Source of the DNA: Stygiolobus caldivivus
Lineage (GTDB): Archaea > Thermoproteota > Thermoprotei_A > Sulfolobales > Sulfolobaceae
NCBI RefSeq assembly: GCF_019704315.1
Contig: NZ_AP024597.1
Span: 806,001-870,000 of the forward strand
Length of the DNA: 64,000 nucleotides
Direction of reading: 5' to 3'
Shown: positions 1 to 64,000 of the stretch, piece by piece
Layout: the number at the start of each line of letters is the position of its first letter
Numbering within the stretch: position 1 is the first letter of the stretch
Program-made: the position numbers and the translations under genes
Notes under the pieces: model-generated
What the model saw: only the letters and a program-made list of their open reading frames with translations
Told to the model about the DNA's origin: nothing
The model's database searches: none

Positions 1-335
1 ATCTCTTTAGCGATTTCAAAGCCTATATATTCGACGGTAGGATAGTTACCCTCTATTGTTTTAGTCTCGAGCTTAAACGGCCCTTTTATCGATACCTTTT
101 CTACATCCCTTTTTGGTATGATTAGCTTATGATCCCATTCTTTTATAACTTCTAACACAATTTTCTTTAGTATCCCGAAGTCTACGACGAAACCTGTATC
201 AGGGTCTATTCCATTACCTTCCACGGTAACAGACAGCTTATAAGTATGCCCGTGAAGTTGGTCATTACCCTCGGAGGAAAGAGTGTAGTGGGCTGAATCA
301 AACGCTATTCCTTCAACTCCTACTCTTACTTTCAT
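1..335 (-). CDS. 6-pyruvoyl-tetrahydropterin synthase / QueD-family enzyme (partial, C-terminus outside window)
   Basis: The reading frame starts at the ATG at 333-335 on the minus strand and runs off the left edge, so only about the first 111 residues are present. The family converts dihydroneopterin triphosphate to 6-carboxy- or 6-pyruvoyl-tetrahydropterin, the early step of 7-deazaguanine (archaeosine) synthesis. The three zinc histidines are visible: His16 in DSAHYT, and His28 and His30 in LHGHTY. The usual catalytic Cys four residues before the HGH motif (CxxxHGH) is replaced by Asn24, so the exact reaction is uncertain. The first codons overlap the end of the next minus-strand gene (stop at 313-315), which suggests translational coupling. 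Family assignment is firm; the specific activity is inference. Confidence 0.8.
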
Positions 336-819
336 TTAAAGCCCTCCTTATATTTTTGTTAAGGTGTTCCCAAAGTGACTCACTTAAATACCTTATTTCG
401 TGACAGAGGTTAACTAACTGGTCGTCTTTTTTTGCTTCTTCCACACTCTTGTATACTTTCATTACCTCGTCAAAGTTACCTTTAATTACTGTCCTATCGT
501 TGAACGATAATGTATCTGACCCGATTACAAAGTCTCCTCCGTATTCTACTATTCTGTAGAATGAAAAAGTGAGCTCATCTATGTTAACTTTTATAGGCAT
601 GCGCATCTCGAGTTCTCTCATTAATACTTCTACTCTGTCCTCTATTAGTGACTTCAGTGAGTCTATCACTTCTAGCTGTTGACTGAATCCTTCAATACGT
701 AATAGTTCCTTAAACTTAGAGGATTTTATACACTCTGAACTACAAGGTATTTCTATTTCTAATACCTTTAACTTCTCTATTGGTGGCGAGTTTAAATAAT
801 CGTCAATTATATTATTCAT
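313..819 (-). CDS. Conserved hypothetical protein upstream of queD-like gene
   Basis: A 168-residue acidic, helix-rich protein with no domain I recognise. It has a Cys pair near residues 26 and 30 (PCSSEC) and a C-terminal half rich in Glu and Lys. It has no signal peptide or membrane segment, so it is probably cytoplasmic. Its end overlaps the start of the queD-like gene by 23 nt, consistent with a two-gene operon and possible translational coupling. The start ATG lies only 31 nt from the start of the divergent nucleotidyltransferase gene at 851, so the two promoters must reach into each other's coding regions or leaders. Function unknown. Confidence 0.6.
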
Positions 820-850
820 AAATAACAGTTGGAAAGCTGAGTAATAAAGT

Positions 851-1288
851 ATGAAAGAGCTTTTTGATGTCCTTGAGGAATACCTTACTAAAATGATCCA
901 GCATTACGCTACTAAGATAAAAGCCATAGTAATAGGGGGATCCGCATTAGAGTCAGAAGATATCAATAGGCCGCTGTTTGTCGTTGTGGTGATAGAAGGT
1001 GTTAAAAGGATATCCTTCCTAGCAAGGCAAGAAATAATAGAATACTTTATTAAAAAACTTGAGTCCGAGAAAGTTTACTCCAATTATGTGATCAGTACGG
1101 GGCATAGGCCCTTGATTTACTCCATCCTAGTTGACCCCCTAGAACTGGAGTACCACATACCGATAATTTCCTACGTCATCTCAAAGGGCAGGGTCATAAT
1201 CGGTGATATCCAAGAGAAAAAGTTCGATTACCTAGGGACAGTGTTAAAGATGGGAGAGGTCAATAAAGGAGACGTGGTGGACCTATGA
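851..1288 (+). CDS. Degenerate minimal nucleotidyltransferase (MNT-like), partner of HEPN protein
   Basis: A 145-residue protein with a recognisable but eroded MNT fold. The hydrophobic strand and GGSALE turn at residues 29-34 match the start of the family's GS-x10-DxD signature. However, the stretch that should carry the metal-binding Asp-x-Asp reads as a plain hydrophobic strand (FVVVVIE). An active NMP-transferase is therefore unlikely; a structural or antitoxin-like role is an inference. It overlaps the following HEPN-like gene by 4 nt (ATGA-type junction), the classic arrangement of MNT/HEPN pairs. It is divergent from the gene at 313-819. Confidence 0.55.
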   Translation: MKELFDVLEEYLTKMIQHYATKIKAIVIGGSALESEDINRPLFVVVVIEGVKRISFLARQEIIEYFIKKLESEKVYSNYVISTGHRPLIYSILVDPLELEYHIPIISYVISKGRVIIGDIQEKKFDYLGTVLKMGEVNKGDVVDL

Positions 1289-1695
1289 ATAATAGTGCTT
1301 TGGCTTCAGAGTTCATGACTAGGGCTTTCAGGAGTTTAAACAACGCTAAAACCTCTTATGAAGAAGGCGATTTAACGGACGCGATTTCCTATCTCTATAG
1401 CGTTGTGGAGCTTTTGAGTGCAGCTCTATTAGGCCTTTATGGTTTCTACACCCCCTGTGAACACAAGGCCCAGATGTTAAACGTAATAGTCAGTAAGGTA
1501 AACGAAAAAGAAATAGCGCTAATAAGGAAACTCCAACTCCTAGAGCAGAGGCTCTACCCTACGTTATTAGTAGATGAGTCTTCACTAAAGGAAGGCTCAG
1601 TTGTGGCTAGAAACGTTGAGACAAAAAACTTGGTAAAAGAAGTTGAGGATTTATTTGAGTTAGCCAATAAAGTATTTGATGAGTTTCATAGTTGA
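1285..1695 (+). CDS. HEPN-domain protein paired with MNT-like gene
   Basis: A 136-residue all-alpha protein. Its N-terminal pattern (FMTRAFRSLNNAKTSYEEG, then a long helix with alternating hydrophobics, then EHKAQMLNVIV) is typical of HEPN proteins of the archaeal COG1895 type. No clear catalytic RX4-6H motif of the RNase toxins is visible. It may therefore be non-catalytic, or use an alternative site. The start overlaps the stop of the MNT-like gene, so the two are likely translated together. A third small ORF starts within its last codons. Family call moderately sure; toxin activity not shown. Confidence 0.55.
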   Translation: MNNSALASEFMTRAFRSLNNAKTSYEEGDLTDAISYLYSVVELLSAALLGLYGFYTPCEHKAQMLNVIVSKVNEKEIALIRKLQLLEQRLYPTLLVDESSLKEGSVVARNVETKNLVKEVEDLFELANKVFDEFHS

Positions 1696-1879
1696 CCTGG
1701 ATAAAGATACTTGCGGTAATGATGTTATTGAAGCATTGGGGAATTTCTCTTTAGGAGTGGTTTATAAAATAAGTAAGGATAACCCTTACCTCGAAGAGGT
1801 TCTCAAAAAATACAAAATCGAAGTTGTTAGGGAAGAAGGTGATGTGATTTATTTTCAGGTAATATCTTTTTCTGGTTAA
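1679..1879 (+). CDS. Small hypothetical protein at the end of the MNT/HEPN operon
   Basis: A 66-residue ORF from the ATG at 1679 (a TTG at 1676 is also in frame). It overlaps the end of the HEPN gene by 17 nt, so it looks like a third gene of the same transcription unit. It begins with a short beta-strand ([19 protein letters not shown]) followed by a helix and two strands, resembling a small alpha/beta sulfurtransferase-like or TusA-like fold, but the sequence is too short to assign. Its stop overlaps the region where the next gene's true N-terminus should begin. Confidence 0.4.
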
Positions 1880-1956
1880 ATTTTTATAGTCAAGTTAGAA
1901 GATGGTTAGGATTTAAAGAAGAAGATGACTACCGATCAGCCTTACTACTGGACACG

Positions 1957-2517
1957 TTGTTAAGCGGGGTTGATGATTACACAGAGGACCTCGCCATAAC
2001 CATAAAGGGTAAAAAGGTGGCTGTGGTCGGTGCAGGGCCTAACTTAGAGGACGTCAGGGACATTGATGCAGATGTTATAATATCAGCTGACGGTGCTACT
2101 AACTACCTGGTATCAAGGGGTATAGAGCCCGACGTAATCGTAACAGACCTTGACGGCTTAACCGTATACCCCTATAGGCCTTTATACGTTATTCTAGCCC
2201 ACGGAAACAATATCGACATGTTAAAGGAGAAGGTTCATCATTTAAGGGATAAAAAGGTAATAGGTACGTCTCAAGTTTTTCCTTTCGGTAGGTTAAAATT
2301 ATTTGGCGGTTTTACCGACGGAGATAGGGGCGTAGTCCTAGCATCGGTTTTTGGTGCCAAATCAATAGTGACTTACGGTATGGACTTTGACTCCGGAGTA
2401 GTTGGCAAATATTCAAAGCCGTACTATAAAAACAATTTACCAGCATCGTGGACTAAGAGAAATAAGTTAAAAATTGCAAAGTATATAATTGAAGGAGTTT
2501 TTAGCAAAACTTTATAA
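1957..2517 (+). CDS. 6-hydroxymethyl-7,8-dihydropterin pyrophosphokinase, MptE-like (DUF115); start uncertain
   Basis: This is the archaeal pterin diphosphokinase family that makes 6-hydroxymethyl-dihydropterin diphosphate for folate-type or methanopterin-type cofactors. Characteristic sequences are [16 protein letters not shown], a Rossmann-like strand; [19 protein letters not shown]; and VTDLDGL. These are followed by ILAHGNN and [10 protein letters not shown]. The first usable start codon is TTG at 1957. The frame is open back to the stop at 1840-1842, and the upstream codons (about 1873-1956) encode a family-like N-terminus (residues such as [20 protein letters not shown]) with no ATG, GTG or TTG. 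The true start is therefore upstream and non-standard, or an indel is present. The family is well supported. Confidence 0.75.
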
Positions 2518-2537
2518 TTGTATAAGCAAAGAAAAAT

Positions 2538-3698
2538 TTGGGATGTCTTTTCTTTGTTGATTCAAAAAAAGTTAGAATATTCGACACAACATTAAGAGAT
2601 GGAGAGCAAGCACCAGGGATAGACTTAACTATAGAACAAAAAGTAAGAATAGCTAAGCAATTAGCGGAGTTAGGGGTAGATGTAATAGAAGCAGGTTTTC
2701 CTGCGGCGTCTGAAGGTGAGTTTGAATCTACGAAAAGGATCTTAGACGAAGTTGGAGATAAGGTGGAAGTGATAGGTCTTTCAAGAGCTGTAAAACAAGA
2801 TATTGATAGGACTATAGATACGGGAATAGCAAGTATACACGTGTTTATAGCTACATCAGATATCCACCTAAAGTATAAGCTAAAAATGACTAGAGAACAA
2901 GTATTAGATAGGATTTATGAGTCGGTGAGATACGCTAAAGACCACGGGCTAATAGTGGAATACTCACCTGAAGATGCTACTAGGACTGAGGAAGAATTCC
3001 TCTTAAAGGCAGTTAAGACTGCAGTAGAAGCAGGTGCTGATAGGATAAATATACCAGATACCGTAGGGGTCATGCACCCGTTTAAGTTTTATGACCTTAT
3101 CAGCAAGGTGGTAAAGGCAGCTGACGGTCGTATTATAAGTGTCCACTGCCACAACGACTTCGGTCTAGCTACAGCTAACTCGATTGCAGGAGTTATGGCT
3201 GGGGCGAGGCAAGTCCACGTGACAGTTAACGGTATAGGAGAAAGGGCGGGTAACGCTTCGTTAGAAGAAGTGGTAATGTCTTTGAAGAAATTACTTGGGT
3301 ATGAGGTAGGTGTAAAGACTTTTATGTTATACGAGACTTCTAGGTTAGTGTCCGAGTTGACGGGAGTACCGGTCCCCTACTTTAAGGCAATAGTAGGAGA
3401 AAACGCCTTCGGACATGAATCTGGGATCCATGTACATGGGGTCATAGAGAACCCCTTCACATACGAACCTATATCTCCGGAGGAAGTAGGTAACTTTAGG
3501 AGGATAGCTTTAGGTAAGCATAGCGGTATTCACGGCCTGAAGAAGCTGTTATCAGAGCAAGGCATAGAGTTGTCAGACGATGAACTCAGGGAAGTACTAA
3601 AGGAGATAAAGTCGTTAGCAGAGAGCGGGCATAAGGTAACCGTAGACGATGCCAAAGCGATAGCTATTAAAGTTTCAACTAAAAAGATAAATGTATGA
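2538..3698 (+). CDS. 2-isopropylmalate / homocitrate / citramalate synthase family enzyme
   Basis: A Claisen-type acyltransferase of the DRE-TIM superfamily that condenses acetyl-CoA with a 2-oxoacid. The metal and substrate site is visible: [13 protein letters not shown] at residues 15-27, [13 protein letters not shown] at about 203-215 with two His metal ligands, and GERAGN. At 386 residues it has the barrel and following subdomains but not the C-terminal LeuA leucine-feedback domain, like the short archaeal AksA/LeuA/CimA proteins. The sequence alone does not decide whether 2-oxoisovalerate, 2-oxoglutarate or pyruvate is used. The only upstream start is TTG at 2538. The next gene overlaps by 4 nt (ATGA), indicating co-transcription. 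Confidence 0.8.
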
Positions 3699-4330
3699 TC
3701 AGGTTTTTATTACACTCTGCATTTTTTCTTGATAATCTAATTTTAATAGACCCACACGACGGAGGAAGTATAGGATTACCACGCCCTGAAGTTAAAGCCC
3801 CGTTAGTATTGATAACTCATAACCACTACGACCATAACGCATACGAAATAATACCCCATGAGACCGTGAAAGTTAGGTTCTATGGGGAATTTAATTACAA
3901 AAATTACACCATTCAAGGATTAAAATCATACCATGACAAAGAGAAAGGTAAGAGGAGAGGAGAGACGGCCATCTATAAGATCACGTCTCCAGACGGTAGA
4001 GTATATGTGCATTTGGGAGACTTGGGACACATGTTGGACGAGAAAACGGTAGAAGAACTAAAAAACCCTGACTATCTAATGGTCCCAGTTGGCGGAGTAA
4101 TAACTATAAGTCCTTCAGAGGCGTTACAGGTGATTAAAGACCTAAACCCCAAAATAGTGTTTCCGATGCACTACTGGGTTAAGGGGCATTATATGCCATT
4201 AGAACCTATAGGGCCTTTCTTGGAACTAGCTAACAAGGAGGGCATAAAGACCGTACCTTTGCCTAAAAATGAGGTAAACGAAGAAAGTGTTGAAAAAGGT
4301 ACCGTAATTTATTATAGTAATTTAGCATGA
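3695..4330 (+). CDS. Metallo-beta-lactamase-fold hydrolase (UlaG-like)
   Basis: A 211-residue metal-dependent hydrolase with the motif [11 protein letters not shown] at about residues 46-56 (HxHxDH zinc site), further His residues in HLGDLGH and a late MHYW segment. The short length and the pattern match the UlaG/YtnP-type branch (PF12706/PF13483). The substrate is unknown. The start codon overlaps the TGA of the preceding synthase gene (ATGA), so it is the second gene of that unit. No signal peptide; cytoplasmic. Confidence 0.75.
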
Positions 4331-5104
4331 TGTCGTTTGTTTCTTTATAGCTTCTCTTTGTATCCGTTGTTTCGTCCCCACCTTCACTGCTTCATCGAAT
4401 AGGACACTTTGAAACTTTTGGGACTTTGAGAGTTTTAGTTTAACTTTTCCGTGTCGTTATTAAGCTATAAATTAGCGTGAAAGGAACCTTGCCTTGGAGC
4501 TACGATACGAGACAAGGACTTAACATGTCTGAAGTAGTATAAAGTGATTTATAGCTCAGTTACAGCGCTACCAACTTTTTGAAGAATTATACCCAGTCAA
4601 TATGTAAAGGTCAGATGTACCTCTATAGCTACATATACCAAGTTGTATATCAGGGAAAGGGCCTTGCCTTTCAAAGGATAACGGGCGGTCCACGTTTCCT
4701 TTGCAATTTCTATTTGCCTATATATGGTGAGATTATAACCTAAATATACGCTAAGTAATATTAATACATCGTACGTGTAGAGGCGTAAGAGGGTTAGTCT
4801 ATGATTTAGTTTATCTAGAATGATCTTCCATGTACTTTATTATTTGTCCACGAATTATATTAACTCGAGGGAAAATATTTCAATCTCTAATGGAGACGTA
4901 GGCGACCTAGCATGACCGAGTATAATTTTATCGTCATTCTATTTCAGTATTGCACAACACAAAGCTTAAATACAGCTTATAAGACGGGAAGAAAAATTTA
5001 TATGGGCTTTATAAGCCCTACTATTTTACCTTATAGGGCTTACGCCCTTCTTAAATCTCCATTTAAAAAATAATTAACTATTTATTGTATTTCACTTTCT
5101 CCGG
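4331..5104. other. Gene-free stretch with hairpins
   Basis: About 770 nt with no convincing gene. A minus-strand frame ending near 4330 is open for about 43 codons but I do not recognise it. Two tight inverted repeats lie near the right end: GGGCTT-TAT-AAGCCC at 5004-5018 and AGGGC-TTAC-GCCCT at 5035-5048. A further stem GAAAGG/CCTTTC is at 4655-4672. The flanking right-hand gene is a ribbon-helix-helix protein. Confidence 0.5.
5004..5048. other. Tandem hairpin pair downstream of RHH gene
   Basis: GGGCTT (5004-5009), loop TAT, AAGCCC (5013-5018), then AGGGC (5035-5039), loop TTAC, GCCCT (5044-5048). Both stems use the word GGGCTT. They lie about 55 nt beyond the stop of the minus-strand RHH gene and could be a transcript end or a processed structure. 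Confidence 0.45.
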
Positions 5105-5293
5105 TTAGAGTTTAACTTTTTCTACTTTCGCGACCGGTACAGTCTCTTTATCCATTTCTGTCTTTACTAAACTTTCAATAGCTTTTCTTATGGCCTCTGA
5201 TCTATTTAAGTTATACCTTATTGCATATCTATCTAATAGTTCTAATAAATCCTCTTCTACTTTGAATGTTACAACTCTCATCTTGCTACCCAA
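5105..5293 (-). CDS. CopG-type ribbon-helix-helix regulator
   Basis: A 62-residue small DNA-binding protein. Residues 5-47 ([20 protein letters not shown], then [13 protein letters not shown]) show the RHH pattern: one strand for base contacts, then two helices ending in an acidic/basic tail. Such proteins act as dimeric repressors and are common on archaeal plasmids and viruses. The start is TTG at 5291-5293, preceded by GAGGAG; an ATG four codons later is the alternative. It is divergent from a second RHH gene, and an 11-bp perfect inverted repeat lies between them. Confidence 0.75.
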
Positions 5294-5298
5294 ATTAA

Positions 5299-5366
5299 TA
5301 CTCCTCTTGCTAAGCCTTAAATATTATCTGGAGCGGTATTTCCATATTACACTTACAAGAGGAGTA
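5299..5366. promoter_or_regulatory. 11-bp perfect inverted repeat between divergent RHH genes
   Basis: TACTCCTCTTG at 5299-5309 and CAAGAGGAGTA at 5356-5366, separated by 46 nt. Each arm contains a GAGGAG word that would also serve as a Shine-Dalgarno sequence for a gene reading outward. It may be an operator for one or both RHH proteins, or just two ribosome-binding sites. The AT-rich centre (about 5315-5350) should hold both promoters. Confidence 0.45.
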
Positions 5367-5427
5367 CAAAATGATGAAGATTAATATATTCGTGTTTCAT
5401 ATATTTTTATTCAGAGGAGAATACACA

Positions 5428-5733
5428 GTGCCTACCATACACTTATCATTGCCTGAATCACTTTACGAGGAGCTAAAAAAGAGAGCTGATGACATGGGCG
5501 TACAGATCACTGACCTTGTAAAGTTTTACATACGAATGGGCGTAAAGGGTTCCTTTGATGAAGACAAAGATGATAGGGATGACGATAAGTACTCTAAAAT
5601 GGAAGAGAACATGATCTACCTAGAGGCTAGGATAGCTCAGCTCGAGACGTTAGTTAGCGAGCTTATGAGGAAAGTAAGTGATAATGAGGCAGAAGACGAA
5701 GAAGTAGAAATTATAAATAAGGACAGTAAATAA
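5428..5733 (+). CDS. Ribbon-helix-helix protein with C-terminal coiled coil
   Basis: Starting at the GTG at 5428, preceded by AGAGGAGA, the protein is 101 residues and opens directly with an RHH strand and helices (PTIHLSLPESLYEELKKRA, then DLVKFYIRMGVKG). A highly acidic linker and a heptad-type helix (about residues 57-85, MEENMIYLEARIAQLETL) follow, which should oligomerise. The frame is also open back to ATG 5371, which would add an odd hydrophobic leader. I prefer 5428 because the RHH strand then starts the protein. The neighbour is a divergent RHH gene. Probable transcription regulator; target unknown. Confidence 0.7.
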   Translation: MPTIHLSLPESLYEELKKRADDMGVQITDLVKFYIRMGVKGSFDEDKDDRDDDKYSKMEENMIYLEARIAQLETLVSELMRKVSDNEAEDEEVEIINKDSK

Positions 5734-5740
5734 TAATTTT

Positions 5741-5796
5741 GGGCCTACGTGAAATGCCCTTGTGTCCCAAGGGCTTATGAACGTAGGTGGGTCCCC
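5741..5796 (+). other. Nested stem-loop after RHH gene (candidate structured RNA)
   Basis: Three nested pairings: GGG (5741-5743) with CCC (5793-5795); CCTACGT (5744-5750) with ACGTAGG (5781-5787); and GCCCTTG (5756-5762) with CAAGGGC (5768-5774) around a 5-nt loop. It starts 8 nt after the stop codon of the RHH gene. It could be a terminator-like structure, an autoregulatory RNA or a DNA hairpin used by an element. Confidence 0.55.
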
Positions 5797-5914
5797 TAAT
5801 TTAGGATTAAAAATTATTCAAAAATTATAAATCGCATTTTACTTGAAAAATGATGTTACAGGGACGTCCTGATTATAAAAAGGAAAAAATGATGATTTGA
5901 TTCCTCGAACTGAT

Positions 5915-6142
5915 TTACATGACTATTAATGTTACAGTCCTTAGGATAGCAGTATTCTTCCTTATTTGTGCGATTACTTTATTTAATTCATCTAAGGTCT
6001 CCGCAATTATTTCTACTACTACGTCATATTCCCCATAAACGGGGTTTGCTTCTTTTACCCCGTTTATCTTTTTCATTTCATTGGCAACATCCGCCTCTTT
6101 TCCAACAGTCGTGACAATTAAAACGTAGGCTTTTACTCCCAT
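5915..6142 (-). CDS. Stand-alone Lrp/AsnC C-terminal (RAM) domain protein
   Basis: A 75-residue protein equal to the ligand-binding RAM domain of Lrp/AsnC regulators, without a helix-turn-helix. The sequence follows the family's alpha-beta sandwich: [12 protein letters not shown], a helix, then [18 protein letters not shown] and the final strand ILRTVTLIV. Such proteins form octamers that bind amino acids and can modulate full-length Lrp regulators or enzymes. It lies alone between an RHH pair and an ABC exporter. Ligand unknown. Confidence 0.85.
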
Positions 6143-6178
6143 GATCTAAAATCTTAGCATAGAAAAATAAAATATTTT

Positions 6179-7360
6179 TCATTTCAAGAGAAGCCTTTCT
6201 GAATCAAATGCCCTAGATGCCAGATATATTAAAAATACAGAGACCGCTAACGTTCCCAACAGAGAGAATATAGATTCTTGTATTGACCCGAATACATAGA
6301 GGAGTAGCCCCAAGCTTATCTGCACGTAAGGAATAACATAAATTGCAGATAAGGGAAAACTTAGTTGAGCAGGGTTTATAAAGAGTGCTGTAAATGAAGC
6401 GATCATCCCGAAACTCAGTACTATGAAGTTTATAACTTGGATATTCCTTACAGACCCACCTAAGATGACGAGGAAGACAAGGCTCAATGCACCGGTTAAT
6501 AACACTGATAGTAGGTAGACTACTACTATCATAGCTAGAAAAGGCAAGGTTAGGCTAATAGTCAGGTTTAGGGCTACACTAGACAAGAGTACGAATAAGA
6601 GCGTCCCTATTATATCACCTAGGGAGGAGAAGAGCCCTAAGACAGAAGCTATTATTAATTTAGAGAAGATGAAAGACCTGACCGATAAAGGAGTAGCCAG
6701 TAAGGACTCTAACGTCCTCCTTTCTCTCTCACCTGTTATACCTTCCAAGAGGTAAAACACGATTGGGGTAGCACTGGGGAATATAATCAGTGCTATAATC
6801 CTAGTAAGTTCCGCCAACTGGCCTGCACTACTACTCGTGGGGTGACCTGTTACAGTCCTATAACCTAGTACGAGATATATAGGATCTCTAATGTCTGATA
6901 TCGAGACGTTTATTTTAGCTTGGTGCTCTAAATAATCGATCCTCGTGTTCGAAATATTCAGAAGTAATTGATAGAGTGCTCCTTGGGCCAGATCTGACGC
7001 TTGTTGGTTAGAGGATATTACAACTTGATAGATTACATATGCTTGTCTACTTATATTACTCGCGTTCTGGTAAAAATCATTTGGGAACTCAATGATGACG
7101 TCTGGGTAAGGGGTCGACGTAACGTTCTCCTCCACTATACCTCCTCTACTCTGAATGTAGTTTGTGACTATCTTAACATAAGGGCTGTTTAGGGGGTTTT
7201 GGTTAATTACCGAGATCACGGGAGGCTGTGCCGATACTGAAGCATAAAGTACTATCCCTACCACTGGCAACAAGATAAAAGGCAATATGATTGTCGATAA
7301 CAGAAGCTTCTTATCCCTCTTTATCTCTGTAAATTCTTTAGCTAGGAATACTCTGATCAC
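6179..7360 (-). CDS. ABC-2 type exporter, membrane subunit
   Basis: A 393-residue polytopic protein of the NatB/ABC-2 permease family. It has one N-terminal membrane helix (about residues 20-42), then a large extracytoplasmic domain (about 45-180), then five or six C-terminal helices. The conserved cytoplasmic turn [19 protein letters not shown] at about 206-224 is characteristic of ABC-2 permeases. It overlaps the 3' end of the ATPase gene just upstream by 23 nt, so the two form one operon and one transporter. Related systems export sodium ions, lipids or peptides; the cargo here is unknown. Confidence 0.85.
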
Positions 7361-8087
7361 GACTTACCACCTTTAAGAACGCTTCCTCCAAATTCCTAAC
7401 ACCTAGTTTATCTGTGATCTCTTTTGGAGTCCCGATTTGTATAATTTTCCCATCATTAATCATCGCAACCCTATTGCACATATATTCAACTTCAAGCATA
7501 TTATGAGAGGACAGAATAATGGTGCTCCCGAGTTTCTTGGACATATCCGTTATAACGTTCCTGATCCTGACTGAAGACTCGACGTCTAGTGCAGATGTAG
7601 GCTCGTCCAGTATTGCGAGCTTGGGTTTAGTCATAAGGGTTCTGGCAATTATGAGCCTCCTTTTCATCCCCCTACTGTATGTCGCTGTCTTTTCATAGAT
7701 CTTTCTCCCCAGATCGGCTATCCTTATCCCTATTTCGATGTATTCTTCAGCTAATTTCTTATTTCCCTTAGCATAGATCTCGGCGAACAAGCTCAGATTT
7801 TCCAGTCCCGTTAGTCTCTCGTAAGGGAAAGCGTCTTCAGGCATATAAGAAATCAACCCCAACTCTTTTGCTTTTTCAGGCTCGTAGGAGAAAACCGATA
7901 CCTTCCCTTCGTACCTCCTTATTATCCCCGCTATTATCCTCAGTGTTGTAGTCTTTCCTGCACCGTTAGGTCCTATGAGACCAAAGACGTCCTCTTTGAA
8001 CACCTCGAAGGAGATACCCTTAAGGATCACAGTACTATTAAACTTCTTTACTACATCAGTAACACTTACCGCTATTTCGGAACTCAT
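7338..8087 (-). CDS. ABC exporter, ATP-binding subunit
   Basis: A 249-residue ATPase with Walker [10 protein letters not shown] (39-47), signature YSRGM (137-141, a variant of LSGGQ), Walker [13 protein letters not shown] (157-168) and the switch His in SSHNM. It pairs with the ABC-2 permease encoded downstream, overlapping it by 23 nt. It is divergent from the gene at 8142, with a shared AT-rich promoter region of about 54 nt. Cytoplasmic face of the membrane. Confidence 0.9.
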
Positions 8088-8141
8088 TATACCATAATAA
8101 TTATTCTCTCAAAATTTAAAATCGTTCGGAAAAAAGTTCTT

Positions 8142-8816
8142 GTGATCACTGGTAGCATCAGGGACAGGACCGCTGAGTTCTTGCTGAAGTTCGCCGACAG
8201 AGGAGAAGCCGTGTTGAAAGCGGCGCTTGAGTTTAGCGAAGAGAACGAAAATAGAGAACTGGGAGACTTTAGCTATAAAGGAGTTTCGGAAAAACTTGTC
8301 GAGATGGGGTATAACTTCGACCCTAAGATGTTACTCCGTAGCCTTGAAAAGGACTATGGGATCACCGAGACGACCTATAAGAGTTCCAACCAACATTGGT
8401 GGAAATTTTTAGATAAAGAACAAGTAGCTAACGCCCTGTCAGAATCCGGAGACCAAGACCCTAGGGTAAAACTTATATACTTAAAATTCTACTCCTTAGA
8501 CCCTAAGGAACTACAGAGAAAACTTGAGTTTTATTCTCGAAAGTCTTCCCTAACTGAACTAGATAAGAAAAACTTCAGGAGGATGGTCTTTGAGGAAATT
8601 GAACAATTAACTCAACTTTATGAAGACGCACTACAGTACGAGGAGACACAAGGGGTTGCCAAGCAAATTAACAAGTTATTAACTCTAGCTTATAAAGTAG
8701 GTAAGAGGATTTATGGAAAAGGTTTCGATCAGGGACTTCCTGAAGAAGAAAGAACGGAAAGAAAAGATAACCATGTTAACAGCTTACGATTACCCGACAG
8801 CGAGAGTGATATCTAA
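8142..8816 (+). CDS. Conserved hypothetical protein overlapping panB
   Basis: A 224-residue, charged, mostly helical protein starting at GTG 8142, with a TATA-like AATTTAAAA about 25-30 nt upstream, so probably leaderless. The N-terminal part (residues 20-80) looks like a helical, possibly winged-helix segment ([19 protein letters not shown], then [10 protein letters not shown]). The C-terminal part is coiled-coil-like. No family recognised. Its last 34 codons overlap the start of panB by 104 nt in another frame, unusually long. The tail (after about residue 190) is low in hydrophobic residues and probably dispensable. Confidence 0.6.
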
Positions 8817-9522
8817 GACGGAACTTGACGGTATCTTAGTCGGAGACTCCTTAGGGATGGTAGTACTTGGGCTGGAGAACACTCTAAAAGTCACGATGGG
8901 TGATATGGCGAGACATGTTGCAGCCGTAGCAAGGGCTAAGCCTAAGCAATTAATAGTAGCAGATATGCCTTTCCTATCTTATGAGGTGTCAACTAACGAC
9001 GCTGTAAAAAATGCAGGCAAATTGGCTAAATACGGTGCTGATTCAGTAAAGCTTGAGGGCGGCGAAGAAATAACGGATGTAATTAGGCATATCGTTAGTG
9101 CAGGTATTCCGGTAATGGGACATATAGGGCTTACTCCTCAAAGGTTTTTAAAACTCGGTGGGTTTAGGACAGTGGGTAAAAGGGAAAGTGAGGCACAACA
9201 GCTACTTAGGGACGCTAAAGCCCTCGAAGAGGCTGGAGTTTTTTCAATAGTGATAGAGAACACATACACTGAGATAGCTAGGAAAATCACAGAGGCCGTA
9301 AATGTGCCAACAATATGCATAGGTGCGGGCCCATATTGTGACGGGCAGATCCTAGTTATCCATGACCTATTGGGTTTTACCGAATTTTCTCCTTATTTCG
9401 CTAAGGCGTATGTTAACTTAAACGAGATAATAGGTAAAGCGGTGGAAGAATACGTAAGCGATGTAAAAAATGGGAAATTCCCTTCTAAGGAAAACTATAA
9501 GGAAATTTCGGATAACCGTTGA
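8713..9522 (+). CDS. panB: 3-methyl-2-oxobutanoate hydroxymethyltransferase (ketopantoate hydroxymethyltransferase)
   Basis: The first committed enzyme of CoA synthesis, adding a hydroxymethyl group from 5,10-methylene-tetrahydropterin to 2-oxoisovalerate. At 269 residues it has the family length and motifs: [12 protein letters not shown] at 19-30, metal-binding GDSLGM with Asp45 and VADMPF with Asp84, LEGGEE at 114-119, GHIGLTPQ at 136-143, and the catalytic Glu in VIENTY near residue 181. The start ATG lies inside the upstream gene. The 3' end converges on the pantothenate-pathway gene on the other strand with a 28-nt overlap. Part of the CoA cluster with the two genes that follow. Confidence 0.95.
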
Positions 9523-10289
9523 GACAGGAACTTGAGGGACGAAGATAGGACGGCCTTATTGTCGTACTTCTTAAGTGTTTCCTCTAATTCCTCTTTCCTG
9601 AGCTTTTTCATCTCCTTAGCGTATTTTATCAAGAGCGGGAAAGACCTTATTATATTGTCAACGATCGTTATTGACGCAGACCTCGCGGTACGTGAGAGCG
9701 GGTTTAAATCGATAGCTATTACCTTTTTGCCCATCTTAACTAAAGCTTCAGTCCTATCTCCGTCTTCTAGTGCCAATAATACTACGTCAGCAATCAGGAT
9801 CCCTCTAGGGCTTACTCTCCTCCTCTCGCTGAACAGCTCCGGGATCGTTGCTGATGCGTCTTCTCCTACGCCTAGGACCTCTTGTGCGCCCGACTCCTTC
9901 AGGATTTTCTCGATAGCCCTTTCTCTCTCTGGTGTCCTGTAAAATAAGTTGACTTCTATCTTAGCGTTCACTTCTCTTGCTAATTCCACGATCTCTCTGG
10001 GTACCAAAGCAGCCATGTTTCCGTTCACAGAAATTACCGGGTACTTCGCTAGGAGTAATAAAGCTACAGAAGCCCTTATAGCTTCTATCGCAAAGTGTTG
10101 CGTCTTCTCTCCGAACAAGTAATCAAAACACTCACCCCTACCGTGTGCGATCAGACCTTGTGGAGCGACATATCCCTCTTCCACCCCCTCTACTATTTTT
10201 TCCCTAATGACTAGTGACTCCTTTCTAGGGTGGTTTTCCGGGATCAGTGCACTGATACTCCACTTTTTGCTATTTTGTGAGCTATCCAC
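9495..10289 (-). CDS. 4-phosphopantoate--beta-alanine ligase (archaeal phosphopantothenate synthetase)
   Basis: The archaeal enzyme (DUF137) joining 4-phosphopantoate and beta-alanine with ATP to make 4'-phosphopantothenate, replacing bacterial PanC. The diagnostic segment [20 protein letters not shown] lies at about residues 42-61, followed by [10 protein letters not shown] and the later ATP-site region. The start is GTG at 10287-10289, giving 264 residues. Most family members begin nearer [11 protein letters not shown], so the first 15 residues are an extension lying over the last codons of the pantoate kinase gene (46-nt overlap). Co-transcribed with pantoate kinase; convergent with panB. 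Confidence 0.92.
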
Positions 10290-11011
10290 TGGGCTTCACA
10301 CTCTCCATATTTAAGTATTAACCCCTTCTTTTTAAAGGAGTGTTCAAATGGCGAAAAGAACCCGAGCTCTTCTGTGAACATCTTAGCCACAGTAAAAAAG
10401 GAACGTAATGTGGGGTCTGAAAGGAACTGTGAGATATACCTTAGGGCGTTAGTGTTATCCTTTAGCAGGACTGACGTGGGGAGATGATCCTGAGGTAGGC
10501 TACACAGTGGTGTGTGATCACTCACGTCAAATACCTCTATTTCACCTATAGTGGGGGCACCAGGTTTCTTCCTATATATTATTCCTCCACCATAATACTC
10601 AGATATGACATCTCCTAAACCGTTTTTCGACACCACGTCACTTTCGTGGGCTGTAAGTAGTGCTTCTTTTAAGCTGGTTAACCCCATTTCGTAAGCTAAG
10701 ACTGAATAGCCTAAACTTATAGCCCCGCTCATCCCGTAACCGTATCCTAAGGGTACTTCAGTATGCACTTCTATTTCTAGTGAGCCTAGCCTCTTGAGCA
10801 CAGAGAGGTTTTCGAAGGCTTTAAGTTCCAGTCTATTCTCTCTCTCACCCTTCTCCACTACATACACTCTGGGCTCTTGACTGATCTTGCCCGAGACGAT
10901 TATTTTAGGTTCAAGTGTTATGGAAAGGCCTATAGAGCCAGACCGTGCTATATCTTTATCATAGATGGGGTACCAGACCCCGGATACGTTTAGGGGGACA
11001 TGAACTTCCAA
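10244..11011 (-). CDS. Pantoate kinase (GHMP family)
   Basis: Phosphorylates pantoate to 4-phosphopantoate, the step before the adjacent synthetase. A 255-residue GHMP kinase with the glycine-rich ATP loop [15 protein letters not shown] at residues 87-101, an N-terminal [12 protein letters not shown] segment and [16 protein letters not shown], typical of the archaeal enzyme. It is the first gene of a two-gene minus-strand operon. Together with panB this gives the full archaeal route from ketopantoate onward, apart from the ketopantoate reductase, which is not in the window. Confidence 0.9.
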
Positions 11012-11460
11012 TTCTTCTTCGATACTTACTACTCGGGTTAGTGTTCTTATAATTTTTTACGGGAGTCCCTATAGCTATAAAGTTTTTATTATAAGGTAAT
11101 AAAAAATGTTATTATTACCTGAAATAAAGCAATAAATATTAAAGGGAACTTCTGAGGGAATTGTAAATTAAATGATTTTCTATGTAAACGTCATGTTTAC
11201 TTAGAGGAGGCTAATAAAGATTACAGGAGCTCATAGCTTACTGCATTATAGATTATATCCGATCAGACCCTAAAGGACGAGGTGACTAGTTTAAATGTAA
11301 TAGCACCTTTTGGCTATTATCCCTTCTACAGAGTTAAGGGCGTTATGCACTGAGAGAAATTTGCCCTTTACCCTCAAGGTCTAACTAAGTATAATACACC
11401 TATTAAGCCTCTCATTAAATACTCAAAGTTATATATTTAATTTACAGAGATTAATAAATA
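11012..11460. other. Gene-free interval before the flavin oxidoreductase
   Basis: No intact gene. A short plus-strand open stretch at about 11263-11360 ends with a TGA and is not recognisable. The right end holds the promoter of the next gene. Confidence 0.4.
11429..11440 (+). promoter_or_regulatory. TATA box of oxidoreductase gene
   Basis: TTATATATTTAA centred about 27 nt before the ATG at 11461, the spacing expected for a leaderless archaeal transcript. No Shine-Dalgarno sequence is present. Confidence 0.6.
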
Positions 11461-13758
11461 ATGGTAGTTACAGATGCTTCCTTGTTTAGCAGGGCTCTTA
11501 CTACAGTGGAAATTAAGAAAATAGAGAAATATATGGATAAGGCTCAACAGCAAGTGGTTGTAGGGAGGGGTACGTCTGTAACTGGTGAACTGATAAGGTA
11601 CGCTAATGCTAAATATACGTCCTCCCCAAGAGTCTTAGGTAATGGAAATAAGGTAGAGGAAAATAAAGACCAAAACGGTTCAACAGTTTACAAGTATTTT
11701 AATGTCGCTCCAGGTCTATCTTTTGAGGAATTATTAGCTGAGCTTAAGCCCTCTGGGTTTATACCGGTCTTGTTACCTTTCTACCTGAAAGGTACTGTGG
11801 GGGGTTTTATATCCACTAACGGGTCTGGTTTCGGCAGTTATAAGTTCGGGTTTGTAAGGGGGAAAAAAGAAGTCCACAAGCTGGTTAATACAAGTTTAGC
11901 TGTTTTGATGACTGCAAAATACCCTGAAGTCATAGAAGTAGATAAGGAAAATGAATATGCATGGAGTGCCGTATTAGTAGACGGTAAAGAAAGGTATTAT
12001 ATACCATCATTTTATACTAAATTTTTAGGTATAGAAGGTGGGAGTACTGTAGACTCTTACAATGTTATAAGTGAATTTAATACACAAATAGTAAGGAGTT
12101 TTAAGAGAGACTATTTCCCTTTAATCTTCCTTTATCCCCCAACGTCTAGAGGTAAAATATCTTCGGTACCCAACTACGAGGAGACTCTTACATATGTGAT
12201 AAATTATAATTCTCCTGAGAAATTCTTTGTGAGTATAGGTAACGCTAAGTTTGATGATCTGGAGAAGATATCGGATTTCCTGTTGAAAAATAAGGAAATC
12301 AAACCTTTCCCTTCAAACCGTGAATATACAAACTTAGAGCTTGCGATATTACGCGAGGTTGGTAGGAAGACAAAAGTCCCTAAGCAGTACTCAAAAATAT
12401 CAAAGCTTTATACTGACTCCATTAAATGTATAAACTGCGGGTTATGCCTTGACTCGTGTTTGTCATTCAAGTTAACAAATAACCTACTGTTCTCTCCCCC
12501 TGGTAGGATAGGGAGGATGATATTTGAGGAGACCTCCTTTGAGACGTGTTTCGGGTGTGCCAAGGACGAAGAAGTGTGCCCGGTCAATATACCTATTAGT
12601 GAACTTATGACAGAGGGCTTAAATAGAATCTCGGCAACGTCTAGACCACCAATTGAAGTCTCTAATGTTACATCTGATATTGCATCACTTGAAAAGAAAT
12701 TAAACGAGAGGTATAGGAATAGACCACTTTTCTTGCTGTTTGTAGGGTGTGCAGCTAAATATGATCCAATAGGGCTGAGGGGGTTTTTGCAGTTCCTTTT
12801 AGACAACGGTGACAAGTTACCAGCCCAGTTCTCGCCCAGAGTAAGGCTAGTAGACGGTAGGTGCTGCGGTTTTGACGACTATCTATCAGGAAACGAGGAG
12901 GGTGCAAGGCAAAAAATTATGTCACTAGTTCAGGACAAGAACAATAGTGGGGCTATTAACGTCTATTTCTTATGTCCTGAAGGACTATACGTTTATAACA
13001 AGTTCTCCGACCAGAAAGGTATCTTGGCTTATGAAGTCATAAAAGACAAAGTTCAAGGAAAAATACACGCTGGTTGTTGGGCTAAAAAACTCGGTGTAAA
13101 AGGAGATGACGATGAATGTGCAGGTCTCTCTTTTACTACCTATCAAGGTTCACCTTTCCCCTACTATAAGAAACAAGTAACTACATTGTGCCCGTTCTCT
13201 ACGTGGAAGTTCGGGACCATATCAGTTTATGGCCAATTATATATGGAAAACGTTTCCAGGCAAACAGAAGTAGCTGAAAATGCTGCCGATATAGAAAAGG
13301 AGATATTAGACACAGCCTTACTATCTATCAAGGACGCTTTATTACGGTCTGTAGATGAGATAGCTGAGAAATTGGGTCTATGGAGCTTAGGTGGCGAACA
13401 GTATTTTATCACTATTGCATTCCCAACAGTATCCAAGAATTTTTCTGAGCTATTTAGGTCTAATTTAAAGAATTCCAATAATAAGAACCAGATAGTGAAA
13501 TATCTTGATTCAATAATTAATGACCCAATTATGCTAGAGAGTAAGCTGACACTGGTGACAGACTACCTAAAGAGCCAGAACTATGACGATGTAATTAATG
13601 AAGTCCAAGTAAAGGTTCAGAGCTCGCCAAGACTAGAGTTCTCTTTAACAGAACTAGCTAAATCTGAGGAATTGAAAAAGGCCTTAAGGGAAATTACCAA
13701 AAAGGCTATATCAGCCAGAACTATTGAAAGGGTATTTAAGGACGTATTATACTCATGA
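11461..13758 (+). CDS. FAD-linked oxidase fused to 4Fe-4S and Cys-rich (CCG) domains, GlcD/D-lactate dehydrogenase-like
   Basis: A 765-residue cytoplasmic oxidoreductase. Residues about 33-150 form a PCMH-type FAD-binding region (VVVGRGTSVTGE and later GTVGGFISTNGSGFGSYKFG). A pair of ferredoxin-type clusters follows: CINCGLCLDSC at 323-333 and CFGCAKDEEVCP at 363-374. A heterodisulfide-reductase-like Cys-rich domain comes next (VGCAAK at about 429, RCCGFDD at about 467). The last 150 residues are helical. The family oxidises 2-hydroxyacids such as glycolate or D-lactate and feeds electrons to quinone. It is shorter than usual for fused forms, and the substrate is not determinable. Confidence 0.8.
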   Translation: MVVTDASLFSRALTTVEIKKIEKYMDKAQQQVVVGRGTSVTGELIRYANAKYTSSPRVLGNGNKVEENKDQNGSTVYKYFNVAPGLSFEELLAELKPSGFIPVLLPFYLKGTVGGFISTNGSGFGSYKFGFVRGKKEVHKLVNTSLAVLMTAKYPEVIEVDKENEYAWSAVLVDGKERYYIPSFYTKFLGIEGGSTVDSYNVISEFNTQIVRSFKRDYFPLIFLYPPTSRGKISSVPNYEETLTYVINYNSPEKFFVSIGNAKFDDLEKISDFLLKNKEIKPFPSNREYTNLELAILREVGRKTKVPKQYSKISKLYTDSIKCINCGLCLDSCLSFKLTNNLLFSPPGRIGRMIFEETSFETCFGCAKDEEVCPVNIPISELMTEGLNRISATSRPPIEVSNVTSDIASLEKKLNERYRNRPLFLLFVGCAAKYDPIGLRGFLQFLLDNGDKLPAQFSPRVRLVDGRCCGFDDYLSGNEEGARQKIMSLVQDKNNSGAINVYFLCPEGLYVYNKFSDQKGILAYEVIKDKVQGKIHAGCWAKKLGVKGDDDECAGLSFTTYQGSPFPYYKKQVTTLCPFSTWKFGTISVYGQLYMENVSRQTEVAENAADIEKEILDTALLSIKDALLRSVDEIAEKLGLWSLGGEQYFITIAFPTVSKNFSELFRSNLKNSNNKNQIVKYLDSIINDPIMLESKLTLVTDYLKSQNYDDVINEVQVKVQSSPRLEFSLTELAKSEELKKALREITKKAISARTIERVFKDVLYS

Positions 13759-13778
13759 AATAAACTATTTGGTAAAAG

Positions 13779-13786
13779 TTTTTAAT
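13779..13786 (+). promoter_or_regulatory. TATA-like element before secreted protein gene
   Basis: TTTTTAAT, preceded by GTAAAAG (BRE-like), about 27 nt before the ATG at 13810; suggests a leaderless start. Confidence 0.45.
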
Positions 13787-13809
13787 TTACGTAGGTTTAA
13801 CTACTTCTC

Positions 13810-14670
13810 ATGAAAGTCTTATTCAAATCAATAGTAGTAGTATTAATAGCTGTAGCACTAGTAACGGGTTTTATAATGTTTGAAGTACATGGAGCTACAT
13901 CTAATACCTCGAATAATAAAATGGTGTCTACTACAGACCCCAAGTATGTGGGATCAGTTTACATATATAACGTCTCAGCACTAGACACTTTCATATCTTC
14001 ATATGGTTATAACGTGAGTAACATTACAGACGTATTTGGAGAAGGTGTAGTCCACATAATTGACTCCAATTTCACAAAAGGTACTCTAGGTTATATTCAA
14101 GTGAAAGGTCCTGAAGCATCTTTCATATTTTACGAGCTAAATTCAACTCTAGTTCAACACGGCTTTAAAGAAGGGTCATATAAAAACCTGATATATTACT
14201 ATGCTAATAAGACAGCTGTCGGGTTTGACGGTCACTATATATACTTTGCCCACGATAACGTCTCCACGTCTTATGCTATTAACATGTTAATCTCCCTTTA
14301 CAACTCTCCCAAAGTCTTGCCTACTCCGGTGAGCGGGTTGATCCTGAAAGGCTATATAAAGAACACTTCCTTTGAGGAGTTTGCTAAGGGAGAACAAATA
14401 ATACTTAAGGCTAACTCTACTTCAGCTAACTTCACAAGGCTAGAAAAAGTCTTCCACTTCTTCTTGTTTGAGACTCATAAATACGAAGTCAGCGGACATG
14501 TTATACTTAGGAACTCCACTCAAGTGGTCTACGAGTTGCAAATTACCTACAAAGGGCAGTCTTTATATGCGGTAGTCGGTATAATGAAAGGGAATAACGG
14601 AATTACTTATGGTGATATGATAATATCTCCTCAACAGATAAATTACTCGGAGATATATAACTACATGTGA
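13810..14670 (+). CDS. Membrane-anchored extracytoplasmic protein of unknown function
   Basis: A 286-residue protein with an N-terminal hydrophobic segment (about residues 5-25, IVVVLIAVALVTGFIMF) acting as signal or anchor. The rest is hydrophilic with many Asn-x-Ser/Thr sequons, fitting an outward-facing glycoprotein of an acidophile. No family recognised. The stop TGA overlaps the GTG start of the next gene (GTGA), so it is coupled to the polytopic membrane protein downstream. Probably a substrate-binding or accessory part of a transport unit, by context only. Confidence 0.6.
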   Translation: MKVLFKSIVVVLIAVALVTGFIMFEVHGATSNTSNNKMVSTTDPKYVGSVYIYNVSALDTFISSYGYNVSNITDVFGEGVVHIIDSNFTKGTLGYIQVKGPEASFIFYELNSTLVQHGFKEGSYKNLIYYYANKTAVGFDGHYIYFAHDNVSTSYAINMLISLYNSPKVLPTPVSGLILKGYIKNTSFEEFAKGEQIILKANSTSANFTRLEKVFHFFLFETHKYEVSGHVILRNSTQVVYELQITYKGQSLYAVVGIMKGNNGITYGDMIISPQQINYSEIYNYM

Positions 14671-16016
14671 GAGTTGAGGACATAACACGTTTTTTAGAGA
14701 TCCTAAGGTTTTTTATATTCTCAAGGTTTACTAAGGGTTTCGTATTCCTCACAATAGCTTTTTCCGCTATAATGCTACTATTTTACCTGAGTATAGGTAA
14801 GTTACTTTTTATTTCGGACTTGTTAGACCAACTGAGAGTGAGCGTACTAGAGTTTGTCACTTTCTTTCTCATCTTTAATATCTTCTCCTCCATTGTGCAG
14901 AAAGCTGACTTTGACTTTTTGATAACAGCACCCATGAAGACTTCATATCTGGTCTTGCTCTACCTATTCGGTAGTATCTTCACAGGTGGCGGGTACTTTT
15001 TAGTCCTAAGCGCTATAATGTTCTTCATATATGAACCTCCGTTTTCTTATCTCGCCTTCCTCTCGTTCTCGTTGTTCGGGCTCGGTATTAGCTCTCTGAC
15101 TCTAGCTAAAAACAAGGTCCTCCTTATCCTCTTTTTAGCCCTTATCAGTTGGTTACCGTACTTTCATGTTTACTATACTCCCACTTCGCTGATATTTGGT
15201 AAAATCGTGTACGGTTCGGTGACTTCCGTTTTACTTTCCCTATTCTTATTTTATTATTCAATAACGCGCGCCGACCTCCAGATGTCCGGCTCTAAGGGTA
15301 GGAACAATCAACGAAACCTTATAGACGGTAAACACTCTGTTGTAAGGTATATCTTCTCCACTTATGAGTTTGTTTGGGGGTACGGTTCGACTTTCTCGGG
15401 ACGGAGGCTTTTCTTCTACGTAATACCATATTATAAGGCCATAGCTTTGTCTGGCCTCCTTTCTCTTCTGTACTTCGCTCTGGAGGTCGTACTAAGGCCC
15501 CCTTTTTATACCGGGGTGATAGCACCTAATGTACTCATAGTCTCATTCCTTTCAACTACAGGTCTCTACGCACTATCTCAGGAGAGGCCTTGGTTGACGT
15601 TTCTGTCTATGGACCCCGGCTCTTTATTGGCCAAGAAAATAACCATTAAAAGTGTCCAGACTACACTCCTCTCTATTCCATTCGCTTTGGTGGACGTTAC
15701 GATAGGTAAGGCCGCTATGGGTATATCCTTAATAGGTGGTGTCTTACTAGGTTACCTCCTGACTACATTACTTATGAGTAAGCTAAACCCAATACAGTTC
15801 AGGGGAGAGGTTTATAATTACAGAGCTGGGAGCGGTATGGTGTTTGTGATAATGGCTGACTATTTCGTAATAGCTATGACAGTATTGTTAGGGCTGTTCC
15901 TTATTGCGAGTATAGTGTATTTGCTTATATCAACACTCTTTCTACTGTTTATATTTTCTAGTAAAAAAATGTGGGAAAAAATAGGGTTTAACCTTGTTGA
16001 GAAAGGTTTTCAATAG
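14667..16016 (+). CDS. Polytopic membrane protein resembling an ABC-2 permease
   Basis: A 449-residue protein with about 12 predicted membrane helices, starting at the GTG that overlaps the upstream stop. Residues 80-100 read KADFDFLITAPMKTSYLVLL, which matches the cytoplasmic coupling segment of ABC-2 permeases (…DFLLTSPV.R…). No ATPase gene is adjacent, so the energising subunit would be encoded elsewhere. Alternatively it may be a non-ABC membrane partner of the extracytoplasmic protein upstream. Its end overlaps the convergent MFS gene by 29 nt. Confidence 0.6.
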   Translation: MRVEDITRFLEILRFFIFSRFTKGFVFLTIAFSAIMLLFYLSIGKLLFISDLLDQLRVSVLEFVTFFLIFNIFSSIVQKADFDFLITAPMKTSYLVLLYLFGSIFTGGGYFLVLSAIMFFIYEPPFSYLAFLSFSLFGLGISSLTLAKNKVLLILFLALISWLPYFHVYYTPTSLIFGKIVYGSVTSVLLSLFLFYYSITRADLQMSGSKGRNNQRNLIDGKHSVVRYIFSTYEFVWGYGSTFSGRRLFFYVIPYYKAIALSGLLSLLYFALEVVLRPPFYTGVIAPNVLIVSFLSTTGLYALSQERPWLTFLSMDPGSLLAKKITIKSVQTTLLSIPFALVDVTIGKAAMGISLIGGVLLGYLLTTLLMSKLNPIQFRGEVYNYRAGSGMVFVIMADYFVIAMTVLLGLFLIASIVYLLISTLFLLFIFSSKKMWEKIGFNLVEKGFQ

Positions 16017-17325
16017 CTGTCTCTTCTAGAGGAACTAAGTTAGTATCATATCCCTTGTAGTACCACCAGAATGAGGCTAATGCACCGATGGCCCAGAGGA
16101 CTATGTTGTATACTACATAGTCTATAATACTAATGTTCTCGGTAAGATAAAGTGAGACAGAATATGCGACTATAGGGACTGCCCTTACTAGCCCTATAAA
16201 GAAAGCCCTGTTCTCTGTAGGAAATAGTAAAGGCTCTAATATTGTCCTTGCCCCCCATGCGAATTCGCTAAATAACATATTAAGGGAAAGCAGAGCGTAA
16301 AATACTAACAAGTAAACTCCAGTAATACTTTTCGCAATGGTGACCAGTGCTAAAATCGGGAACATAGTCAGGGTACCGCCTAAGAATGAAGTTAGGACAT
16401 AACTCCTCGACTTAACCTTACTTACGATATAAGTAGCTATTAGACCTGCTAAAGACGTGGCTAGTGAAGCAACGAAGATGATCACCGAGTCATAGAAACT
16501 GTTTGGGAAATAATAGTCTGCTATCGCGTAAGCCATCAGACCGAAAGTCAAGTACTGTGATACTCCAATTGCGACTAGGAAAAGGTACCTATGGATTAGC
16601 GGTATTTTATTTACATTCACGTTCCTGATCTGGACTTTGTCTTCTCCTTTAGTAGTAAGTAATTCAGCGTTCTTATTCGCTTCTTCAATTTCTCCCTTGG
16701 ACATTAACCACCTCACGGACTCGGGCAAAGACAACCTCACCAGAGCTAATACGAGACCCACAGTGATAGCGGATATACCCAGAACCTCCATTACAAAGGT
16801 AGAACTCCCAATAATACTATACGCAATTATTGCTAGAAAAGCAGCTACAGTACCACCTACGTTATCGAAGTTAGGCACTAAAACTAATAGTTTTTCTCTC
16901 CATTTAAGGGGAAAATTTTCTGCAGTATAAGAGAGACCCGTAGGTACTTCTCCTTCCACACCTATATTTGCTAGCAACAGACCTGCTAGGACTAAGGGGA
17001 TAAAAACAGAACTTGAGGAAGAAATATAGTAAGCGGTAAACGATACTACTATCGCACCAATAGTGTATAGGGAGAGAGTTACGTAGAACGTTTTCTTTCT
17101 ACCTAATTTCCTATCTGACAGATAAGGCAGTAGGAGAGTCCCGATCAGGGGGTAAACTGCTGGTAGAGCTAGGTAAATAGGGTTCCCTTTTGCCAGACTG
17201 AATGTGAGAGGTGCTATAGATGTTATTAAACCCCACATAAAGTAACCAAGGCTTAATGAGAGGAATAACTTCCAGTGGTTTACTCCCCACTTAGCCTCGT
17301 CTACTTTTTCAGTTATGTTAGCCAT
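15988..17325 (-). CDS. Major facilitator superfamily transporter
   Basis: A 445-residue, 12-helix transporter. The loop between helices 2 and 3 carries the MFS signature (LSDRKLGRKKTFYVTL at about residues 70-85), and residues 200-212 (RLSLPESVRWLMSKGEIEEA) match the sugar/metabolite-porter motif PESPRWL. This places it near the sugar-porter/organic acid branch. The substrate is not identifiable. Convergent with and overlapping the upstream membrane gene by 29 nt. Confidence 0.85.
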   Translation of the reverse strand: MANITEKVDEAKWGVNHWKLFLSLSLGYFMWGLITSIAPLTFSLAKGNPIYLALPAVYPLIGTLLLPYLSDRKLGRKKTFYVTLSLYTIGAIVVSFTAYYISSSSSVFIPLVLAGLLLANIGVEGEVPTGLSYTAENFPLKWREKLLVLVPNFDNVGGTVAAFLAIIAYSIIGSSTFVMEVLGISAITVGLVLALVRLSLPESVRWLMSKGEIEEANKNAELLTTKGEDKVQIRNVNVNKIPLIHRYLFLVAIGVSQYLTFGLMAYAIADYYFPNSFYDSVIIFVASLATSLAGLIATYIVSKVKSRSYVLTSFLGGTLTMFPILALVTIAKSITGVYLLVFYALLSLNMLFSEFAWGARTILEPLLFPTENRAFFIGLVRAVPIVAYSVSLYLTENISIIDYVVYNIVLWAIGALASFWWYYKGYDTNLVPLEETAIENLSQQG

Positions 17326-17452
17326 GGTGATATTTTAGAATTAAGTAAACTATAAAGTTGCTTATTATCAATTTTGAGCAATTTTTTATGGTACTATTTA
17401 AAAAAATCGAAGTTTTGTACTTTGTACAAGGGTAGGCAGAAGGCGCCCAGTC

Positions 17453-17716
17453 CTAGACCGAGAGGGGTATGCATTCCTTAACTTTCTGGATTAAATACTC
17501 TATTTCTTCCTTCGGCGGTGAAGGGACAAAATACCTCCAACTCTCATCATTTAAGGAGGGAAAAGACATAATTACCCTTTTTACAGTCTCACACTCTTCA
17601 TCGTTTCTCATTAAGCCCGAGTTATCTTTTATGAACTGTTTAAGAAAGCGTAAAGCAGTCAAGGGCTTGCCCATCTTTAGTAAGTTCTCTATCACGTCTA
17701 TCGTTTTAACCACCAA
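17453..17716 (-). CDS. Small hypothetical protein following the APC permease
   Basis: An 87-residue protein, starting at TTG 17716 (GTG 17713 is also possible), that overlaps the 3' end of the amino-acid permease gene by 19 nt. The sequence is helical at the start (IDVIENLLKMGKPLTALRFL) and has a Cys/Glu-rich middle. It has no membrane segment and no recognised domain. The overlap implies translation coupled to the transporter, so it may be a small cytoplasmic partner; that is inference. Confidence 0.55.
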   Translation of the reverse strand: MVVKTIDVIENLLKMGKPLTALRFLKQFIKDNSGLMRNDEECETVKRVIMSFPSLNDESWRYFVPSPPKEEIEYLIQKVKECIPLSV

Positions 17717-18981
17717 TGTATACTACCAATTATGACTCCGGCAATTAATGAAATTATTCCGTAGACAGAGACTTGTGAGACCGGCACCAAGTTGCTGAAA
17801 ATACCGTAACCCATAAGGATCGTGGCAGACACGGATAAGATAAGGTCTGAGATTGTACTTCTGCCTTGAATTTTCTTCGTGAAGAACGGGTATACTGAAG
17901 ACACGATAGTATGTGAAGCATATAGAGTAACCAAGCTCATCTCGGTAGTGACCGTATAAACGGTTAGGTATGAGTTTGTGACCGCGGCTAGAACGTTTAT
18001 TGAGATAAATACCGTGGCCAGTATTAAGATCGAGAGTAACATATCTTTTCTTATCAAACTGTACGTAAGCCTAGATAGTGCAACATAAGCAGCTGTGACT
18101 GAGCCTATTAGGCTGTTTACAGTCAGGAGTAGAAATATTAGTGCATATGTGTTGCCCATGAACTTTTCCGCTATATAAAAGCCTGGGTACTGTGTAACGT
18201 TAAGGAGGTTATGTATACCGGAATTTGAATACCCTACAGACGCTATTTCGAAGTAAGACGCAAAAATTACAGCAATAGCAGCAACACAATAGGCTATTAT
18301 ATATGCTTTCCCCACAGTTTTACCTCTGCCCTTAGCCTCGTATCCTAAGAAGAACGATGCCCCACCCCCAGCTAAAGTGAAGCCTACTGCTAGGGACCCT
18401 GAAAACAGTGCAGAGGGAGACACGCTCGGCAATAGAGGTTTAATTGATAACCCGGTTACAGTGAGGACTTTTATTCCCAGTAAGAGTATGAAAATTATTT
18501 CCAGAGTAGATGTAATAAAAGCGTAGTATAAGGGTGGCCTAATTCCGGTAAGTAATAGTATGGTCAATACTATGGGTATTAGTAGTTCAAAAAAGCTGGG
18601 GTCGACATTAAATTCCGAAGTTATTACGACTCCCGCTAAATAGGTGGAAGCTGAAGAAAGGTATAGTGTATAGCTCATCCAATACAACCAGCCTGAAATT
18701 TTACCGAGTAGTTCGCCCCCTCCACTTCTCGCAAAGTCATAAGTACCTCCCGTAGTAGCAACTACTTTAGAGTACCTATACCCTATCAAGACCCACAAAA
18801 AATAAATGAGGGCCCCTAGGAGACCGGCCAAGAAAGTAGATGCTAGGGAACTCGAAAGGGCGTAGGTGAGGTAGGCCGATACAGACCCCAGCGGGGCTAT
18901 TGAGCTCAGTGATTGGGCATAAACTAGCTCAGGTCTTATCGTCTCTTCTTTCGGCTCGAGCCTCTTGGATAAGCTGTCCAT
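17698..18981 (-). CDS. APC-superfamily amino acid permease
   Basis: A 427-residue membrane transporter with about 12 helices. The N-terminal region SLSSIAPLGSVSAYLTYAL and the ATTGGTYDFARSGGGELLGKISGW segment (about residues 73-96) match the substrate-binding unwound helix region of amino acid/polyamine/organocation permeases. It starts at ATG 18979-18981, 37 nt from the divergent gene at 19019, with back-to-back TATA elements between. The specific amino acid or amine is unknown. Confidence 0.85.
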   Translation of the reverse strand: MDSLSKRLEPKEETIRPELVYAQSLSSIAPLGSVSAYLTYALSSSLASTFLAGLLGALIYFLWVLIGYRYSKVVATTGGTYDFARSGGGELLGKISGWLYWMSYTLYLSSASTYLAGVVITSEFNVDPSFFELLIPIVLTILLLTGIRPPLYYAFITSTLEIIFILLLGIKVLTVTGLSIKPLLPSVSPSALFSGSLAVGFTLAGGGASFFLGYEAKGRGKTVGKAYIIAYCVAAIAVIFASYFEIASVGYSNSGIHNLLNVTQYPGFYIAEKFMGNTYALIFLLLTVNSLIGSVTAAYVALSRLTYSLIRKDMLLSILILATVFISINVLAAVTNSYLTVYTVTTEMSLVTLYASHTIVSSVYPFFTKKIQGRSTISDLILSVSATILMGYGIFSNLVPVSQVSVYGIISLIAGVIIGSIHWWLKR

Positions 18982-19018
18982 ACGATTGCTTTAAATAAGC
19001 CGTATTTAATTTTTAATT

Positions 19019-19201
19019 ATGGACAGCAAGGAGAAAGCTGAAATTTTGGAAAAAGCTAAGGATGAATTACAAGATATAATAAACGACATAGAAGATTTAC
19101 TTGAAAAAGTATATAATAAAGAAGAATTAGACAAACATGATATAAAAAATATAATAGAAAGACTCGAGGATATAAGAGATGATTTAAGGGAATTAAGCTG
19201 A
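19019..19201 (+). CDS. Small acidic coiled-coil protein
   Basis: A 60-residue, highly charged protein made of two helices (EKAEILEKAKDELQDIINDI and DIKNIIERLEDIRDDL), likely an antiparallel coiled coil. It starts at ATG 19019 with CTTTAAATAAG about 26 nt upstream, a good leaderless promoter. No function can be assigned. It lies divergent to the APC permease. Confidence 0.6.
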   Translation: MDSKEKAEILEKAKDELQDIINDIEDLLEKVYNKEELDKHDIKNIIERLEDIRDDLRELS

Positions 19202-19215
19202 AATTTAACGTTCCA

Positions 19216-19228
19216 ATTAAATTTTAAA
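19216..19228 (+). promoter_or_regulatory. TATA-like element of small membrane gene
   Basis: AATTAAATTTTAAAG-type sequence about 25-30 nt before ATG 19251. Confidence 0.4.
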
Positions 19229-19250
19229 GCCCAAAATCAGATAATAACAT

Positions 19251-19448
19251 ATGATAATAGATCCCATAACTCTGTTGAGAATAATGTTCGCCACAATGGG
19301 CACAGTACTAATATTCTTCGGTGGAGTTCACCTAGCGTTTCACAAGTTGAACCTACCAGGTTTTGAAGGGAAATGGGCCGTTAATCTTTCTATAACATTA
19401 ATATCTGTTAGCTTAGCCTTATACGTGATGACCTTTCTAGTGTTATGA
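19251..19448 (+). CDS. Small two-helix membrane protein
   Basis: A 65-residue protein with two membrane helices (about residues 9-29 and 43-64) joined by a short loop HKLNLPGFEGKW. It has its own TATA-like element, so it is probably transcribed alone. No recognised family. Confidence 0.55.
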   Translation: MIIDPITLLRIMFATMGTVLIFFGGVHLAFHKLNLPGFEGKWAVNLSITLISVSLALYVMTFLVL

Positions 19449-19549
19449 CCTTTTTACAACTAGTTGAAGTTAAAGCTACGGCTTGAGTAAAAGAAGTCTA
19501 AGCTCTAGTATAGTTTTCAAATACCGATTTAGAGAAAATACTTAGCCTC

Positions 19550-20206
19550 CTATAACTCGAAGATAATTTTAGATAATTCATCCTCATATTTCTTTACTTC
19601 ACTATCCACTTTAATTTCAAATTCTTTAGTATCAGCCAGTTTGTTATTCTTAACATACCATAGGGGTAAAGTGATTTTCCCGTCAGCGTACTCTGATATG
19701 CTTTTCGGTATCCATACCTCTTTTTTATTTATTACGGCTAAGTAAGCTTTCTCGGTCTCTCCCTTTAGCTTAGCCTCCAACGTAATCCTCTCGGATCCTA
19801 ACTTCCCTTCAATATCTCTCCTTATTTGGAGTGTCAGGTACCTGAGCAGGGACTCTTTATCTTCAAAGTAATTCTCTCCGTACTTGTAGATTGTAATATC
19901 ATCGTATCTACAGACTTCAATTTGCTGATGATTGAACTCAGACGCGCTTCTACACTCTAAGTCTACGAGTGAGTCCCCTTTCTTCACAAAATAGTCTACT
20001 GAAAACACTTTTCCACTCCTCTTATAGACCCTCTTGATCAGCGTCCCGTCCTCTTCGTCTAAAACCCCTTCTATATATTTTACCGACCTTAATGAATGCC
20101 ACACTTTATCCTTTATCCTAACTTGCCTCCACTTACCCATATCGAAGGCAAAGTAGTACTCTTCCTCGTTCTTTGAGATCTTACCTATCCTGACTTTAGT
20201 CGCCAT
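19550..20206 (-). CDS. Conserved hypothetical protein, beta-rich
   Basis: A 218-residue soluble, strand-rich protein with no signal or membrane segment. The N-terminal half contains alternating charged and aromatic strands (YYFAFDMGKWRQVRIKDKVW) and a Cys pair near residues 87 and 97. The C-terminal half repeats the strand pattern (EKAYLAVINKKEVWIPKSIS). It looks like two related beta domains. No known family is recognised. Upstream on the minus strand, CTTATTATATTAC gives a plausible promoter. Confidence 0.55.
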   Translation of the reverse strand: MATKVRIGKISKNEEEYYFAFDMGKWRQVRIKDKVWHSLRSVKYIEGVLDEEDGTLIKRVYKRSGKVFSVDYFVKKGDSLVDLECRSASEFNHQQIEVCRYDDITIYKYGENYFEDKESLLRYLTLQIRRDIEGKLGSERITLEAKLKGETEKAYLAVINKKEVWIPKSISEYADGKITLPLWYVKNNKLADTKEFEIKVDSEVKKYEDELSKIIFEL

Positions 20207-20368
20207 AACTTACTTTTTCATTTTCTCACAGTAATATAATAAGTACTTTTCCTAATTCTCTCAGGGAATAAAATGTAACGTCGTTAGACTCCCTTTATTA
20301 AGTTTAAATCTCATTTCTATTACAACTACTTAAAAAGAATGAAACAGAAAAAATCTTGAGTGAACAGT

Positions 20369-20710
20369 ATGGACAAGTACCTTCTAGCGCTTTTAGGCGA
20401 AGCTGGGGCATCTGGTCTGGCTAAAGGCATATACAGTGTGAGGAAGGAAGAGAGGTTCAAGCGGGCTTATGAAAATGAAATTCAGCACTGGAATTATTTT
20501 AGAAAATATAGGAGAAATATATTAGAAAAACCTGTATATTATTTGCTTTATTTAGTCGGGGTCATAACAGCGTTATTAGGATATAGGGCTATTAAATATG
20601 TTGTTAATAAAGCCGAGTCCGGTGCACTAGACTTTTACATAAAGAATTTTGAAGTGAAAGGAGACATAGAAAAGATAGTAGAGGACGAAAAGCACCATTT
20701 TATATCGTAA
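20369..20710 (+). CDS. Small ferritin-like (COQ7/rubrerythrin-type) protein, putative di-iron
   Basis: A 113-residue protein (ATG 20369; GTG 20360 would add three residues). It carries ligand-like motifs in the order expected for a ferritin-like four-helix bundle: ENEIQHW (Glu..His), then after a glycine-rich hydrophobic helix (VGVITALLGYRA) AESGALDFYI, then EDEKHHF at the C-terminus. The E-xx-H / E / E-xx-H set resembles COQ7 or rubrerythrin di-iron sites. The protein is shorter than those families. Family assignment is an inference from motif order. Confidence 0.5.
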   Translation: MDKYLLALLGEAGASGLAKGIYSVRKEERFKRAYENEIQHWNYFRKYRRNILEKPVYYLLYLVGVITALLGYRAIKYVVNKAESGALDFYIKNFEVKGDIEKIVEDEKHHFIS

Positions 20711-20998
20711 CATCGTACCCCAGTACGGAAAGCCTTAATAATAGCTTAAGTGGCTGTCGTTTTGAAACTTAGGCTAAAAACTTCCGACATAGCTCTAGAG
20801 TAGAACCCTCAAAGAGTTCCTCAGTGTGTACTCTAATCTTTCATAGGTAAATAATAGACCAAAGTGCCCCACTGCAGTTTATAAAACCACCTAACTAGCT
20901 AAGGGTCGTTACTTTCTAAGCAGGGACCTTGAGGCTATACACGTATAACAGTTCGAGCACAGTTGTGGCCTTTATATCTATCATATATCACTTTCTGA

Positions 20999-22006
20999 CT
21001 ATCCCCTTTCTATTACTGCTGTCATGCAATGTATCCCTCCGAACCCTCCAGAGAGGTTCTTTATGTCTACTAAAACCGTATCGACACCCTTAATCTTCAG
21101 GTCAAAAGGTGAGATTACCTTATTAGATTTAACAGTGAGAAAATTTGTCGCAAAATTTCTAGCTTCTTCTTCACTTACAAAGTGAAAGTTAAACTCCTTT
21201 TCCTTTAGGTAACTAATTAAGTCTATCCCGTCCTTCACTAATTTACCTCCCTTGTATACACTTACAATACTCATCCTCATTAACCTCTCTACGCCTATAA
21301 CGAGTTCGCGTGAAATAACGTTAAAGTAAGTGTCCAAGTGGAAGAACTCTTCAGAAGCAGGTTCTCTAACCACTCCCACTTCTTCTCCGGTAGATATCAG
21401 CTTCATTGCACCTTTGATATCGCTCCTGTTCCCTACGCCGATTAAGTAAAAGTCCCCCATGGGGTAAAAGTCCCCACCTTCTAATGTCCCTTCTGTTACC
21501 TCTTCGTAGCCTACTGAAACTGATTCCCAGAACAACTTTACTAGCTCTATTTCACCCCTCCTCTGGGGCTTTGCCATTTTACCTATAATGACCCCTCTTT
21601 TTGTCGTTATTTGTTGGTCCCTCATAAAGTAAAGGTTAGATAACGGGTTTACTAGCCTCACCTCAATATTACCGTCTTTAGCAACGAATTCCGGTCTTAA
21701 GACTAGAAATTTAGCTAAAAACCAAGGGTCTGCTTTTACTCCTACAATTTTCTTAAGTTTTTCATAAAACATTTCATCTTGAGTCGCCTTCCTAATTATG
21801 CTTTTCAATACACGGTATATCTTAACCCCTTCACCCTGAAGCGTATCTATCAGCTCCTCATATTCCCTCCTCGCTCTCATAAAGTCAAACCTCTTTTTAT
21901 AGAGGGAGTGTTGGGGGCTAAGGAGCCCGAAAAAGACTTCTAGTCCGGGCTTATGTAGTGCGACTCTCCTTAGGGGTTCCCACTCTGCTCTTGCTATGGC
22001 TTTCAT
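20999..22006 (-). CDS. Arginine deiminase / amidinotransferase-family hydrolase
   Basis: A 335-residue enzyme of the guanidino-group modifying superfamily. The catalytic pattern is complete: MRDQQITT at 128-135 (family FTRD), EGGDFY at 176-181, HLDTYF at 223-228, and the nucleophile Cys327 in GGIHCMT. The family includes arginine deiminase (citrulline and ammonia from arginine) and dimethylarginine hydrolases; the length best fits a compact arginine-deiminase-like form. It stands alone on the minus strand with gene-poor DNA on its right and left. Substrate inferred. Confidence 0.8.
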   Translation of the reverse strand: MKAIARAEWEPLRRVALHKPGLEVFFGLLSPQHSLYKKRFDFMRARREYEELIDTLQGEGVKIYRVLKSIIRKATQDEMFYEKLKKIVGVKADPWFLAKFLVLRPEFVAKDGNIEVRLVNPLSNLYFMRDQQITTKRGVIIGKMAKPQRRGEIELVKLFWESVSVGYEEVTEGTLEGGDFYPMGDFYLIGVGNRSDIKGAMKLISTGEEVGVVREPASEEFFHLDTYFNVISRELVIGVERLMRMSIVSVYKGGKLVKDGIDLISYLKEKEFNFHFVSEEEARNFATNFLTVKSNKVISPFDLKIKGVDTVLVDIKNLSGGFGGIHCMTAVIERG

Positions 22007-22051
22007 ACTATAAGGTTCGTCTCAAAAAACTAAATCCTTTAGGGATGAAAA

Positions 22052-22855
22052 TTAGCCTAAAAGCGTTAACACGCTGACAAGTATAGCTATAGTCCCTAAT
22101 AGGAAGTTTATAATATATACGGTCTTAGTTTTTGCGACCCTCATCAGTATACCAATTATCAAGATCCCCGTTATAAATGCGGAAATTAAAGCGATAATGA
22201 GCCCCTGAGTACCTATCTGGTCTACTGCATATGACACGTTATGCCTTGTAAATAACAGTGTAGTCCCTACAGCACCGAGTGCTGCGGGGATATAGGCTAG
22301 GTAAGAGTACCTAAAAGCGTCTTCCGGTTTAATACCTAAAAGTAACATAGTTGATACCGTCATCCCAGACCTACTGACGCCCGGTAGGGCTGCAAGTCCT
22401 TGTGCAACTCCTATTATGACCATGTGCTTCAGGGACAGACCGTTAAACTCTCGGGGCTTTAGGTTTTCCCTAGTAAACTTGATGTAAACCCCGTCTACAA
22501 TTAATACCGCTCCCAGTATCATCATCGGTATTGACGGGTTATAAGCGTTCTGTAATAGCTTATCTGAAATGATATAAAGTGGTACCCCTACTATACCAGT
22601 AATTAAGGTCACTATAACGAGGAATTTGAGGAGAAACCTGTCCTTAAACACCCTGACCACGTCTTTTCTAAAGTATATAAGGGCAGACCCTATGGAGCCC
22701 ATTTCCATGAACAGACCAAAAGTGTATGCGACTGTTATGGACAGCCCCAAGAGGAAGTGGGAGGCAAATATTTCTTGTGTCTTGCTACTTATAGGTAACC
22801 ACTCTGATATGCCTTGGACAATACCGATAATTATTGACTTAATCGCATCTATCAA
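22052..22855 (-). CDS. uppP: Polyprenyl (undecaprenyl/dolichyl) diphosphate phosphatase, UppP/BacA family
   Basis: A 267-residue integral membrane phosphatase with the two BacA active-site motifs: QGISEWLPISSKTQ at about residues 14-27 and PGVSRSG at 158-164. In bacteria it recycles the peptidoglycan carrier. Archaea lack peptidoglycan, so dolichyl diphosphate released by glycosylation is the likely substrate. It overlaps or abuts a small membrane gene upstream on the same strand (22858-23112) and is divergent from a PAP2 phosphatase gene, which suggests a lipid-carrier recycling cluster. Confidence 0.9.
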   Translation of the reverse strand: MIDAIKSIIIGIVQGISEWLPISSKTQEIFASHFLLGLSITVAYTFGLFMEMGSIGSALIYFRKDVVRVFKDRFLLKFLVIVTLITGIVGVPLYIISDKLLQNAYNPSIPMMILGAVLIVDGVYIKFTRENLKPREFNGLSLKHMVIIGVAQGLAALPGVSRSGMTVSTMLLLGIKPEDAFRYSYLAYIPAALGAVGTTLLFTRHNVSYAVDQIGTQGLIIALISAFITGILIIGILMRVAKTKTVYIINFLLGTIAILVSVLTLLG

Positions 22856-22857
22856 CC

Positions 22858-23112
22858 TTATTCACCTGAAAGGATAACCAGTTCTAGTGATAACGCCGTT
22901 ATGTCAATGTCATGGAAAAGCAGAGATGTAAAAAGAGAGAGGGGCCCTATCAGCTTAGGGATCTTCCACCTAACTAACGACAGGGCGGCAGGTATCAAGA
23001 ATATCGGGAAATAGATGTGGTTAAGGTTTAGGGCAGATAGTAATACCGAAGTGACTAACACAAAGGGTTGTCTCATACAATCGAGAACTCTTACGTTTCT
23101 AATAAAGCTCAT
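22858..23112 (-). CDS. Small membrane protein upstream of uppP
   Basis: An 84-residue hydrophobic protein with two to three short membrane helices (about residues 15-30, 33-48 and 55-78). Its stop lies 2 nt before the uppP start, so the two are almost certainly co-transcribed. No family recognised. The promoter is shared with the divergent PAP2 gene in the interval 23113-23181. Confidence 0.55.
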   Translation of the reverse strand: MSFIRNVRVLDCMRQPFVLVTSVLLSALNLNHIYFPIFLIPAALSLVRWKIPKLIGPLSLFTSLLFHDIDITALSLELVILSGE

Positions 23113-23121
23113 CTACATAGT

Positions 23122-23133
23122 TTATATATAAAA
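23122..23133. promoter_or_regulatory. TATA element(s) between uppP operon and PAP2 gene
   Basis: TTTATATATAAA-type sequence. For the plus gene it predicts a transcription start near 23150, which skips the ATG at 23143 and favours ATG 23182. Confidence 0.45.
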
Positions 23134-23181
23134 AGATGAGATATGGATAATTTTATAGGATTATATATTATCTATAGCCCT

Positions 23182-23796
23182 ATGAAGAAGTATTGGGTAC
23201 TCCTGATATTGTTCTTAGCATTAACGGTATATGTAAAGTTAATAGGTGAGCAGAATATCCCCTTAAATGTAGAGGTCTTTAAGCTAATTAACTACAACCA
23301 ATATACTCCCCTTAACCCGGTCATGGTCTTTCTATCCAAATACGGGAGAGAGTACGTGTGGATACCAGTAACTGCTATCCTCTTGGTGTTTAAGAAGACT
23401 AGGAGGACTGCAATAACACTCGCAGCGTCTTTTATATTAGCCATAATTTTAGGTGAAGCCAGTAAATACTTAGTGGCACAGATGAGGCCCTTTTATTACA
23501 TTACTCCGGACTATCTGCTTGTCCCAAGACCTCACGACTTTAGCTATCCGTCCGGGCATGCCCTTATAGTTGGTGACGGGGCTATGGTCTTGGCTTTTAC
23601 ATCGCCTAAATGGGTCTGGGTACCCCTATTCGTAGAGGCACTACTAGTCTCCTACTCTAGAGTCTATGTCGGTGTACATTGGCCCCTAGATATCTTGGGA
23701 GGTTGGTTATTAGGGGGATGGATAGCCTTATTTACTATCGATATGGAAGGACGGGGCCTGTTAAGGCCATTTGAACGTGCATTGAAAGCTGAGTGA
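23182..23796 (+). CDS. PAP2-family membrane phosphatase
   Basis: A 204-residue polytopic membrane phosphatase. It shows the three PAP2 motifs: [10 protein letters not shown] (K-x6-RP), PSGHA, and [16 protein letters not shown] (SR-x5-H-x3-D). The active site faces the outside, and family members dephosphorylate lipid phosphates or diphosphates. The frame is open to ATG 23143, but the TATA position and the normal N-terminus ([14 protein letters not shown]) favour 23182. Placed back-to-back with uppP, it probably shares the task of recycling polyprenyl or geranylgeranyl lipid carriers. Confidence 0.85.
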
Positions 23797-24268
23797 GAAA
23801 GGGATTAGATAGGTCAAGGCGATGAACCGGTTTACATTGATAGTATGTGAAACGGGCTAAAAAACGAAGACACCTAAAATACGTATGGACTCGTAAGTCT
23901 ATACTTATCGAAGCTTTAAAGCGACGTAAATTCTTCGATTAGGTAACCCACTTAAGGGCTTCGGTCGTTATACTCTAACTAGTTCCGAGGTAATTGTTCT
24001 CTTTTTAACGAACACTTAACGTCATATTTCACACTCAACAGCCCTAAACCCTGATTACGAATATGTAATTCCACATATCCAATTAGTAAAAACATGTCGA
24101 CGTAAGGGTTTTACGTAAAATATTATACATCCCCCCCCCCACGCAACAAAGGCTTTACCGTGATATAGCCCTTTACGTCCACTTTTTCTATCAAAACCAA
24201 TGAAGTCCAAAATCCCACCTTATCCCAAATCAAAAGAAATTAATTTTACCGTGATAAAAAATTAAATT
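23797..24268. other. Gene-free interval containing a C10 tract
   Basis: No gene or relic that I can support. A run of ten C residues lies at 24131-24140. The right end (about 24240-24260, AT-rich) holds the promoter of the acyl-CoA dehydrogenase gene. Confidence 0.5.
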
Positions 24269-25468
24269 ATGTTTCCTTTAAAATCTTTAGACCAACTACA
24301 AATAGGACTAACTGAAGACCATGAGCTGCTTAGGCAAAGTATAAGGGAGTTCTCTGAGAAATTCCTCCTCCCTAATGTAGATAAAGGAGAAAAAGAAAGG
24401 GATTTCCCTAAAGAAGCCGTTGACCAAGCTAGAGAACTGGGCCTTTTCGGGCTCGATATACCTACAGAATACGGGGGCCAAGGTGCGGACTATTTATCAC
24501 TCTTGGTGACCTCAGAGGAAATCTCAAGGGTCTGGACTTCTTTCAGTGCATTACTATTAGTCCACTGGATGTTAGGTAGGGCCGTGTTGAAATACGGTAA
24601 TGAAGAGGTAAAGAAAAAGTACTTACCAGAGGTAGCCAGCGGTAGGAAAATAGGGGGTTTTGCAAATACCGAACCAGAAGCGGGGTCTGATGTAGCGGGG
24701 ATAAAGTCTACTGCAAAAAAGGTGAACAGCCATTACGTCATAAATGCGAGGAAAATCTTCATAACTAACGGCGACATAGCGGACTATTTAATTATTACCG
24801 CTAGGACTTCGCCTCCAGACCCCAAAGCTAGGTGGAAAGGGATAAGTATGTTCCTAGTAGAGAGGGACTGGGGTATAAAAGCTGTCAGTAGGATAGAGAC
24901 TACCGGCCTTAAGGCGTCCCATACCGCGGAAATCCTGCTCGAAGACGTAAAGGTACCGGAAGAGAACTTACTCGGGGAAGAAGGTCTCGGATTTAAGTAC
25001 GCTGTCGAGTCTTTCGACTATGCGAGGACTATAGTGTCTTCTCAAGCTGTAGGTATAGCCCAATCAGCTTTTGAGAAGTTAATAGACTACTCTTTGCAGA
25101 GAAAGTCTTTCGAAAGGCCTATAGCCGACTTCCAAATGGTCCAGCAAAAGGTCAGCGAATCTTTTTCCGACCTAATGACCTCAAGGCTGTTAACCTATTG
25201 GGCTGGGACGCTTTACCAAAAGGGGATGATGGACGAATATATAATTGCAGCGTCTTTAGCTAAATTCCACTCTACAGAAGCCGCAGAAAAGGTAGTGCTG
25301 AGGACGATGACCGCTTTCGGGGGATACGGTGTAACAGTGTCCACGGGCCTTGAAAGGCTCCTCCGTGACTTACAGATCCTGAAGACTTACGAAGGTACTA
25401 ACGACATACAGAGGATAAGTGCGTCTAGGCAGTTGTTTTACAGGTTTAAAGGTGTGAAGGTTGGTTGA
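24269..25468 (+). CDS. Acyl-CoA dehydrogenase
   Basis: A 399-residue flavoprotein that introduces a 2,3-double bond into acyl-CoA. Visible motifs: GGFANTEPEAGSD at about residues 129-141 for the flavin/substrate site, RKIFITNGDIADY, LQRKSFERPIADFQMVQ, and the catalytic base Glu375 in TYEGTNDIQR near the C-terminus. Full family length. It is the first gene of a three-gene operon with a small protein and an amidohydrolase-like enzyme, each overlapping the next, pointing to one catabolic route for a branched or cyclic acid. The acyl substrate is unknown. Confidence 0.92.
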   Translation: MFPLKSLDQLQIGLTEDHELLRQSIREFSEKFLLPNVDKGEKERDFPKEAVDQARELGLFGLDIPTEYGGQGADYLSLLVTSEEISRVWTSFSALLLVHWMLGRAVLKYGNEEVKKKYLPEVASGRKIGGFANTEPEAGSDVAGIKSTAKKVNSHYVINARKIFITNGDIADYLIITARTSPPDPKARWKGISMFLVERDWGIKAVSRIETTGLKASHTAEILLEDVKVPEENLLGEEGLGFKYAVESFDYARTIVSSQAVGIAQSAFEKLIDYSLQRKSFERPIADFQMVQQKVSESFSDLMTSRLLTYWAGTLYQKGMMDEYIIAASLAKFHSTEAAEKVVLRTMTAFGGYGVTVSTGLERLLRDLQILKTYEGTNDIQRISASRQLFYRFKGVKVG

Positions 25469-25709
25469 CCAGCCCTTTTACAGAGATGCTCTAGTAAGGA
25501 ACTTCATAAGGTATCTGGTAGAAGAGAACCCACAACAGATCCAGATAACTGATGAAATGAAGGAAAACATTTGTTCAGTCTCTGACGGTGAACTGGAAAA
25601 ACTCGTGGACGAGACTCTAGAGTTCATAGTAGCTGGAAATACCAGCGGATATGAAAGGGGCACAGTGATCAAGAGGATAAAGGAGATCTGCAGTGATCAG
25701 GGTCATTGA
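25461..25709 (+). CDS. Small hypothetical protein in acyl-CoA dehydrogenase operon
   Basis: An 82-residue acidic helical protein starting at TTG 25461, overlapping the acyl-CoA dehydrogenase stop by 8 nt and the next gene's GTG start by 17 nt. It has one Cys pair far apart (CSVSDGELE and EICSDQGH). No family recognised. The double overlap shows tight translational coupling within the operon and argues that the ORF is real. Confidence 0.55.
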   Translation: MVDQPFYRDALVRNFIRYLVEENPQQIQITDEMKENICSVSDGELEKLVDETLEFIVAGNTSGYERGTVIKRIKEICSDQGH

Positions 25710-26505
25710 CGTCCACGTCCACTACGCCATAATGAAGTTCGGTACGCCTGACCACTGTAAAAGACTGGCCGAGACTGCTAAGGGCGCAAGGTTTAACGTA
25801 AGGAACGAGGTCGTAGAGGTAGAAAAGGTAATACTTGTACCCTCTTTCCCTTGTCACTCAGATAAATGCGGGGATGCCTTTCACGATAACGTGAAGGTCA
25901 TCAAAGAGAACCCCGACTTGTTTGCGACATGGGGAGAGGTAGACCCTAACTATTGCTCAGACCCAGTAAAAGAGTTGGAGAAGCAGTACGAGCTAGGGAT
26001 CGTAGGTATAAAGCTCCACCCAGTGCATAAGTGGTTTAAGCCGAACGCGTATAGGGAAGAAGAAGGAGGAAACAAAAAGTTACTCAGGATCTATGAATTC
26101 GCTGAGGATCACGGACTACCCGTCTTAGTCCATACGGGTACGAGCATAGGAGAAGGAGCTAGGAACAAATACGGTGACCCGATACTATTAGACGACGTAC
26201 TGAAAGACTTTCCGAGGGTCGCCATTATAATAGCGCACGCAGGAAGACCCATTTGGTATCAGACCGCTTTTTATTTAGCCAGGATGTTTACTAACGCCTA
26301 TCTGGAGATATCATCAATTCCACCTAAACACTTGCTAAACGTACTACCGAGATTAACGGAAATAGAAGACAAGGTAATATACGGTAGCGATTTCCCCTCT
26401 TATGCTGAACAAGACCTAGCAGGGTATGCCGAAGAAACATATAACGTGACGAAAAGCGAAAGAATAATGAGGGACAACGCTTTTAGGCTATTGTTTAAAG
26501 GCTAA
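25693..26505 (+). CDS. Amidohydrolase-2 family metal-dependent hydrolase or decarboxylase
   Basis: A 270-residue TIM-barrel enzyme starting at GTG 25693. Metal-ligand motifs are DVHVHY at residues 5-10, LHPVHKWF at about 112, VLVHTGTS at about 151, IAHAGRP at about 177 and YGSDFP at about 228. This is the amidohydrolase_2 set, which includes 2-amino-3-carboxymuconate semialdehyde decarboxylase-like and lactone or amide hydrolases. The context after an acyl-CoA dehydrogenase suggests a catabolic step. Exact reaction unknown. Confidence 0.8.
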   Translation: MIRVIDVHVHYAIMKFGTPDHCKRLAETAKGARFNVRNEVVEVEKVILVPSFPCHSDKCGDAFHDNVKVIKENPDLFATWGEVDPNYCSDPVKELEKQYELGIVGIKLHPVHKWFKPNAYREEEGGNKKLLRIYEFAEDHGLPVLVHTGTSIGEGARNKYGDPILLDDVLKDFPRVAIIIAHAGRPIWYQTAFYLARMFTNAYLEISSIPPKHLLNVLPRLTEIEDKVIYGSDFPSYAEQDLAGYAEETYNVTKSERIMRDNAFRLLFKG

Positions 26506-26649
26506 AGTTTGGCTGTTTAGATACCCACGGAAGTGTTTGGGGTAATACCCAGCTGTCACGGTCTTTCAGTGAATACTGTTTGCCTATAAGCTACGCTGGA
26601 GCCTATAATCTGGGAAAAACGTTTTAATCGAGAGTAGTATTCACATTTT

Positions 26650-27021
26650 ATGCATAGAGTTGAATGTAAAGATTCATTTGAAAATTGTGAGAAAAAACTT
26701 ATAAATAATATATCGGGGCTGGGGATGACAATATTTTGTGTCATAGACCACCAAAAGAACGCCCAAGACGTCAATTTGAATTTGGGTAGGACTAAACTCA
26801 TAACATTTGGGAACCCGAGTGCAGGTACGGTATTGATGCAAAAAGACCGTGAAATAGGTTATGACTTGCCCTTAAGGGTCTTAGCCTGGGAGGACGAAGG
26901 AAAGGTCTTTTTAACATATAAGATGCCTAGTGAAATAGCTAAAGAATATAATATCAGTGATGAGGTACTAAAGAAGATGGACGCCGTATTTAACAAATTA
27001 ATTGAGAGTGTGATTGGGTAA
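26650..27021 (+). CDS. DUF302 domain protein
   Basis: A 123-residue soluble protein with the DUF302 fold. It starts with a strand-helix unit (CEKKLINNISGLGMTIFCVIDHQKNA), then LGRTKLITFGNPSAGTVLMQ at about residues 45-64, then LPLRVLAWEDEGKVFLTYK, which is the family's hallmark. The DUF302 function is unsettled; a heme or small-ligand role has been proposed for some members. A TATA-like element AAAACGTTTTAATC lies about 30 nt upstream. Monocistronic by context. Confidence 0.85.
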   Translation: MHRVECKDSFENCEKKLINNISGLGMTIFCVIDHQKNAQDVNLNLGRTKLITFGNPSAGTVLMQKDREIGYDLPLRVLAWEDEGKVFLTYKMPSEIAKEYNISDEVLKKMDAVFNKLIESVIG

Positions 27022-27074
27022 TACCTTCTTAGTCACGGAACTTAATTTAACCCTTGGCTACTGTCTTTTTTATA

Positions 27075-27350
27075 ATGAAGTTCTGTCCGAAGTGCGGTTC
27101 TGCGATGTTTCCTAAAGGGAAATACTCAGTCTGTAAGAAGTGCGGGTATAAAGAGAGGGGAGTAGAGAAGATCACATTTAAAGACCATATAGACCACTCT
27201 CATGAGAGGACTGTAATAGCTGAGGGGCAAAGGATAACGGGTAACGTGTCACTTATGCTTTGCCCTAAGTGCGGTAATGCAGTGAGCTTTAAGATTGGGA
27301 GGAACTTATATAAATGTCGTGCATGCGGTCATATATTTAACGTTAAATAA
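27075..27350 (+). CDS. TFS/RpoM-like double zinc-ribbon protein lacking the cleavage loop
   Basis: A 91-residue protein starting at ATG 27075 (an in-frame TTG at 27054 is upstream of the likely leaderless start). It has two zinc ribbons: Cys4, 7, 20 and 23, and Cys63, 66, 81 and 84. This is the layout of archaeal transcription factor S, related to Rpo9 and TFIIS. In true TFS the second ribbon carries a long loop with an Asp-Glu pair that stimulates RNA cleavage. Here the loop between Cys66 and Cys81 is only 14 residues and lacks that pair. It is therefore a TFS paralogue without cleavage function, perhaps a regulator or inhibitor of RNA polymerase. Confidence 0.75.
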
Positions 27351-27378
27351 AAGGAGTGCCCACCAACTTTGAGGAAAA

Positions 27379-27389
27379 TACATATATAG
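27379..27389 (+). promoter_or_regulatory. TATA box of phosphoesterase gene
   Basis: TACATATATAG centred about 27 nt before ATG 27411; leaderless spacing. Confidence 0.5.
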
Positions 27390-27410
27390 CTGTTAATAGT
27401 CCATGAATTA

Positions 27411-29039
27411 ATGAAACGTAACTTAAGCATAATACTCCTCTTAGGGCTCCTCCTGACAATAGTCCCATTTTACTCCCAACAGACGACTACTCTGACACCG
27501 ATAAAACACGTTATAGTGATAATTTTAGAAAACCATTCATTTGATAACATTTACGGGAAATACCCATTCGGGAACCCCCCGATTTACAATAATATAACTA
27601 TGTCAGTAATGGTACCAGTCGGGGTAAATACATCTGCTAAACTGCCTAACGGAGAGGGGGGTTATTCTTCACCTTATTACGCGAATTCCGTTATCCTTCC
27701 AGACCCTACAGAGGGATATAAGGCTTATCATATAGACTGGGATTACGGTAGGATGGACGGCTTCGTTATAGGTTCAGGACACCAGTCACTAGCATACTTA
27801 TCTTATGAACAAGTCCCGCTATTGTGGGACTACGCAGAAGAGTACGTACTGGCTGACGACTATTTTTCACCTGTTTTAGCCCCAACTCAACCCAACAGGG
27901 TGTCCTACCTGACAGGTTTCCCCACTAATATTATAGGAGACGGGTTTGTGAGCGGTGTAATCCCGTTCAACGAGACAATTATGTACCAGCTATCTGAGTA
28001 CGGTATCTCGTGGGCATATTTTGACTACGGGTATAAACAGTCCCAACCCTTACCTCCTTTCCCGTTAACCGTATTCAAAGGTGCAGAGCAATACTCGTCC
28101 CACTATTATAATACCTCAGTTTTCCTTGAAGACCTGGAGGACGGTAACCTCCCCTCAGTGTCTTGGCTTATGTTCACCGGCGGTAACGGGTACGACACTC
28201 ACAGCCCCTTAGACATGCACCCTCCATTTAACCTGACAATAGGTCAGGAAAACTTAGCTTACTATATCGATAAAGTAATGGAAAGCCCCTATTGGAACTC
28301 GACAGCCATCTTTATAACTTTTGACGAAGGTGGCGGGTTTTACGACCAAGTACCCCCTCCTATTATCCCCACTTACGGGATAGGGTGCGACTTGTTTTTA
28401 AAAGACCACGGAATTCAGGGGTACACGTTACTGGGACAAAGGATCCCGTTACTCATAATTTCCCCTTACGCCAAAGAGGGGTGGATAGACAACTACACTT
28501 TGTCTGGATACAGTCTGTTGGCTTTCATAGACTATAACTGGCACCTCCCCTATCTCAACCCTATAGTAGGGGAGAGTGATGTCCAAGGTATATTACAAGC
28601 ATTTAACTTTTCTCAACCCCCAAGGCCCCCGGTCATATTAACACCGGAAAACTGGACTTACCCGGTCCCGTTACAATACCCCGTCCATTACGGATATGTG
28701 GCAAAGGTCTACAACAATTATACAGCTTACGAGTTATTGAACCAGAAAGGTTATATAAATTCGTCAACCTTATACTACTTATCACAATTCGGGTATGTCG
28801 AGACAGAAAAATCGCCGACTAACCAAGTAACACAGTCTTCCGGCACTCCTCAACAATCATCTTCAGTGATCATCAGTACTACATCAAGTCCTATGTCGAC
28901 TACCACTGCCCAGCCCACACACCTCAGTACTAGCTCGGTAACTCAACCGCAAGGTAATACTCCCCTAGAAATAGTCACATTTACTATAATAGTGTTGGTA
29001 ATAAGTGTTATCGTTTTAAGAATTATAAAGAGTAGGTAA
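27411..29039 (+). CDS. Secreted membrane-anchored phosphoesterase (PF04185, acid phosphatase/phospholipase C-like)
   Basis: A 542-residue extracytoplasmic enzyme. It has an N-terminal signal (about residues 5-22), then the family's start motif KHVIVIILENHSFDNIYGKYP at about 29-49, LAPTQPNRVSYLTG, TFDEGGGFYDQVPPP and SPYAKEGW, which carry metal and phosphate ligands. The C-terminus has a Ser/Thr-rich stalk (about 463-515) and a membrane anchor (about 518-536) ending KSR. It thus sits on the outer cell surface, probably scavenging phosphate from esters in acid. Transcribed alone. Confidence 0.85.
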   Translation: MKRNLSIILLLGLLLTIVPFYSQQTTTLTPIKHVIVIILENHSFDNIYGKYPFGNPPIYNNITMSVMVPVGVNTSAKLPNGEGGYSSPYYANSVILPDPTEGYKAYHIDWDYGRMDGFVIGSGHQSLAYLSYEQVPLLWDYAEEYVLADDYFSPVLAPTQPNRVSYLTGFPTNIIGDGFVSGVIPFNETIMYQLSEYGISWAYFDYGYKQSQPLPPFPLTVFKGAEQYSSHYYNTSVFLEDLEDGNLPSVSWLMFTGGNGYDTHSPLDMHPPFNLTIGQENLAYYIDKVMESPYWNSTAIFITFDEGGGFYDQVPPPIIPTYGIGCDLFLKDHGIQGYTLLGQRIPLLIISPYAKEGWIDNYTLSGYSLLAFIDYNWHLPYLNPIVGESDVQGILQAFNFSQPPRPPVILTPENWTYPVPLQYPVHYGYVAKVYNNYTAYELLNQKGYINSSTLYYLSQFGYVETEKSPTNQVTQSSGTPQQSSSVIISTTSSPMSTTTAQPTHLSTSSVTQPQGNTPLEIVTFTIIVLVISVIVLRIIKSR

Positions 29040-29141
29040 TTAGAGGAAAAAGAAAAAGGAGAAAGAGGAAGGAAAAACATAACCGATAGGTAATAAGGAC
29101 ACAAAGGAAAAAATAAAGGACACCTTTAAACCTTCCTTAAC

Positions 29142-31043
29142 TCATTTTCCTTTATTCCTCCCCTTAAAGAGGTTCGATATGACGTGCCTTACGTCATAGA
29201 AGAATATATTTTTATGGGGACAAGCGTCTACACATTCCCCAATACCTACACATTTTATAGACCTCATTTCGCCCTTCTTTATAAACTCTCCCCTCATATC
29301 TGTAATCCCCGTGGGGCAAGCGTTAGCACAGTCCACTGTTTTACAAGTAACACACACCTGGGGGTCCCTTACCTTAAGCCTGAATAACCCTACTCTGCTG
29401 ATAGCTTGGTTAAATACACCCCAATAGCACCAGCCTTGAGTTACGCAAGCAAAAGTCCCCATGAACGGGATCGAAATAAACACTATATACCAGACAATAT
29501 CAAACGCTATGAAATATATGAGTACCGTTATATCTACTCCTTCAACGGTGAAGGGTAGTACACCGTTATTACTCAGGTACGAGATAATAGAAGCCACCAG
29601 TACTAATAACGAAATACCTAGTGCAATACCCCTATACCATTTTGACGACTTACTGGTCATGGTCTTCTTCCCTAACTTAGAAGTCCTGTTGTAGACCTTG
29701 AGCGAATCATAGAAGTTCCCTTGGTACATAAGGGGTGCTGTACACGTAACTCCGCACAAGTTCCTTGAGCCGAACAGGAAACTGAGTACTCCGTATATTA
29801 CATATGTGCCTATTATAGCCATTAGAAAAGCGTTGGTGACACCCCCCATAGTGCCCACGCCCATGCTCCACATATACGGTATGTAGGCTAACTGCGAAGC
29901 TATGGGTGAAAAGTTCGGTAAATACACAGAGTATATAGCATAAGCTATTATCATTAAAACCATCCTGACCCTGACCTCCCTCACCTTTATTTCCAACATT
30001 TTCTTAAAAGCTAAGAAGCCCATTTCTATGCCCATCATGATTAAGAACCAAGTACTACCCAGCACGGACCCTACAATATCTATACCGTCCCATAGTAAGT
30101 CCCAAGGGGTATTAGGAGACAGCCACGGTAATGAAAGTGACGATATAAAACCTGCTACACCTGGCGTAAATACCCCCTCTAGGAAGTCGAGGACAGCCCC
30201 CATGAAAAATTCCATCACGAACGTTGTGAATATTATAGCGAAAGCTAGGGTAGCGTCTCTCAGGTAATTGCCCCTTTTAGGGTTAGGACCTGAGAGTGTC
30301 CTCAGTATGAACCAGAACATGGCTACAGCCATAGATACGTCAAATAATGTAAGGGTGTCGATTAAGAAGTATACAAACTCTCCTATCATCATAAAGGCAA
30401 AAATTGTCATAAGCTCTATAACTGTAAACGTGTCCTGAGTAGCCCTCAACCTCTGGTTGTAAAGGGTCTCATAGACGACTATAGTAGCCGCGATCATTAT
30501 GAAGGCTGAAGCGTAAAACGAGTATATCCCTGCTACCGAGGGGAACCACGGCATTAGGAGCAACATCGCAATAAGGTATTTCCTTAGCGTGGGGTCTACA
30601 TTCCTCTTTATGGCGAGGGTGAAGACCATCTCTGAGACCATGACCCCTACGAACCACACGTTATTTATAGCATCGTTAAGTGTAGAAGGTAGACCAGTCT
30701 GTAGCGTATAGATTAGTGCACCCATTACGGCTTCGGAGACTACCATGAGTATAGAGAACGGGATATAGACTGCTTCTTTCCTCTGTAACTCTCCTTTAAA
30801 CGTGAGTATAGGGTACAGGGCGAAGAACATGTAGGCACCATTAATAATCAGGAACAGGAACGCTGAGTGGTACACTAAGTACAAGTACCCCCCTAAGTTC
30901 ATGGTCAGCATCATGCCTTGTAGGTAAAGCGAGATGAGTACCCTGTTCCTACTCTTCCACCTCTCTACCTCATAGACAGTGTAGAAGACTACTGCTAACA
31001 TAGACAGAGCTATGATTAAGGAGAGGGTTAACGCGTCACTCAT
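29142..31043 (-). CDS. Polytopic membrane protein with C-terminal 2x[4Fe-4S] ferredoxin domain (NapH/NosR-like)
   Basis: A 633-residue protein with roughly 14-16 membrane helices followed by a cytoplasmic ferredoxin domain. Cluster motifs are CVTCKTVDCANACP (about residues 565-578) and CVGIGECVDACP (about 600-611). Two further Cys-containing membrane-edge motifs (LCGVTCTAP and ACVTQGWC) recall the CxxxCP loops of NapH, NosR and RdxA proteins. It should pass electrons from the quinone pool across or along the membrane. No partner enzyme gene is adjacent, so the acceptor is unknown. The GC-richer third positions match neighbours. Confidence 0.75.
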   Translation of the reverse strand: MSDALTLSLIIALSMLAVVFYTVYEVERWKSRNRVLISLYLQGMMLTMNLGGYLYLVYHSAFLFLIINGAYMFFALYPILTFKGELQRKEAVYIPFSILMVVSEAVMGALIYTLQTGLPSTLNDAINNVWFVGVMVSEMVFTLAIKRNVDPTLRKYLIAMLLLMPWFPSVAGIYSFYASAFIMIAATIVVYETLYNQRLRATQDTFTVIELMTIFAFMMIGEFVYFLIDTLTLFDVSMAVAMFWFILRTLSGPNPKRGNYLRDATLAFAIIFTTFVMEFFMGAVLDFLEGVFTPGVAGFISSLSLPWLSPNTPWDLLWDGIDIVGSVLGSTWFLIMMGIEMGFLAFKKMLEIKVREVRVRMVLMIIAYAIYSVYLPNFSPIASQLAYIPYMWSMGVGTMGGVTNAFLMAIIGTYVIYGVLSFLFGSRNLCGVTCTAPLMYQGNFYDSLKVYNRTSKLGKKTMTSKSSKWYRGIALGISLLVLVASIISYLSNNGVLPFTVEGVDITVLIYFIAFDIVWYIVFISIPFMGTFACVTQGWCYWGVFNQAISRVGLFRLKVRDPQVCVTCKTVDCANACPTGITDMRGEFIKKGEMRSIKCVGIGECVDACPHKNIFFYDVRHVISNLFKGRNKGK

Positions 31044-31140
31044 TTATGATCATTAATCTTTTTAGGTGCTAAATATTTAAAAATTATGTTATAATTGTTA
31101 AACTTTTTTTAATATCTAAGAAAAAACAAACTGGGTTCCT

Positions 31141-31689
31141 TTATTTTTCTATAATAACCCACGCTTTGAGCCTTGTCTTCCCCTTTTCCTTAGCGTTACT
31201 AAATAACGAGAAAAACTCTTCCGCCCCTATCGCCCTCGGGTCTTTACCGACCTTACCTAGCCTTACCGTTATGTAAGCCTTACCTCCCCTCTTTAATACC
31301 CTCCAGATGTCTTGTGCTAACTCTTTATGCAGGACGGTGCAGCATAGTACGTCCTTTGAGAGTAAGAAGTCTACGGACTCATCGGGTATAGGGGATAAGT
31401 CCCTGCTCACATACGCCTTTACGTTCTTTATGCCAAGCTTCTCTAACTTCTTTTCTAGGGCCATAACGGCCTTCTGGTCGGAGTCGACCGCGTAGACCGT
31501 ACCGTTCTCTCCTACAAGTTTAGCCATAGGTACCGTATAGTACCCCGGACCTGACCCGTGGTCGGCAACTGTCATACCTCCTTTAACGAATTGTCTAAGC
31601 AGGGTATAAGGGTTTTCAAATACCCTCCGTAGGGGAGATGATAGGAGAAACGTGGGTATATGTCGGTCTTTAATTTCGGTTTGAGTCAT
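31141..31689 (-). CDS. Class I SAM-dependent methyltransferase
   Basis: A 182-residue methyltransferase. Motif I is VADHGSGPGYYTVP at about residues 39-52, motif II acidic residue in VYAVDSDQKAV at about 65-75, and motif IV region SVDFLLSKDVLCC at about 103-115. The ubiE/type-11 layout is complete. The two Cys (LCC) near motif IV recall arsenite or small-molecule methylases, but that is weak. Substrate unknown. Monocistronic. Confidence 0.8.
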   Translation of the reverse strand: MTQTEIKDRHIPTFLLSSPLRRVFENPYTLLRQFVKGGMTVADHGSGPGYYTVPMAKLVGENGTVYAVDSDQKAVMALEKKLEKLGIKNVKAYVSRDLSPIPDESVDFLLSKDVLCCTVLHKELAQDIWRVLKRGGKAYITVRLGKVGKDPRAIGAEEFFSLFSNAKEKGKTRLKAWVIIEK

Positions 31690-31880
31690 GGTCTAATTAT
31701 TTTTTTCTCGTGAACGGTCAAATACTTTTCCCAGTATTTGTCTTTATGGGCTGCTCACGGATCCACTAGAAATTTTATTTATTTCAATAACCTGAAACCA
31801 AAAATTAATTATGTACATAATAATAGTAATCGGGGAACGAGCAAGGAACTATACTATGGGACACCTTGAAATTATCGTGA

Positions 31881-32120
31881 ATGACTGTGAGGTATCGTTG
31901 TTCCTACTCCATAGGAATAGCACCAGACGGAAAGAGGTCAGTCCTCGGTATCACCTTTGCTAAGGGAGAGGACGAGGAGGGCTACTGGGAGCCCTTAGTA
32001 AGCTTGTGGGAATGTAGAAATGGTTATTGTTGGCGGTGTCAGAGCCTTGGACAGCGTTATCACTGTTCTGGGAATGTGGTGAGGAGATGGTACTGTGTAG
32101 TACGCTTAAAGTGTAACTAG
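31881..32120 (+). pseudogene. Transposase remnant (IS256/Mutator-like)
   Basis: The frame encodes SIGIAPDGKRSVLGITFAKG and GYWEPLVSL, matching the catalytic-core start of IS256-type transposases (GxxxDGxxxxLGIxxxxxE…FWxxxLxxL). Near 32005 the homology continues in another frame with VEMVIVGGVRALDSVI, as expected for the following VVSDGxxGL region. The gene is thus frameshifted and truncated. Downstream (to about 32340) lie further short open bits. Family assignment is tentative. Confidence 0.45.
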
Positions 32121-32459
32121 GGTGGAGAGGGAAGAGTCGGATAAGTTGGTGTCTTTAGCTGGGAGGGGTGTAGTTGTCGTGGACGAGTGCGGTGTGTCCG
32201 GCTACATATGAGAACTAGAGGGGTTGTGGGAGTGGCTCAAGGGTATTAACCTCGTGGTGGGGAGGCGTTTCGGTAAAGCTTATTCTCCGCGGGGGTTTTG
32301 CGAACTGCACGGGCTATTGCTGTTTGGAACACCTATTCACTAATTTTTTACAACTTAATAATATTACTGCTATTCTTATTATTATTACTGACGAGTACTT
32401 ATTTGGATTAATTATATACGTAGAATTATACTAATTTTGGAGAGAGTATTTCAATTTGC

Positions 32460-32491
32460 AACGAAGAGCAGCCCTGTAAAACGGGGGCTGT
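32460..32491. other. Hairpin in gene-free DNA between transposase relic and TOPRIM gene
   Basis: CAGCCC...GGGCTG with a loop of about 10 nt, in an otherwise AT-rich stretch (32340-32610) that holds no gene I can support. It may be an insertion-sequence end or a terminator for either flank. Confidence 0.35.
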
Positions 32492-32610
32492 ATTAAAAAA
32501 CTGAGTATTGCCTCACATAGTGCTGAGGTTAAAATGAGCAAAGTGTAATCTCGCCTAACGGAAGTTTATTTAAATAGACATATTCAAATTTTGAGTGTAT
32601 TAGAAACTCG

Positions 32611-32784
32611 CTATATCTCGATGAACTTTCCGTAAATTTTCTTTATTTTATCTAAATCTATAATCTTAAGTAACTCATCTATAAAGTTTTTAGTTAAATA
32701 CAGAGTAGTAGTGTCGGCTGAAAGTAAGAAGACTAATAAGTAAAAGCGTATTTTATCTATATCACATAGTGTTAAATTTATTTT
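32611..32784 (-). other. -1 frame extension of the TOPRIM gene after an A6 run
   Basis: On the minus strand the TOPRIM ORF stops at 32778-32780 directly after six A residues (T6 at 32781-32786 on the plus strand). In the -1 frame the sequence stays open for about 55 codons to a TAG at 32611-32613. It encodes a plausible helical C-terminus (RFYLLVFLLSADTTTLYL, then FIDELLKIIDLDKIKKIYGK). Joining both frames by a -1 slip gives a protein of about 200 residues. Confidence 0.5.
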
Positions 32785-33212
32785 TTAATTGCCTTATACT
32801 CTATTATATTCTCTATAATTTTTTCAGTATTCATATTACTATAATTTAAGAGTTCTTTAAGTAACAAACTCTCTACACATCCCTTATAGTTATCTTTTTC
32901 ATCACCTATTACAATTAATACATAGCAAAGTTCGCCGATACATTTCTTTATATACGGCGGTTCTTTTACTAAGTCACTTATTTCGTCCTTAAGACTATTA
33001 AAAATGTCGTCATATCCTCCTTCATCTCCATCAATTATGAAGAAAATGCTACCTTTTTTCAAAGGGACAGAAACTGATTTAATATTCTTAAACACGTTTA
33101 TAACCTTACCTTTTCCACCGAGTACCTCTATTTCTACCCGGTAAGATATTATTTTCTCTAAAAGTACTTTATCTGTATGTCCTTCTACGAGAATTCTATC
33201 ACAACGTAACAT
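32778..33212 (-). CDS. TOPRIM-domain protein, partner of ABC-type ATPase (split OLD/PARIS-like)
   Basis: A 144-residue protein with a TOPRIM core: catalytic Glu10 in LVEGHTDKVLLEK and the Asp61-x-Asp63 pair in FFIIDGDEGG, the metal-binding set of OLD nucleases, AriB/DUF4435 and DUF3226 proteins. It starts 6 nt after the stop of the ATPase gene, so the two are one operon. The ORF ends at an A6 run, after which a -1 frame continues for about 55 codons (see 32611-32784). It may therefore be a truncated gene or use frameshifting. Together with the ATPase it resembles a two-gene antiviral nuclease module; defence role is inference. Confidence 0.7.
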   Translation of the reverse strand: MLRCDRILVEGHTDKVLLEKIISYRVEIEVLGGKGKVINVFKNIKSVSVPLKKGSIFFIIDGDEGGYDDIFNSLKDEISDLVKEPPYIKKCIGELCYVLIVIGDEKDNYKGCVESLLLKELLNYSNMNTEKIIENIIEYKAIKK

Positions 33213-33218
33213 CTGCGT

Positions 33219-34112
33219 TCACACGTATCCCAACCAGCTCAAAGGCTCCTCAAATTCTGTAATTTCTGAAAGTCTATACGTCTTATACCCTCTTTTAGCT
33301 AAGTAAATTACCGTAGCCTCAGTGTCATTAAATATCTTAGAGGCCATCTTTATTACCTCATTTACATGTGTCGTGAGCATGGTTTGTGTATTACTTTGTT
33401 TAATATCATTGAGGACTTGCATTACTAAGTCCGGGTGTAAAGAGTCCTCGACCTCGTCTATGAGTAGCAAGTTTGAAGCGTCCAGGCCGAACCTGATCAT
33501 CTCTCTTTTAAGAATTCCCCTTCCGATAACGTAAGCCGGTAAAGAATCGTAATATAATTTAAAAACACCGTATTCGTCTTGTAGTATTTCAAACCTAGAT
33601 TTAATCCCCCTATTTTTTCTTCTCGCGACGCTGAAAATCCTCTCAGGATTACCGCTGTTATCGAAGAATGTCGAAATATATAATGGAGAATACCCGTTAT
33701 TCACCCGGTTAATGGCTCTCACTGTAGGCAGTGATATCGGCCCTGACAGCCCTTCCATACTGATTGACACTCGTGTTGCGACTACCTCCACGGTCTTTTC
33801 ATTATTCACGTATACTTCAAGGTTATAAGGACCTTTTTTCTTAAAAGTTACCGTATTATTATCTAGGGTCACGTCGCTGTCAGACAAAGTGGAGAAGGCT
33901 GAAATTATATCTCCTCTACTGGCCATTGCGTAAATAAATGAATTATTGATATCGATGTCGGTCATGTCTGATTGGAAAAGCGTCGATAAAAATAACGCCT
34001 CGAGGAAGGAAGTTTTCCCGGTACCGTTCTCCCCAGCTACTATATTAACCCTTTTTAACTCAGTGTTTACGTTAAGCCCTCTGAAGCCTTGAATTCTTAC
34101 TTTACCTATCAT
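33219..34112 (-). CDS. AAA/ABC-type ATPase of OLD family (AAA_21/AAA_15-like)
   Basis: A 297-residue ATPase. Residues 1-20 form the typical opening strand and FRGL turn (KVRIQGFRGLN). Walker A is GENGTGKTS at 27-35, Walker B LLLIDEVEDSLHP at 215-227 with catalytic Glu220, and the switch His is in TTHVNEV at about 249. No clear LSGGQ signature is seen; IGRGILKREM occupies that place. This is the SMC/Rad50-like head without a long coiled coil, as in OLD nucleases and PARIS AriA. It is the first gene of an operon with a TOPRIM gene. A TATA-like CTAATATACG lies about 30 nt upstream. Confidence 0.8.
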   Translation of the reverse strand: MIGKVRIQGFRGLNVNTELKRVNIVAGENGTGKTSFLEALFLSTLFQSDMTDIDINNSFIYAMASRGDIISAFSTLSDSDVTLDNNTVTFKKKGPYNLEVYVNNEKTVEVVATRVSISMEGLSGPISLPTVRAINRVNNGYSPLYISTFFDNSGNPERIFSVARRKNRGIKSRFEILQDEYGVFKLYYDSLPAYVIGRGILKREMIRFGLDASNLLLIDEVEDSLHPDLVMQVLNDIKQSNTQTMLTTHVNEVIKMASKIFNDTEATVIYLAKRGYKTYRLSEITEFEEPLSWLGYV

Positions 34113-34614
34113 AATAGTAACTCTCTATGCGTATATTAGAACTTTCACCTGAGCGGATTTACCGTTATAAGGGGAAAGGGAGACCTGGATCGGCTTTCTT
34201 AGGACTAATCCTAAACAGTTCCTTGAGCAAACCCTCATAAGTAGGCGGGGCTGGTTAGCTACTAAGGGGCACGATAAAACGTTATCCGCGCTTCGGACCC
34301 CACGTAGTTACGAAGGAGACTTATGAGGAGTGGTATAAAAGGTTCATAGACGTGTACAGAGAAATGTGAGCATCTCTTCAAATTGGTGAAATATTTGTAG
34401 TTGTTATCCCCAAATACAGTGCGTGATCTAACTAGTCCCTTACATCTCCCTGAACAACTCCTAAGTTTGGGCGTCTATAAGTCCTATGATATAATAGAAA
34501 GACTCCTTTCTAGGTGTAATTTCACGTATTTTAAGGTGTGTTCCTAGTAGCCCATATGGGCTAGGGAAAAAATGGAGTTAACGACTAACTGAGGGGCGAG
34601 AGATAATACGTCTT
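34113..34614. other. Gene-poor interval with nucleotidyltransferase relic
   Basis: No intact gene. It contains a nucleotidyltransferase C-terminal stub (34299-34369) and a short plus-strand open stretch at about 34437-34548 that I cannot identify. Confidence 0.5.
34299..34369 (+). pseudogene. C-terminal stub of an MNT nucleotidyltransferase
   Basis: The frame ending at TGA 34367-34369 encodes HVVTKETYEEWYKRFIDVY, matching almost residue for residue the end of the intact nucleotidyltransferase at 62720-63046 (HIVTPRVYEEWYKKFIDVY). The GACCCC preceding it is joined directly to the CAC codon with a small deletion, so the rest of the gene is lost. A decayed relative of that antitoxin-type gene. 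Confidence 0.65.
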
Positions 34615-35382
34615 TTAAATACTGAGGAGTTTATAGTTAGCCACTTTTTCCATATAGTTGTTTACTTTGTAGGTAAGCCCTAATAGGATTTGTGTTGAAT
34701 CCTTATAATAATATAGGAGGTCATACTCCGAATTATTGCTAGAATAGTTTGTTATTACTATGATATTAGACCCTATGATGCCTACAAACTTTGCGCAAGT
34801 ACCGTTATTTGTATACATATAGTAAATTTTTTCTGAGTTAAAAGCGGTCACATTTATGTTTTTGAAAGCCTCTACCATCACGTCCTTTAACTCCTGTTCT
34901 GAGAGGGCGGTCATGTAATAGCGGATTACCAGTGTTTGATGAGGGACTTCTATGGTAACCCTATACATTGTGTTATTTATAATAAGAAAGCTACTATTAC
35001 CATATCCAAGGTAGCAGTATGTCCAATAGTATGCCTTTTCTATTTGGTTGGGCCTCATATGTGATAGAAAAGGTATGTGAAACGCGTTATATGGGAATAT
35101 GCCCGTAGAGCCGTTATAGAAGTATACTATACAGTAACCCAACGCGTCATAAGTAAACTCACCCGAACCCTCAAGCGATATGTTCCAATACGGTATCACA
35201 GTACAGTAATTGGGGAGAACTTCATTAGCAATAACAATTGTGAAGTGAATACTAGGGAAGTCTACAATACTACTTGGCAGTATTGCTAAGGGGTACATTA
35301 ATTCTGAAGGCATTACGAGTTGGGAAAGTATTATTAACGAAAACGAAATCACTATTATTATTTTCAAGGCTTTGAAGTCCAT
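34615..35382 (-). CDS. Membrane-anchored extracytoplasmic protein, second gene of zinc-ribbon unit
   Basis: A 255-residue protein with an N-terminal hydrophobic anchor (about residues 5-25, LKIIIVISFSLIILSQLVM). A long extracytoplasmic domain rich in Tyr and Asn follows, with several N-glycosylation sequons and Cys residues at about 58, 83, 122 and 198 that could form disulfides. No family recognised. Its ATG follows directly after the TAA of the zinc-ribbon membrane gene, so the two are co-translated. Function unknown. Confidence 0.6.
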   Translation of the reverse strand: MDFKALKIIIVISFSLIILSQLVMPSELMYPLAILPSSIVDFPSIHFTIVIANEVLPNYCTVIPYWNISLEGSGEFTYDALGYCIVYFYNGSTGIFPYNAFHIPFLSHMRPNQIEKAYYWTYCYLGYGNSSFLIINNTMYRVTIEVPHQTLVIRYYMTALSEQELKDVMVEAFKNINVTAFNSEKIYYMYTNNGTCAKFVGIIGSNIIVITNYSSNNSEYDLLYYYKDSTQILLGLTYKVNNYMEKVANYKLLSI

Positions 35383-36372
35383 TTAGGTCACCGTATCTCG
35401 CATATTAGCATAGATAAAATTATCTACTCCTCTAAAAATATTTGAAATATAGTTCTGTATAAATCTAGTGTTCGTGAGCTTACGGTTCACGGGTAGGTAA
35501 ATGTCATATGTTACTTCGACTATATAATACCCAAAATTCTGTACTCCTACATTCTTACTATGGAGTTCTAATACAAGATACGCTTCTATACCTTTATATT
35601 TTAGGTCAAAGCCTGCTATTGCTTCGTAGGGGTCTTTTCTTACTTTTAATAGCGGTTTATCGTAACTCCCATAGTCAACTTTCTCTTTTTCTAGCCAATC
35701 CTTATAGGTGCCCTCACTAAGCAGTTTGCACTTAATAGGGTAAAAATATTGGTTTAACTTTTCCTTACTATAATTGTTCCAATCTAGTATTAGCCGTTGT
35801 AAGTTTTTCTCAGAACGTAACGATATTTTCATTAACGGTTTGTCATATATACCAGTTGCTACAACTATAGAAGCCATTATGAGCTGTATGAAATAGATTA
35901 GGATAGATATTATGTTAACATGCTTGGGTAATATAATTTCCATGTTTTCATAGTTAATTGTTATTCCCAGTATAGTTAACGGGCCTAGGACTAAGAATGT
36001 GAGTATGAACAATATTACTATTGTCTTACCGCTGGCTACTATACCAAGGTAATAAGTAACGATGAGGAACAGTATGAAGAAGACTATCTGAAACGCGATA
36101 AACTGTGATAAAACGCCCAATGGGCCTAAAAACAGTATAATGAAGAGTAGGATTAATAAAAACTCGGTCAATAGTCCTACGTGGTTTTTCTTATACCAGT
36201 CCCTATACAACTGTGGGATCGTAAATAGGTTAGGTATTAAGGAAGTCTGGTCTCCTTGGGGCTGGGAAGTCCGATTATCTTTACGCTCAAATGGGAGACT
36301 ACTACCACAATAGGCACAAGACGTGGCATTATCATCATTTGCTGACCCACAGTTAGGACAGTATTTAACCAT
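35383..36372 (-). CDS. Zinc-ribbon multi-pass membrane protein
   Basis: A 329-residue protein. Residues 4-23 form a zinc ribbon (YCPNCGSANDDNATSCAYCG). Four or five membrane helices follow (about 68-180) with a short loop structure. A C-terminal soluble domain of about 140 residues contains DWLEKEKVDYGSYDKPLLKV and alternating strands. No known family for the last domain. Being coupled to an extracytoplasmic protein, it may act in a signalling or surface complex. Lies in the accessory island. Confidence 0.6.
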   Translation of the reverse strand: MVKYCPNCGSANDDNATSCAYCGSSLPFERKDNRTSQPQGDQTSLIPNLFTIPQLYRDWYKKNHVGLLTEFLLILLFIILFLGPLGVLSQFIAFQIVFFILFLIVTYYLGIVASGKTIVILFILTFLVLGPLTILGITINYENMEIILPKHVNIISILIYFIQLIMASIVVATGIYDKPLMKISLRSEKNLQRLILDWNNYSKEKLNQYFYPIKCKLLSEGTYKDWLEKEKVDYGSYDKPLLKVRKDPYEAIAGFDLKYKGIEAYLVLELHSKNVGVQNFGYYIVEVTYDIYLPVNRKLTNTRFIQNYISNIFRGVDNFIYANMRDTVT

Positions 36373-37263
36373 TATTCCCCGATTTTTTACTGAAGTTATA
36401 AAGATTTTGGTGTCGATTACTATAAAATCAGTTTAAATTAATATAACTCAGTGTATATAAATAAACTAGATACTGTAGAAATTTAACGGTTGACAGAGAA
36501 AGTTTATTCTTTAGCCCTCTTTTAAGAGTCTCGATCTAAATTAGTTTAGCCGTTTTAAGTCTAAGGAAGATAATTTTTGTATAAAAATTTTAAAGTCTCT
36601 CCTAAATCTCTGATGCAGGTCAACGATATGTTTTCTTAGAATTTATTAGACAATCGTTCCCTCAACCTGTTTTCCCCTTTTAGGCCCTCTAAGGCAGAAG
36701 TTACTTACTAGTTGATCATTAGTTAATAGATGATATATACGTGTATATACAAATATTACATATGGTAAAATATAAGGTACAAACGTCGTTGATTGAAACC
36801 TAAGAAAATAGGGCTTTAAGGGAAGGGCTAGATTACGTTATTACATCTATTTTAAACGCGGTTGGACGCCTCCTATACTTAACCCTAAGGGCAAGCTTTC
36901 AGCTATTTGTCCTATTAAAGGACATTACGGGTAGCGCTTAAGATCACGGTTAGGTTAAGGAAGATAGGAAACCCGGTTAATCTAATGAGCATAGTATGGC
37001 GGTAATGGCAATAAACCGTGATATGGTGATAGCCACAGATGATAGGGACTTTGAACCGATTAAGAAAGTTAAGGAGGAACTGGAAATACGAGGAATACAA
37101 AGCTAATCCGAATGATACTGTTTAGGTGGTGGGCAAATAGTTGAGTAAACGACAAATAGTTTGTGTCTCGTCTTTAAATACATACCTAAAGACTGTAAAA
37201 CTTAGGCCTGTTTTAGCAATTTCAGCTTTAAGGTTATTATCCTCTGAAACTTAAAGTTATGCG
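36373..37263. other. Gene-poor interval holding a decayed vapC
   Basis: About 890 nt. The left part (36373-36760) is AT-rich without genes, apart from promoter-like sequences for the zinc-ribbon operon. The right part contains the vapC relic at 36762-37106 and the leader of the PaREP1-like gene. Confidence 0.5.
36762..37106 (+). pseudogene. Decayed vapC (PIN-domain toxin)
   Basis: From ATG 36762 the frame encodes MVKYKVQTSLIET, a stop, then REGLDYVITSILNAVGRLLY, which are the first two PIN blocks with the catalytic Asp changed to Gln and the following Glu to Gly. After a frameshift come RKIGNPVNLMS and, in a third frame, NRDMVIATDDRDFEPIKKV ending at TAA 37104-37106, the last PIN block. An in-frame stop, two frame changes and lost active-site acids show the toxin is dead. 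No vapB is adjacent. Confidence 0.7.
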
Positions 37264-37776
37264 ATGAGTGAAAAGGTAATACGGGAGAAGGACGTAAGGA
37301 AATACGGGATTTTGCGGATAGATGAGAGTGTTGACGAGGCCTTAATCTCCCTTGAGCTCTTGAGACAAGGCAGGCTGAGGAATTCAGCGGGAAAAGCGTT
37401 TTTAGCTTTCAAGGCATTCCTCAGCGGAATAATAAGTGTAAACCACTCAAGCTTCTCATCTGCCCTACAAGAAAAGGAGAGAAAGTTCTTCTATAAGGTA
37501 GGTTTCACCGCCCCGACGAATAGGGTAGTATACTATTCCTCCCTATTAGAAAAGGACTACCCCGGCATATCGGACTTGGCAAAACAAGCGATGGCGTTAC
37601 ATGTCTTCTCCTACCTAGGCTATGATAAGGCCGGAGAATATTCACCGGTTACTTCGGAGGGAGACGCTAGGAAGTGGATCACCGACTTTATCATGGCTCT
37701 GGCAGGGCTTATAGCTGAGGTCAATGAAAAGGGAAAGGAAGTACTGAAAGAGGTCGAGGGAATTAAAAACGGTTAA
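37264..37776 (+). CDS. PaREP1-like (HEPN-like) protein
   Basis: A 170-residue helical soluble protein. The central part (SAGKAFLAFKAFLSGIISVN, then TNRVVYYSSLLEKDYPGI) follows the PaREP1 family of crenarchaea, a multi-copy group related to HEPN helical bundles. The role of the family is not established. The gene stands in the toxin-rich island between the dead vapC and the HepT-MntA pair. The start ATG follows GCG at 37264. Confidence 0.6.
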   Translation: MSEKVIREKDVRKYGILRIDESVDEALISLELLRQGRLRNSAGKAFLAFKAFLSGIISVNHSSFSSALQEKERKFFYKVGFTAPTNRVVYYSSLLEKDYPGISDLAKQAMALHVFSYLGYDKAGEYSPVTSEGDARKWITDFIMALAGLIAEVNEKGKEVLKEVEGIKNG

Positions 37777-38326
37777 TGTCCTTCGAGGTTAAGCCCGTCA
37801 TTACGGTTTGTGAAACGTCCTTAGTTTAGGTGAAGTAACACGCATACATTGTTCTTTCTGACGTTTGTAAGGATAGGGAAAGCGACCTACTATAATTTGC
37901 ATCAGGACAAGGCTAGTTTGGCTGGGTAACAGTGCCTCGCGTACGTGACATTACATTCCCGTGTATAAACCTGAAACTTCGCATATATCATGAAAAGGCA
38001 TGGTTACTTGTCAAATAAGTACTGAGTATCCCCTTACGATGGTCCTTTAAGGCAAACCTCTCGGTCGTACGTCCCGGTTGAGGAAGCCGCCAACTCATAC
38101 AAAACCACGGTCAAAGAAGGTAGGAAAGGTCCTCAGTGTAGTAAATACGTTACCTGAATCAGTCGCTTTAGACCATAACATGGAAGTGCGACAGTGCGGA
38201 AGGGTACGGGACCGGTAAAGGAGGCTCCACATCCTTCGCCTCTAACAGACTTGGGTTCGCAACCGTGGGAGGTTAAGGGAGTGGAGGATATGGTATACCT
38301 CAGGTCGCTTATAGCCTTCACGTGAT
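37777..38326. other. Gene-poor interval with proline-rich relic frame
   Basis: No intact gene. A plus-strand frame at 38175-38324 is open for about 49 codons and encodes KGTGPVKEAPHPSPLTDLGS, ending at TGA. It resembles the variable Pro-rich tails seen behind the zinc finger of some archaeal OrfB/TnpB transposases. It may be such a tail, but the core is missing. Confidence 0.35.
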
Positions 38327-38743
38327 TTACGGGTCCCAGTGATCCTTAGCCCTCTGTTTGATCTCTATTACTAAGTTGAACAGCCTCCTATATTCCCTGT
38401 TCCTCAATAAGGCGTCTATCACCTCAAGGTTTACTTCACTGTATTCATGGACTACAATGTTCCTAAACCCGACAACGGCATTTAGGAATTTCTCCTCATC
38501 GCCGCTGATTAACCCCTTCTCTCTTAACCTCTTGACAGAGTCCTTATACTCCTCTGCACTTATCCCCATGTTCGATAGGAGCCTCTGTAGGATGTCGAGG
38601 ACGATCTGTGCCTGAACCTGCAAGCCGTGCAGGACGGCCATCTGGTCTCTCCAGTCGTTTAAATTGTACCCCTCCTCGACTATGTCGTCGAGCTTAGCGG
38701 TAACGTCTTCAAGATTTTTCAACAACCTATCTAAGACCGCCAT
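38327..38743 (-). CDS. hepT: HepT-type HEPN RNase toxin
   Basis: A 138-residue HEPN/DUF86 protein with the complete RX4HXY active-site motif at residues 94-101 (RNIVVHEY), the mark of HepT RNase toxins that cleave RNA, often tRNA 3' ends. It is encoded downstream of and overlapping the MntA gene by 13 nt, the standard order for MntA-HepT systems. MntA neutralises HepT by adding AMP residues to the HXY tyrosine (Tyr101 here). Motif intactness suggests a working toxin. Confidence 0.88.
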   Translation of the reverse strand: MAVLDRLLKNLEDVTAKLDDIVEEGYNLNDWRDQMAVLHGLQVQAQIVLDILQRLLSNMGISAEEYKDSVKRLREKGLISGDEEKFLNAVVGFRNIVVHEYSEVNLEVIDALLRNREYRRLFNLVIEIKQRAKDHWDP

Positions 38744-39135
38744 TTCCTCATCAAAGCCCTCGCAGCGTTTTCGACTACGTCCAATTTTTTAGCGTCGATT
38801 AAGAAGTCCTCACAGATAACCGCCCTCTTGTGGACCTTCCACCAGTCTTCCATATAGAGTATTATGCTGTCACCGAACACCTCGTGGACCAAGTAACAGT
38901 CACTCTCCTCGTTTATAACTGTCAAGTCGACTTTTTCAGTACCTAAATAATCCGTCAGGTCTACCCATAACTCGGTGTAGCCTTCTAAAGTCACCTTCCC
39001 CTTAAACTCTACAGCGATGTCTATGTCATTTCCCTCACCTTTTTTAGCCAGCGAACCGAACAGGACTGCAAAGTACAAGTCGTAGCTCGCCCAACTGAAA
39101 GCCCTTAACTTGTCTAACACGTCGGTAAGTCTCAT
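38731..39135 (-). CDS. mntA: MntA-type nucleotidyltransferase antitoxin
   Basis: A 134-residue minimal nucleotidyltransferase with the active-site signature GSLAKKGEGNDIDIAV at about residues 27-42 (GSxxxGxxxxxDxD; Asp37 and Asp39) and a third acidic strand EKVDLTVI. MntA proteins AMPylate the HepT partner with ATP and block its RNase. First gene of the pair, overlapping hepT. Its start lies 44 nt from the divergent HipA-like gene, so both use the same short promoter region. Confidence 0.88.
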   Translation of the reverse strand: MRLTDVLDKLRAFSWASYDLYFAVLFGSLAKKGEGNDIDIAVEFKGKVTLEGYTELWVDLTDYLGTEKVDLTVINEESDCYLVHEVFGDSIILYMEDWWKVHKRAVICEDFLIDAKKLDVVENAARALMRKWRS

Positions 39136-39179
39136 ACTCTAATAGTCGATTTTTTAAGCATAAACTTAACTCTTACCCG

Positions 39180-39761
39180 ATGGAGTTCATAAAGAGGTTC
39201 AAGGAAGAGGACGAAGTCCACGGTATTTATGAGCTTTTCAGTGAAGTGTTTGTGTCCAGGCTAGGGAAGTCGTTAGGGCTCCCGGTACTGGAAGTAAGGC
39301 TATCACATGACGGGCTTAGGATGAAATACCTAGCCAAGAAGGTCGAAGACGTGAACTCGGTAAGGAACCCTGCCCAGCTTAAGCGTTCCCTCCCCTTCGA
39401 AGAATGGGTCTTGAACATCGATTTAAAGCAGGAACACGTGATGGCCGATGAGGGAGGTAACGCGTTTATCATAGACCACGGCCACTCCCTCTTCTCATGG
39501 AAGCCCCTATATTACGTTTACGAGGTCATAGGCAAGCCGGTCACTCGTTTCAAACTGTGGTCTGATGACGCCCACTATAGAGAAGGTGTCGAGATAGTCC
39601 GTTCTATAGACAAGGCGACCCGGGACTCCCTGCTCAGGGAAAGCGTAAACGAGGTCTTGGACTACAAAAGGCTTGACCAAGCCCTGACGGAGGACTATAT
39701 CACGATAAGCTCTAAGATACTAGACTACCGAGAGAAAATAATCTGCTCTTTCAAAAATTAG
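39180..39761 (+). CDS. HipA-like kinase (HipA_2 family), short N-lobe
   Basis: A 193-residue protein with kinase elements of the HipA_2 type: a beta-strand Lys in EFIKRF at residue 5, LGLPVLEVRL at 32-41, the catalytic-loop region FEEWVLNIDLKQEH with Asn79 and Asp81, and the DFG-like IDHGHSLF at 98-105. Full HipA_2 proteins have extra N-terminal strands with the ATP-binding loop. Here ATG 39180 lies immediately before the Lys strand, and a TATA element TTTTTTAAG 26 nt upstream indicates a genuine leaderless start, so the N-lobe is missing. Divergent from mntA-hepT. Confidence 0.65.
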   Translation: MEFIKRFKEEDEVHGIYELFSEVFVSRLGKSLGLPVLEVRLSHDGLRMKYLAKKVEDVNSVRNPAQLKRSLPFEEWVLNIDLKQEHVMADEGGNAFIIDHGHSLFSWKPLYYVYEVIGKPVTRFKLWSDDAHYREGVEIVRSIDKATRDSLLRESVNEVLDYKRLDQALTEDYITISSKILDYREKIICSFKN

Positions 39762-39797
39762 GAAAAATTATAATAATCTACAGTTTTAAGACTACAT

Positions 39798-40661
39798 GTG
39801 GACGTTATCTTATCACGTGGTCTGATCAAGAGCTTTGGCGGGAAATTAGTCTTAAAGGGCCTGACGTTTTCAGTAGTCAAAGGGTCGATAACCGGCTTTG
39901 TGGGGCCTAACGGTGCGGGAAAGACAACTACGATAAAAATACTCTCGGGGCTACTGAGGAAAGACAAAGGGGAAATCCTCGTCTTGGGGGAAGACCCCTG
40001 GGACAACCCACGTATTAGGAAAAGGGTGTCTGTGATCTTTACCAAACTGCCTTACCCGTCAAACGACAGCGTAAAAGAGTATTTAGAAGACCTCAATAGT
40101 GTATTCCGTGGAGACCTACAGCGGTTGATCAGGGAATTTAACCTCCAAGACCACCTCAAAAAGAGGGTATCACAGCTGTCTTCCGGGCAGGCACAGAAGA
40201 TCCAGCTCATAGCTTCTCTCCTTAAGGACCCTGAACTGGTCATCGCTGACGAACCCACGGCAAACCTAGACCCCCAAGCAAGGTTAGAGTTCTACGACAT
40301 GGTAAAGGCACTGGCTAGGGACTACGGTGTAACGTTCTTTATTTCTTCCCATATCTTATCGGAACTCGAAAGGGTAATAGACCACGTAGTTTTTATAGAA
40401 GACGGTACGGTGAAGGCTTTAGGTGAACTGTCATATGTGGAGTCCCTAGTGAACGCCGACGAAGTAGTCGTCTTGGTAAAGGACAAAGAGAGGGCTATGA
40501 CGGTCTTGAAGGACTTTAACCCCGTCCCTGACGGCCCGTACATAAAGGTGAAAGGAGAAGTCAGGAAAATAATAGACTTGTTGGACGATAACCATATAGA
40601 AGTGTTGAGTGTGAGGAAGGTGAGCCTGGATGACGTCTTTAGAAAGCTTTCAGGTATTTAA
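39798..40661 (+). CDS. ABC exporter, ATP-binding subunit
   Basis: A 287-residue ATPase starting at GTG 39798, with TTATAATAAT about 27 nt upstream (leaderless). Walker A is GPNGAGKTT at 36-44, signature LSSGQ at 127-131, Walker B VIADEPTANLD at 148-158, switch His in SSHIL. A C-terminal extension of about 60 residues follows, as in ABC-2 exporters. It overlaps the permease gene by 32 nt. Confidence 0.9.
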   Translation: MDVILSRGLIKSFGGKLVLKGLTFSVVKGSITGFVGPNGAGKTTTIKILSGLLRKDKGEILVLGEDPWDNPRIRKRVSVIFTKLPYPSNDSVKEYLEDLNSVFRGDLQRLIREFNLQDHLKKRVSQLSSGQAQKIQLIASLLKDPELVIADEPTANLDPQARLEFYDMVKALARDYGVTFFISSHILSELERVIDHVVFIEDGTVKALGELSYVESLVNADEVVVLVKDKERAMTVLKDFNPVPDGPYIKVKGEVRKIIDLLDDNHIEVLSVRKVSLDDVFRKLSGI

Positions 40662-41391
40662 GATACTCTTCAAGGAGAGGTATAAAGACCCGACCCTTCA
40701 GCTGATATTACCTACTATGATCGTGGGGTATATCTTTATACCGTCGTTCCTTATTAAGGGTAACTTCCTCAGTTACGCGTTAGTGTTAGCCAATATCCCT
40801 ATCATAAGTATACCGGAGACTATTGCTATAGCCCTCGCGTTGAGGAACGTCATCTTCGTCTTAGGTGACCACATGAACTCAGGCAGTATAGTGTCGTTCC
40901 TGATGATGCCGGTCAAGAGGAGGACGTTCTTTTTCATGAGTTACTTTAACGATATAGTCTTACCCTTCTTGATGTGGGCTGTCACCTATTTCTGGTACTT
41001 ATGGGAAATTTCACTAATTAATGACCTCACTATCCTTATGGCCTTGGTATACGCTTCAGGGTATTTCTTTTCGACATCTGTGATATTGTTATATACAGTC
41101 CTGCTCAGGAGTAATGGTGCTGCAACACTCGCCTCTATGTTTACACTGGGCTCTATATTTATTATCGGGGGGATAGGTAATTACGAGCTGTTAATTAGCG
41201 GGGCTGGGTTCTCTTCCCTATCGCTGACTTCTTTTATGAACACTTACCCCCTGATCTTGGCTTATTCTATTAACCCGTCCACCTTTTTTTACTCTATACA
41301 GTACGTAGTTACGGGGATCGAAGTGGACTCCTTACTAGGTTTAATACTCTTAATTATCTCGTATCTGAGGTTTAGGGTGATGGAGTTTTGA
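40630..41391 (+). CDS. ABC-2-like exporter membrane subunit
   Basis: A 253-residue protein with about six membrane helices. The cytoplasmic segment GDHMNSGSIVSFLMMPVKRR at about residues 78-97 is the ABC-2 coupling region (…G.i..LL..PvkR). It overlaps the ATPase gene upstream and the small membrane-anchored protein gene downstream (4 nt), so the three form one operon. Cargo unknown. Confidence 0.8.
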   Translation: MTSLESFQVFKILFKERYKDPTLQLILPTMIVGYIFIPSFLIKGNFLSYALVLANIPIISIPETIAIALALRNVIFVLGDHMNSGSIVSFLMMPVKRRTFFFMSYFNDIVLPFLMWAVTYFWYLWEISLINDLTILMALVYASGYFFSTSVILLYTVLLRSNGAATLASMFTLGSIFIIGGIGNYELLISGAGFSSLSLTSFMNTYPLILAYSINPSTFFYSIQYVVTGIEVDSLLGLILLIISYLRFRVMEF

Positions 41392-41870
41392 TAAGGTGGG
41401 GCTTGCTCTTACTTTCAATTGGGCTTACGTTAGTGTTCTTATCGTTCACGACGATAGGGAGTAACAGCCACCTGACGGCTAACTTCCTCCACTCCTATTC
41501 GATAGATGTCCCTGAATTCGTCCGTTGTATACACATAAGTATTGTCGAGAACAAAAGCGACTTAAAAGCGGTCGTAATGGTGTATAACGGGACTGACAGC
41601 TACGAGGTATCAACACCTTACTCGACATATACATCGAGCGGTAAATACGAGTTCTTTGTCGTAAAAGAGATAAACACTACCGACGGGAAAGTGGTAAATA
41701 CTACCGATTACTATAACGTCACTCTGTTTTTAAGGGTAGTTAAGTCCTATCTGGTAAACGACCCCAAGTCGATCTTACTTCAAGGCACGGGGCTATCCGT
41801 AATAGGTGCCGTATTGAGTGTGAAGGACCTCTTACAGTTACTGGACAAAAAGGTGCCTCGAGGTAGTTAA
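41388..41870 (+). CDS. Membrane-anchored small protein of the ABC operon
   Basis: A 160-residue protein starting at TTG 41388, which overlaps the permease stop. It has an N-terminal membrane helix (about 4-20), an extracytoplasmic domain with several N-glycosylation sites (residues 25-125, one Cys), and a second weak hydrophobic segment near the C-terminus (about 130-148). No family known. By position it is likely the third part of the exporter or its cargo. Confidence 0.6.
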   Translation: MIRWGLLLLSIGLTLVFLSFTTIGSNSHLTANFLHSYSIDVPEFVRCIHISIVENKSDLKAVVMVYNGTDSYEVSTPYSTYTSSGKYEFFVVKEINTTDGKVVNTTDYYNVTLFLRVVKSYLVNDPKSILLQGTGLSVIGAVLSVKDLLQLLDKKVPRGS

Positions 41871-41918
41871 CTGTAATAAAACGTAGAAACACATGAGGAC
41901 ATAAAAAACTAATCGTCT

Positions 41919-43646
41919 TCATTTACTCCTCTTTCTCAGCACTAACCACACTAAGAAGGAGAGTATTACTACCACCCCTGCTATTATGAAGTCTGAGTTT
42001 AAGCCATGACTGGTTGCCTTAACTGACGGTTTAGTGGGGGAAGAGACGATGTGTGAAGTATTAGTGGGCTGAACTGAGGGACTCCGTGTCGAACTCTGTG
42101 TAGGAGTACTGCTCTGGGTAGTAGACGTAGTTGATGTAGAAGATGTTGAGGTCTGAGTGTATGTAGTAGAGGTGTTAGTATAAGTTAAAGTAGGGGGAGG
42201 GGGAGAAGTCACTGTTATCTTAGGCATAGGTTCTACGCTGATCTCCCTTATGACTGTTACACTCGTGTTACCGAATATGTTAGAAGCGACGACCTTAATG
42301 GCATAAGTCCCGTTTTGGGTTATGTTAAATAACGCCTCGTTTTGTGTGGGCGGGTATACCCCTATCAGGGTGGAGTTCAAGTACACAGAGATGTTCTTTA
42401 CACCTAGGATAGTGGCGTTGGGGACGTCAATAGATAGTAGTGCTTCTGTAACCCCGGGTTGAGGCAATAACGTTAAAGACACCTTAGGGGTTTCAGGCTT
42501 TGAGTAAGGGACTGTGTAAAATGAGTAGGTACTAGTGACTTCAGGTGGGAACGTGCTTATCTCTTCGGTCAGTAGTATTACCCTGAACTGGTCGGGGAAG
42601 CTCTCTATACCTATAGGTGTCGTGAACTGCTGGAGGAATGAAGACGAGAAACTTAAAGTATCGTATTCTACCCACTGCCCCCCTCTAAACACATAAGTAG
42701 TTAAACTCGAGCCGGTCTGAGATAATGACGTGAAAACGGCAAGCACCGAATTATAATACATAACTGCTTCGAGTGCATTACCAACAACACTCACGTTATA
42801 TAAGACCGAACCAGATGAGTCCACTATGTTTACCTCACCGTCATTGTAGGTGAGGAAGAGCGAAGCGTTAGAATTAAACACTGGTGAAGGTAAGAAACCG
42901 CTATTTAAGGTCTTTACTACGTCTAGTGTATTGATATTGTAGACGTAAACTGTAGAGGAATTTGTTGAGTTTGAAAAAGTTGACAAGTCTACGTAATTTG
43001 AACTGAAGGAGGTCAGTTCGAGTCCTGATACGTTCAGGTTTATTGGATAAGACGATACGACTTTGGTGCCTTCAATTTTCACTAATACGTACTTACCCCC
43101 GTTTTTCTCCAGCGCTAAAGCCGTTTTACCGTTAGTTAACACCGACGTAAAATTGGCGTCCCGTATAATCGGAGTGAAATTTACGTCCTCCCCGTTGAAA
43201 AAGAGGTAATAAAGTGTCAGGTTTGACCTCAGGGAAGACGTTACACTGGAGATATCGTTGAGAGGTAGAGTCAAGTTCCCTTTATATCCCAGTACGTAAA
43301 ACACTACTCCTCCGCTTACCGGTGAACCGCTTCCGAAAATCACCCCGAAAGGTAATGTAAAACCAGAGTTATTGTACACCAGCGACGAATTTATCACCAT
43401 ATGGGCTGTCAAGTTTCTGTCGGATATTTCACTTGCATTAACCTCTACAGTCCCCGTGATGTTATCTATTATCATCGCATAACCACCCTTATAGAAGACA
43501 AGGGCGTTAGTAAGCGGTACTCCCTCAGAAATACGTATTGTCAGCTGCTGGTTTAGTGTCTGTGAAGAGAAAGTTGAGTGGTATACTAAGGTTGGGGATA
43601 ACAATAGGAGGAGAGTTATCGCAACCGTTATACTCTTTTTCATCAC
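41919..43646 (-). CDS. Large surface protein with S/T-rich stalk and C-terminal anchor
   Basis: A 575-residue secreted protein. It has a signal peptide (about residues 4-22), a beta-rich ectodomain with many Asn-x-Ser/Thr sites (about 30-480, with a late immunoglobulin-like stretch at about 390-475), and a Ser/Thr-rich stalk (about 485-545). It ends with a single membrane helix (551-570) followed by RKRSK. This is the layout of type-I surface proteins of Sulfolobales. Ligand or role unknown. Transcribed alone, convergent with the ABC operon. Confidence 0.75.
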   Translation of the reverse strand: MMKKSITVAITLLLLLSPTLVYHSTFSSQTLNQQLTIRISEGVPLTNALVFYKGGYAMIIDNITGTVEVNASEISDRNLTAHMVINSSLVYNNSGFTLPFGVIFGSGSPVSGGVVFYVLGYKGNLTLPLNDISSVTSSLRSNLTLYYLFFNGEDVNFTPIIRDANFTSVLTNGKTALALEKNGGKYVLVKIEGTKVVSSYPINLNVSGLELTSFSSNYVDLSTFSNSTNSSTVYVYNINTLDVVKTLNSGFLPSPVFNSNASLFLTYNDGEVNIVDSSGSVLYNVSVVGNALEAVMYYNSVLAVFTSLSQTGSSLTTYVFRGGQWVEYDTLSFSSSFLQQFTTPIGIESFPDQFRVILLTEEISTFPPEVTSTYSFYTVPYSKPETPKVSLTLLPQPGVTEALLSIDVPNATILGVKNISVYLNSTLIGVYPPTQNEALFNITQNGTYAIKVVASNIFGNTSVTVIREISVEPMPKITVTSPPPPTLTYTNTSTTYTQTSTSSTSTTSTTQSSTPTQSSTRSPSVQPTNTSHIVSSPTKPSVKATSHGLNSDFIIAGVVVILSFLVWLVLRKRSK

Positions 43647-43699
43647 GTTAAACCAGTATATTCTCCAATATAAACCTAATCAACACAGTAGGTTTTTCC

Positions 43700-44674
43700 T
43701 TATTTATCCCATTTAAAAGGTACTTCTCTTTCTAATCTCTCAATGGTTTTATACAATTCATCGTCGATCTCTATCACGTCCCTCTCGGCGAGTATGTCAC
43801 TGTGCTCACCGGGTAAAAACTCCGTAAACGACTTCAATACCGAGGCACCGTGGCAGTCCGAGGCAAGGTTGGGTAGGATTAAGAGGAATTCGCCTTTGTT
43901 AGGGCTCTTTTCCGTATTTAACACTCCTTGGACTTCAACGGCAATTGCACTACCGGTCAGGTAAGAAGTCAAGAGCTCTAAGGTGATCATTAGGTAAAAA
44001 CCTCTTTCCCCACCGATGGGCAATATCCCCCCTTTTAGGGCTTCTTCCGGGTCTGTAGTTATCTCCCCCTTGTCGTTTACGGCTACTCCGTATGGTATTT
44101 TACCTCCACGCCTCTTGGCTTCTATTATCTTGCCCCTAGCTATTGAAGATAACGCCATGTCGAGTACCACAGTCCTCTCACACGGTACTGCTATACTTAT
44201 AGGGGTAGTTGATACGACTTTACGCGGAGTGCCTGGCTTAACCACTGCGGGCTCAGCGTTTCCTATCATTATAGCGGGCCTCCTGAGACGGGAAGCGACC
44301 CTCCTCGTGTAATAACCTAAGAAGCCTATATGGGAGGAATTCCTTACTGCTATTAAGTCCTCTTTAGGTGACTCGGTCAAATAGTGCCATACAAGGATCC
44401 CTATACTGTGGTTTGCGTCGTATAGTACTGCGTTATTTTCCCTTTTAACTTCTGTAAGACTTACGTCTTTCCTTATAGTCCCTAAATCTATACCTTTAAT
44501 TAGAGGGATTAGCCTTTGGAGCCCGTGAGAGGAATGGCCCCTAAGTTCTGCCTCAATGAAGTGCTTGGCTATTATCGAAGGGTTTTCTACCCCTCTCTTC
44601 TCTAAGGAAGAAATTACTATGGACTCTATGTCAGCTATTTTTACTTTCATTATGGTTACATCGTTGGATAGCAC
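43700..44674 (-). CDS. Malate/L-lactate dehydrogenase (Ldh2/MdhII family)
   Basis: A 324-residue NAD(P)-dependent oxidoreductase of the YlbC/Ldh2 family, unrelated to classical lactate/malate dehydrogenases. Typical segments are AELRGHSSHGLQRLIPLI at about residues 47-64, HIGFLGYYTRRVA at about 119-131, and SIAVPCERTVVLDMALSSIARG at about 163-184 with NAD-binding residues. The late region (RGFYLMITLELLTSYLTGSA) also fits. Substrate may be malate, lactate, sulfolactate or ureidoglycolate. Monocistronic. Confidence 0.85.
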   Translation of the reverse strand: MLSNDVTIMKVKIADIESIVISSLEKRGVENPSIIAKHFIEAELRGHSSHGLQRLIPLIKGIDLGTIRKDVSLTEVKRENNAVLYDANHSIGILVWHYLTESPKEDLIAVRNSSHIGFLGYYTRRVASRLRRPAIMIGNAEPAVVKPGTPRKVVSTTPISIAVPCERTVVLDMALSSIARGKIIEAKRRGGKIPYGVAVNDKGEITTDPEEALKGGILPIGGERGFYLMITLELLTSYLTGSAIAVEVQGVLNTEKSPNKGEFLLILPNLASDCHGASVLKSFTEFLPGEHSDILAERDVIEIDDELYKTIERLEREVPFKWDK

Positions 44675-44802
44675 TTTAGCCTTTTACTTAAATCTTTTCC
44701 TTACTTGAATATAGTCCTTACTCATAGTAAATACGAAGGTAGGTGTAGCTTAGGAGCTAAATTTATTAATTATTGAATAAAGTATAAATTAGGGTAACCC
44801 AA

Positions 44803-45699
44803 ATGATAAGTCTAGCTAGCATACTAAACCCTCCAAGCGGTCTATCAATACCGGAAATATTATTAATATCATTAGTTTTAGGCATGCTTCACGGGGCTAC
44901 ACCAGATGAACATACGTGGCCTATAACCTTCAGCTACGCAATAGGTAAGTACAGTACGAAGGGGGGTATGAAAGCAGGTTTTCTGTTTTCTGCTGGGTTT
45001 ACTATGCAGAGGGCATTCCTTACCACTCTAGGTTATATAGGGTTGGCAGCAATTTATAAAGAGTACAACTTGGACGGGCCGGTTTACACGATAGTGGGGT
45101 TTGTAATGGCCATAGCGGGCTCATACATACTTAAGGGGAAATACCTCCATTTGCCAGTAGATGCATTGATGAAACACGGGAGTCATGAAGTCCCTAAAGA
45201 TGTCCCTTTAAAGATGACTATAGTACACGGGCTAATCGCGGGTTTCGGGTTTGGAGCCTACGCCTCAATAATAACGTTTGTCTTGGCACCCCAGTTACCG
45301 AGCATAGTTTATGCACCTTTACCAGGTTTAATGTTCGGTGTAGGTACAATGGTTATGCAGGTAATCTTCGGGGCCATTTTCGGTAACATACTGAAGGCAA
45401 AGAAGGCTACTGAAGAACAAATAACATATATCGCGAGGAAGTCTGCGGGAAGAGTATTGTATTACGGAGGGATAGTGTTTATACTAGTAGGTATACTAAT
45501 AATATTAATCCCGTCAATAGACAACTTTGCGGTCTCTACGGGAATCTCGATCCCTAATCTTGATGCGATTGATGTAGGGTTCTTGTTAGTAGTGTTAACG
45601 GTAGGTGTAATCGGACTGTTAAGCATAGTAGAAAGTTTCAGGGAAACTTTTAAGGAGGACAATGACGGAAAGAAAGGGGTAGTAAAGAAGGCGGTTTAG
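44803..45699 (+). CDS. Polytopic membrane protein with HGATPDEHTW motif (NicO/UreH-like)
   Basis: A 298-residue protein with about seven membrane helices. The motif GMLHGATPDEHTWPITFSYA at about residues 28-47 is a His/Asp-rich metal-site-like motif comparable to the HX4DH motif of nickel/cobalt transporters. A second His-rich loop (HLPVDALMKHGSHEVP) and an IVHGLIAGFGFGA helix follow. The family has been linked to nickel, cobalt or sulfur-compound transport. The ion is unknown. Start ATG 44803 has AGGG at a suitable distance upstream. Confidence 0.65.
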   Translation: MISLASILNPPSGLSIPEILLISLVLGMLHGATPDEHTWPITFSYAIGKYSTKGGMKAGFLFSAGFTMQRAFLTTLGYIGLAAIYKEYNLDGPVYTIVGFVMAIAGSYILKGKYLHLPVDALMKHGSHEVPKDVPLKMTIVHGLIAGFGFGAYASIITFVLAPQLPSIVYAPLPGLMFGVGTMVMQVIFGAIFGNILKAKKATEEQITYIARKSAGRVLYYGGIVFILVGILIILIPSIDNFAVSTGISIPNLDAIDVGFLLVVLTVGVIGLLSIVESFRETFKEDNDGKKGVVKKAV

Positions 45700-45743
45700 C
45701 CCGAAACAGAAGTTTAATTAGTCAATATAGTCTCTCCCGATAC

Positions 45744-45753
45744 CTTTTATATC
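45744..45753 (+). promoter_or_regulatory. TATA box of small membrane protein gene
   Basis: CTTTTATATC about 30 nt before ATG 45779. Confidence 0.45.
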
Positions 45754-45778
45754 GATGTCCTACTTTTAAATCAATGAA

Positions 45779-46165
45779 ATGTTGGTTAAAGTGGTCTCAG
45801 GTCTTATAGGAGGTACAGTAGAGGTCATATTCTTTGTTAATGACCTAGAAGTATTTTCATACATATCTCAGCGTATTTTACACATTGACTTAATAGTAAC
45901 CGGTTTAGCCCTCCACATGGTAGCTTCGGCTCTGGTGTTCTTAGTTGGGTCTCTTTTAGTAGAAAAGACCGGGATATCGCCTAACGGTGTCCTATCTTCA
46001 CTCGTCTTAGGCATAATGTTTGGTTCATCTGTTCTCGCACTTTTTAGCATACCCATTCACTTACTCATATTCCATTTTACATTAACGTTAGGTTATGTAT
46101 TCGCCCACATAGCTTACGGTACAGTGTCTTATTTAGTATATTGGGTTCTCAAACTCAAGTATTAG
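45779..46165 (+). CDS. Small four-helix membrane protein
   Basis: A 128-residue protein with about four membrane helices, among them AALHMVASALVFLVGSLL-like and HLLIFHFTLTLGYVFAHIAY segments. The latter carries several His residues that could bind metal or heme. It has its own TATA element. No family recognised. It follows a metal-transporter-like gene but is separately promoted. Confidence 0.55.
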   Translation: MLVKVVSGLIGGTVEVIFFVNDLEVFSYISQRILHIDLIVTGLALHMVASALVFLVGSLLVEKTGISPNGVLSSLVLGIMFGSSVLALFSIPIHLLIFHFTLTLGYVFAHIAYGTVSYLVYWVLKLKY

Positions 46166-46256
46166 CAGACAATAGGGCTAAACCTAAAAACCTGCAGATA
46201 AGTTAGCACTAACTTATTTTCTCTACTAATTACCTTTCGTATAATCATCTATTAAT

Positions 46257-46268
46257 ATTTTTTATACT
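46257..46268 (+). promoter_or_regulatory. TATA box of next small membrane gene
   Basis: ATTTTTTATACT centred 27 nt before ATG 46289; leaderless spacing. Confidence 0.45.
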
Positions 46269-46288
46269 AGTGGATACGATAATATATT

Positions 46289-46534
46289 ATGTATAACTTG
46301 GTAGTTGGCGTTATTACATCGTTTCTCTTCGCGTTTTTGGTCATATTTGCAAGTAGGGAAATAAAGCAATTACCTAAGTATATTGTATTCTACACCATAG
46401 CTACGGCAATATATGCTTTGACTATTTGGCAACTAGGAAACATCTTTAACCTAGCGTGGAACTTTTTGGGACTGGTAGTAGGTGCTATTACCGGTTATTA
46501 TAGTAATAAAGCACTAGGTAAAGTGTCATTATAA
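46289..46534 (+). CDS. Small three-helix membrane protein
   Basis: An 81-residue hydrophobic protein with three helices (about residues 2-20, 28-45 and 53-72). It has its own promoter. No family recognised. Confidence 0.5.
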   Translation: MYNLVVGVITSFLFAFLVIFASREIKQLPKYIVFYTIATAIYALTIWQLGNIFNLAWNFLGLVVGAITGYYSNKALGKVSL

Positions 46535-47027
46535 ATAGGCTAAGCGGTTTAACGAAAGGCACCTTGGCTGTTAACGTGAGGTAAAATTTTTAGAGGAGTA
46601 AAAGACGTATAGAGAGCAAGGAAAACGTTCCCGCAACCCTGAAGTCATTAGAAAGGGTAAAGATCGAGGAGCTAGATAACTTCTTACGGAGAGGTAAGGG
46701 AGAACTTAATGTATTTCTTTGAGCTACTCATGGATAAGGCGTTAACGTTAGGACTTTGGCACGGTATATTACAAAATGTGGGGGGGGGGTAAAGCCTCAC
46801 CAAGGGGTAGCCCCCATACTTTTATACCACTTTATCTAGATACCTTTTAGTGATTTTAATGACGCTCCACCATAACTCCATTAGGGGCTTAACGGGACTG
46901 AGAGAGGAGAGCTCCTATCATCTTCTCTTTCACGAGCCTGGAGGCGTCCTATAACGGGCCCCCGCTTTTCGGATTGGGGGACTTATGACTTGCTTGACAG
47001 CCTACCAAATGAGAGGTGTAACTATTC
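46535..47027. other. Gene-poor interval with G10 tract and broken frames
   Basis: No intact gene. A plus-strand frame at about 46611-46723 encodes ENVPATLKSLERVKIEELDN and stops. A G10 run lies at 46780-46789. From ATG 46859 a frame with one internal stop continues to about 47060 (first part encodes MTLHHNSIRGLTGLREE). These look like remains of lost genes, not identified. Confidence 0.4.
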
Positions 47028-47213
47028 ATGGTGGGGATGGTGAGCCCTCCAAGGTGTAACTCTTTCAGGGTGTGGGAGGGAGTCAGATTAATCCCATTAG
47101 TTGAAATAAGGGTAAGTAGTAAGGGAGAGTTAACTCCGTACTTTAAGCGGTTATGTGGACTAAATGCAAAGGAAGTAAATGAGGTCAAATCGGAGTTAGG
47201 CGTAGAGTGTTGA
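47028..47213 (+). CDS. Small ORF upstream of DUF72 gene (possible gene remnant)
   Basis: A 61-codon ORF whose C-terminal part (PYFKRLCGLNAKEVNEVKSE) looks like a soluble helical tail. It ends 13 nt before the DUF72 start, which is preceded by a strong Shine-Dalgarno GGAGGT at 47217-47222. In Sulfolobales such sites mostly serve internal operon genes, so this ORF may be the 3' remnant of a larger upstream gene. No family recognised. Confidence 0.3.
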   Translation: MVGMVSPPRCNSFRVWEGVRLIPLVEIRVSSKGELTPYFKRLCGLNAKEVNEVKSELGVEC

Positions 47214-47216
47214 ACT

Positions 47217-47222
47217 GGAGGT
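47217..47222 (+). promoter_or_regulatory. Strong Shine-Dalgarno site of DUF72 gene
   Basis: GGAGGT 4 nt before ATG 47227; fixes the start and suggests the gene is translated from a leadered, probably polycistronic, mRNA. Confidence 0.6.
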
Positions 47223-47226
47223 CACT

Positions 47227-47937
47227 ATGATAAAGGTAGGGACTTGCGGGTTTACCTCCAAGTATTTTAGGTACTTCGACGTGCTTGAAGTCCAGCAGAC
47301 ATTTTATGACGTGGTCAGTGAAGGTCAATTGAAAAAGTGGAGGAAAATGGCGGAAGAAAATAAGGTAGAGCTTACTATGAAAGCCCTGCAGGTTATCACG
47401 CATGAATACAATAACATGACGTATAAGAGGATGAAGGAGAAGTTCGGCGACGTAAAAAACTACGGTTCCTTTAAGGGCACTAAAGAAGTCAGTGAAGCTA
47501 CAGAGATAACATTAAGGGAGGCTAAAGCCCTCAACGCCACGATAATAGTCTTCCAGTCCCCTCCCTCATTTAAGCCGGTAGAGTATAACGTGAGGGCTGT
47601 AGTTGACTATTTCTCTACACTTGACAAGGGGTTTAAATACGGTTGGGAGCCCAGAGGTGATTGGTACTCTAATGTTGGGTTACTTAAAGAGGTAATAAAT
47701 AAGTCTGGGATAATACATGTAGTAGACCCGTTCAGACACCAACCGTTGACTGATGAAAGGTATTATAGGCTTCACGGTATTGGTAAAGGGGAAGTTAACT
47801 ACTCTTACAAATATAGTGACGACGACTTGAGGAAGTTGAGGTTAATGGTGAGGGACGGTACTTATGTGCTTTTCAACAACATTTATTCATTTTACGACGC
47901 TTTGAGGTTTAAAGAGCTGATTAATAGACCCGAGTAA
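47227..47937 (+). CDS. DUF72 (YecE-like) family protein
   Basis: A 236-residue TIM-barrel protein of unknown function. Family features: IKVGTCGFTSKYFRYFDVLEVQ at the N-terminus (G-x-CGF and the EVQxTFY strand), LTMKALQVITHEY, IIVFQSPPSFKPVEYN at about 106-121, YGWEPRG at about 138-144 and the late YYRLHG. DUF72 proteins often occur near DNA-repair or Fe-S genes in archaea, but their reaction is unknown. It converges on the TusA-like gene with 4 nt between the stops. Confidence 0.85.
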   Translation: MIKVGTCGFTSKYFRYFDVLEVQQTFYDVVSEGQLKKWRKMAEENKVELTMKALQVITHEYNNMTYKRMKEKFGDVKNYGSFKGTKEVSEATEITLREAKALNATIIVFQSPPSFKPVEYNVRAVVDYFSTLDKGFKYGWEPRGDWYSNVGLLKEVINKSGIIHVVDPFRHQPLTDERYYRLHGIGKGEVNYSYKYSDDDLRKLRLMVRDGTYVLFNNIYSFYDALRFKELINRPE

Positions 47938-47941
47938 AAAA

Positions 47942-48190
47942 TCACTTAGTTTTTAATATCCTGATCCTGAACGTATTACCTTCTCTCTCTACTTCACAAG
48001 GATATCCCCTTGACTCGCAGATCATAGGTATTGACAGCTCCGCAGGTTCGTCATCGCTTATAATCTCTATTACCTGACCTTCTTTCATCTGGTTCAACCT
48101 CTTGACTATTTCGATCTGTGGCTCAGGACAAGGTTCCCCTCTTAAATCGAGGGTTACGTCCGGTTTACCTTTCTTAAGTTTATCGCTCAT
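47942..48190 (-). CDS. TusA-family sulfur carrier protein
   Basis: An 82-residue TusA/SirA-like protein. The signature LDLRGEPCPEPQIEIVKRL at residues 14-32 carries the active Cys21 in the CPxP motif, and the second strand EVIEIISDDEPAELSIPMIC follows. In Sulfolobales TusA carries thiosulfonate or persulfide sulfur with DsrE and Hdr complexes. Here it stands alone, so it may serve tRNA thiolation or cofactor sulfur transfer. A TATA element at 48213-48222 predicts a leaderless mRNA. Confidence 0.9.
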   Translation of the reverse strand: MSDKLKKGKPDVTLDLRGEPCPEPQIEIVKRLNQMKEGQVIEIISDDEPAELSIPMICESRGYPCEVEREGNTFRIRILKTK

Positions 48191-48212
48191 TGAATAATAT
48201 TTGCATTAGAAA

Positions 48213-48222
48213 ATTATATATG
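48213..48222 (-). promoter_or_regulatory. TATA box of tusA-like gene
   Basis: CATATATAAT on the minus strand, centred about 27 nt before the ATG at 48188-48190. Confidence 0.5.
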
Positions 48223-48352
48223 TATAATCAATTTATAAATTATGAATTTAAATTAGCTTAAAGTTATCAAAATGTACAAAATTCTCGTCTACTTTAGGGG
48301 ACACCGCGCGCTATAAGTCCTAAACGCGTTTTAGTCCATAACCGTAGGGAAG

Positions 48353-48766
48353 TTAAGGTGAAAAGTCCTTTATGTGGACTACGAAAGGTATCTCCTTTAC
48401 CTTTCTCATCAGCTTTTCATCAGCAGTGTAGACCCTCTCATTGAGGACTTTACCTAATGCTATATATGAAGCGTCATATACCGTTATCCCGTACTTTACC
48501 GACAAAGAGACTATCTCCTCCACCATACCTTCAAACCCGTACATTGTTATTTGGAAGTCCTTGAGGGCTTCACCTACTTCTCCTAACTCCTTTTCTCCGA
48601 GGTTATACGTATACTTTAACCCGTTTAGTACCTCAAAGGGGAGTATGCAAGGTGCTGATAGGTCTTCTAGTCCCATTACGTACTTTTCCTTAAGGAGTAG
48701 GGACTCTTTACTATATTCTTCGTTGGCGAACCACTTTATCACCACTGACGCGTCTACTACTGCCAA
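48353..48766 (-). CDS. vapC: VapC-type PIN-domain RNase toxin
   Basis: A 137-residue PIN-domain nuclease. All acidic active-site residues are present: Asp5 in VVDASVVIKWF, Glu45 in ILPFEVLNGLKY, Asp in VYDASYIALG at about 97, and Asp in YTADEKLM at about 115. These endoribonucleases are toxic unless bound by VapB. Its start overlaps the vapB gene by 10 nt. An intact counterpart to the decayed vapC at 36.8 kb. Confidence 0.88.
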   Translation of the reverse strand: MAVVDASVVIKWFANEEYSKESLLLKEKYVMGLEDLSAPCILPFEVLNGLKYTYNLGEKELGEVGEALKDFQITMYGFEGMVEEIVSLSVKYGITVYDASYIALGKVLNERVYTADEKLMRKVKEIPFVVHIKDFSP

Positions 48767-49014
48767 TTTCTCTCACGCCACTCCCGTATAGTCTCTTCAG
48801 ACTTCTTACCCCCGTAAGCTAAAAAGAACTCGTAAGACCTCAGCGAAGCCTCTGCGATCTTCTTATAGTCCTTTGCTCCCTTTTTCCTCTTCTTTTCCTC
48901 TTCTTCAATTACTTCTTCGATTTTCCTCCTTATGACTTCGCTCCAGTTTATATAGCTAAGCTCGTCCATCCTTTGCTTTAACTTTTCATCTACCCTAATA
49001 GATATTATTGGCAT
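48757..49014 (-). CDS. vapB: VapB-type antitoxin
   Basis: An 85-residue protein with an N-terminal RHH-like DNA-binding part (ISIRVDEKLKQRMDEL, then NWSEVIRRKIEEVIEEE), a highly charged helix and a C-terminal tail (RSYEFFLAYGGKKSEETI) that would wrap the toxin. First gene of the vapBC operon. Three ATTTACGT repeats lie upstream at 49044-49086 and may be its operator. Confidence 0.8.
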   Translation of the reverse strand: MPIISIRVDEKLKQRMDELSYINWSEVIRRKIEEVIEEEEKKRKKGAKDYKKIAEASLRSYEFFLAYGGKKSEETIREWRERNWQ

Positions 49015-49043
49015 ATACTAAGGTTTGTGGCGTATGCTATAAG

Positions 49044-49086
49044 ATTTACGTCCCCTTAATACATGTATTTACGTGAATATTTACGT
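49044..49086. promoter_or_regulatory. Three direct repeats upstream of vapBC (candidate operator)
   Basis: ATTTACGT occurs at 49044-49051, 49067-49074 and 49079-49086, 30-72 nt upstream of the vapB start and partly overlapping the expected TATA region (TCTTATAGC on the minus strand near 49035). RHH antitoxins usually repress their own promoter by binding such short repeats. Confidence 0.45.
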
Positions 49087-49519
49087 CGTAGGGCTTTATA
49101 AATAAAGGGAGCTAATAATAGGCAGGGTGCTCGGGGTATTTACTGTAAATGTTTATTCTTCATAGTTTTTACGTGAAGTCCTCATGACTGGCGTATTTTT
49201 TACCGAATAGGTGCACGTTGTTGCCTCTTTGCTGATTAAACCGTCACTCCTTAGGCATTTAACATAAAATAAGGTATAAGTATTGAAGTAAGCACTTATG
49301 ATAACACTAGACGCACTTTTTCTAATATATACAATTTTTCTTTCTGCAATAATTAACGATATTATTTCTATGTAAAAATTATTATAATGTTGATGTAATT
49401 TTTTAAACATCAGAACTTAGTGTCTTACGTGAAGTACTTAAACGGGCAAGGATAAGTTGTTAGGGCTTTCTGGCTATCCAGGTTTAACAAATAGGTGCGA
49501 TGCATAAAAGGCGACTAGT

Positions 49520-49790
49520 ATGTAAGCGGGCTGAATCCTTTTTCACACTAATAGGAATCTTTGTATATCTCTTTATGCTAGGTTTCTATAGCGAAAATGA
49601 CCCCTCATACTGGTGTGGGCTATGCCCAAAAGGGTGATCGCGGATATGTGAGCCCCGTGTCGTTGGGCTCGAGGGGGGCACATGACCCACCTAGTGTTAA
49701 GCCGAGTGGGTGGTTGAGGGCTAAGTCCCTATACTCGATCATGATTGGAGGTAAAATGATTGAAATGAAAGTGTAGGGACAAACGGAATC
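49520..49790 (+). repeat. Decayed dispersed element, copy A (contains a 59-codon ORF)
   Basis: Matches 62045-62290 in the same order: GGCTGAATCCTTTTTC, GGGCTATG, AAAAGGGTGA, TTGAAATGAAA, GTAGGGACAAACG. The ORF 49597-49776 encodes MTPHTGVGYAQKGDRGYVSP and ends IEMKV. The frame is conserved with copy B, so it was coding, most likely a transposase C-terminal tail. Confidence 0.6.
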
Positions 49791-49943
49791 TTTCTGGTGA
49801 TAAGTAAAATAGCAGAATATACAGCTGTAGAGCTAGTTTGGTCTTCTTTTAATATAATTGGGAATAAATTATATTTGATATTTTATTTATTATTATATAA
49901 TGCTAAAAATTTGAGTTATAATTATTAAAACATATTAGCAAAA

Positions 49944-49953
49944 CTTAAATAGT
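49944..49953 (+). promoter_or_regulatory. TATA box of soxF-soxG
   Basis: CTTAAATAGT about 26-30 nt before the GTG 49975/ATG 49978 start, so a leaderless transcript is likely. Confidence 0.5.
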
Positions 49954-49977
49954 TTTTACAATAAAATCACTTTAGTG

Positions 49978-50712
49978 ATGAAAATGAAAAGAAGGGACTT
50001 CATAAGACTGTCAATGATCGCCGGAGGGGCTGTAGCCGTATCACCGTTATTTACTCCCCTTTTCAACTACATGGGCTACTATTATAACGAGTTAAGGCTA
50101 ATATCCAAGAACTATTTAGTAGTAAATAACAATTTAGGGTTACAAGGGTTTCCTAAATACAAGGTAGCTAACATAAAAGACCTACAGAATTCTTCTTGTC
50201 CAGTGTACTTCTTTGCATACCCCCTGACTAATGAGCCGTGTTTCCTCATTGACTTTAATAAACTAAAAGGTATGACAGATGTAGAATTTAAGAACCCTTA
50301 CTACGGCCAATTCAGGATAAACTCGAATTATCCTAAGGTGGTAGGTGTAGGTCCTAAGAACTCTATATGCGCGTTTTCAGCCATATGCGTACACTTAGGT
50401 TGCCAGTTACCTGCTCAAGTACTAGTTTCTTCGCCCTCCTACCCCGGGCTAAACCCCTCTTCCACTATTTTACATTGTCCGTGCCATGGTTCAATGTATA
50501 TGTTAGACCAAGGAGGAGTAGTGGTAGGAGGCCCTGCGCCTAGGCCCCTGCCCCTTATATTTTTAGAGTACGACGAGAGCACTGGCGATATATACGCTAT
50601 TGGTACTAACGCACCGTACTTCTCTAAAACCAGACCGACTAGTAACTTAATTTACGACCCGGATTACTCCTATCAAATCCCGAAAAACCCCGCTTGCACT
50701 ACGGGTGGGTGA
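49978..50712 (+). CDS. soxF: Rieske iron-sulfur protein SoxF
   Basis: A 244-residue Rieske protein of the SoxM supercomplex. The N-terminus has a twin-arginine motif (KRRDFIRLS) and one membrane helix, so the folded protein is sent outward by Tat. Cluster ligands are in CVHLGC (about residues 137-142) and CPCHGS (about 167-172), with the second Cys of each box forming the disulfide. It passes electrons from quinol, through cytochrome b (SoxG), to sulfocyanin. It overlaps nothing but lies 2 nt before soxG. The start may be GTG 49975 or ATG 49978. Confidence 0.88.
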
Positions 50713-50714
50713 TA

Positions 50715-52253
50715 ATGGAGGAACAGAGTAAGTCCGCCTTAGATAGGGTATTCGATTGGCTAGATGAAAGGGTAGGTATTTACGGTCATACTATTGCCAA
50801 AGCCCCCAAATTTGCCTTTAGGCTAGACTACTGGTTAGGGTCATTTGTCCTCGCTTCATTCGTCTTAGCAGTGGTTACGGGTGCGCTCGTAGCGTTATAC
50901 TATGTGCCTACAGATCCTTACGCTTCGACAGTATACCTCATTAGCAACGTGCCTCTGGGAGCACTACTCTTCAGCATTCATACTTGGGCAGCATACGCCA
51001 TGATTTTCTTTATTCTCGTCCATATGACTAGGAATTTCATAGTGGGGGCTTACCGAAAACCTAGAGAAGTAATGTGGATGGTGGGTGTTATACTCGGGGG
51101 GTTAGCTCTTACCGAAGCGTATTTAGGGTATTCTCTCCCTTATAATGTTATATCTTGGACAGCGACCACTACTGGGCTTAACCTTTTCTCGTACATGCCG
51201 TTTGGGCTGGACAAACTCATAAAGCTCATGACCACGGTGCCCACTAACCTGCCTGGGGTTTCGTCGGGAGTAGATCCTTTAGTAGACCGTTTCTTTATCT
51301 TCCACTGGATAGTAGGCGGGTTAATTATGGTATTTATAGCTTTCCACTTGTCTATTTTTGAAAAACACGGAGGTGTAACTCCTCCACCGAGTAAAGAACC
51401 CGGACTGGAACTGTTAGAGTTCCATAAAGAGAAATTACTTAATGACCCGGAGTGGAGGTTACAACCCTATACGAGGTCTTTTGGGATGATCCTGATGACT
51501 TTCTTCTTAGTCTTCGGGTCTGTTATCCTGATAGCTTCACTATTCCCTTACAATATTGCCGTTACTCCTTCTGGTGTAAAGTACACAATGTTACCTTATA
51601 ACCCTGCATTAGCCGCTCAGACCCCACCTATACCCGACTGGTATTTCCTATTTATATATTTCTTCTACAAGTCTGTCCCGCCTATATACGCCTCTACAAT
51701 ATTTCTAGTATGGATATTAGTTACACTGTTATTCCCCTTTATTGACCAATACGTTTTTAGGCACAAGGCGAGTCACCCCGTCATGAGGCCCTCAGCTTTA
51801 GGACTAGGGGTCGGGTTCATAGTCACTTTTATCGTTAACAGTATTTGGGCTTACGAGACCCCGGGTGTGGACATAGGGCCTATAGGGGTCGAAGTCGATG
51901 GTGTTATATTTGTAGTGTCCTATATTATACTGTTTGTGATTTTGAGGAAACTACAAGGTCCGAGAAATAGTCATAAGGGCACTACCAGCCTTAACATATT
52001 CAAGTCCAGTAAAACCCAAATAGTAGTTAACAGGACGTTAAATCTAGAACAGAAAATAATAACGAGAGCTACATCGGCGGTTTTCCTGAGTTTAGTCTCA
52101 ATATCTATCATAAATGCCATAGAAATTTTCATGGCTTTACAGTATATAGCGTTGAGCACAGTTTTTCAGTTCCAATTTGGGACTCTATTAGGTTTTGAAC
52201 TAATTGTCATAGCGTCTGTTATGTGGTTTTTAGTATTCGGCGGTAAAAGGTAA
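50715..52253 (+). CDS. soxG: Cytochrome b subunit SoxG
   Basis: A 512-residue membrane protein, the quinol-oxidising heme subunit working with SoxF. Two bis-His heme sites are seen: SIHTWAAYAMIFFILVHMTRN and FHWIVGGLIMVFIAFHLS. The quinol-site motif reads PDWY instead of the usual PEWY (IPDWYFLF). The C-terminal third adds extra helices as in Sox cytochromes. ATG 50715 follows the soxF stop by 2 nt and a GGTGGGTG-like ribosome site; an in-frame TTG at 50694 inside soxF is less likely. A T-rich terminator follows at 52261-52272. Confidence 0.88.
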   Translation: MEEQSKSALDRVFDWLDERVGIYGHTIAKAPKFAFRLDYWLGSFVLASFVLAVVTGALVALYYVPTDPYASTVYLISNVPLGALLFSIHTWAAYAMIFFILVHMTRNFIVGAYRKPREVMWMVGVILGGLALTEAYLGYSLPYNVISWTATTTGLNLFSYMPFGLDKLIKLMTTVPTNLPGVSSGVDPLVDRFFIFHWIVGGLIMVFIAFHLSIFEKHGGVTPPPSKEPGLELLEFHKEKLLNDPEWRLQPYTRSFGMILMTFFLVFGSVILIASLFPYNIAVTPSGVKYTMLPYNPALAAQTPPIPDWYFLFIYFFYKSVPPIYASTIFLVWILVTLLFPFIDQYVFRHKASHPVMRPSALGLGVGFIVTFIVNSIWAYETPGVDIGPIGVEVDGVIFVVSYIILFVILRKLQGPRNSHKGTTSLNIFKSSKTQIVVNRTLNLEQKIITRATSAVFLSLVSISIINAIEIFMALQYIALSTVFQFQFGTLLGFELIVIASVMWFLVFGGKR

Positions 52254-52260
52254 AAGACCC

Positions 52261-52272
52261 TTTTTCTTTTTT
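52261..52272 (+). terminator. T-rich terminator after soxG
   Basis: TTTTTCTTTTTT starts 7 nt after the soxG stop, a typical archaeal U-tract termination signal. Confidence 0.55.
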
Positions 52273-52503
52273 AAGTATCTTTTTCCCTTGAGTAGTATGT
52301 GCTTGAATCCTCTATTTCCCTGTGGTAATTAATGGGTCAAACTCATCGTTAATATATGTTAATGATTGCTAAAAACATCCATTAATTATTAAACCTTTTT
52401 TTCGTTTAATATTCTAAGACAACTTTTGTGTATAAATGCATACATATATATTTATGCAAATAAAAGTTTATTAAGTTAAAAATTGAGATTAAAATGATAT
52501 AGT

Positions 52504-52968
52504 ATGGACAAAATAAATGTAGTTGTCCTTTCGGGTATAATACTCATATTAGGAGTACTATCACTGGGTATATTGACATTAAACGCTCCCAGTTCGAGTA
52601 GTAGCTTCGTAGTATATCCTTCAAAGTATCTGGGAAATACATGGACAGTATATAAACAATATTCTACTAAGCCACCTATACCTGGTGCTAAAATAGAGTA
52701 TTACGTCAGATATATAGACCCCCAACAAGATGCTCTAATAGTTATTAAGGTGGTTTTTGCGAATCCGTCTTATGCCGTCCAATACATGTCGCAGGTTGAA
52801 TCTACGTCTCCTTCCAGTGTTTATTCGCTCTATATACATAACGAAGGCTTGGTACAAGAAGTCGCTTTAATGCAAGGTAATTCTATAGTAGAAGTTATAT
52901 ATGTAGGAACATCTACACAAGTTCCCACTGGAGCCTTAATAGGTCTGGCTAATTCAGTCTTGAGTTAA
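52504..52968 (+). CDS. N-anchored extracytoplasmic protein in sox locus
   Basis: A 154-residue protein with an N-terminal membrane anchor (about residues 5-26), a Ser-rich linker, and a small outward-facing alpha/beta domain (about 40-154) without Cys or His clusters that would bind metal. It has its own AT-rich promoter (about 52440-52460) and ends in a T-rich terminator. Its place between soxG and soxM suggests a respiratory accessory role, but the sequence shows no known family. Confidence 0.6.
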   Translation: MDKINVVVLSGIILILGVLSLGILTLNAPSSSSSFVVYPSKYLGNTWTVYKQYSTKPPIPGAKIEYYVRYIDPQQDALIVIKVVFANPSYAVQYMSQVESTSPSSVYSLYIHNEGLVQEVALMQGNSIVEVIYVGTSTQVPTGALIGLANSVLS

Positions 52969-52982
52969 GGAGATTTTCAGTT

Positions 52983-53013
52983 ATTTTTTTTATTTCCATT
53001 TTTTCTTTTTTTT
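52983..53013 (+). terminator. T-rich terminator
   Basis: Three successive T-runs (TTTTTTTT-type) 15-45 nt after the stop at 52968. Confidence 0.5.
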
Positions 53014-53036
53014 AAAAAATCTTCTTCACCAAAGCC

Positions 53037-53327
53037 TTAATGTAATAAAATTAGAAACAGATTGTTCAAAACTACGAATATCATCATAGACGATAATATT
53101 AATACTTCTATAATCCTACCTCTTCTTAAAAGTATCAATGAAAGCCCTATAATTGTTATTTTTAATATGATCATAACAGGGAAAAAAAGATAAGGGGGGA
53201 GAGAACTTAAGAAGGGGTTAGCTTCAGTTAGGCCGTGTTCCAGCCCTATAAAAGTAGTTATTACGTCCAGTAATGCGCTACTTGTTAATGACATAAAAGT
53301 GATTGAAAAAATGTAATTCCTATTCAT
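53037..53327 (-). CDS. DUF5658-like small membrane protein
   Basis: A 96-residue protein with three membrane helices. The N-terminal signature SALLDVITTFIGLEHGLTEANPFLS (seen at about residues 17-41) is that of the DUF5658 family, with conserved D-x3-T and E-x-NP. Function unknown. Located on the minus strand between an anchored protein and the DUF1404-like gene. Confidence 0.75.
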   Translation of the reverse strand: MNRNYIFSITFMSLTSSALLDVITTFIGLEHGLTEANPFLSSLPPYLFFPVMIILKITIIGLSLILLRRGRIIEVLILSSMMIFVVLNNLFLILLH

Positions 53328-53602
53328 AATAATAATTAATGTTTTTTTAAATTTAAATTATGCTACTAAATTTGTATGTATCTATATATATTTGTTATCA
53401 TTTATGTATATATATGTATATTTATGCATATCTAGAGCATGGCTTGATTTTTCAATAAATCTACAAAGGTAGCAAAGTATGTTTAAAGACACAAAAACTA
53501 TGCCTATTTATATCTTTAGGTATATCCAATTTATAGAGAATATGACCTAGCAAGGAGTTAACATCATGACGAGTAACAACCTCTTCCTTATCACCAAAAC
53601 CC

Positions 53603-54232
53603 CTAATATTGATCATCATTAAAGACCTTAGTAATAAGGATCTTGATGACTACACAAACTCCTACTAAGTTCATCACGAGAAACATTATAGTTCCGGCTA
53701 GCGGGAATTGTTCTGCGTAGTATATAGAATAAGGTCTAGAGTATAGGGTCGGATCAACAATCCAATAGTAGCACAAAAAGGACTCACCTAGCATCCAAAG
53801 GGCAAATAAGAAAATAGCAATACTTGAACTTATGGCCTTCAAGTTAGAACCCACGACAAAAGATGAAAAAGAGATAGAGAAAATATCTAAAATCCAGACC
53901 GGCATGTTTTTAGTAGCAAGGTCAAAAAACCACGGTAAATGCCAAGTTACTATTATCGTTAGTGCTAAAAGTAACAGTAATGGATTTTTAAAAATGTCCC
54001 TTGATTCTTTATACCCGAAGTAAATAAATAATGCTACGACCGCGTAGTGAACAAGCATGGGTATAGACGGAGATATAGACAAGATATTAAATGAAATTGG
54101 TAAGTAACCGGCTATGATAATTATAGCAGCTTCATATATAATATATTTTTTAAATAAATTAACTCTCTCCGAATAGTTATAAAAATGATTATTATTAAAA
54201 AATAATAACTTAACTTTATTGGTAAGGTTCAA
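53603..54232 (-). CDS. DUF1404-like polytopic membrane protein downstream of soxM
   Basis: A 209-residue protein with six membrane helices and the motif WHLPWFFDLA at about residues 97-106, with conserved His in a membrane helix, as in DUF1404 proteins of Sulfolobales and the CtaG oxidase-assembly family. Its ATG lies 3 nt after the soxM stop, so it belongs to the soxM transcript. A role in copper delivery or assembly of the oxidase is inferred from context and the His motif. Confidence 0.65.
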   Translation of the reverse strand: MNLTNKVKLLFFNNNHFYNYSERVNLFKKYIIYEAAIIIIAGYLPISFNILSISPSIPMLVHYAVVALFIYFGYKESRDIFKNPLLLLLALTIIVTWHLPWFFDLATKNMPVWILDIFSISFSSFVVGSNLKAISSSIAIFLFALWMLGESFLCYYWIVDPTLYSRPYSIYYAEQFPLAGTIMFLVMNLVGVCVVIKILITKVFNDDQY

Positions 54233-54235
54233 GGT

Positions 54236-56653
54236 TTAGACACCGAAGAACGAGATTTGCCCTGGAGTAAACGGATGGTAGATCGGGAGTTGTAGATAAA
54301 GCATGGTAAAGACTACTATCCATATTCCGTCTACGAAGTGCCAATAGTAAGAAGCTGCTGTAGACGCTTGATACGGTATAACCTTCCTAGCCCTCAGTAA
54401 TGTGAATGCCCATAATGTCAACCCCATGATTACGTGAAATCCGTGTAACCATACTATAGTATAGAAGAAAGATGTTATAACATTGTCTTGGGGTAGGAAA
54501 TTTATGATATGAGTAAACTCATAGATCTGGCCCATAAGAAATGTAAAGCCCATTAAAAACGCTAATAGACCTAAGTACTTAAACCTCTTAATCTTGCCTT
54601 TCAACAGGCTGTCGTAAGAGAAGTGGGCCGGGATGGAACTTGAAAGTAGAATTATAGTCATAACCAACGGTAACCCGTACCAGTCTACGTGAAATGCGTC
54701 AATATATGATTGCGCAGACGGGGTCCAGTTTATAGTATAGAGGTAACCGCCTATAAAAGACCCAAACAAGAAAATCTCAGCTATTATGAAGTATATGACC
54801 GGAGTCCTAGCACTTATTGCACTGCTTATACCTTCAGGCGTCACATTTGCTGTATTAGTCCCGCTATAAGTTGCCCCAGCCATTTTGGAGAAGGTAGGGG
54901 TGAAAGGCGGTAGAGCTTTATACATCTCCCTGAAGTAGTCGTGATACATCCAATACATCCCTATGCCTATGAAAGCCAATATCATGGGTATACCTATTAT
55001 ATACAAGCTGAACCTTAAGATGAATAGGAAACCCATGGGCGGAAGGAAAATCGTCAGCCCTAATAGAGAAGGTAAAAACGTACCGTGTCTGTTCTCCGGT
55101 ACTGAGCCGTCCATTTCACGACCGAACCCTAAGGGTAGGGCTACAGGTCTAATGTAGAAGTCCGGTAGCCCCATGGCTTCAGCTCCCCAAGGGTCTAAAC
55201 TGTTCACCTTAGGGCCTTTAACCCATGCATAAACAAGGTTACCGACCAGCAATAATATTCCTATACCCATTATTAGCCCTCCAACGTCAATAAGGATTTG
55301 GAACGGGTAGTATATCATAGAAGGAACCCATGCGTACCTCCTGGGCATCCCTAAAACGCCTTCAATGAACATACCAGTCGCTATGACAAAAGACCCAGCA
55401 AACGTCATGACTGCACCGCTTTTGGCGAGTTCTGGGTCATACATCCTCCCGCTAAAATATGGGAAGTAATATAAGAACCCTGCTAATAATGCTGCTAATA
55501 TCGCGAAGACCATATAATGAAAATGTCCTACTACCGCATAGGTCCCGTTAAAGTCATAATCTAGCGGTATTAAGGGGAAAAATACTCCGGTAATCCCGCC
55601 CACCAAGAAGAGCGTTATAAACCCTATCACGAGGACTGAGTAGCCGGAGACCCTTAACCTACCACCGTAAAACGTAGCTGTCCAATTAACCACTTTTACA
55701 CCTGAGGGTATTGCAATAGCCATGGTTATCCCAGCTGAAACGCTGTCAGCCCAGAAATTGAATATTGAAGTAAACATGTGGTGCATCCACACGCCTAAAG
55801 CACTCAGAAAAGCTATGGCAAATGAAGAGAGGGCTAGTGCTCTATATCCGTATATAGGTCTTCCTACAGACCTGGGTAATATTTCTCCGATCAATCCCAT
55901 CGCAGGTAAAATTAGGATGTAAACTTCAGGATGGCCGAAGAACCAGAACACGTTTTGCCACAATAGTGGATTCCCACCATAGATGTAATTAAAGAAAGGC
56001 AAATTCCAGTTCCTCTCTAAAAAGGCCATTACTAGTCCTCCGGTGAGCGGGGGCAGGGCTATCATTAAGAGGATCGATGTGGCGAAAAAGGACCAAACAA
56101 ACAGCGGCATTTTGAAGTAAGGCACTTTCTTCAGCCTAGTGATGGTTAAGATGAAATTTATGCCGGTTAAAGTACTGGAAATCCCGGCTACCATAAGGCC
56201 TATTTCAATTAAGTCTGCTCCGATCCCATTATTTACCTGCAAGTCCACAGATAACGGAGCGTACATATACCACCCCATATTTACAGTCCCTAGAAGTGGA
56301 GAGATCGTTACGAGGGCTACTGCAGGTACTAAGATCCAGAAAGAGAGGGCGTTTATTTTAGGCCAGTATAAATCCTTTGCACCTATCATCCTAGGCACTA
56401 GGTAGTTAGCTAGACCGGTTGATAGTGGCATGACTACAAAAAAGATCATATAGATACCATGTAGGGTTAGGGCATCGTAATATGTAGTAGCACTTATATT
56501 ATTAAACGTTAGTTGGGTTCTCATGAGTACAGCCTCTAGTCCTCCCATTAGCAGGCTGAATAGACCTAGAGATATATACATAATACCTATATCGGAGGCG
56601 TTAGTAGTTGTAAGGGCGATATTTAGTATGTCCTTTATCCCCATTCTTTTCAT
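54236..56653 (-). CDS. soxM: SoxM: fused cytochrome oxidase subunits I and III
   Basis: About 805 residues (ATG 56653; GTG 56662 would add three). Subunit I motifs, numbered from GTG: His68 for low-spin heme, WFFGHPEVY at 240-248 with the CuB His and cross-linked Tyr, His294-His295, and GHFHYM at 379-384. Subunit III begins near residue 620 ([20 protein letters not shown]) and ends [18 protein letters not shown]. This is the heme-copper oxygen reductase of the SoxM supercomplex, which reduces oxygen and pumps protons. A TATA element at 56675-56684 suggests a leaderless mRNA. Divergent from sulfocyanin. Confidence 0.95.
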
Positions 56654-56674
56654 AATCGTCACTTATAAATAAAA

Positions 56675-56684
56675 AATATTTAAG
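56675..56684 (-). promoter_or_regulatory. TATA box of soxM
   Basis: CTTAAATATT on the minus strand, centred about 27 nt before ATG 56653. Confidence 0.45.
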
Positions 56685-56862
56685 TAGTATATTAACTTTT
56701 TTCATTATAATTTATTTAAGTTCAGTAAATATTGATAATAACGAATAAATATCAATAAAAACAATAAAATACATTAGAATAGTTATAACATTTAAATTAA
56801 TTAAATTACTTATTTTAATATATAATTAGATAAATGAATAATTGCTGTATAAAATTAAAAAA

Positions 56863-56873
56863 ATTTATAAATG
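56863..56873 (+). promoter_or_regulatory. TATA box of soxE
   Basis: ATTTATAAATG about 28 nt before ATG 56896. A second TATA-like CTGTATAAAATT lies at about 56845. The 56654-56895 interval is the divergent promoter region of soxM and soxE. Confidence 0.5.
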
Positions 56874-56895
56874 AATATAAAGAAGAAAAATATTG

Positions 56896-57489
56896 ATGAG
56901 AATGAAAGGAGTCTCATCTGTCTTTACCTTGATAGTAACAGTAATAACTATTGCTATAATCGTAGGGGCAAGTGTATATACGTTTGAACAATATAATATG
57001 TACGTGTCAATGTCGAGAGTATCAATTACGTCTTCTTCATCTGCACCAAAAGCAACGCTTCCTTATAACCCAAATACAAAAACAGTGTATATAACACTTG
57101 TCTCATTATCTTCGGGGTCCCCGTTCAATTTTAACGGCACCAGCTTCGGTTCCATGGTAATTTACGTACCCGCCGGTTCAAATCTACAGATAACTTTCAT
57201 TAACCAAGAGTCGTTACCCCATAACCTGAACTTGGTACAAAACACTACAGCGTCTCCCACAAGTAATTTAGGCGATGACGGTAAAATATTACTTACTATA
57301 GGGGCTAGTTCTTCCGACTATACAGTTAACGGAATAGTTAACGGCCAGTCAGCTACGGGTACGTTTAGTGATATCCCTGCCGGGACTTACTGGCTAGCTT
57401 GTGGGATAACTGGTCACGCTGAGTCTGGTATGTGGGTTGTCTTAATAGCCTCACCTAATGTCTCAACACCATATGTGGTGACAAGTTAA
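56896..57489 (+). CDS. soxE: Sulfocyanin SoxE
   Basis: A 197-residue blue copper protein. An N-terminal membrane anchor (about residues 8-30) precedes a cupredoxin domain facing outward. Copper ligands (numbered from TTG 56893) are His110 in LPHNLNL, and Cys170, His175 and Met180 in ACGITGHAESGM. It carries electrons from the SoxFG part to the oxidase, in place of cytochrome c. A T-rich terminator (57510-57523) follows, so it is probably transcribed mostly on its own and separately from soxH. Confidence 0.92.
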   Translation: MRMKGVSSVFTLIVTVITIAIIVGASVYTFEQYNMYVSMSRVSITSSSSAPKATLPYNPNTKTVYITLVSLSSGSPFNFNGTSFGSMVIYVPAGSNLQITFINQESLPHNLNLVQNTTASPTSNLGDDGKILLTIGASSSDYTVNGIVNGQSATGTFSDIPAGTYWLACGITGHAESGMWVVLIASPNVSTPYVVTS

Positions 57490-57509
57490 TTTTCGCCAAA
57501 ATAAAAGTT

Positions 57510-57523
57510 ATTTTTATTTTTTT
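57510..57523 (+). terminator. T-rich terminator after soxE
   Basis: TTTTTATTTTTTTG-type tract about 20 nt after the soxE stop. Confidence 0.5.
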
Positions 57524-57559
57524 GAGTAATTTTATGATGTATCTTTATCTTCATAATTA

Positions 57560-57571
57560 AAGTATAAAAAC
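57560..57571 (+). promoter_or_regulatory. TATA box of soxH-soxI
   Basis: AAGTATAAAAAC about 40 nt before ATG 57605; with GATGGTG as ribosome site at 57594-57600 this is a short-leader transcript. Confidence 0.5.
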
Positions 57572-57604
57572 CATTTTTTATTATCAATAATTAGATGGTG
57601 CATT

Positions 57605-58048
57605 ATGTTTAGGCCATCGATTGAACTATTAACCATGATAGGAGCAGCAGTGATCCTTATAGTACTAGGAGGTTTAGCTTTACATTATTTAGTAATAATA
57701 GACACTGGGGCATATTTCCCCCATAACGTTAAACCCATAGTGATAAGGGTAATAGCTAGACAGTACGTATGGGAATTTATTTATCCTAATGGTACAGTGA
57801 GCTATGATAAAGTCGTAATACAAGCAGGGAAGCCTTATATATTCAACTTAACTTCAGCCGACGTAATCCACGCGATGTACATAGTACAGCTCGGCTATAA
57901 ATTGGAGGCAATACCGGGATATTATTACCCGTTGTATATAATGGTCAGTAAGCCAGGGATATATAACATATATTGTGCGGAGTTCTGTGGCCCCGGACAT
58001 TACACTATGATAGGAAAACTGATAGTAGTAAACGGAGGTGGTAAGTGA
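57605..58048 (+). CDS. soxH: Cytochrome oxidase subunit II SoxH (CuA)
   Basis: A 147-residue protein with one N-terminal membrane helix (about 9-32) and a cupredoxin domain. A complete binuclear CuA site is visible: His89 in DVIHAMY, then Cys124, Glu126, Cys128, His132 and Met135 in YCAEFCGPGHYTM. It accepts electrons from sulfocyanin and passes them to SoxM. Short for the family, as usual in Sulfolobales. Overlaps soxI by 4 nt (ATGA). Confidence 0.92.
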   Translation: MFRPSIELLTMIGAAVILIVLGGLALHYLVIIDTGAYFPHNVKPIVIRVIARQYVWEFIYPNGTVSYDKVVIQAGKPYIFNLTSADVIHAMYIVQLGYKLEAIPGYYYPLYIMVSKPGIYNIYCAEFCGPGHYTMIGKLIVVNGGGK

Positions 58049-58497
58049 TGAGTACAAAGCTAGGGAGTAGAGACTACGCCTTCTGGGCCATATCTATCAT
58101 AGTAATGTTCTTAGTATTTGAAGCCTTAGGAAATTTTGGAAACTTATCGGTATTGTCTTCAGCTTCACAAGTATCCTTATATGAGAAGCAGCTCTTTAAG
58201 ATAACTTATATCGCGGCAGGTGGAGTGTTTGCAATTTTTATGGGGAGCTTAATATTTTTGTCTCTAAGGTTCAGAGAAGTTGAACAAAGAACCCAGAAGA
58301 CCCAGCCTGACTATGTAAAGGTCTCTATACCACTTTTGTTGATATCTGGGATCATACTTGTCTTTGCGGCTTACCCTTATTTTTCCCCGTATTTACCGTT
58401 ACAGCTCCAGTTTAACATAGGTATAATAATATCGATGAGCATGGTTCTCCTACTAGCCATTACTTTTGTAGTGTATAAGGAATACTTTAAGGACTAG
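58045..58497 (+). CDS. soxI: SoxI-like small membrane subunit
   Basis: A 150-residue protein with four membrane helices (about 11-27, 48-70, 92-110 and 118-142). Its start overlaps the soxH stop, the same order soxH-soxI as in Sulfolobus acidocaldarius. The subunit has no cofactor ligands and probably stabilises the oxidase. Named by position and topology, not by a distinct motif. Confidence 0.7.
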   Translation: MMSTKLGSRDYAFWAISIIVMFLVFEALGNFGNLSVLSSASQVSLYEKQLFKITYIAAGGVFAIFMGSLIFLSLRFREVEQRTQKTQPDYVKVSIPLLLISGIILVFAAYPYFSPYLPLQLQFNIGIIISMSMVLLLAITFVVYKEYFKD

Positions 58498-58629
58498 CCG
58501 CTTACTGTTGGTATTAAACCTCTAATGTTAGCTCCCATGAATAGGGGCAATGCTGTCTACAGCCCATATAAAATTTATTAAAAGCATTATATTAAAAATT
58601 TTATATAGTTATTGCAATTATTGATAATT

Positions 58630-59379
58630 ATGAGGTTTACCTTTATATTAATAATTATTGTGCTATTAATAATTTCAATAACTAACATGTATGTTACTGT
58701 AGAAGGCCCCAGTTTAGCCTACATAATATTCCCTCTAAGCGTTTGGGCGTTTATATCGTTAGTTATTGCGTACCTAGAGAAGAAGGCGTTTAGTTACGTT
58801 AAGTCAAACTTTAAGAGGAAAAGTATATCTCTGTCCCTGCTGCTATACCTCCCCGTACACCTTATTATTTATAGTTTAGCCATAGAAAAACTCTTATCAT
58901 TTATATTTGGGTACCAAGGGATTTTCTCGTCTGCCCAGGTCTTGTTCACTTATACACCCTTCCCCCCTACGTTAACAGGTTTCATATTGACAGTACTCTT
59001 CGACCCCTCATTAGACCTATTTATACCACCTGTGTACTACCTTTCACTCACACCTTTTTCTATAATTACAGCCGTAATAATCTCTTTTATTGTATCGGCT
59101 AATATAGGAAAAATAATCGAACTCGTCAAAAGCAAACTGAAAGTAATAAGGCAGATAGGGGTAGTACTCTCATTAGGGCTAATAGCAGGGAGCACGTGTT
59201 GCCTATCGCTCCCGTCGCTAATAGCACTGTATACCCCGTTTCTGTCAAACCTAGCATATAATACTAAGACTGGCGAGACCATATTGGCCCTCTATTTTCT
59301 ATTACCCTTAATTACAATTGTCGTGTTGTCTGACCAGTTCCGCAGAGTGATAGAGTTAGATAAGGTCGTTAACAAGTGA
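58630..59379 (+). CDS. Polytopic membrane protein with Cys-Cys motif next to sox genes
   Basis: A 249-residue protein with about six to seven membrane helices (ATG 58630; TTG 58612 adds six residues). A late membrane segment carries adjacent cysteines: LIAGSTCCLSLPSLIALY at about residues 183-200, which could bind copper or mercury-like soft metals. Similar Cys-Cys helices occur in metal-delivery proteins, so a copper role for the oxidase is conceivable but unproven. Own promoter region upstream; a T8 terminator follows. Confidence 0.6.
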   Translation: MRFTFILIIIVLLIISITNMYVTVEGPSLAYIIFPLSVWAFISLVIAYLEKKAFSYVKSNFKRKSISLSLLLYLPVHLIIYSLAIEKLLSFIFGYQGIFSSAQVLFTYTPFPPTLTGFILTVLFDPSLDLFIPPVYYLSLTPFSIITAVIISFIVSANIGKIIELVKSKLKVIRQIGVVLSLGLIAGSTCCLSLPSLIALYTPFLSNLAYNTKTGETILALYFLLPLITIVVLSDQFRRVIELDKVVNK

Positions 59380-59427
59380 CTTTGGAGCTTCGGAAATGGA
59401 ATAAGGACTACTTGGCTTACTGTTTCC

Positions 59428-59435
59428 TTTTTTTT
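59428..59435 (+). terminator. T8 terminator
   Basis: Eight T residues about 49 nt after the stop at 59379, next to an A-run that mirrors a terminator for the opposite strand. Confidence 0.4.
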
Positions 59436-59469
59436 AAAAAAACCCTAAAGGCCAAAAATTTCAGGGACT

Positions 59470-59482
59470 AAAAAAAAAAAAA
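59470..59482 (-). terminator. Poly-T (A13 on plus) terminator of GYD gene
   Basis: Thirteen A residues on the plus strand, i.e. U13 in the minus transcript, 22 nt after the GYD gene stop at 59504. Confidence 0.55.
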
Positions 59483-59503
59483 GGTAATGAGAAAAAACAT
59501 ACG

Positions 59504-59824
59504 TCATTTTTTCTCGTGCTTATGTCCAACTGAGGGGGTAGTCTTTATCGCATTAATAGCGTCTTCTACAGGCATAGCTAAATATGTCTTAGTCCTAACT
59601 GTACCTCTACTATTTAGCTCTACAAGTGCCTTCAAAAATGCCTCGACATTATCCACTTCTACTATATTCACGAAATCATGGTCACCGAAAAGGAGGTATT
59701 GCTCCTTAACTTTAGCCCCTATTTTACTTAGTTCTTCATTTACCTCCTTTATCCTCTCAGGCTTATCTACTATAGTCTCTGCTCCCTTATCGGTTAAGCT
59801 AGAGAGTACTACAAATATTGCCAT
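59504..59824 (-). CDS. GYD-domain protein
   Basis: A 106-residue small alpha/beta protein of the GYD family (ferredoxin-like fold). The hallmark is YLLFGDHDFVNIVEVDNVEA at about residues 43-62 (family: LGxYDxVxxxEAPD), preceded by the helix RIKEVNEELSKIGAKVKE. A His/Lys tail (GHKHEKK) ends the protein. Function unknown; members often occur as stand-alone cytosolic proteins. Confidence 0.85.
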   Translation of the reverse strand: MAIFVVLSSLTDKGAETIVDKPERIKEVNEELSKIGAKVKEQYLLFGDHDFVNIVEVDNVEAFLKALVELNSRGTVRTKTYLAMPVEDAINAIKTTPSVGHKHEKK

Positions 59825-59915
59825 TATATAACTATTTACAAATTAAGTTCATATACTTTTCTAGTATTTCGTAAAATATTATTTTATAAATAATATTTAT
59901 TAATAACTTGCTTTT

Positions 59916-60410
59916 ATGAAAGAGGTTAAATGGTTTAACAAGAATAATCTTCCTTACAGTAAGGTCTTGTTTAGGGAAGCGTGTAGGCATGGCACCTCAT
60001 GGCAGCTATCCGGAAATCATGACAAAACCAACGATAAGCCCCCTTTTTTAAGGCTGGCTAAAGCTTCTTTAATCTCGGTAATGGTTTGAACGTAGGCTGT
60101 GGGGGGCAGTCGGGTAATTACCAAGCCCCTGCATGTGTCCCCGCATGGGCCTGCATACATACGGTTCCTGAGAGCTGGTGGAGGGGAAACTCTGTTTGGG
60201 GGTAAGGGCTGGAGGCCTAGCCGTGATCTACCGTCGGACGAGTGGGACAGTGTGCCCTCAGTACCATCAGTAATGATGAGAGTGAAGGCGGTAAATCACG
60301 AACGTGTGAACCATTCTAGGCACGGGGAGGTAAAGAGAGTGATAGGCTCAGTAATTATTAGTCACGAAAAGTGGCTATTAGTTACGATGAGGTCGAGCTC
60401 TATTACCTAG
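59916..60410 (+). pseudogene. Broken coding region, probable transposase remnant
   Basis: ATG 59916 opens a 57-codon frame (MKEVKWFNKNNLPYSKVLFR and later KPPFLRLAKASL) that stops at 60087-60089. The next frame encodes GCGGQSGNYQAPACVPAWAC. A third frame from 60099 to 60410 is open for 103 codons (contains KGWRPSRDLPSDEWDSVPSV). The codes look like adjacent pieces of one or more inactivated genes. The style resembles archaeal IS605-type OrfB tails, but I cannot confirm it. No other gene occurs in 59825-60402. Confidence 0.35.
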
Positions 60411-61992
60411 TTTTGTCTACTATAGCCTGGACTACCGATAATTTGTGTTTTAGTCCTTCCTTTAAGCTCTCTTCTATTTCTTCTGGGCTCTCTATCAACT
60501 TATAATAACCGCCGAAGCCCTTTACTGTCTCCCCAATATTATACCTCCTGAAATCTGCCCCAGGGTATTCCCCCTTCGCCTTAGCCAACCCTTCAGGGAA
60601 TACCTCGTCGACAGCCTCAGCACTCGCTAACCAGCCCCCATTATCATAGATCACCACGAGGACATCACCGCCGTAAGTGGCTACGGCGTAATAAAAGGCT
60701 TCCGGGACTCCAAAAATAAAACTGCCGTCCCCGACAGTCACTACTACTTTTTTACCTGTTGCCAACGAATAGCCGAAACCTCCTCCAATAGCCCAGCCTA
60801 AATGCCCGAAACCCGGGTCGGCAAAATACTGACCGAAGCCGAGTTTGGCATACCGCGGGTTAAATTGGTACTCGTTAAAGACCGTTAGGCCCAGCTTACC
60901 CACATAATAAGAGAGGAGTCTAGGGTGTATAGTCTTCATTTTTTTGTACTTTTCGACTTCTTCGGCCTTTTTCCTCTCTTGTTCCCTATGGGCCTCTCTG
61001 ACTTTCTCTTTTAGTTCGGCTTTTTCCGCCACTTTTAGCTGGGAGAAAAACTCAGATACTGTAGACTGGACACATAAGTCACACGGGAACCCGTAATACG
61101 GTATATAGGAGTATGAGGGGTCTACATCTACCTTAATTACCTTTCCCTTAACCCTGACCCTCTTCGGGATCCACGGTACCTCGCTCTCGACTACTATGAC
61201 TAAGTCAGCGTTAGATATGTCGTAATGGTCTAACCCCATCTCACCTTCATAGTTTACTACTTCCCCGACGTAGTTCAGGACGGGTATACCCACTTCATCG
61301 ACAAAACCCTTTAAGCTATCAAACCACTCCCTCTTCCTTCCCGCCCTCCATGTGACTATTACGGGATTATCACTCTCTTGGATCATCTTTCTTGCTTTTT
61401 CTAAGTCTTCCCTTTTGACCCCCGGGGAATAAGTACCTAAGGGCCTTTCATTCCTCCTTCCAGTCTTCTCCACGCTCACTTCCCTCGGGACCATTAAGTA
61501 AACCGGTCCGGTGGGTTCGCTAAACGCGATCTGGAAAGCTCTATTTACGCTACTCTCTATTTGTTCAACTCTCCTTATTTCGAAGTCCCACTTTACCCAT
61601 TGCCTTACCACTTCTCCTTGGTCTCTGGCTTCTTGTGTCCAATGAATACGCAAGTTCCTGCTGGCCGTACTCCCCTCTTCTGTATAGGGGCTCCGCCCTG
61701 CTAATACTATAAGGGGGACCCTCGACGTGAAAGCGTTAATAATTATCCCTAAGGCGTTTGCAGTACCCGGAATAGTGTGGAGTGCTACCACCCCTACTTT
61801 CCCTGCTATAGAATAACCTAGAGCTGCTGATGCTGCGGTTATTTCGTGGGGGACTATGACGAACTCCGGTAGGGAAGGGTCTTTTACTTTTTCCTCTATA
61901 AACGCAGCGTAATCAGTACCTGATACCATAAAAATTCTGTCTACACCTAATTCCCTAAGTTTGGAGAGTAAGATTTTTGCACCAGTCTCCAT
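60403..61992 (-). CDS. Thiamine diphosphate-dependent enzyme (acetolactate synthase/benzoylformate decarboxylase-like)
   Basis: A 529-residue TPP enzyme with three domains. The N-terminal pyrimidine-binding domain carries the cofactor-activating Glu50 in VPHEITAASAALGYS. The central domain is a Rossmann-like region (about 190-335). The C-terminal diphosphate-binding domain shows GDGSFIFGVPEAFYYAVATY at about 410-430 and the Asn in YDNGGW for Mg2+. Family members include acetolactate synthase large subunit, oxalyl-CoA and benzoylformate decarboxylase. A regulatory subunit gene is absent, so a 2-oxoacid decarboxylase is likely. Monocistronic. Confidence 0.85.
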   Translation of the reverse strand: METGAKILLSKLRELGVDRIFMVSGTDYAAFIEEKVKDPSLPEFVIVPHEITAASAALGYSIAGKVGVVALHTIPGTANALGIIINAFTSRVPLIVLAGRSPYTEEGSTASRNLRIHWTQEARDQGEVVRQWVKWDFEIRRVEQIESSVNRAFQIAFSEPTGPVYLMVPREVSVEKTGRRNERPLGTYSPGVKREDLEKARKMIQESDNPVIVTWRAGRKREWFDSLKGFVDEVGIPVLNYVGEVVNYEGEMGLDHYDISNADLVIVVESEVPWIPKRVRVKGKVIKVDVDPSYSYIPYYGFPCDLCVQSTVSEFFSQLKVAEKAELKEKVREAHREQERKKAEEVEKYKKMKTIHPRLLSYYVGKLGLTVFNEYQFNPRYAKLGFGQYFADPGFGHLGWAIGGGFGYSLATGKKVVVTVGDGSFIFGVPEAFYYAVATYGGDVLVVIYDNGGWLASAEAVDEVFPEGLAKAKGEYPGADFRRYNIGETVKGFGGYYKLIESPEEIEESLKEGLKHKLSVVQAIVDKTR

Positions 61993-62044
61993 GCTCTTAT
62001 TTCGCGTTCTACAGTTTTATAGTGATCGTTAAAAAAGAGCTCGT

Positions 62045-62290
62045 GGGGCTGAATCCTTTTTCGTGTTAATAGAAATCTTTTTATGTTCGTTTATTTTACG
62101 TTATCTATAGTAAGAATGATCCCTCATTCCGATGTGGGCTATGTCTAAAAGGGTGAGGAGTATAGAGACGTGAGTCCCGTACCGTTGGCTCAGCGGATTC
62201 CCACGAATCACCTACAGCCGCGCGGTATGGGCTATCCCTACAGCACGAACAAGGATAAAACGATTGAAATGAAAGCGTAGGGACAAACGA
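62045..62290 (+). repeat. Decayed dispersed element, copy B
   Basis: Homologous to 49520-49790 (see there). The conserved frame at 62116-62280 begins MIPHSDVGYV, has an in-frame stop at codon 11, then continues RDVSPVPLAQRIP and ends IEMKA. A tight hairpin GGGCTATGTCT (G-U pairs) corresponds to GGGC-TAT-GCCC of copy A. The interval 61993-62367 holds no intact gene. Confidence 0.6.
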
Positions 62291-62367
62291 CAAAAAGTAG
62301 GGTTAAGCGGTCTGTGCCTGACCGTTAGGCTCTAAAGGCTTTTTACAAGCTTATCTAATTTTGTAGT

Positions 62368-62736
62368 GTGGCAGAACACTTAAAGAGGAATGCCTTGGAC
62401 TTTTTCGCTGAGTCTGAGTTAGACATTAATAGGGGGAAGTACAACTTAGCCATGTTCCACCTTGAACAAGCATTACGACTGGCTTTTAAATACACGTTGT
62501 TTCAACTTAAGGGTAGTTTCGAAAAGACCCATGACATAATTAGGTTGCTCGACGAGGTCATAAACCTGACAAATAACGAGAAGCTCGGGAGGATCAGGAA
62601 CGAAGAAGCGATTACTCTGGAGGTAATAAGGGACTCATACATAACTTCTAGGTACTTTCCCTACTCAGTGGGCAAGCTGGTAGTTGAGAAAGCGTATAAC
62701 GTGGCCAAGGCGATATTAGATGAGCTGGTGGAATAA
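62368..62736 (+). CDS. HEPN-domain protein of second MNT/HEPN pair
   Basis: A 122-residue helical HEPN protein starting at GTG 62368. The pattern LKRNALDFFAESELDINRG, LAMFHLEQALRLAFKYTLF and FEKTHDIIRLLDEV is typical of COG2250-type HEPN proteins. No RX4HXY motif is present; an R-x-x-H-like site is not clear. It overlaps the nucleotidyltransferase gene downstream by 17 nt. Together they form a probable toxin-antitoxin or nucleotide-modification pair of the older MNT/HEPN type. Confidence 0.78.
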   Translation: MAEHLKRNALDFFAESELDINRGKYNLAMFHLEQALRLAFKYTLFQLKGSFEKTHDIIRLLDEVINLTNNEKLGRIRNEEAITLEVIRDSYITSRYFPYSVGKLVVEKAYNVAKAILDELVE

Positions 62737-63046
62737 GAGGAAGGAGATCCTAGCCCACGCCAGGGAATACGTCAAGGAAATAAAGAGGATATGTGTAGAA
62801 GAGATAGACCATAACTGTAGAGTTATCCTCTTCGGCTCGGTAGCTAGAGGGAATTACAGAGTAGACAGTGACATAGACGTGCTGTCAATTACAGAGCTGG
62901 CAGATGATGTGTGGAGGAGGGCTGAGATCGCTTTAAAAATTCACAAAGAGTTAGGTTTTAGTGACCCCTTAGAACTCCACATAGTCACTCCACGCGTTTA
63001 TGAAGAGTGGTATAAAAAGTTCATTGACGTGTATGAAGAGTTCTAG
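62720..63046 (+). CDS. Minimal nucleotidyltransferase (MNT), active-site complete
   Basis: A 108-residue nucleotidyltransferase with the full signature LFGSVARGNYRVDSDIDVLS at about residues 37-56 (GSxARG, Asp51 and Asp53) and the third acidic residue in DPLELHIV. It overlaps the HEPN gene upstream. The C-terminal part (YEEWYKKFIDVY) is repeated in the stub at 34299-34369, which shows another, now lost, copy in the window. Confidence 0.88.
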   Translation: MSWWNKRKEILAHAREYVKEIKRICVEEIDHNCRVILFGSVARGNYRVDSDIDVLSITELADDVWRRAEIALKIHKELGFSDPLELHIVTPRVYEEWYKKFIDVYEEF

Positions 63047-63201
63047 ATAGGCCGGAAAACCGTCTTTGTAACTCCAGCCCGTAGAGGTACCTCATATCCG
63101 GTTCGGGGGCTCACAGTAGACCGAAGAAAGCCGTCAAGTCAGGGGAGTGTCAAAGAGGTCTACCGTTATCAGGACCATTAGGACGTGTCCGTGTAAGGCC
63201 C

Positions 63202-63220
63202 TTATCACGATTGGTGATAA
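63202..63220. other. Hairpin in the gene-free gap before the UDG gene
   Basis: TTATCAC (63202-63208), loop GATTG, GTGATAA (63214-63220): a perfect 7-bp stem, about 120 nt before the UDG start. Nothing else is supported in 63047-63342. Confidence 0.35.
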
Positions 63221-63342
63221 TGGTGTAATCCCCCCACCGTTTTGGCCACATTTAGGAACGTGGGTGGTCAACGACTGAGACGTGAAGGCTTTCAAAGTTA
63301 AGTTTCTCTCAGTTTATTTTGGCTGTAACCTATATATTTCAC

Positions 63343-63987
63343 ATGGGATTATTAGGAGAGGAGCTTTACAGCTGTAGTTTATGCCCTAGGCTAAAAGACT
63401 ACACCCTGTCTATAACTCCTCCCCCACGTTTTAGGGGTTGGGTTTATTGGTCTAAACCGGTCCCGGGGTTTGGAGACCCTAAAGCCAAGATCATGCTAGT
63501 CGGTCTTGCACCGGCTGCGCATGGAGGGAACAGGACTGGGAGGAGTTTTACCGGTGACCAATCGGGCCAATGGGTCGTCCGTGGGCTCTATGAAATAGGG
63601 TTAGCGAACAGGCCCGAGAGCGTGTCAAGGGATGACGGCTTAGAGCTAAAGTGTGTTTATATTACGAATGCCGTAAAGTGCGCTCCTCCCGAAAACAGGC
63701 CGTTAAATGACGAGGTCAGGAACTGTGCTACTACATGGCTCTTGAAGGAGATAACTTCTCTAAGCGACCTCAAGGTTATCTTAACCCTAGGGAGGATAGC
63801 GTTTTTCAGCATTTCCATGTTGCTCAACTTTAACGAGAAGTTCCAGCACGGAAAGGAGGTGAAAGCTGGTAAGTACATTGTGCTTGCAAGTTATCATGTG
63901 AGTGCCCAAAATACGAGGACTGGTAGACTCACATGGGAGGAGTGGATAAGGGTATTACGTAGGGCTAAAGATCTGGCAGGATGTTAA
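63343..63987 (+). CDS. Uracil-DNA glycosylase, family 5 (UDGb)
   Basis: A 214-residue base-excision repair enzyme that removes uracil and other deaminated bases from DNA. It starts at ATG 63343; an in-frame TTG at 63319 would place the TATA element inside the gene. The [4Fe-4S] ligands are in CSLCPRL (residues 11 and 14), KCAPP (about 112) and NC (about 128). The catalytic motif of family 5, GLAPAAHGGNRTGR, lies at about 54-67. The His motif near the end is YHVSAQNTRTGR. A TATA-like CTATATATT lies just upstream. Confidence 0.92.
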   Translation: MGLLGEELYSCSLCPRLKDYTLSITPPPRFRGWVYWSKPVPGFGDPKAKIMLVGLAPAAHGGNRTGRSFTGDQSGQWVVRGLYEIGLANRPESVSRDDGLELKCVYITNAVKCAPPENRPLNDEVRNCATTWLLKEITSLSDLKVILTLGRIAFFSISMLLNFNEKFQHGKEVKAGKYIVLASYHVSAQNTRTGRLTWEEWIRVLRRAKDLAGC

Positions 63988-64000
63988 AGTTAGTAATTTT

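Follow-up and report, generated by a model that had tools for sequence, protein, structure and literature searches.

A number of systems combine an OLD-type ABC ATPase with a TOPRIM nuclease, and OLD-ABC/TOPRIM dyads have already been described as a kind (PMC12839542). In the case of PARIS (AriA/AriB), which constitutes class 4 of the OLD family and has been reported as restricted to bacteria (PMC12796447), the ATPase and the nuclease are encoded by separate, adjacent genes that are carried by mobile elements. In Gabija, the ATPase and TOPRIM are joined in one chain, GajA, which has a UvrD-like helicase as its partner. In Sulfolobales, the OLD family is represented by Cran1 (class 5), a single-chain ATPase/nickase that is conserved in all members of the order, vertically inherited and essential in Saccharolobus islandicus; it is not defensive, being a cell-cycle protein (PMC12796447). 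Here we describe a two-gene locus in the thermoacidophilic archaeon Stygiolobus caldivivus, found in a 64,000-nucleotide stretch of its chromosome (the window), which is best read, on the sequence comparisons presented below, as a compact archaeal form of the ATPase/TOPRIM dyad known from PARIS and not as PARIS itself, Gabija or Cran1. The module is present in one copy in this genome (single contig, 2,958,410 bases, 99.99% complete), and its features are the following:

33219 to 34112, minus strand: OLD-type ABC ATPase gene (297 aa; frame intact)
32778 to 33212, minus strand: putative TOPRIM nuclease ORF in its present form (144 aa; C-terminal quarter lost)
32778 to 32790, minus strand: frameshift site, an A6 run just 5' of a premature TAA (from codon-by-codon comparison)
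32611 to 32777, minus strand: former 3' end of the TOPRIM gene (~55 codons for the C-terminus), now read in the -1 frame (from translation, tblastn and the A1 profile)
31909 to 32460, strand not given: insertion-sequence remnant by the 3' end of the module (second genomic copy 96% identical)

The ORFs and their translations bear out the first-pass annotation in its description of the pair. The ATPase carries a Walker A motif (GENGTGKTS) and a Walker B motif (LLLIDE), with no LSGGQ found in its ORF by motif reading, and is followed after 6 nt (33213-33218) by a TOPRIM frame with Glu10 and Asp61-Gly-Asp63, which stops directly after AAAAAA and continues in the -1 frame, open to a stop at ~32611. 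The predicted catalytic residues all lie within the 144-aa part. Their conservation, which the annotation had singled out for checking, is high: E10, G11, D61 and G62 are invariant in the TOPRIM alignment A1 (seven rows, window numbering; E10 and D61-G62 correspond to E11 and D62-G63 in the protein of plasmid pHVE14), and the second Asp, D63, is found in six of the seven rows, the exception being L037, the intact copy farthest from the others, which has Asn. In the ATPase, the blocks SRG and GRGxLK and the C-terminal tail PLSWLGYV are invariant (alignment A2, 10 homologues). AlphaFold models of the two window proteins had pLDDT values of 36.5 and 41.4 and were unusable.

Profile searches against the PARIS, OLD, Gabija and DUF3226 families, as the first-pass annotation had proposed, gave clear matches for the ATPase, whereas the TOPRIM protein stayed below every cut-off. 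In Pfam, the ATPase scores over the cut-offs of AAA_15 (E = 2e-13) and AAA_21 (8e-12); in PADLOC, its best match is AbiLi (1.9e-19), followed by the mad3, PDC-M38A, AriA (3.1e-14) and GajA models, and its relatives in the PDB include OLD, GajA and AriA. Since the best models all belong to one superfamily, the ATPase alone assigns the module to no particular system. For the TOPRIM protein, no Pfam or PADLOC family rose above its curated cut-off, and DUF3226, OLD-like_TOPRIM and Toprim_4 matched weakly; the pHVE14 homologue aligns with DUF3226 (PF11536) over residues 8-176 (model positions 4-188) with 20.4 bits (E = 4.8e-4), below the gathering cut-off of 27 bits. The ATPase motifs, the adjacent TOPRIM with its Glu and Asp-x-Asp, and the coupling of the two genes in other genomes are those of a split OLD ATPase/TOPRIM dyad in the broad sense, and the annotation's proposal of an OLD/PARIS-like pair is supported.

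The comparison with individual systems narrows this assignment. The module resembles PARIS in having an OLD-type ABC ATPase gene and a TOPRIM gene that are separate and adjacent, in its carriage by a mobile element and in the presence of AriA among its ATPase relatives in both PADLOC and the PDB. It differs in the size of the ATPase (297 aa against 464 aa for AriA in the PDB), as the annotation had remarked, and AbiLi, mad3 and PDC-M38A score higher than AriA. Its TOPRIM protein matches the AriAB fusion model only (E = 0.007, 13 bits), and three intact homologues gave no hit. In PARIS itself, AriB is released upon triggering and tRNA is cleaved. AbiL contributes the best ATPase match but no AbiLii match to the module TOPRIM, and among the PADLOC candidate pairs PDC-M38 and HEC-01, PDC-M38A likewise scores high on the ATPase, whereas neither PDC-M38B nor HEC-01B matches the TOPRIM. 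With Gabija the module shares the OLD-type ATPase and the TOPRIM, yet here these occupy two genes, and a UvrD-like helicase gene is neither adjacent in the window nor shared among the relatives.

A further likeness was found with archaeal pairs of the DUF3226 type in Thermoproteota genomes (L064-L069), in which a TOPRIM gene (~220 aa; DUF3226 over the cut-off in L064-L067, weaker in L068 and L069) lies behind an OLD-type ATPase gene. The ATPase profiles of the two groups align over 269 columns (probability 99.8), although the DUF3226-partner ATPases are longer (340-373 aa) and have a different tail, and the TOPRIM profiles align in the N-terminal core only (probability 62). Given this shared gene order and the strong match of the ATPase profiles, the module is, as judged from these comparisons, a compact branch in Sulfolobaceae of a larger group of split ATPase/TOPRIM pairs in archaea that has been little studied. 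The annotation's term "undescribed defence system" was too strong in this regard, as dyads of this kind are described (PMC12839542) and PADLOC already includes candidate pairs that are similar; what stands is that the literature searched contains no report of the Sulfolobaceae subfamily, nor any mention of DUF3226. In the window genome itself, a 562-aa protein (L101:219-2628; G000:C1:133218-135627) shows an OLD-type ATPase domain behind an N-terminal half of unknown nature, and the 249-aa gene that comes after it may be another TOPRIM-like partner.

The module or its remains were found at 15 loci, 14 of them chromosomal, in Sulfolobaceae, and one on the conjugative plasmid pHVE14. Presence extends to 13 of 197 relatives, all of one family (12 detected by the ATPase and one, G020, by the TOPRIM), and the congener G001 is without the module. 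Among 398 genomes of the phylum, the TOPRIM profile returned nothing convincing outside Sulfolobaceae, the ATPase profile returned nothing there at E < 1e-15, and no TOPRIM was found in a scan of IMG/VR. The ATPase matches in IMG/VR (L057-L063) proved on inspection to be unrelated AAA ATPases without a TOPRIM-like partner; weak TOPRIM matches outside the family (L011, L053, L054) were judged to be due to chance, with no ATPase pair seen for L053.

Both genes are intact at five of the 15 loci (pHVE14, G028, G018, G022 and the second copy of G030), and at six more both are recognisable with one or both damaged. An open ATPase with a broken or absent TOPRIM is found in the window, G013, G015, G007 (Sulfolobales archaeon HS-7) and G023; the reverse is seen in the first copy of G030; both genes are broken or missing in G004, G011 and G024; and G020 retains a broken TOPRIM alone. 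In the HS-7 locus (L041; L013:4998-5891) the ATPase is intact and the TOPRIM gene is entirely gone. Altogether, the TOPRIM is damaged or lost in nine of the ten non-intact copies, and the ATPase is open in five.

An all-against-all comparison of flanking ORFs showed that the 15 loci have these two genes in common and otherwise unrelated flanks, with no shared neighbour besides scattered insertion sequences and other small fragments: the mobile unit is exactly the two genes. The module DNA of G028 is 96.6% identical to that of G018, from a different genus, against 71.9% in the rpoB region; the corresponding values with respect to G018 are 92.6% and 72.6% for the first copy of G030 (G030a), and 89.3% and 71.7% for G013. 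Because the module DNA is far more alike across genera than the rpoB regions, the module moves horizontally. Where intact, both genes are under purifying selection (dN/dS ~0.1-0.46); dS is saturated in most pairs containing the window copy.

This distribution sets the module apart from Cran1, with which it shares the OLD ATPase and TOPRIM chemistry and the occurrence in Sulfolobales. The 492-aa OLD-like protein of the window genome, taken to be the Cran1 orthologue, is only distantly related to the module ATPase (hhalign 97.3, E = 2.5e-11). A chromosomal housekeeping or cell-cycle function could be imagined by reference to Cran1 itself, an OLD-family ATPase/nickase on which S. islandicus depends (PMC12796447), but a split module that has crossed genera, is confined to so few relatives and is often broken makes such a role extremely improbable. 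The pair is accessory, and not the housekeeping pair whose presence in all strains would, by the annotation's own terms, have spoken against it.

The frameshift in the window TOPRIM had been considered either as a site of slippage or as a fresh break, and the homologues favour the latter. By tblastn, the -1 extension aligns with residues 146-200 of a full-length homologue at 50-56% identity and the part upstream of the shift at 46-49%, and the A1 profile matches the extension on its own as well (E = 7.7e-12); since the C-terminus of the homologue aligns there as well as the upstream part does, the extension is genuine former coding sequence. Intact homologues are encoded in one frame and measure 176-203 aa, the closer ones 200-203 aa. 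The 200-residue length given in the annotation is thus the normal one of the homologues and not an extension of a 144-aa protein. The conservation of the A6, on which the idea of two products depended, does not hold: the run is absent at the homologous codons in all seven other copies compared codon by codon (pHVE14, G028, G030a, G013, G018, G022 and G030b), which read straight through there. Homologues with the two frames fused and no A6 are one of the outcomes that the annotation had named as refuting it, the present copy then being a pseudogene. As the homologues are single-framed, match the -1 extension with their C-terminus and have no A6, the window copy most likely carries a fresh frameshift lesion of its own, rather than programmed slippage.

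A working gene of two lengths, in which translational or transcriptional slippage at the A6 would yield TOPRIM proteins of 144 and 200 aa, would have in its favour that AAA AAA TAA lets the P-site tRNA-Lys re-pair one base back, which is chemically possible, and that the -1 extension is undamaged and encodes a conserved protein sequence. We regard it as very unlikely: the phase does not fit a classic X XXY YYZ heptamer, the frameshifts in other copies are different and lie elsewhere, and there is no sign that slippage at AAA/TAA is selected. A programmed frameshift is recognised by a slippery site that is conserved, along with both frames, in homologues, and the seven copies, lacking the A6, read one frame through the site.

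The alternative that the homopolymer was missequenced or misassembled and the gene is intact is distinctly unlikely as well, but less so. The site is an A6 run, the extension is free of further damage, and the lesions of G013 (in the TOPRIM), G030a and G011 (both in the ATPase) are likewise located within or next to A/T runs; on the other side, the assembly consists of one 2.96-Mb contig and is 99.99% complete, the pair shows no further stop elsewhere, and decay is common in the module family, as seen in the multi-stop copy G015 and the outright losses in G007 and G023. Single-base deletions in or by A/T runs break otherwise open copies at L033, L034, L043 and window 32778-32790, and lesions of this kind may reflect mutation hot spots, phase variation or assembly error. 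Judged from the reading frames, the system is most likely inactive in this genome, its ATPase being intact but left without a partner.

As to the function of the module, we consider it reasonably probable that it serves in defence or competition as a compact OLD-family system, split into ATPase and TOPRIM and horizontally mobile, of which the window copy is lesioned and most likely off. By domain logic and by analogy with the described dyads (PMC12839542), the ATPase would act as sensor or regulator and the TOPRIM as effector. The ABC ATPase, which probably forms a dimer or a larger oligomer, would hold a small metal-dependent TOPRIM nuclease in check, possibly docked through the conserved C-terminal tail (PLSWLGYV); an invading virus or plasmid would trigger an ATP-dependent rearrangement, upon which the TOPRIM would cleave nucleic acid (tRNA or DNA) and stop the invader or the cell. 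In the window genome, a recent single frameshift removes the C-terminal quarter of the TOPRIM and has most likely switched the system off. The preferential damage to the TOPRIM, with the ATPase left open in half of the damaged copies, fits a self-toxic effector whose retention carries a cost.

The restriction of the shared sequence to the two genes, their carriage by pHVE14, the transfer across genera, the low dN/dS and the ATPase matches, mostly OLD or defence-type ATPases, argue for this reading, as do the neighbours of two copies among the subset of loci checked: that of G028 (L032) lies ~5 kb from Cas10 and Csm3-like genes of a type III CRISPR system, and the first copy of G030 (L033) lies by DrmC-like, DpdJ/BrxH-like and methyltransferase genes (DISARM-like). 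Against it stand the TOPRIM scores, below every curated cut-off, the non-defensive nature of Cran1 (PMC12796447), another OLD protein of Sulfolobales, and the location of several lesions, that of the window included, in A/T runs. Carriage by pHVE14, a conjugative plasmid also equipped with a Cas4-like gene, could also point to a plasmid maintenance or entry-exclusion module of the toxin-antitoxin type, with the TOPRIM as toxin and the ATPase as antitoxin, decaying once stranded in chromosomes. The speed at which chromosomal copies have decayed (10 of 14), the tight coupling of only two genes and the naming of AriA as an antitoxin in PDB entries 8v45 and 8v46 agree with this, but four chromosomal copies are intact, dN/dS is low and two chromosomal copies lie by defence genes; we hold it to be rather unlikely, and its mechanism overlaps that of defence without being sharply distinct.

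The surroundings of the window copy hold further elements. The insertion-sequence remnant at 31909-32460 has its second copy at G000:C1:1731083-1731633, neither copy with a full transposase ORF, and shows a weak likeness to Mutator-type transposases (Pfam Transposase_mut, E = 0.003, 31881-32120). A toxin-antitoxin pair of a HepT-like (HEPN) protein and an MNT nucleotidyltransferase lies a few kb from the module (38327-39135), and a short ORF at 48353-48766 resembles, by inspection only, a PIN-domain (VapC-like) toxin.

A relative of the ATPase was also found in a virus. Protein gp49 of SBFV3, a deltalipothrixvirus and thus a filamentous virus of Sulfolobales (L031:1923-2609, MK064564.1; 228 aa, annotated as "ABC transporter") aligns over its full length with the module ATPase profile (hhalign 99.2, E = 2.9e-19), compared with an alignment around Walker A only for the DUF3226-partner ATPases (72.6, E = 3e-5). 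It retains Walker A and the C-terminal tail (FEKPLHWIGYI), in which 10-15 of the last 34 residues are identical to module ATPases against about one quarter elsewhere, but lacks the SRG and GRGxLK blocks and the TTH histidine, and the Asp-Glu of Walker B is Asp-Asp. No TOPRIM partner was found beside gp49; gp48, considered as a hidden one, showed no similarity (hhalign probability 0.1). We tentatively suggest, as a possibility rather against the odds, that gp49 is a hydrolysis-dead decoy that would capture the host TOPRIM or poison the ATPase oligomer, that is, counter-defence by ATPase mimicry.

The archaeal OLD protein studied so far, Cran1, serves the cell cycle, and split class 4 has been reported from bacteria only. 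Found in Sulfolobaceae as a split version that is mobile and carried by a plasmid, the module offers a direct way to ask whether OLD-type nucleases take part in archaeal immunity, a question for which intact copies are available in relatives and on pHVE14; the copy in the window is itself most likely a disabled remnant. The viral relative of the ATPase would make counter-defence testable.
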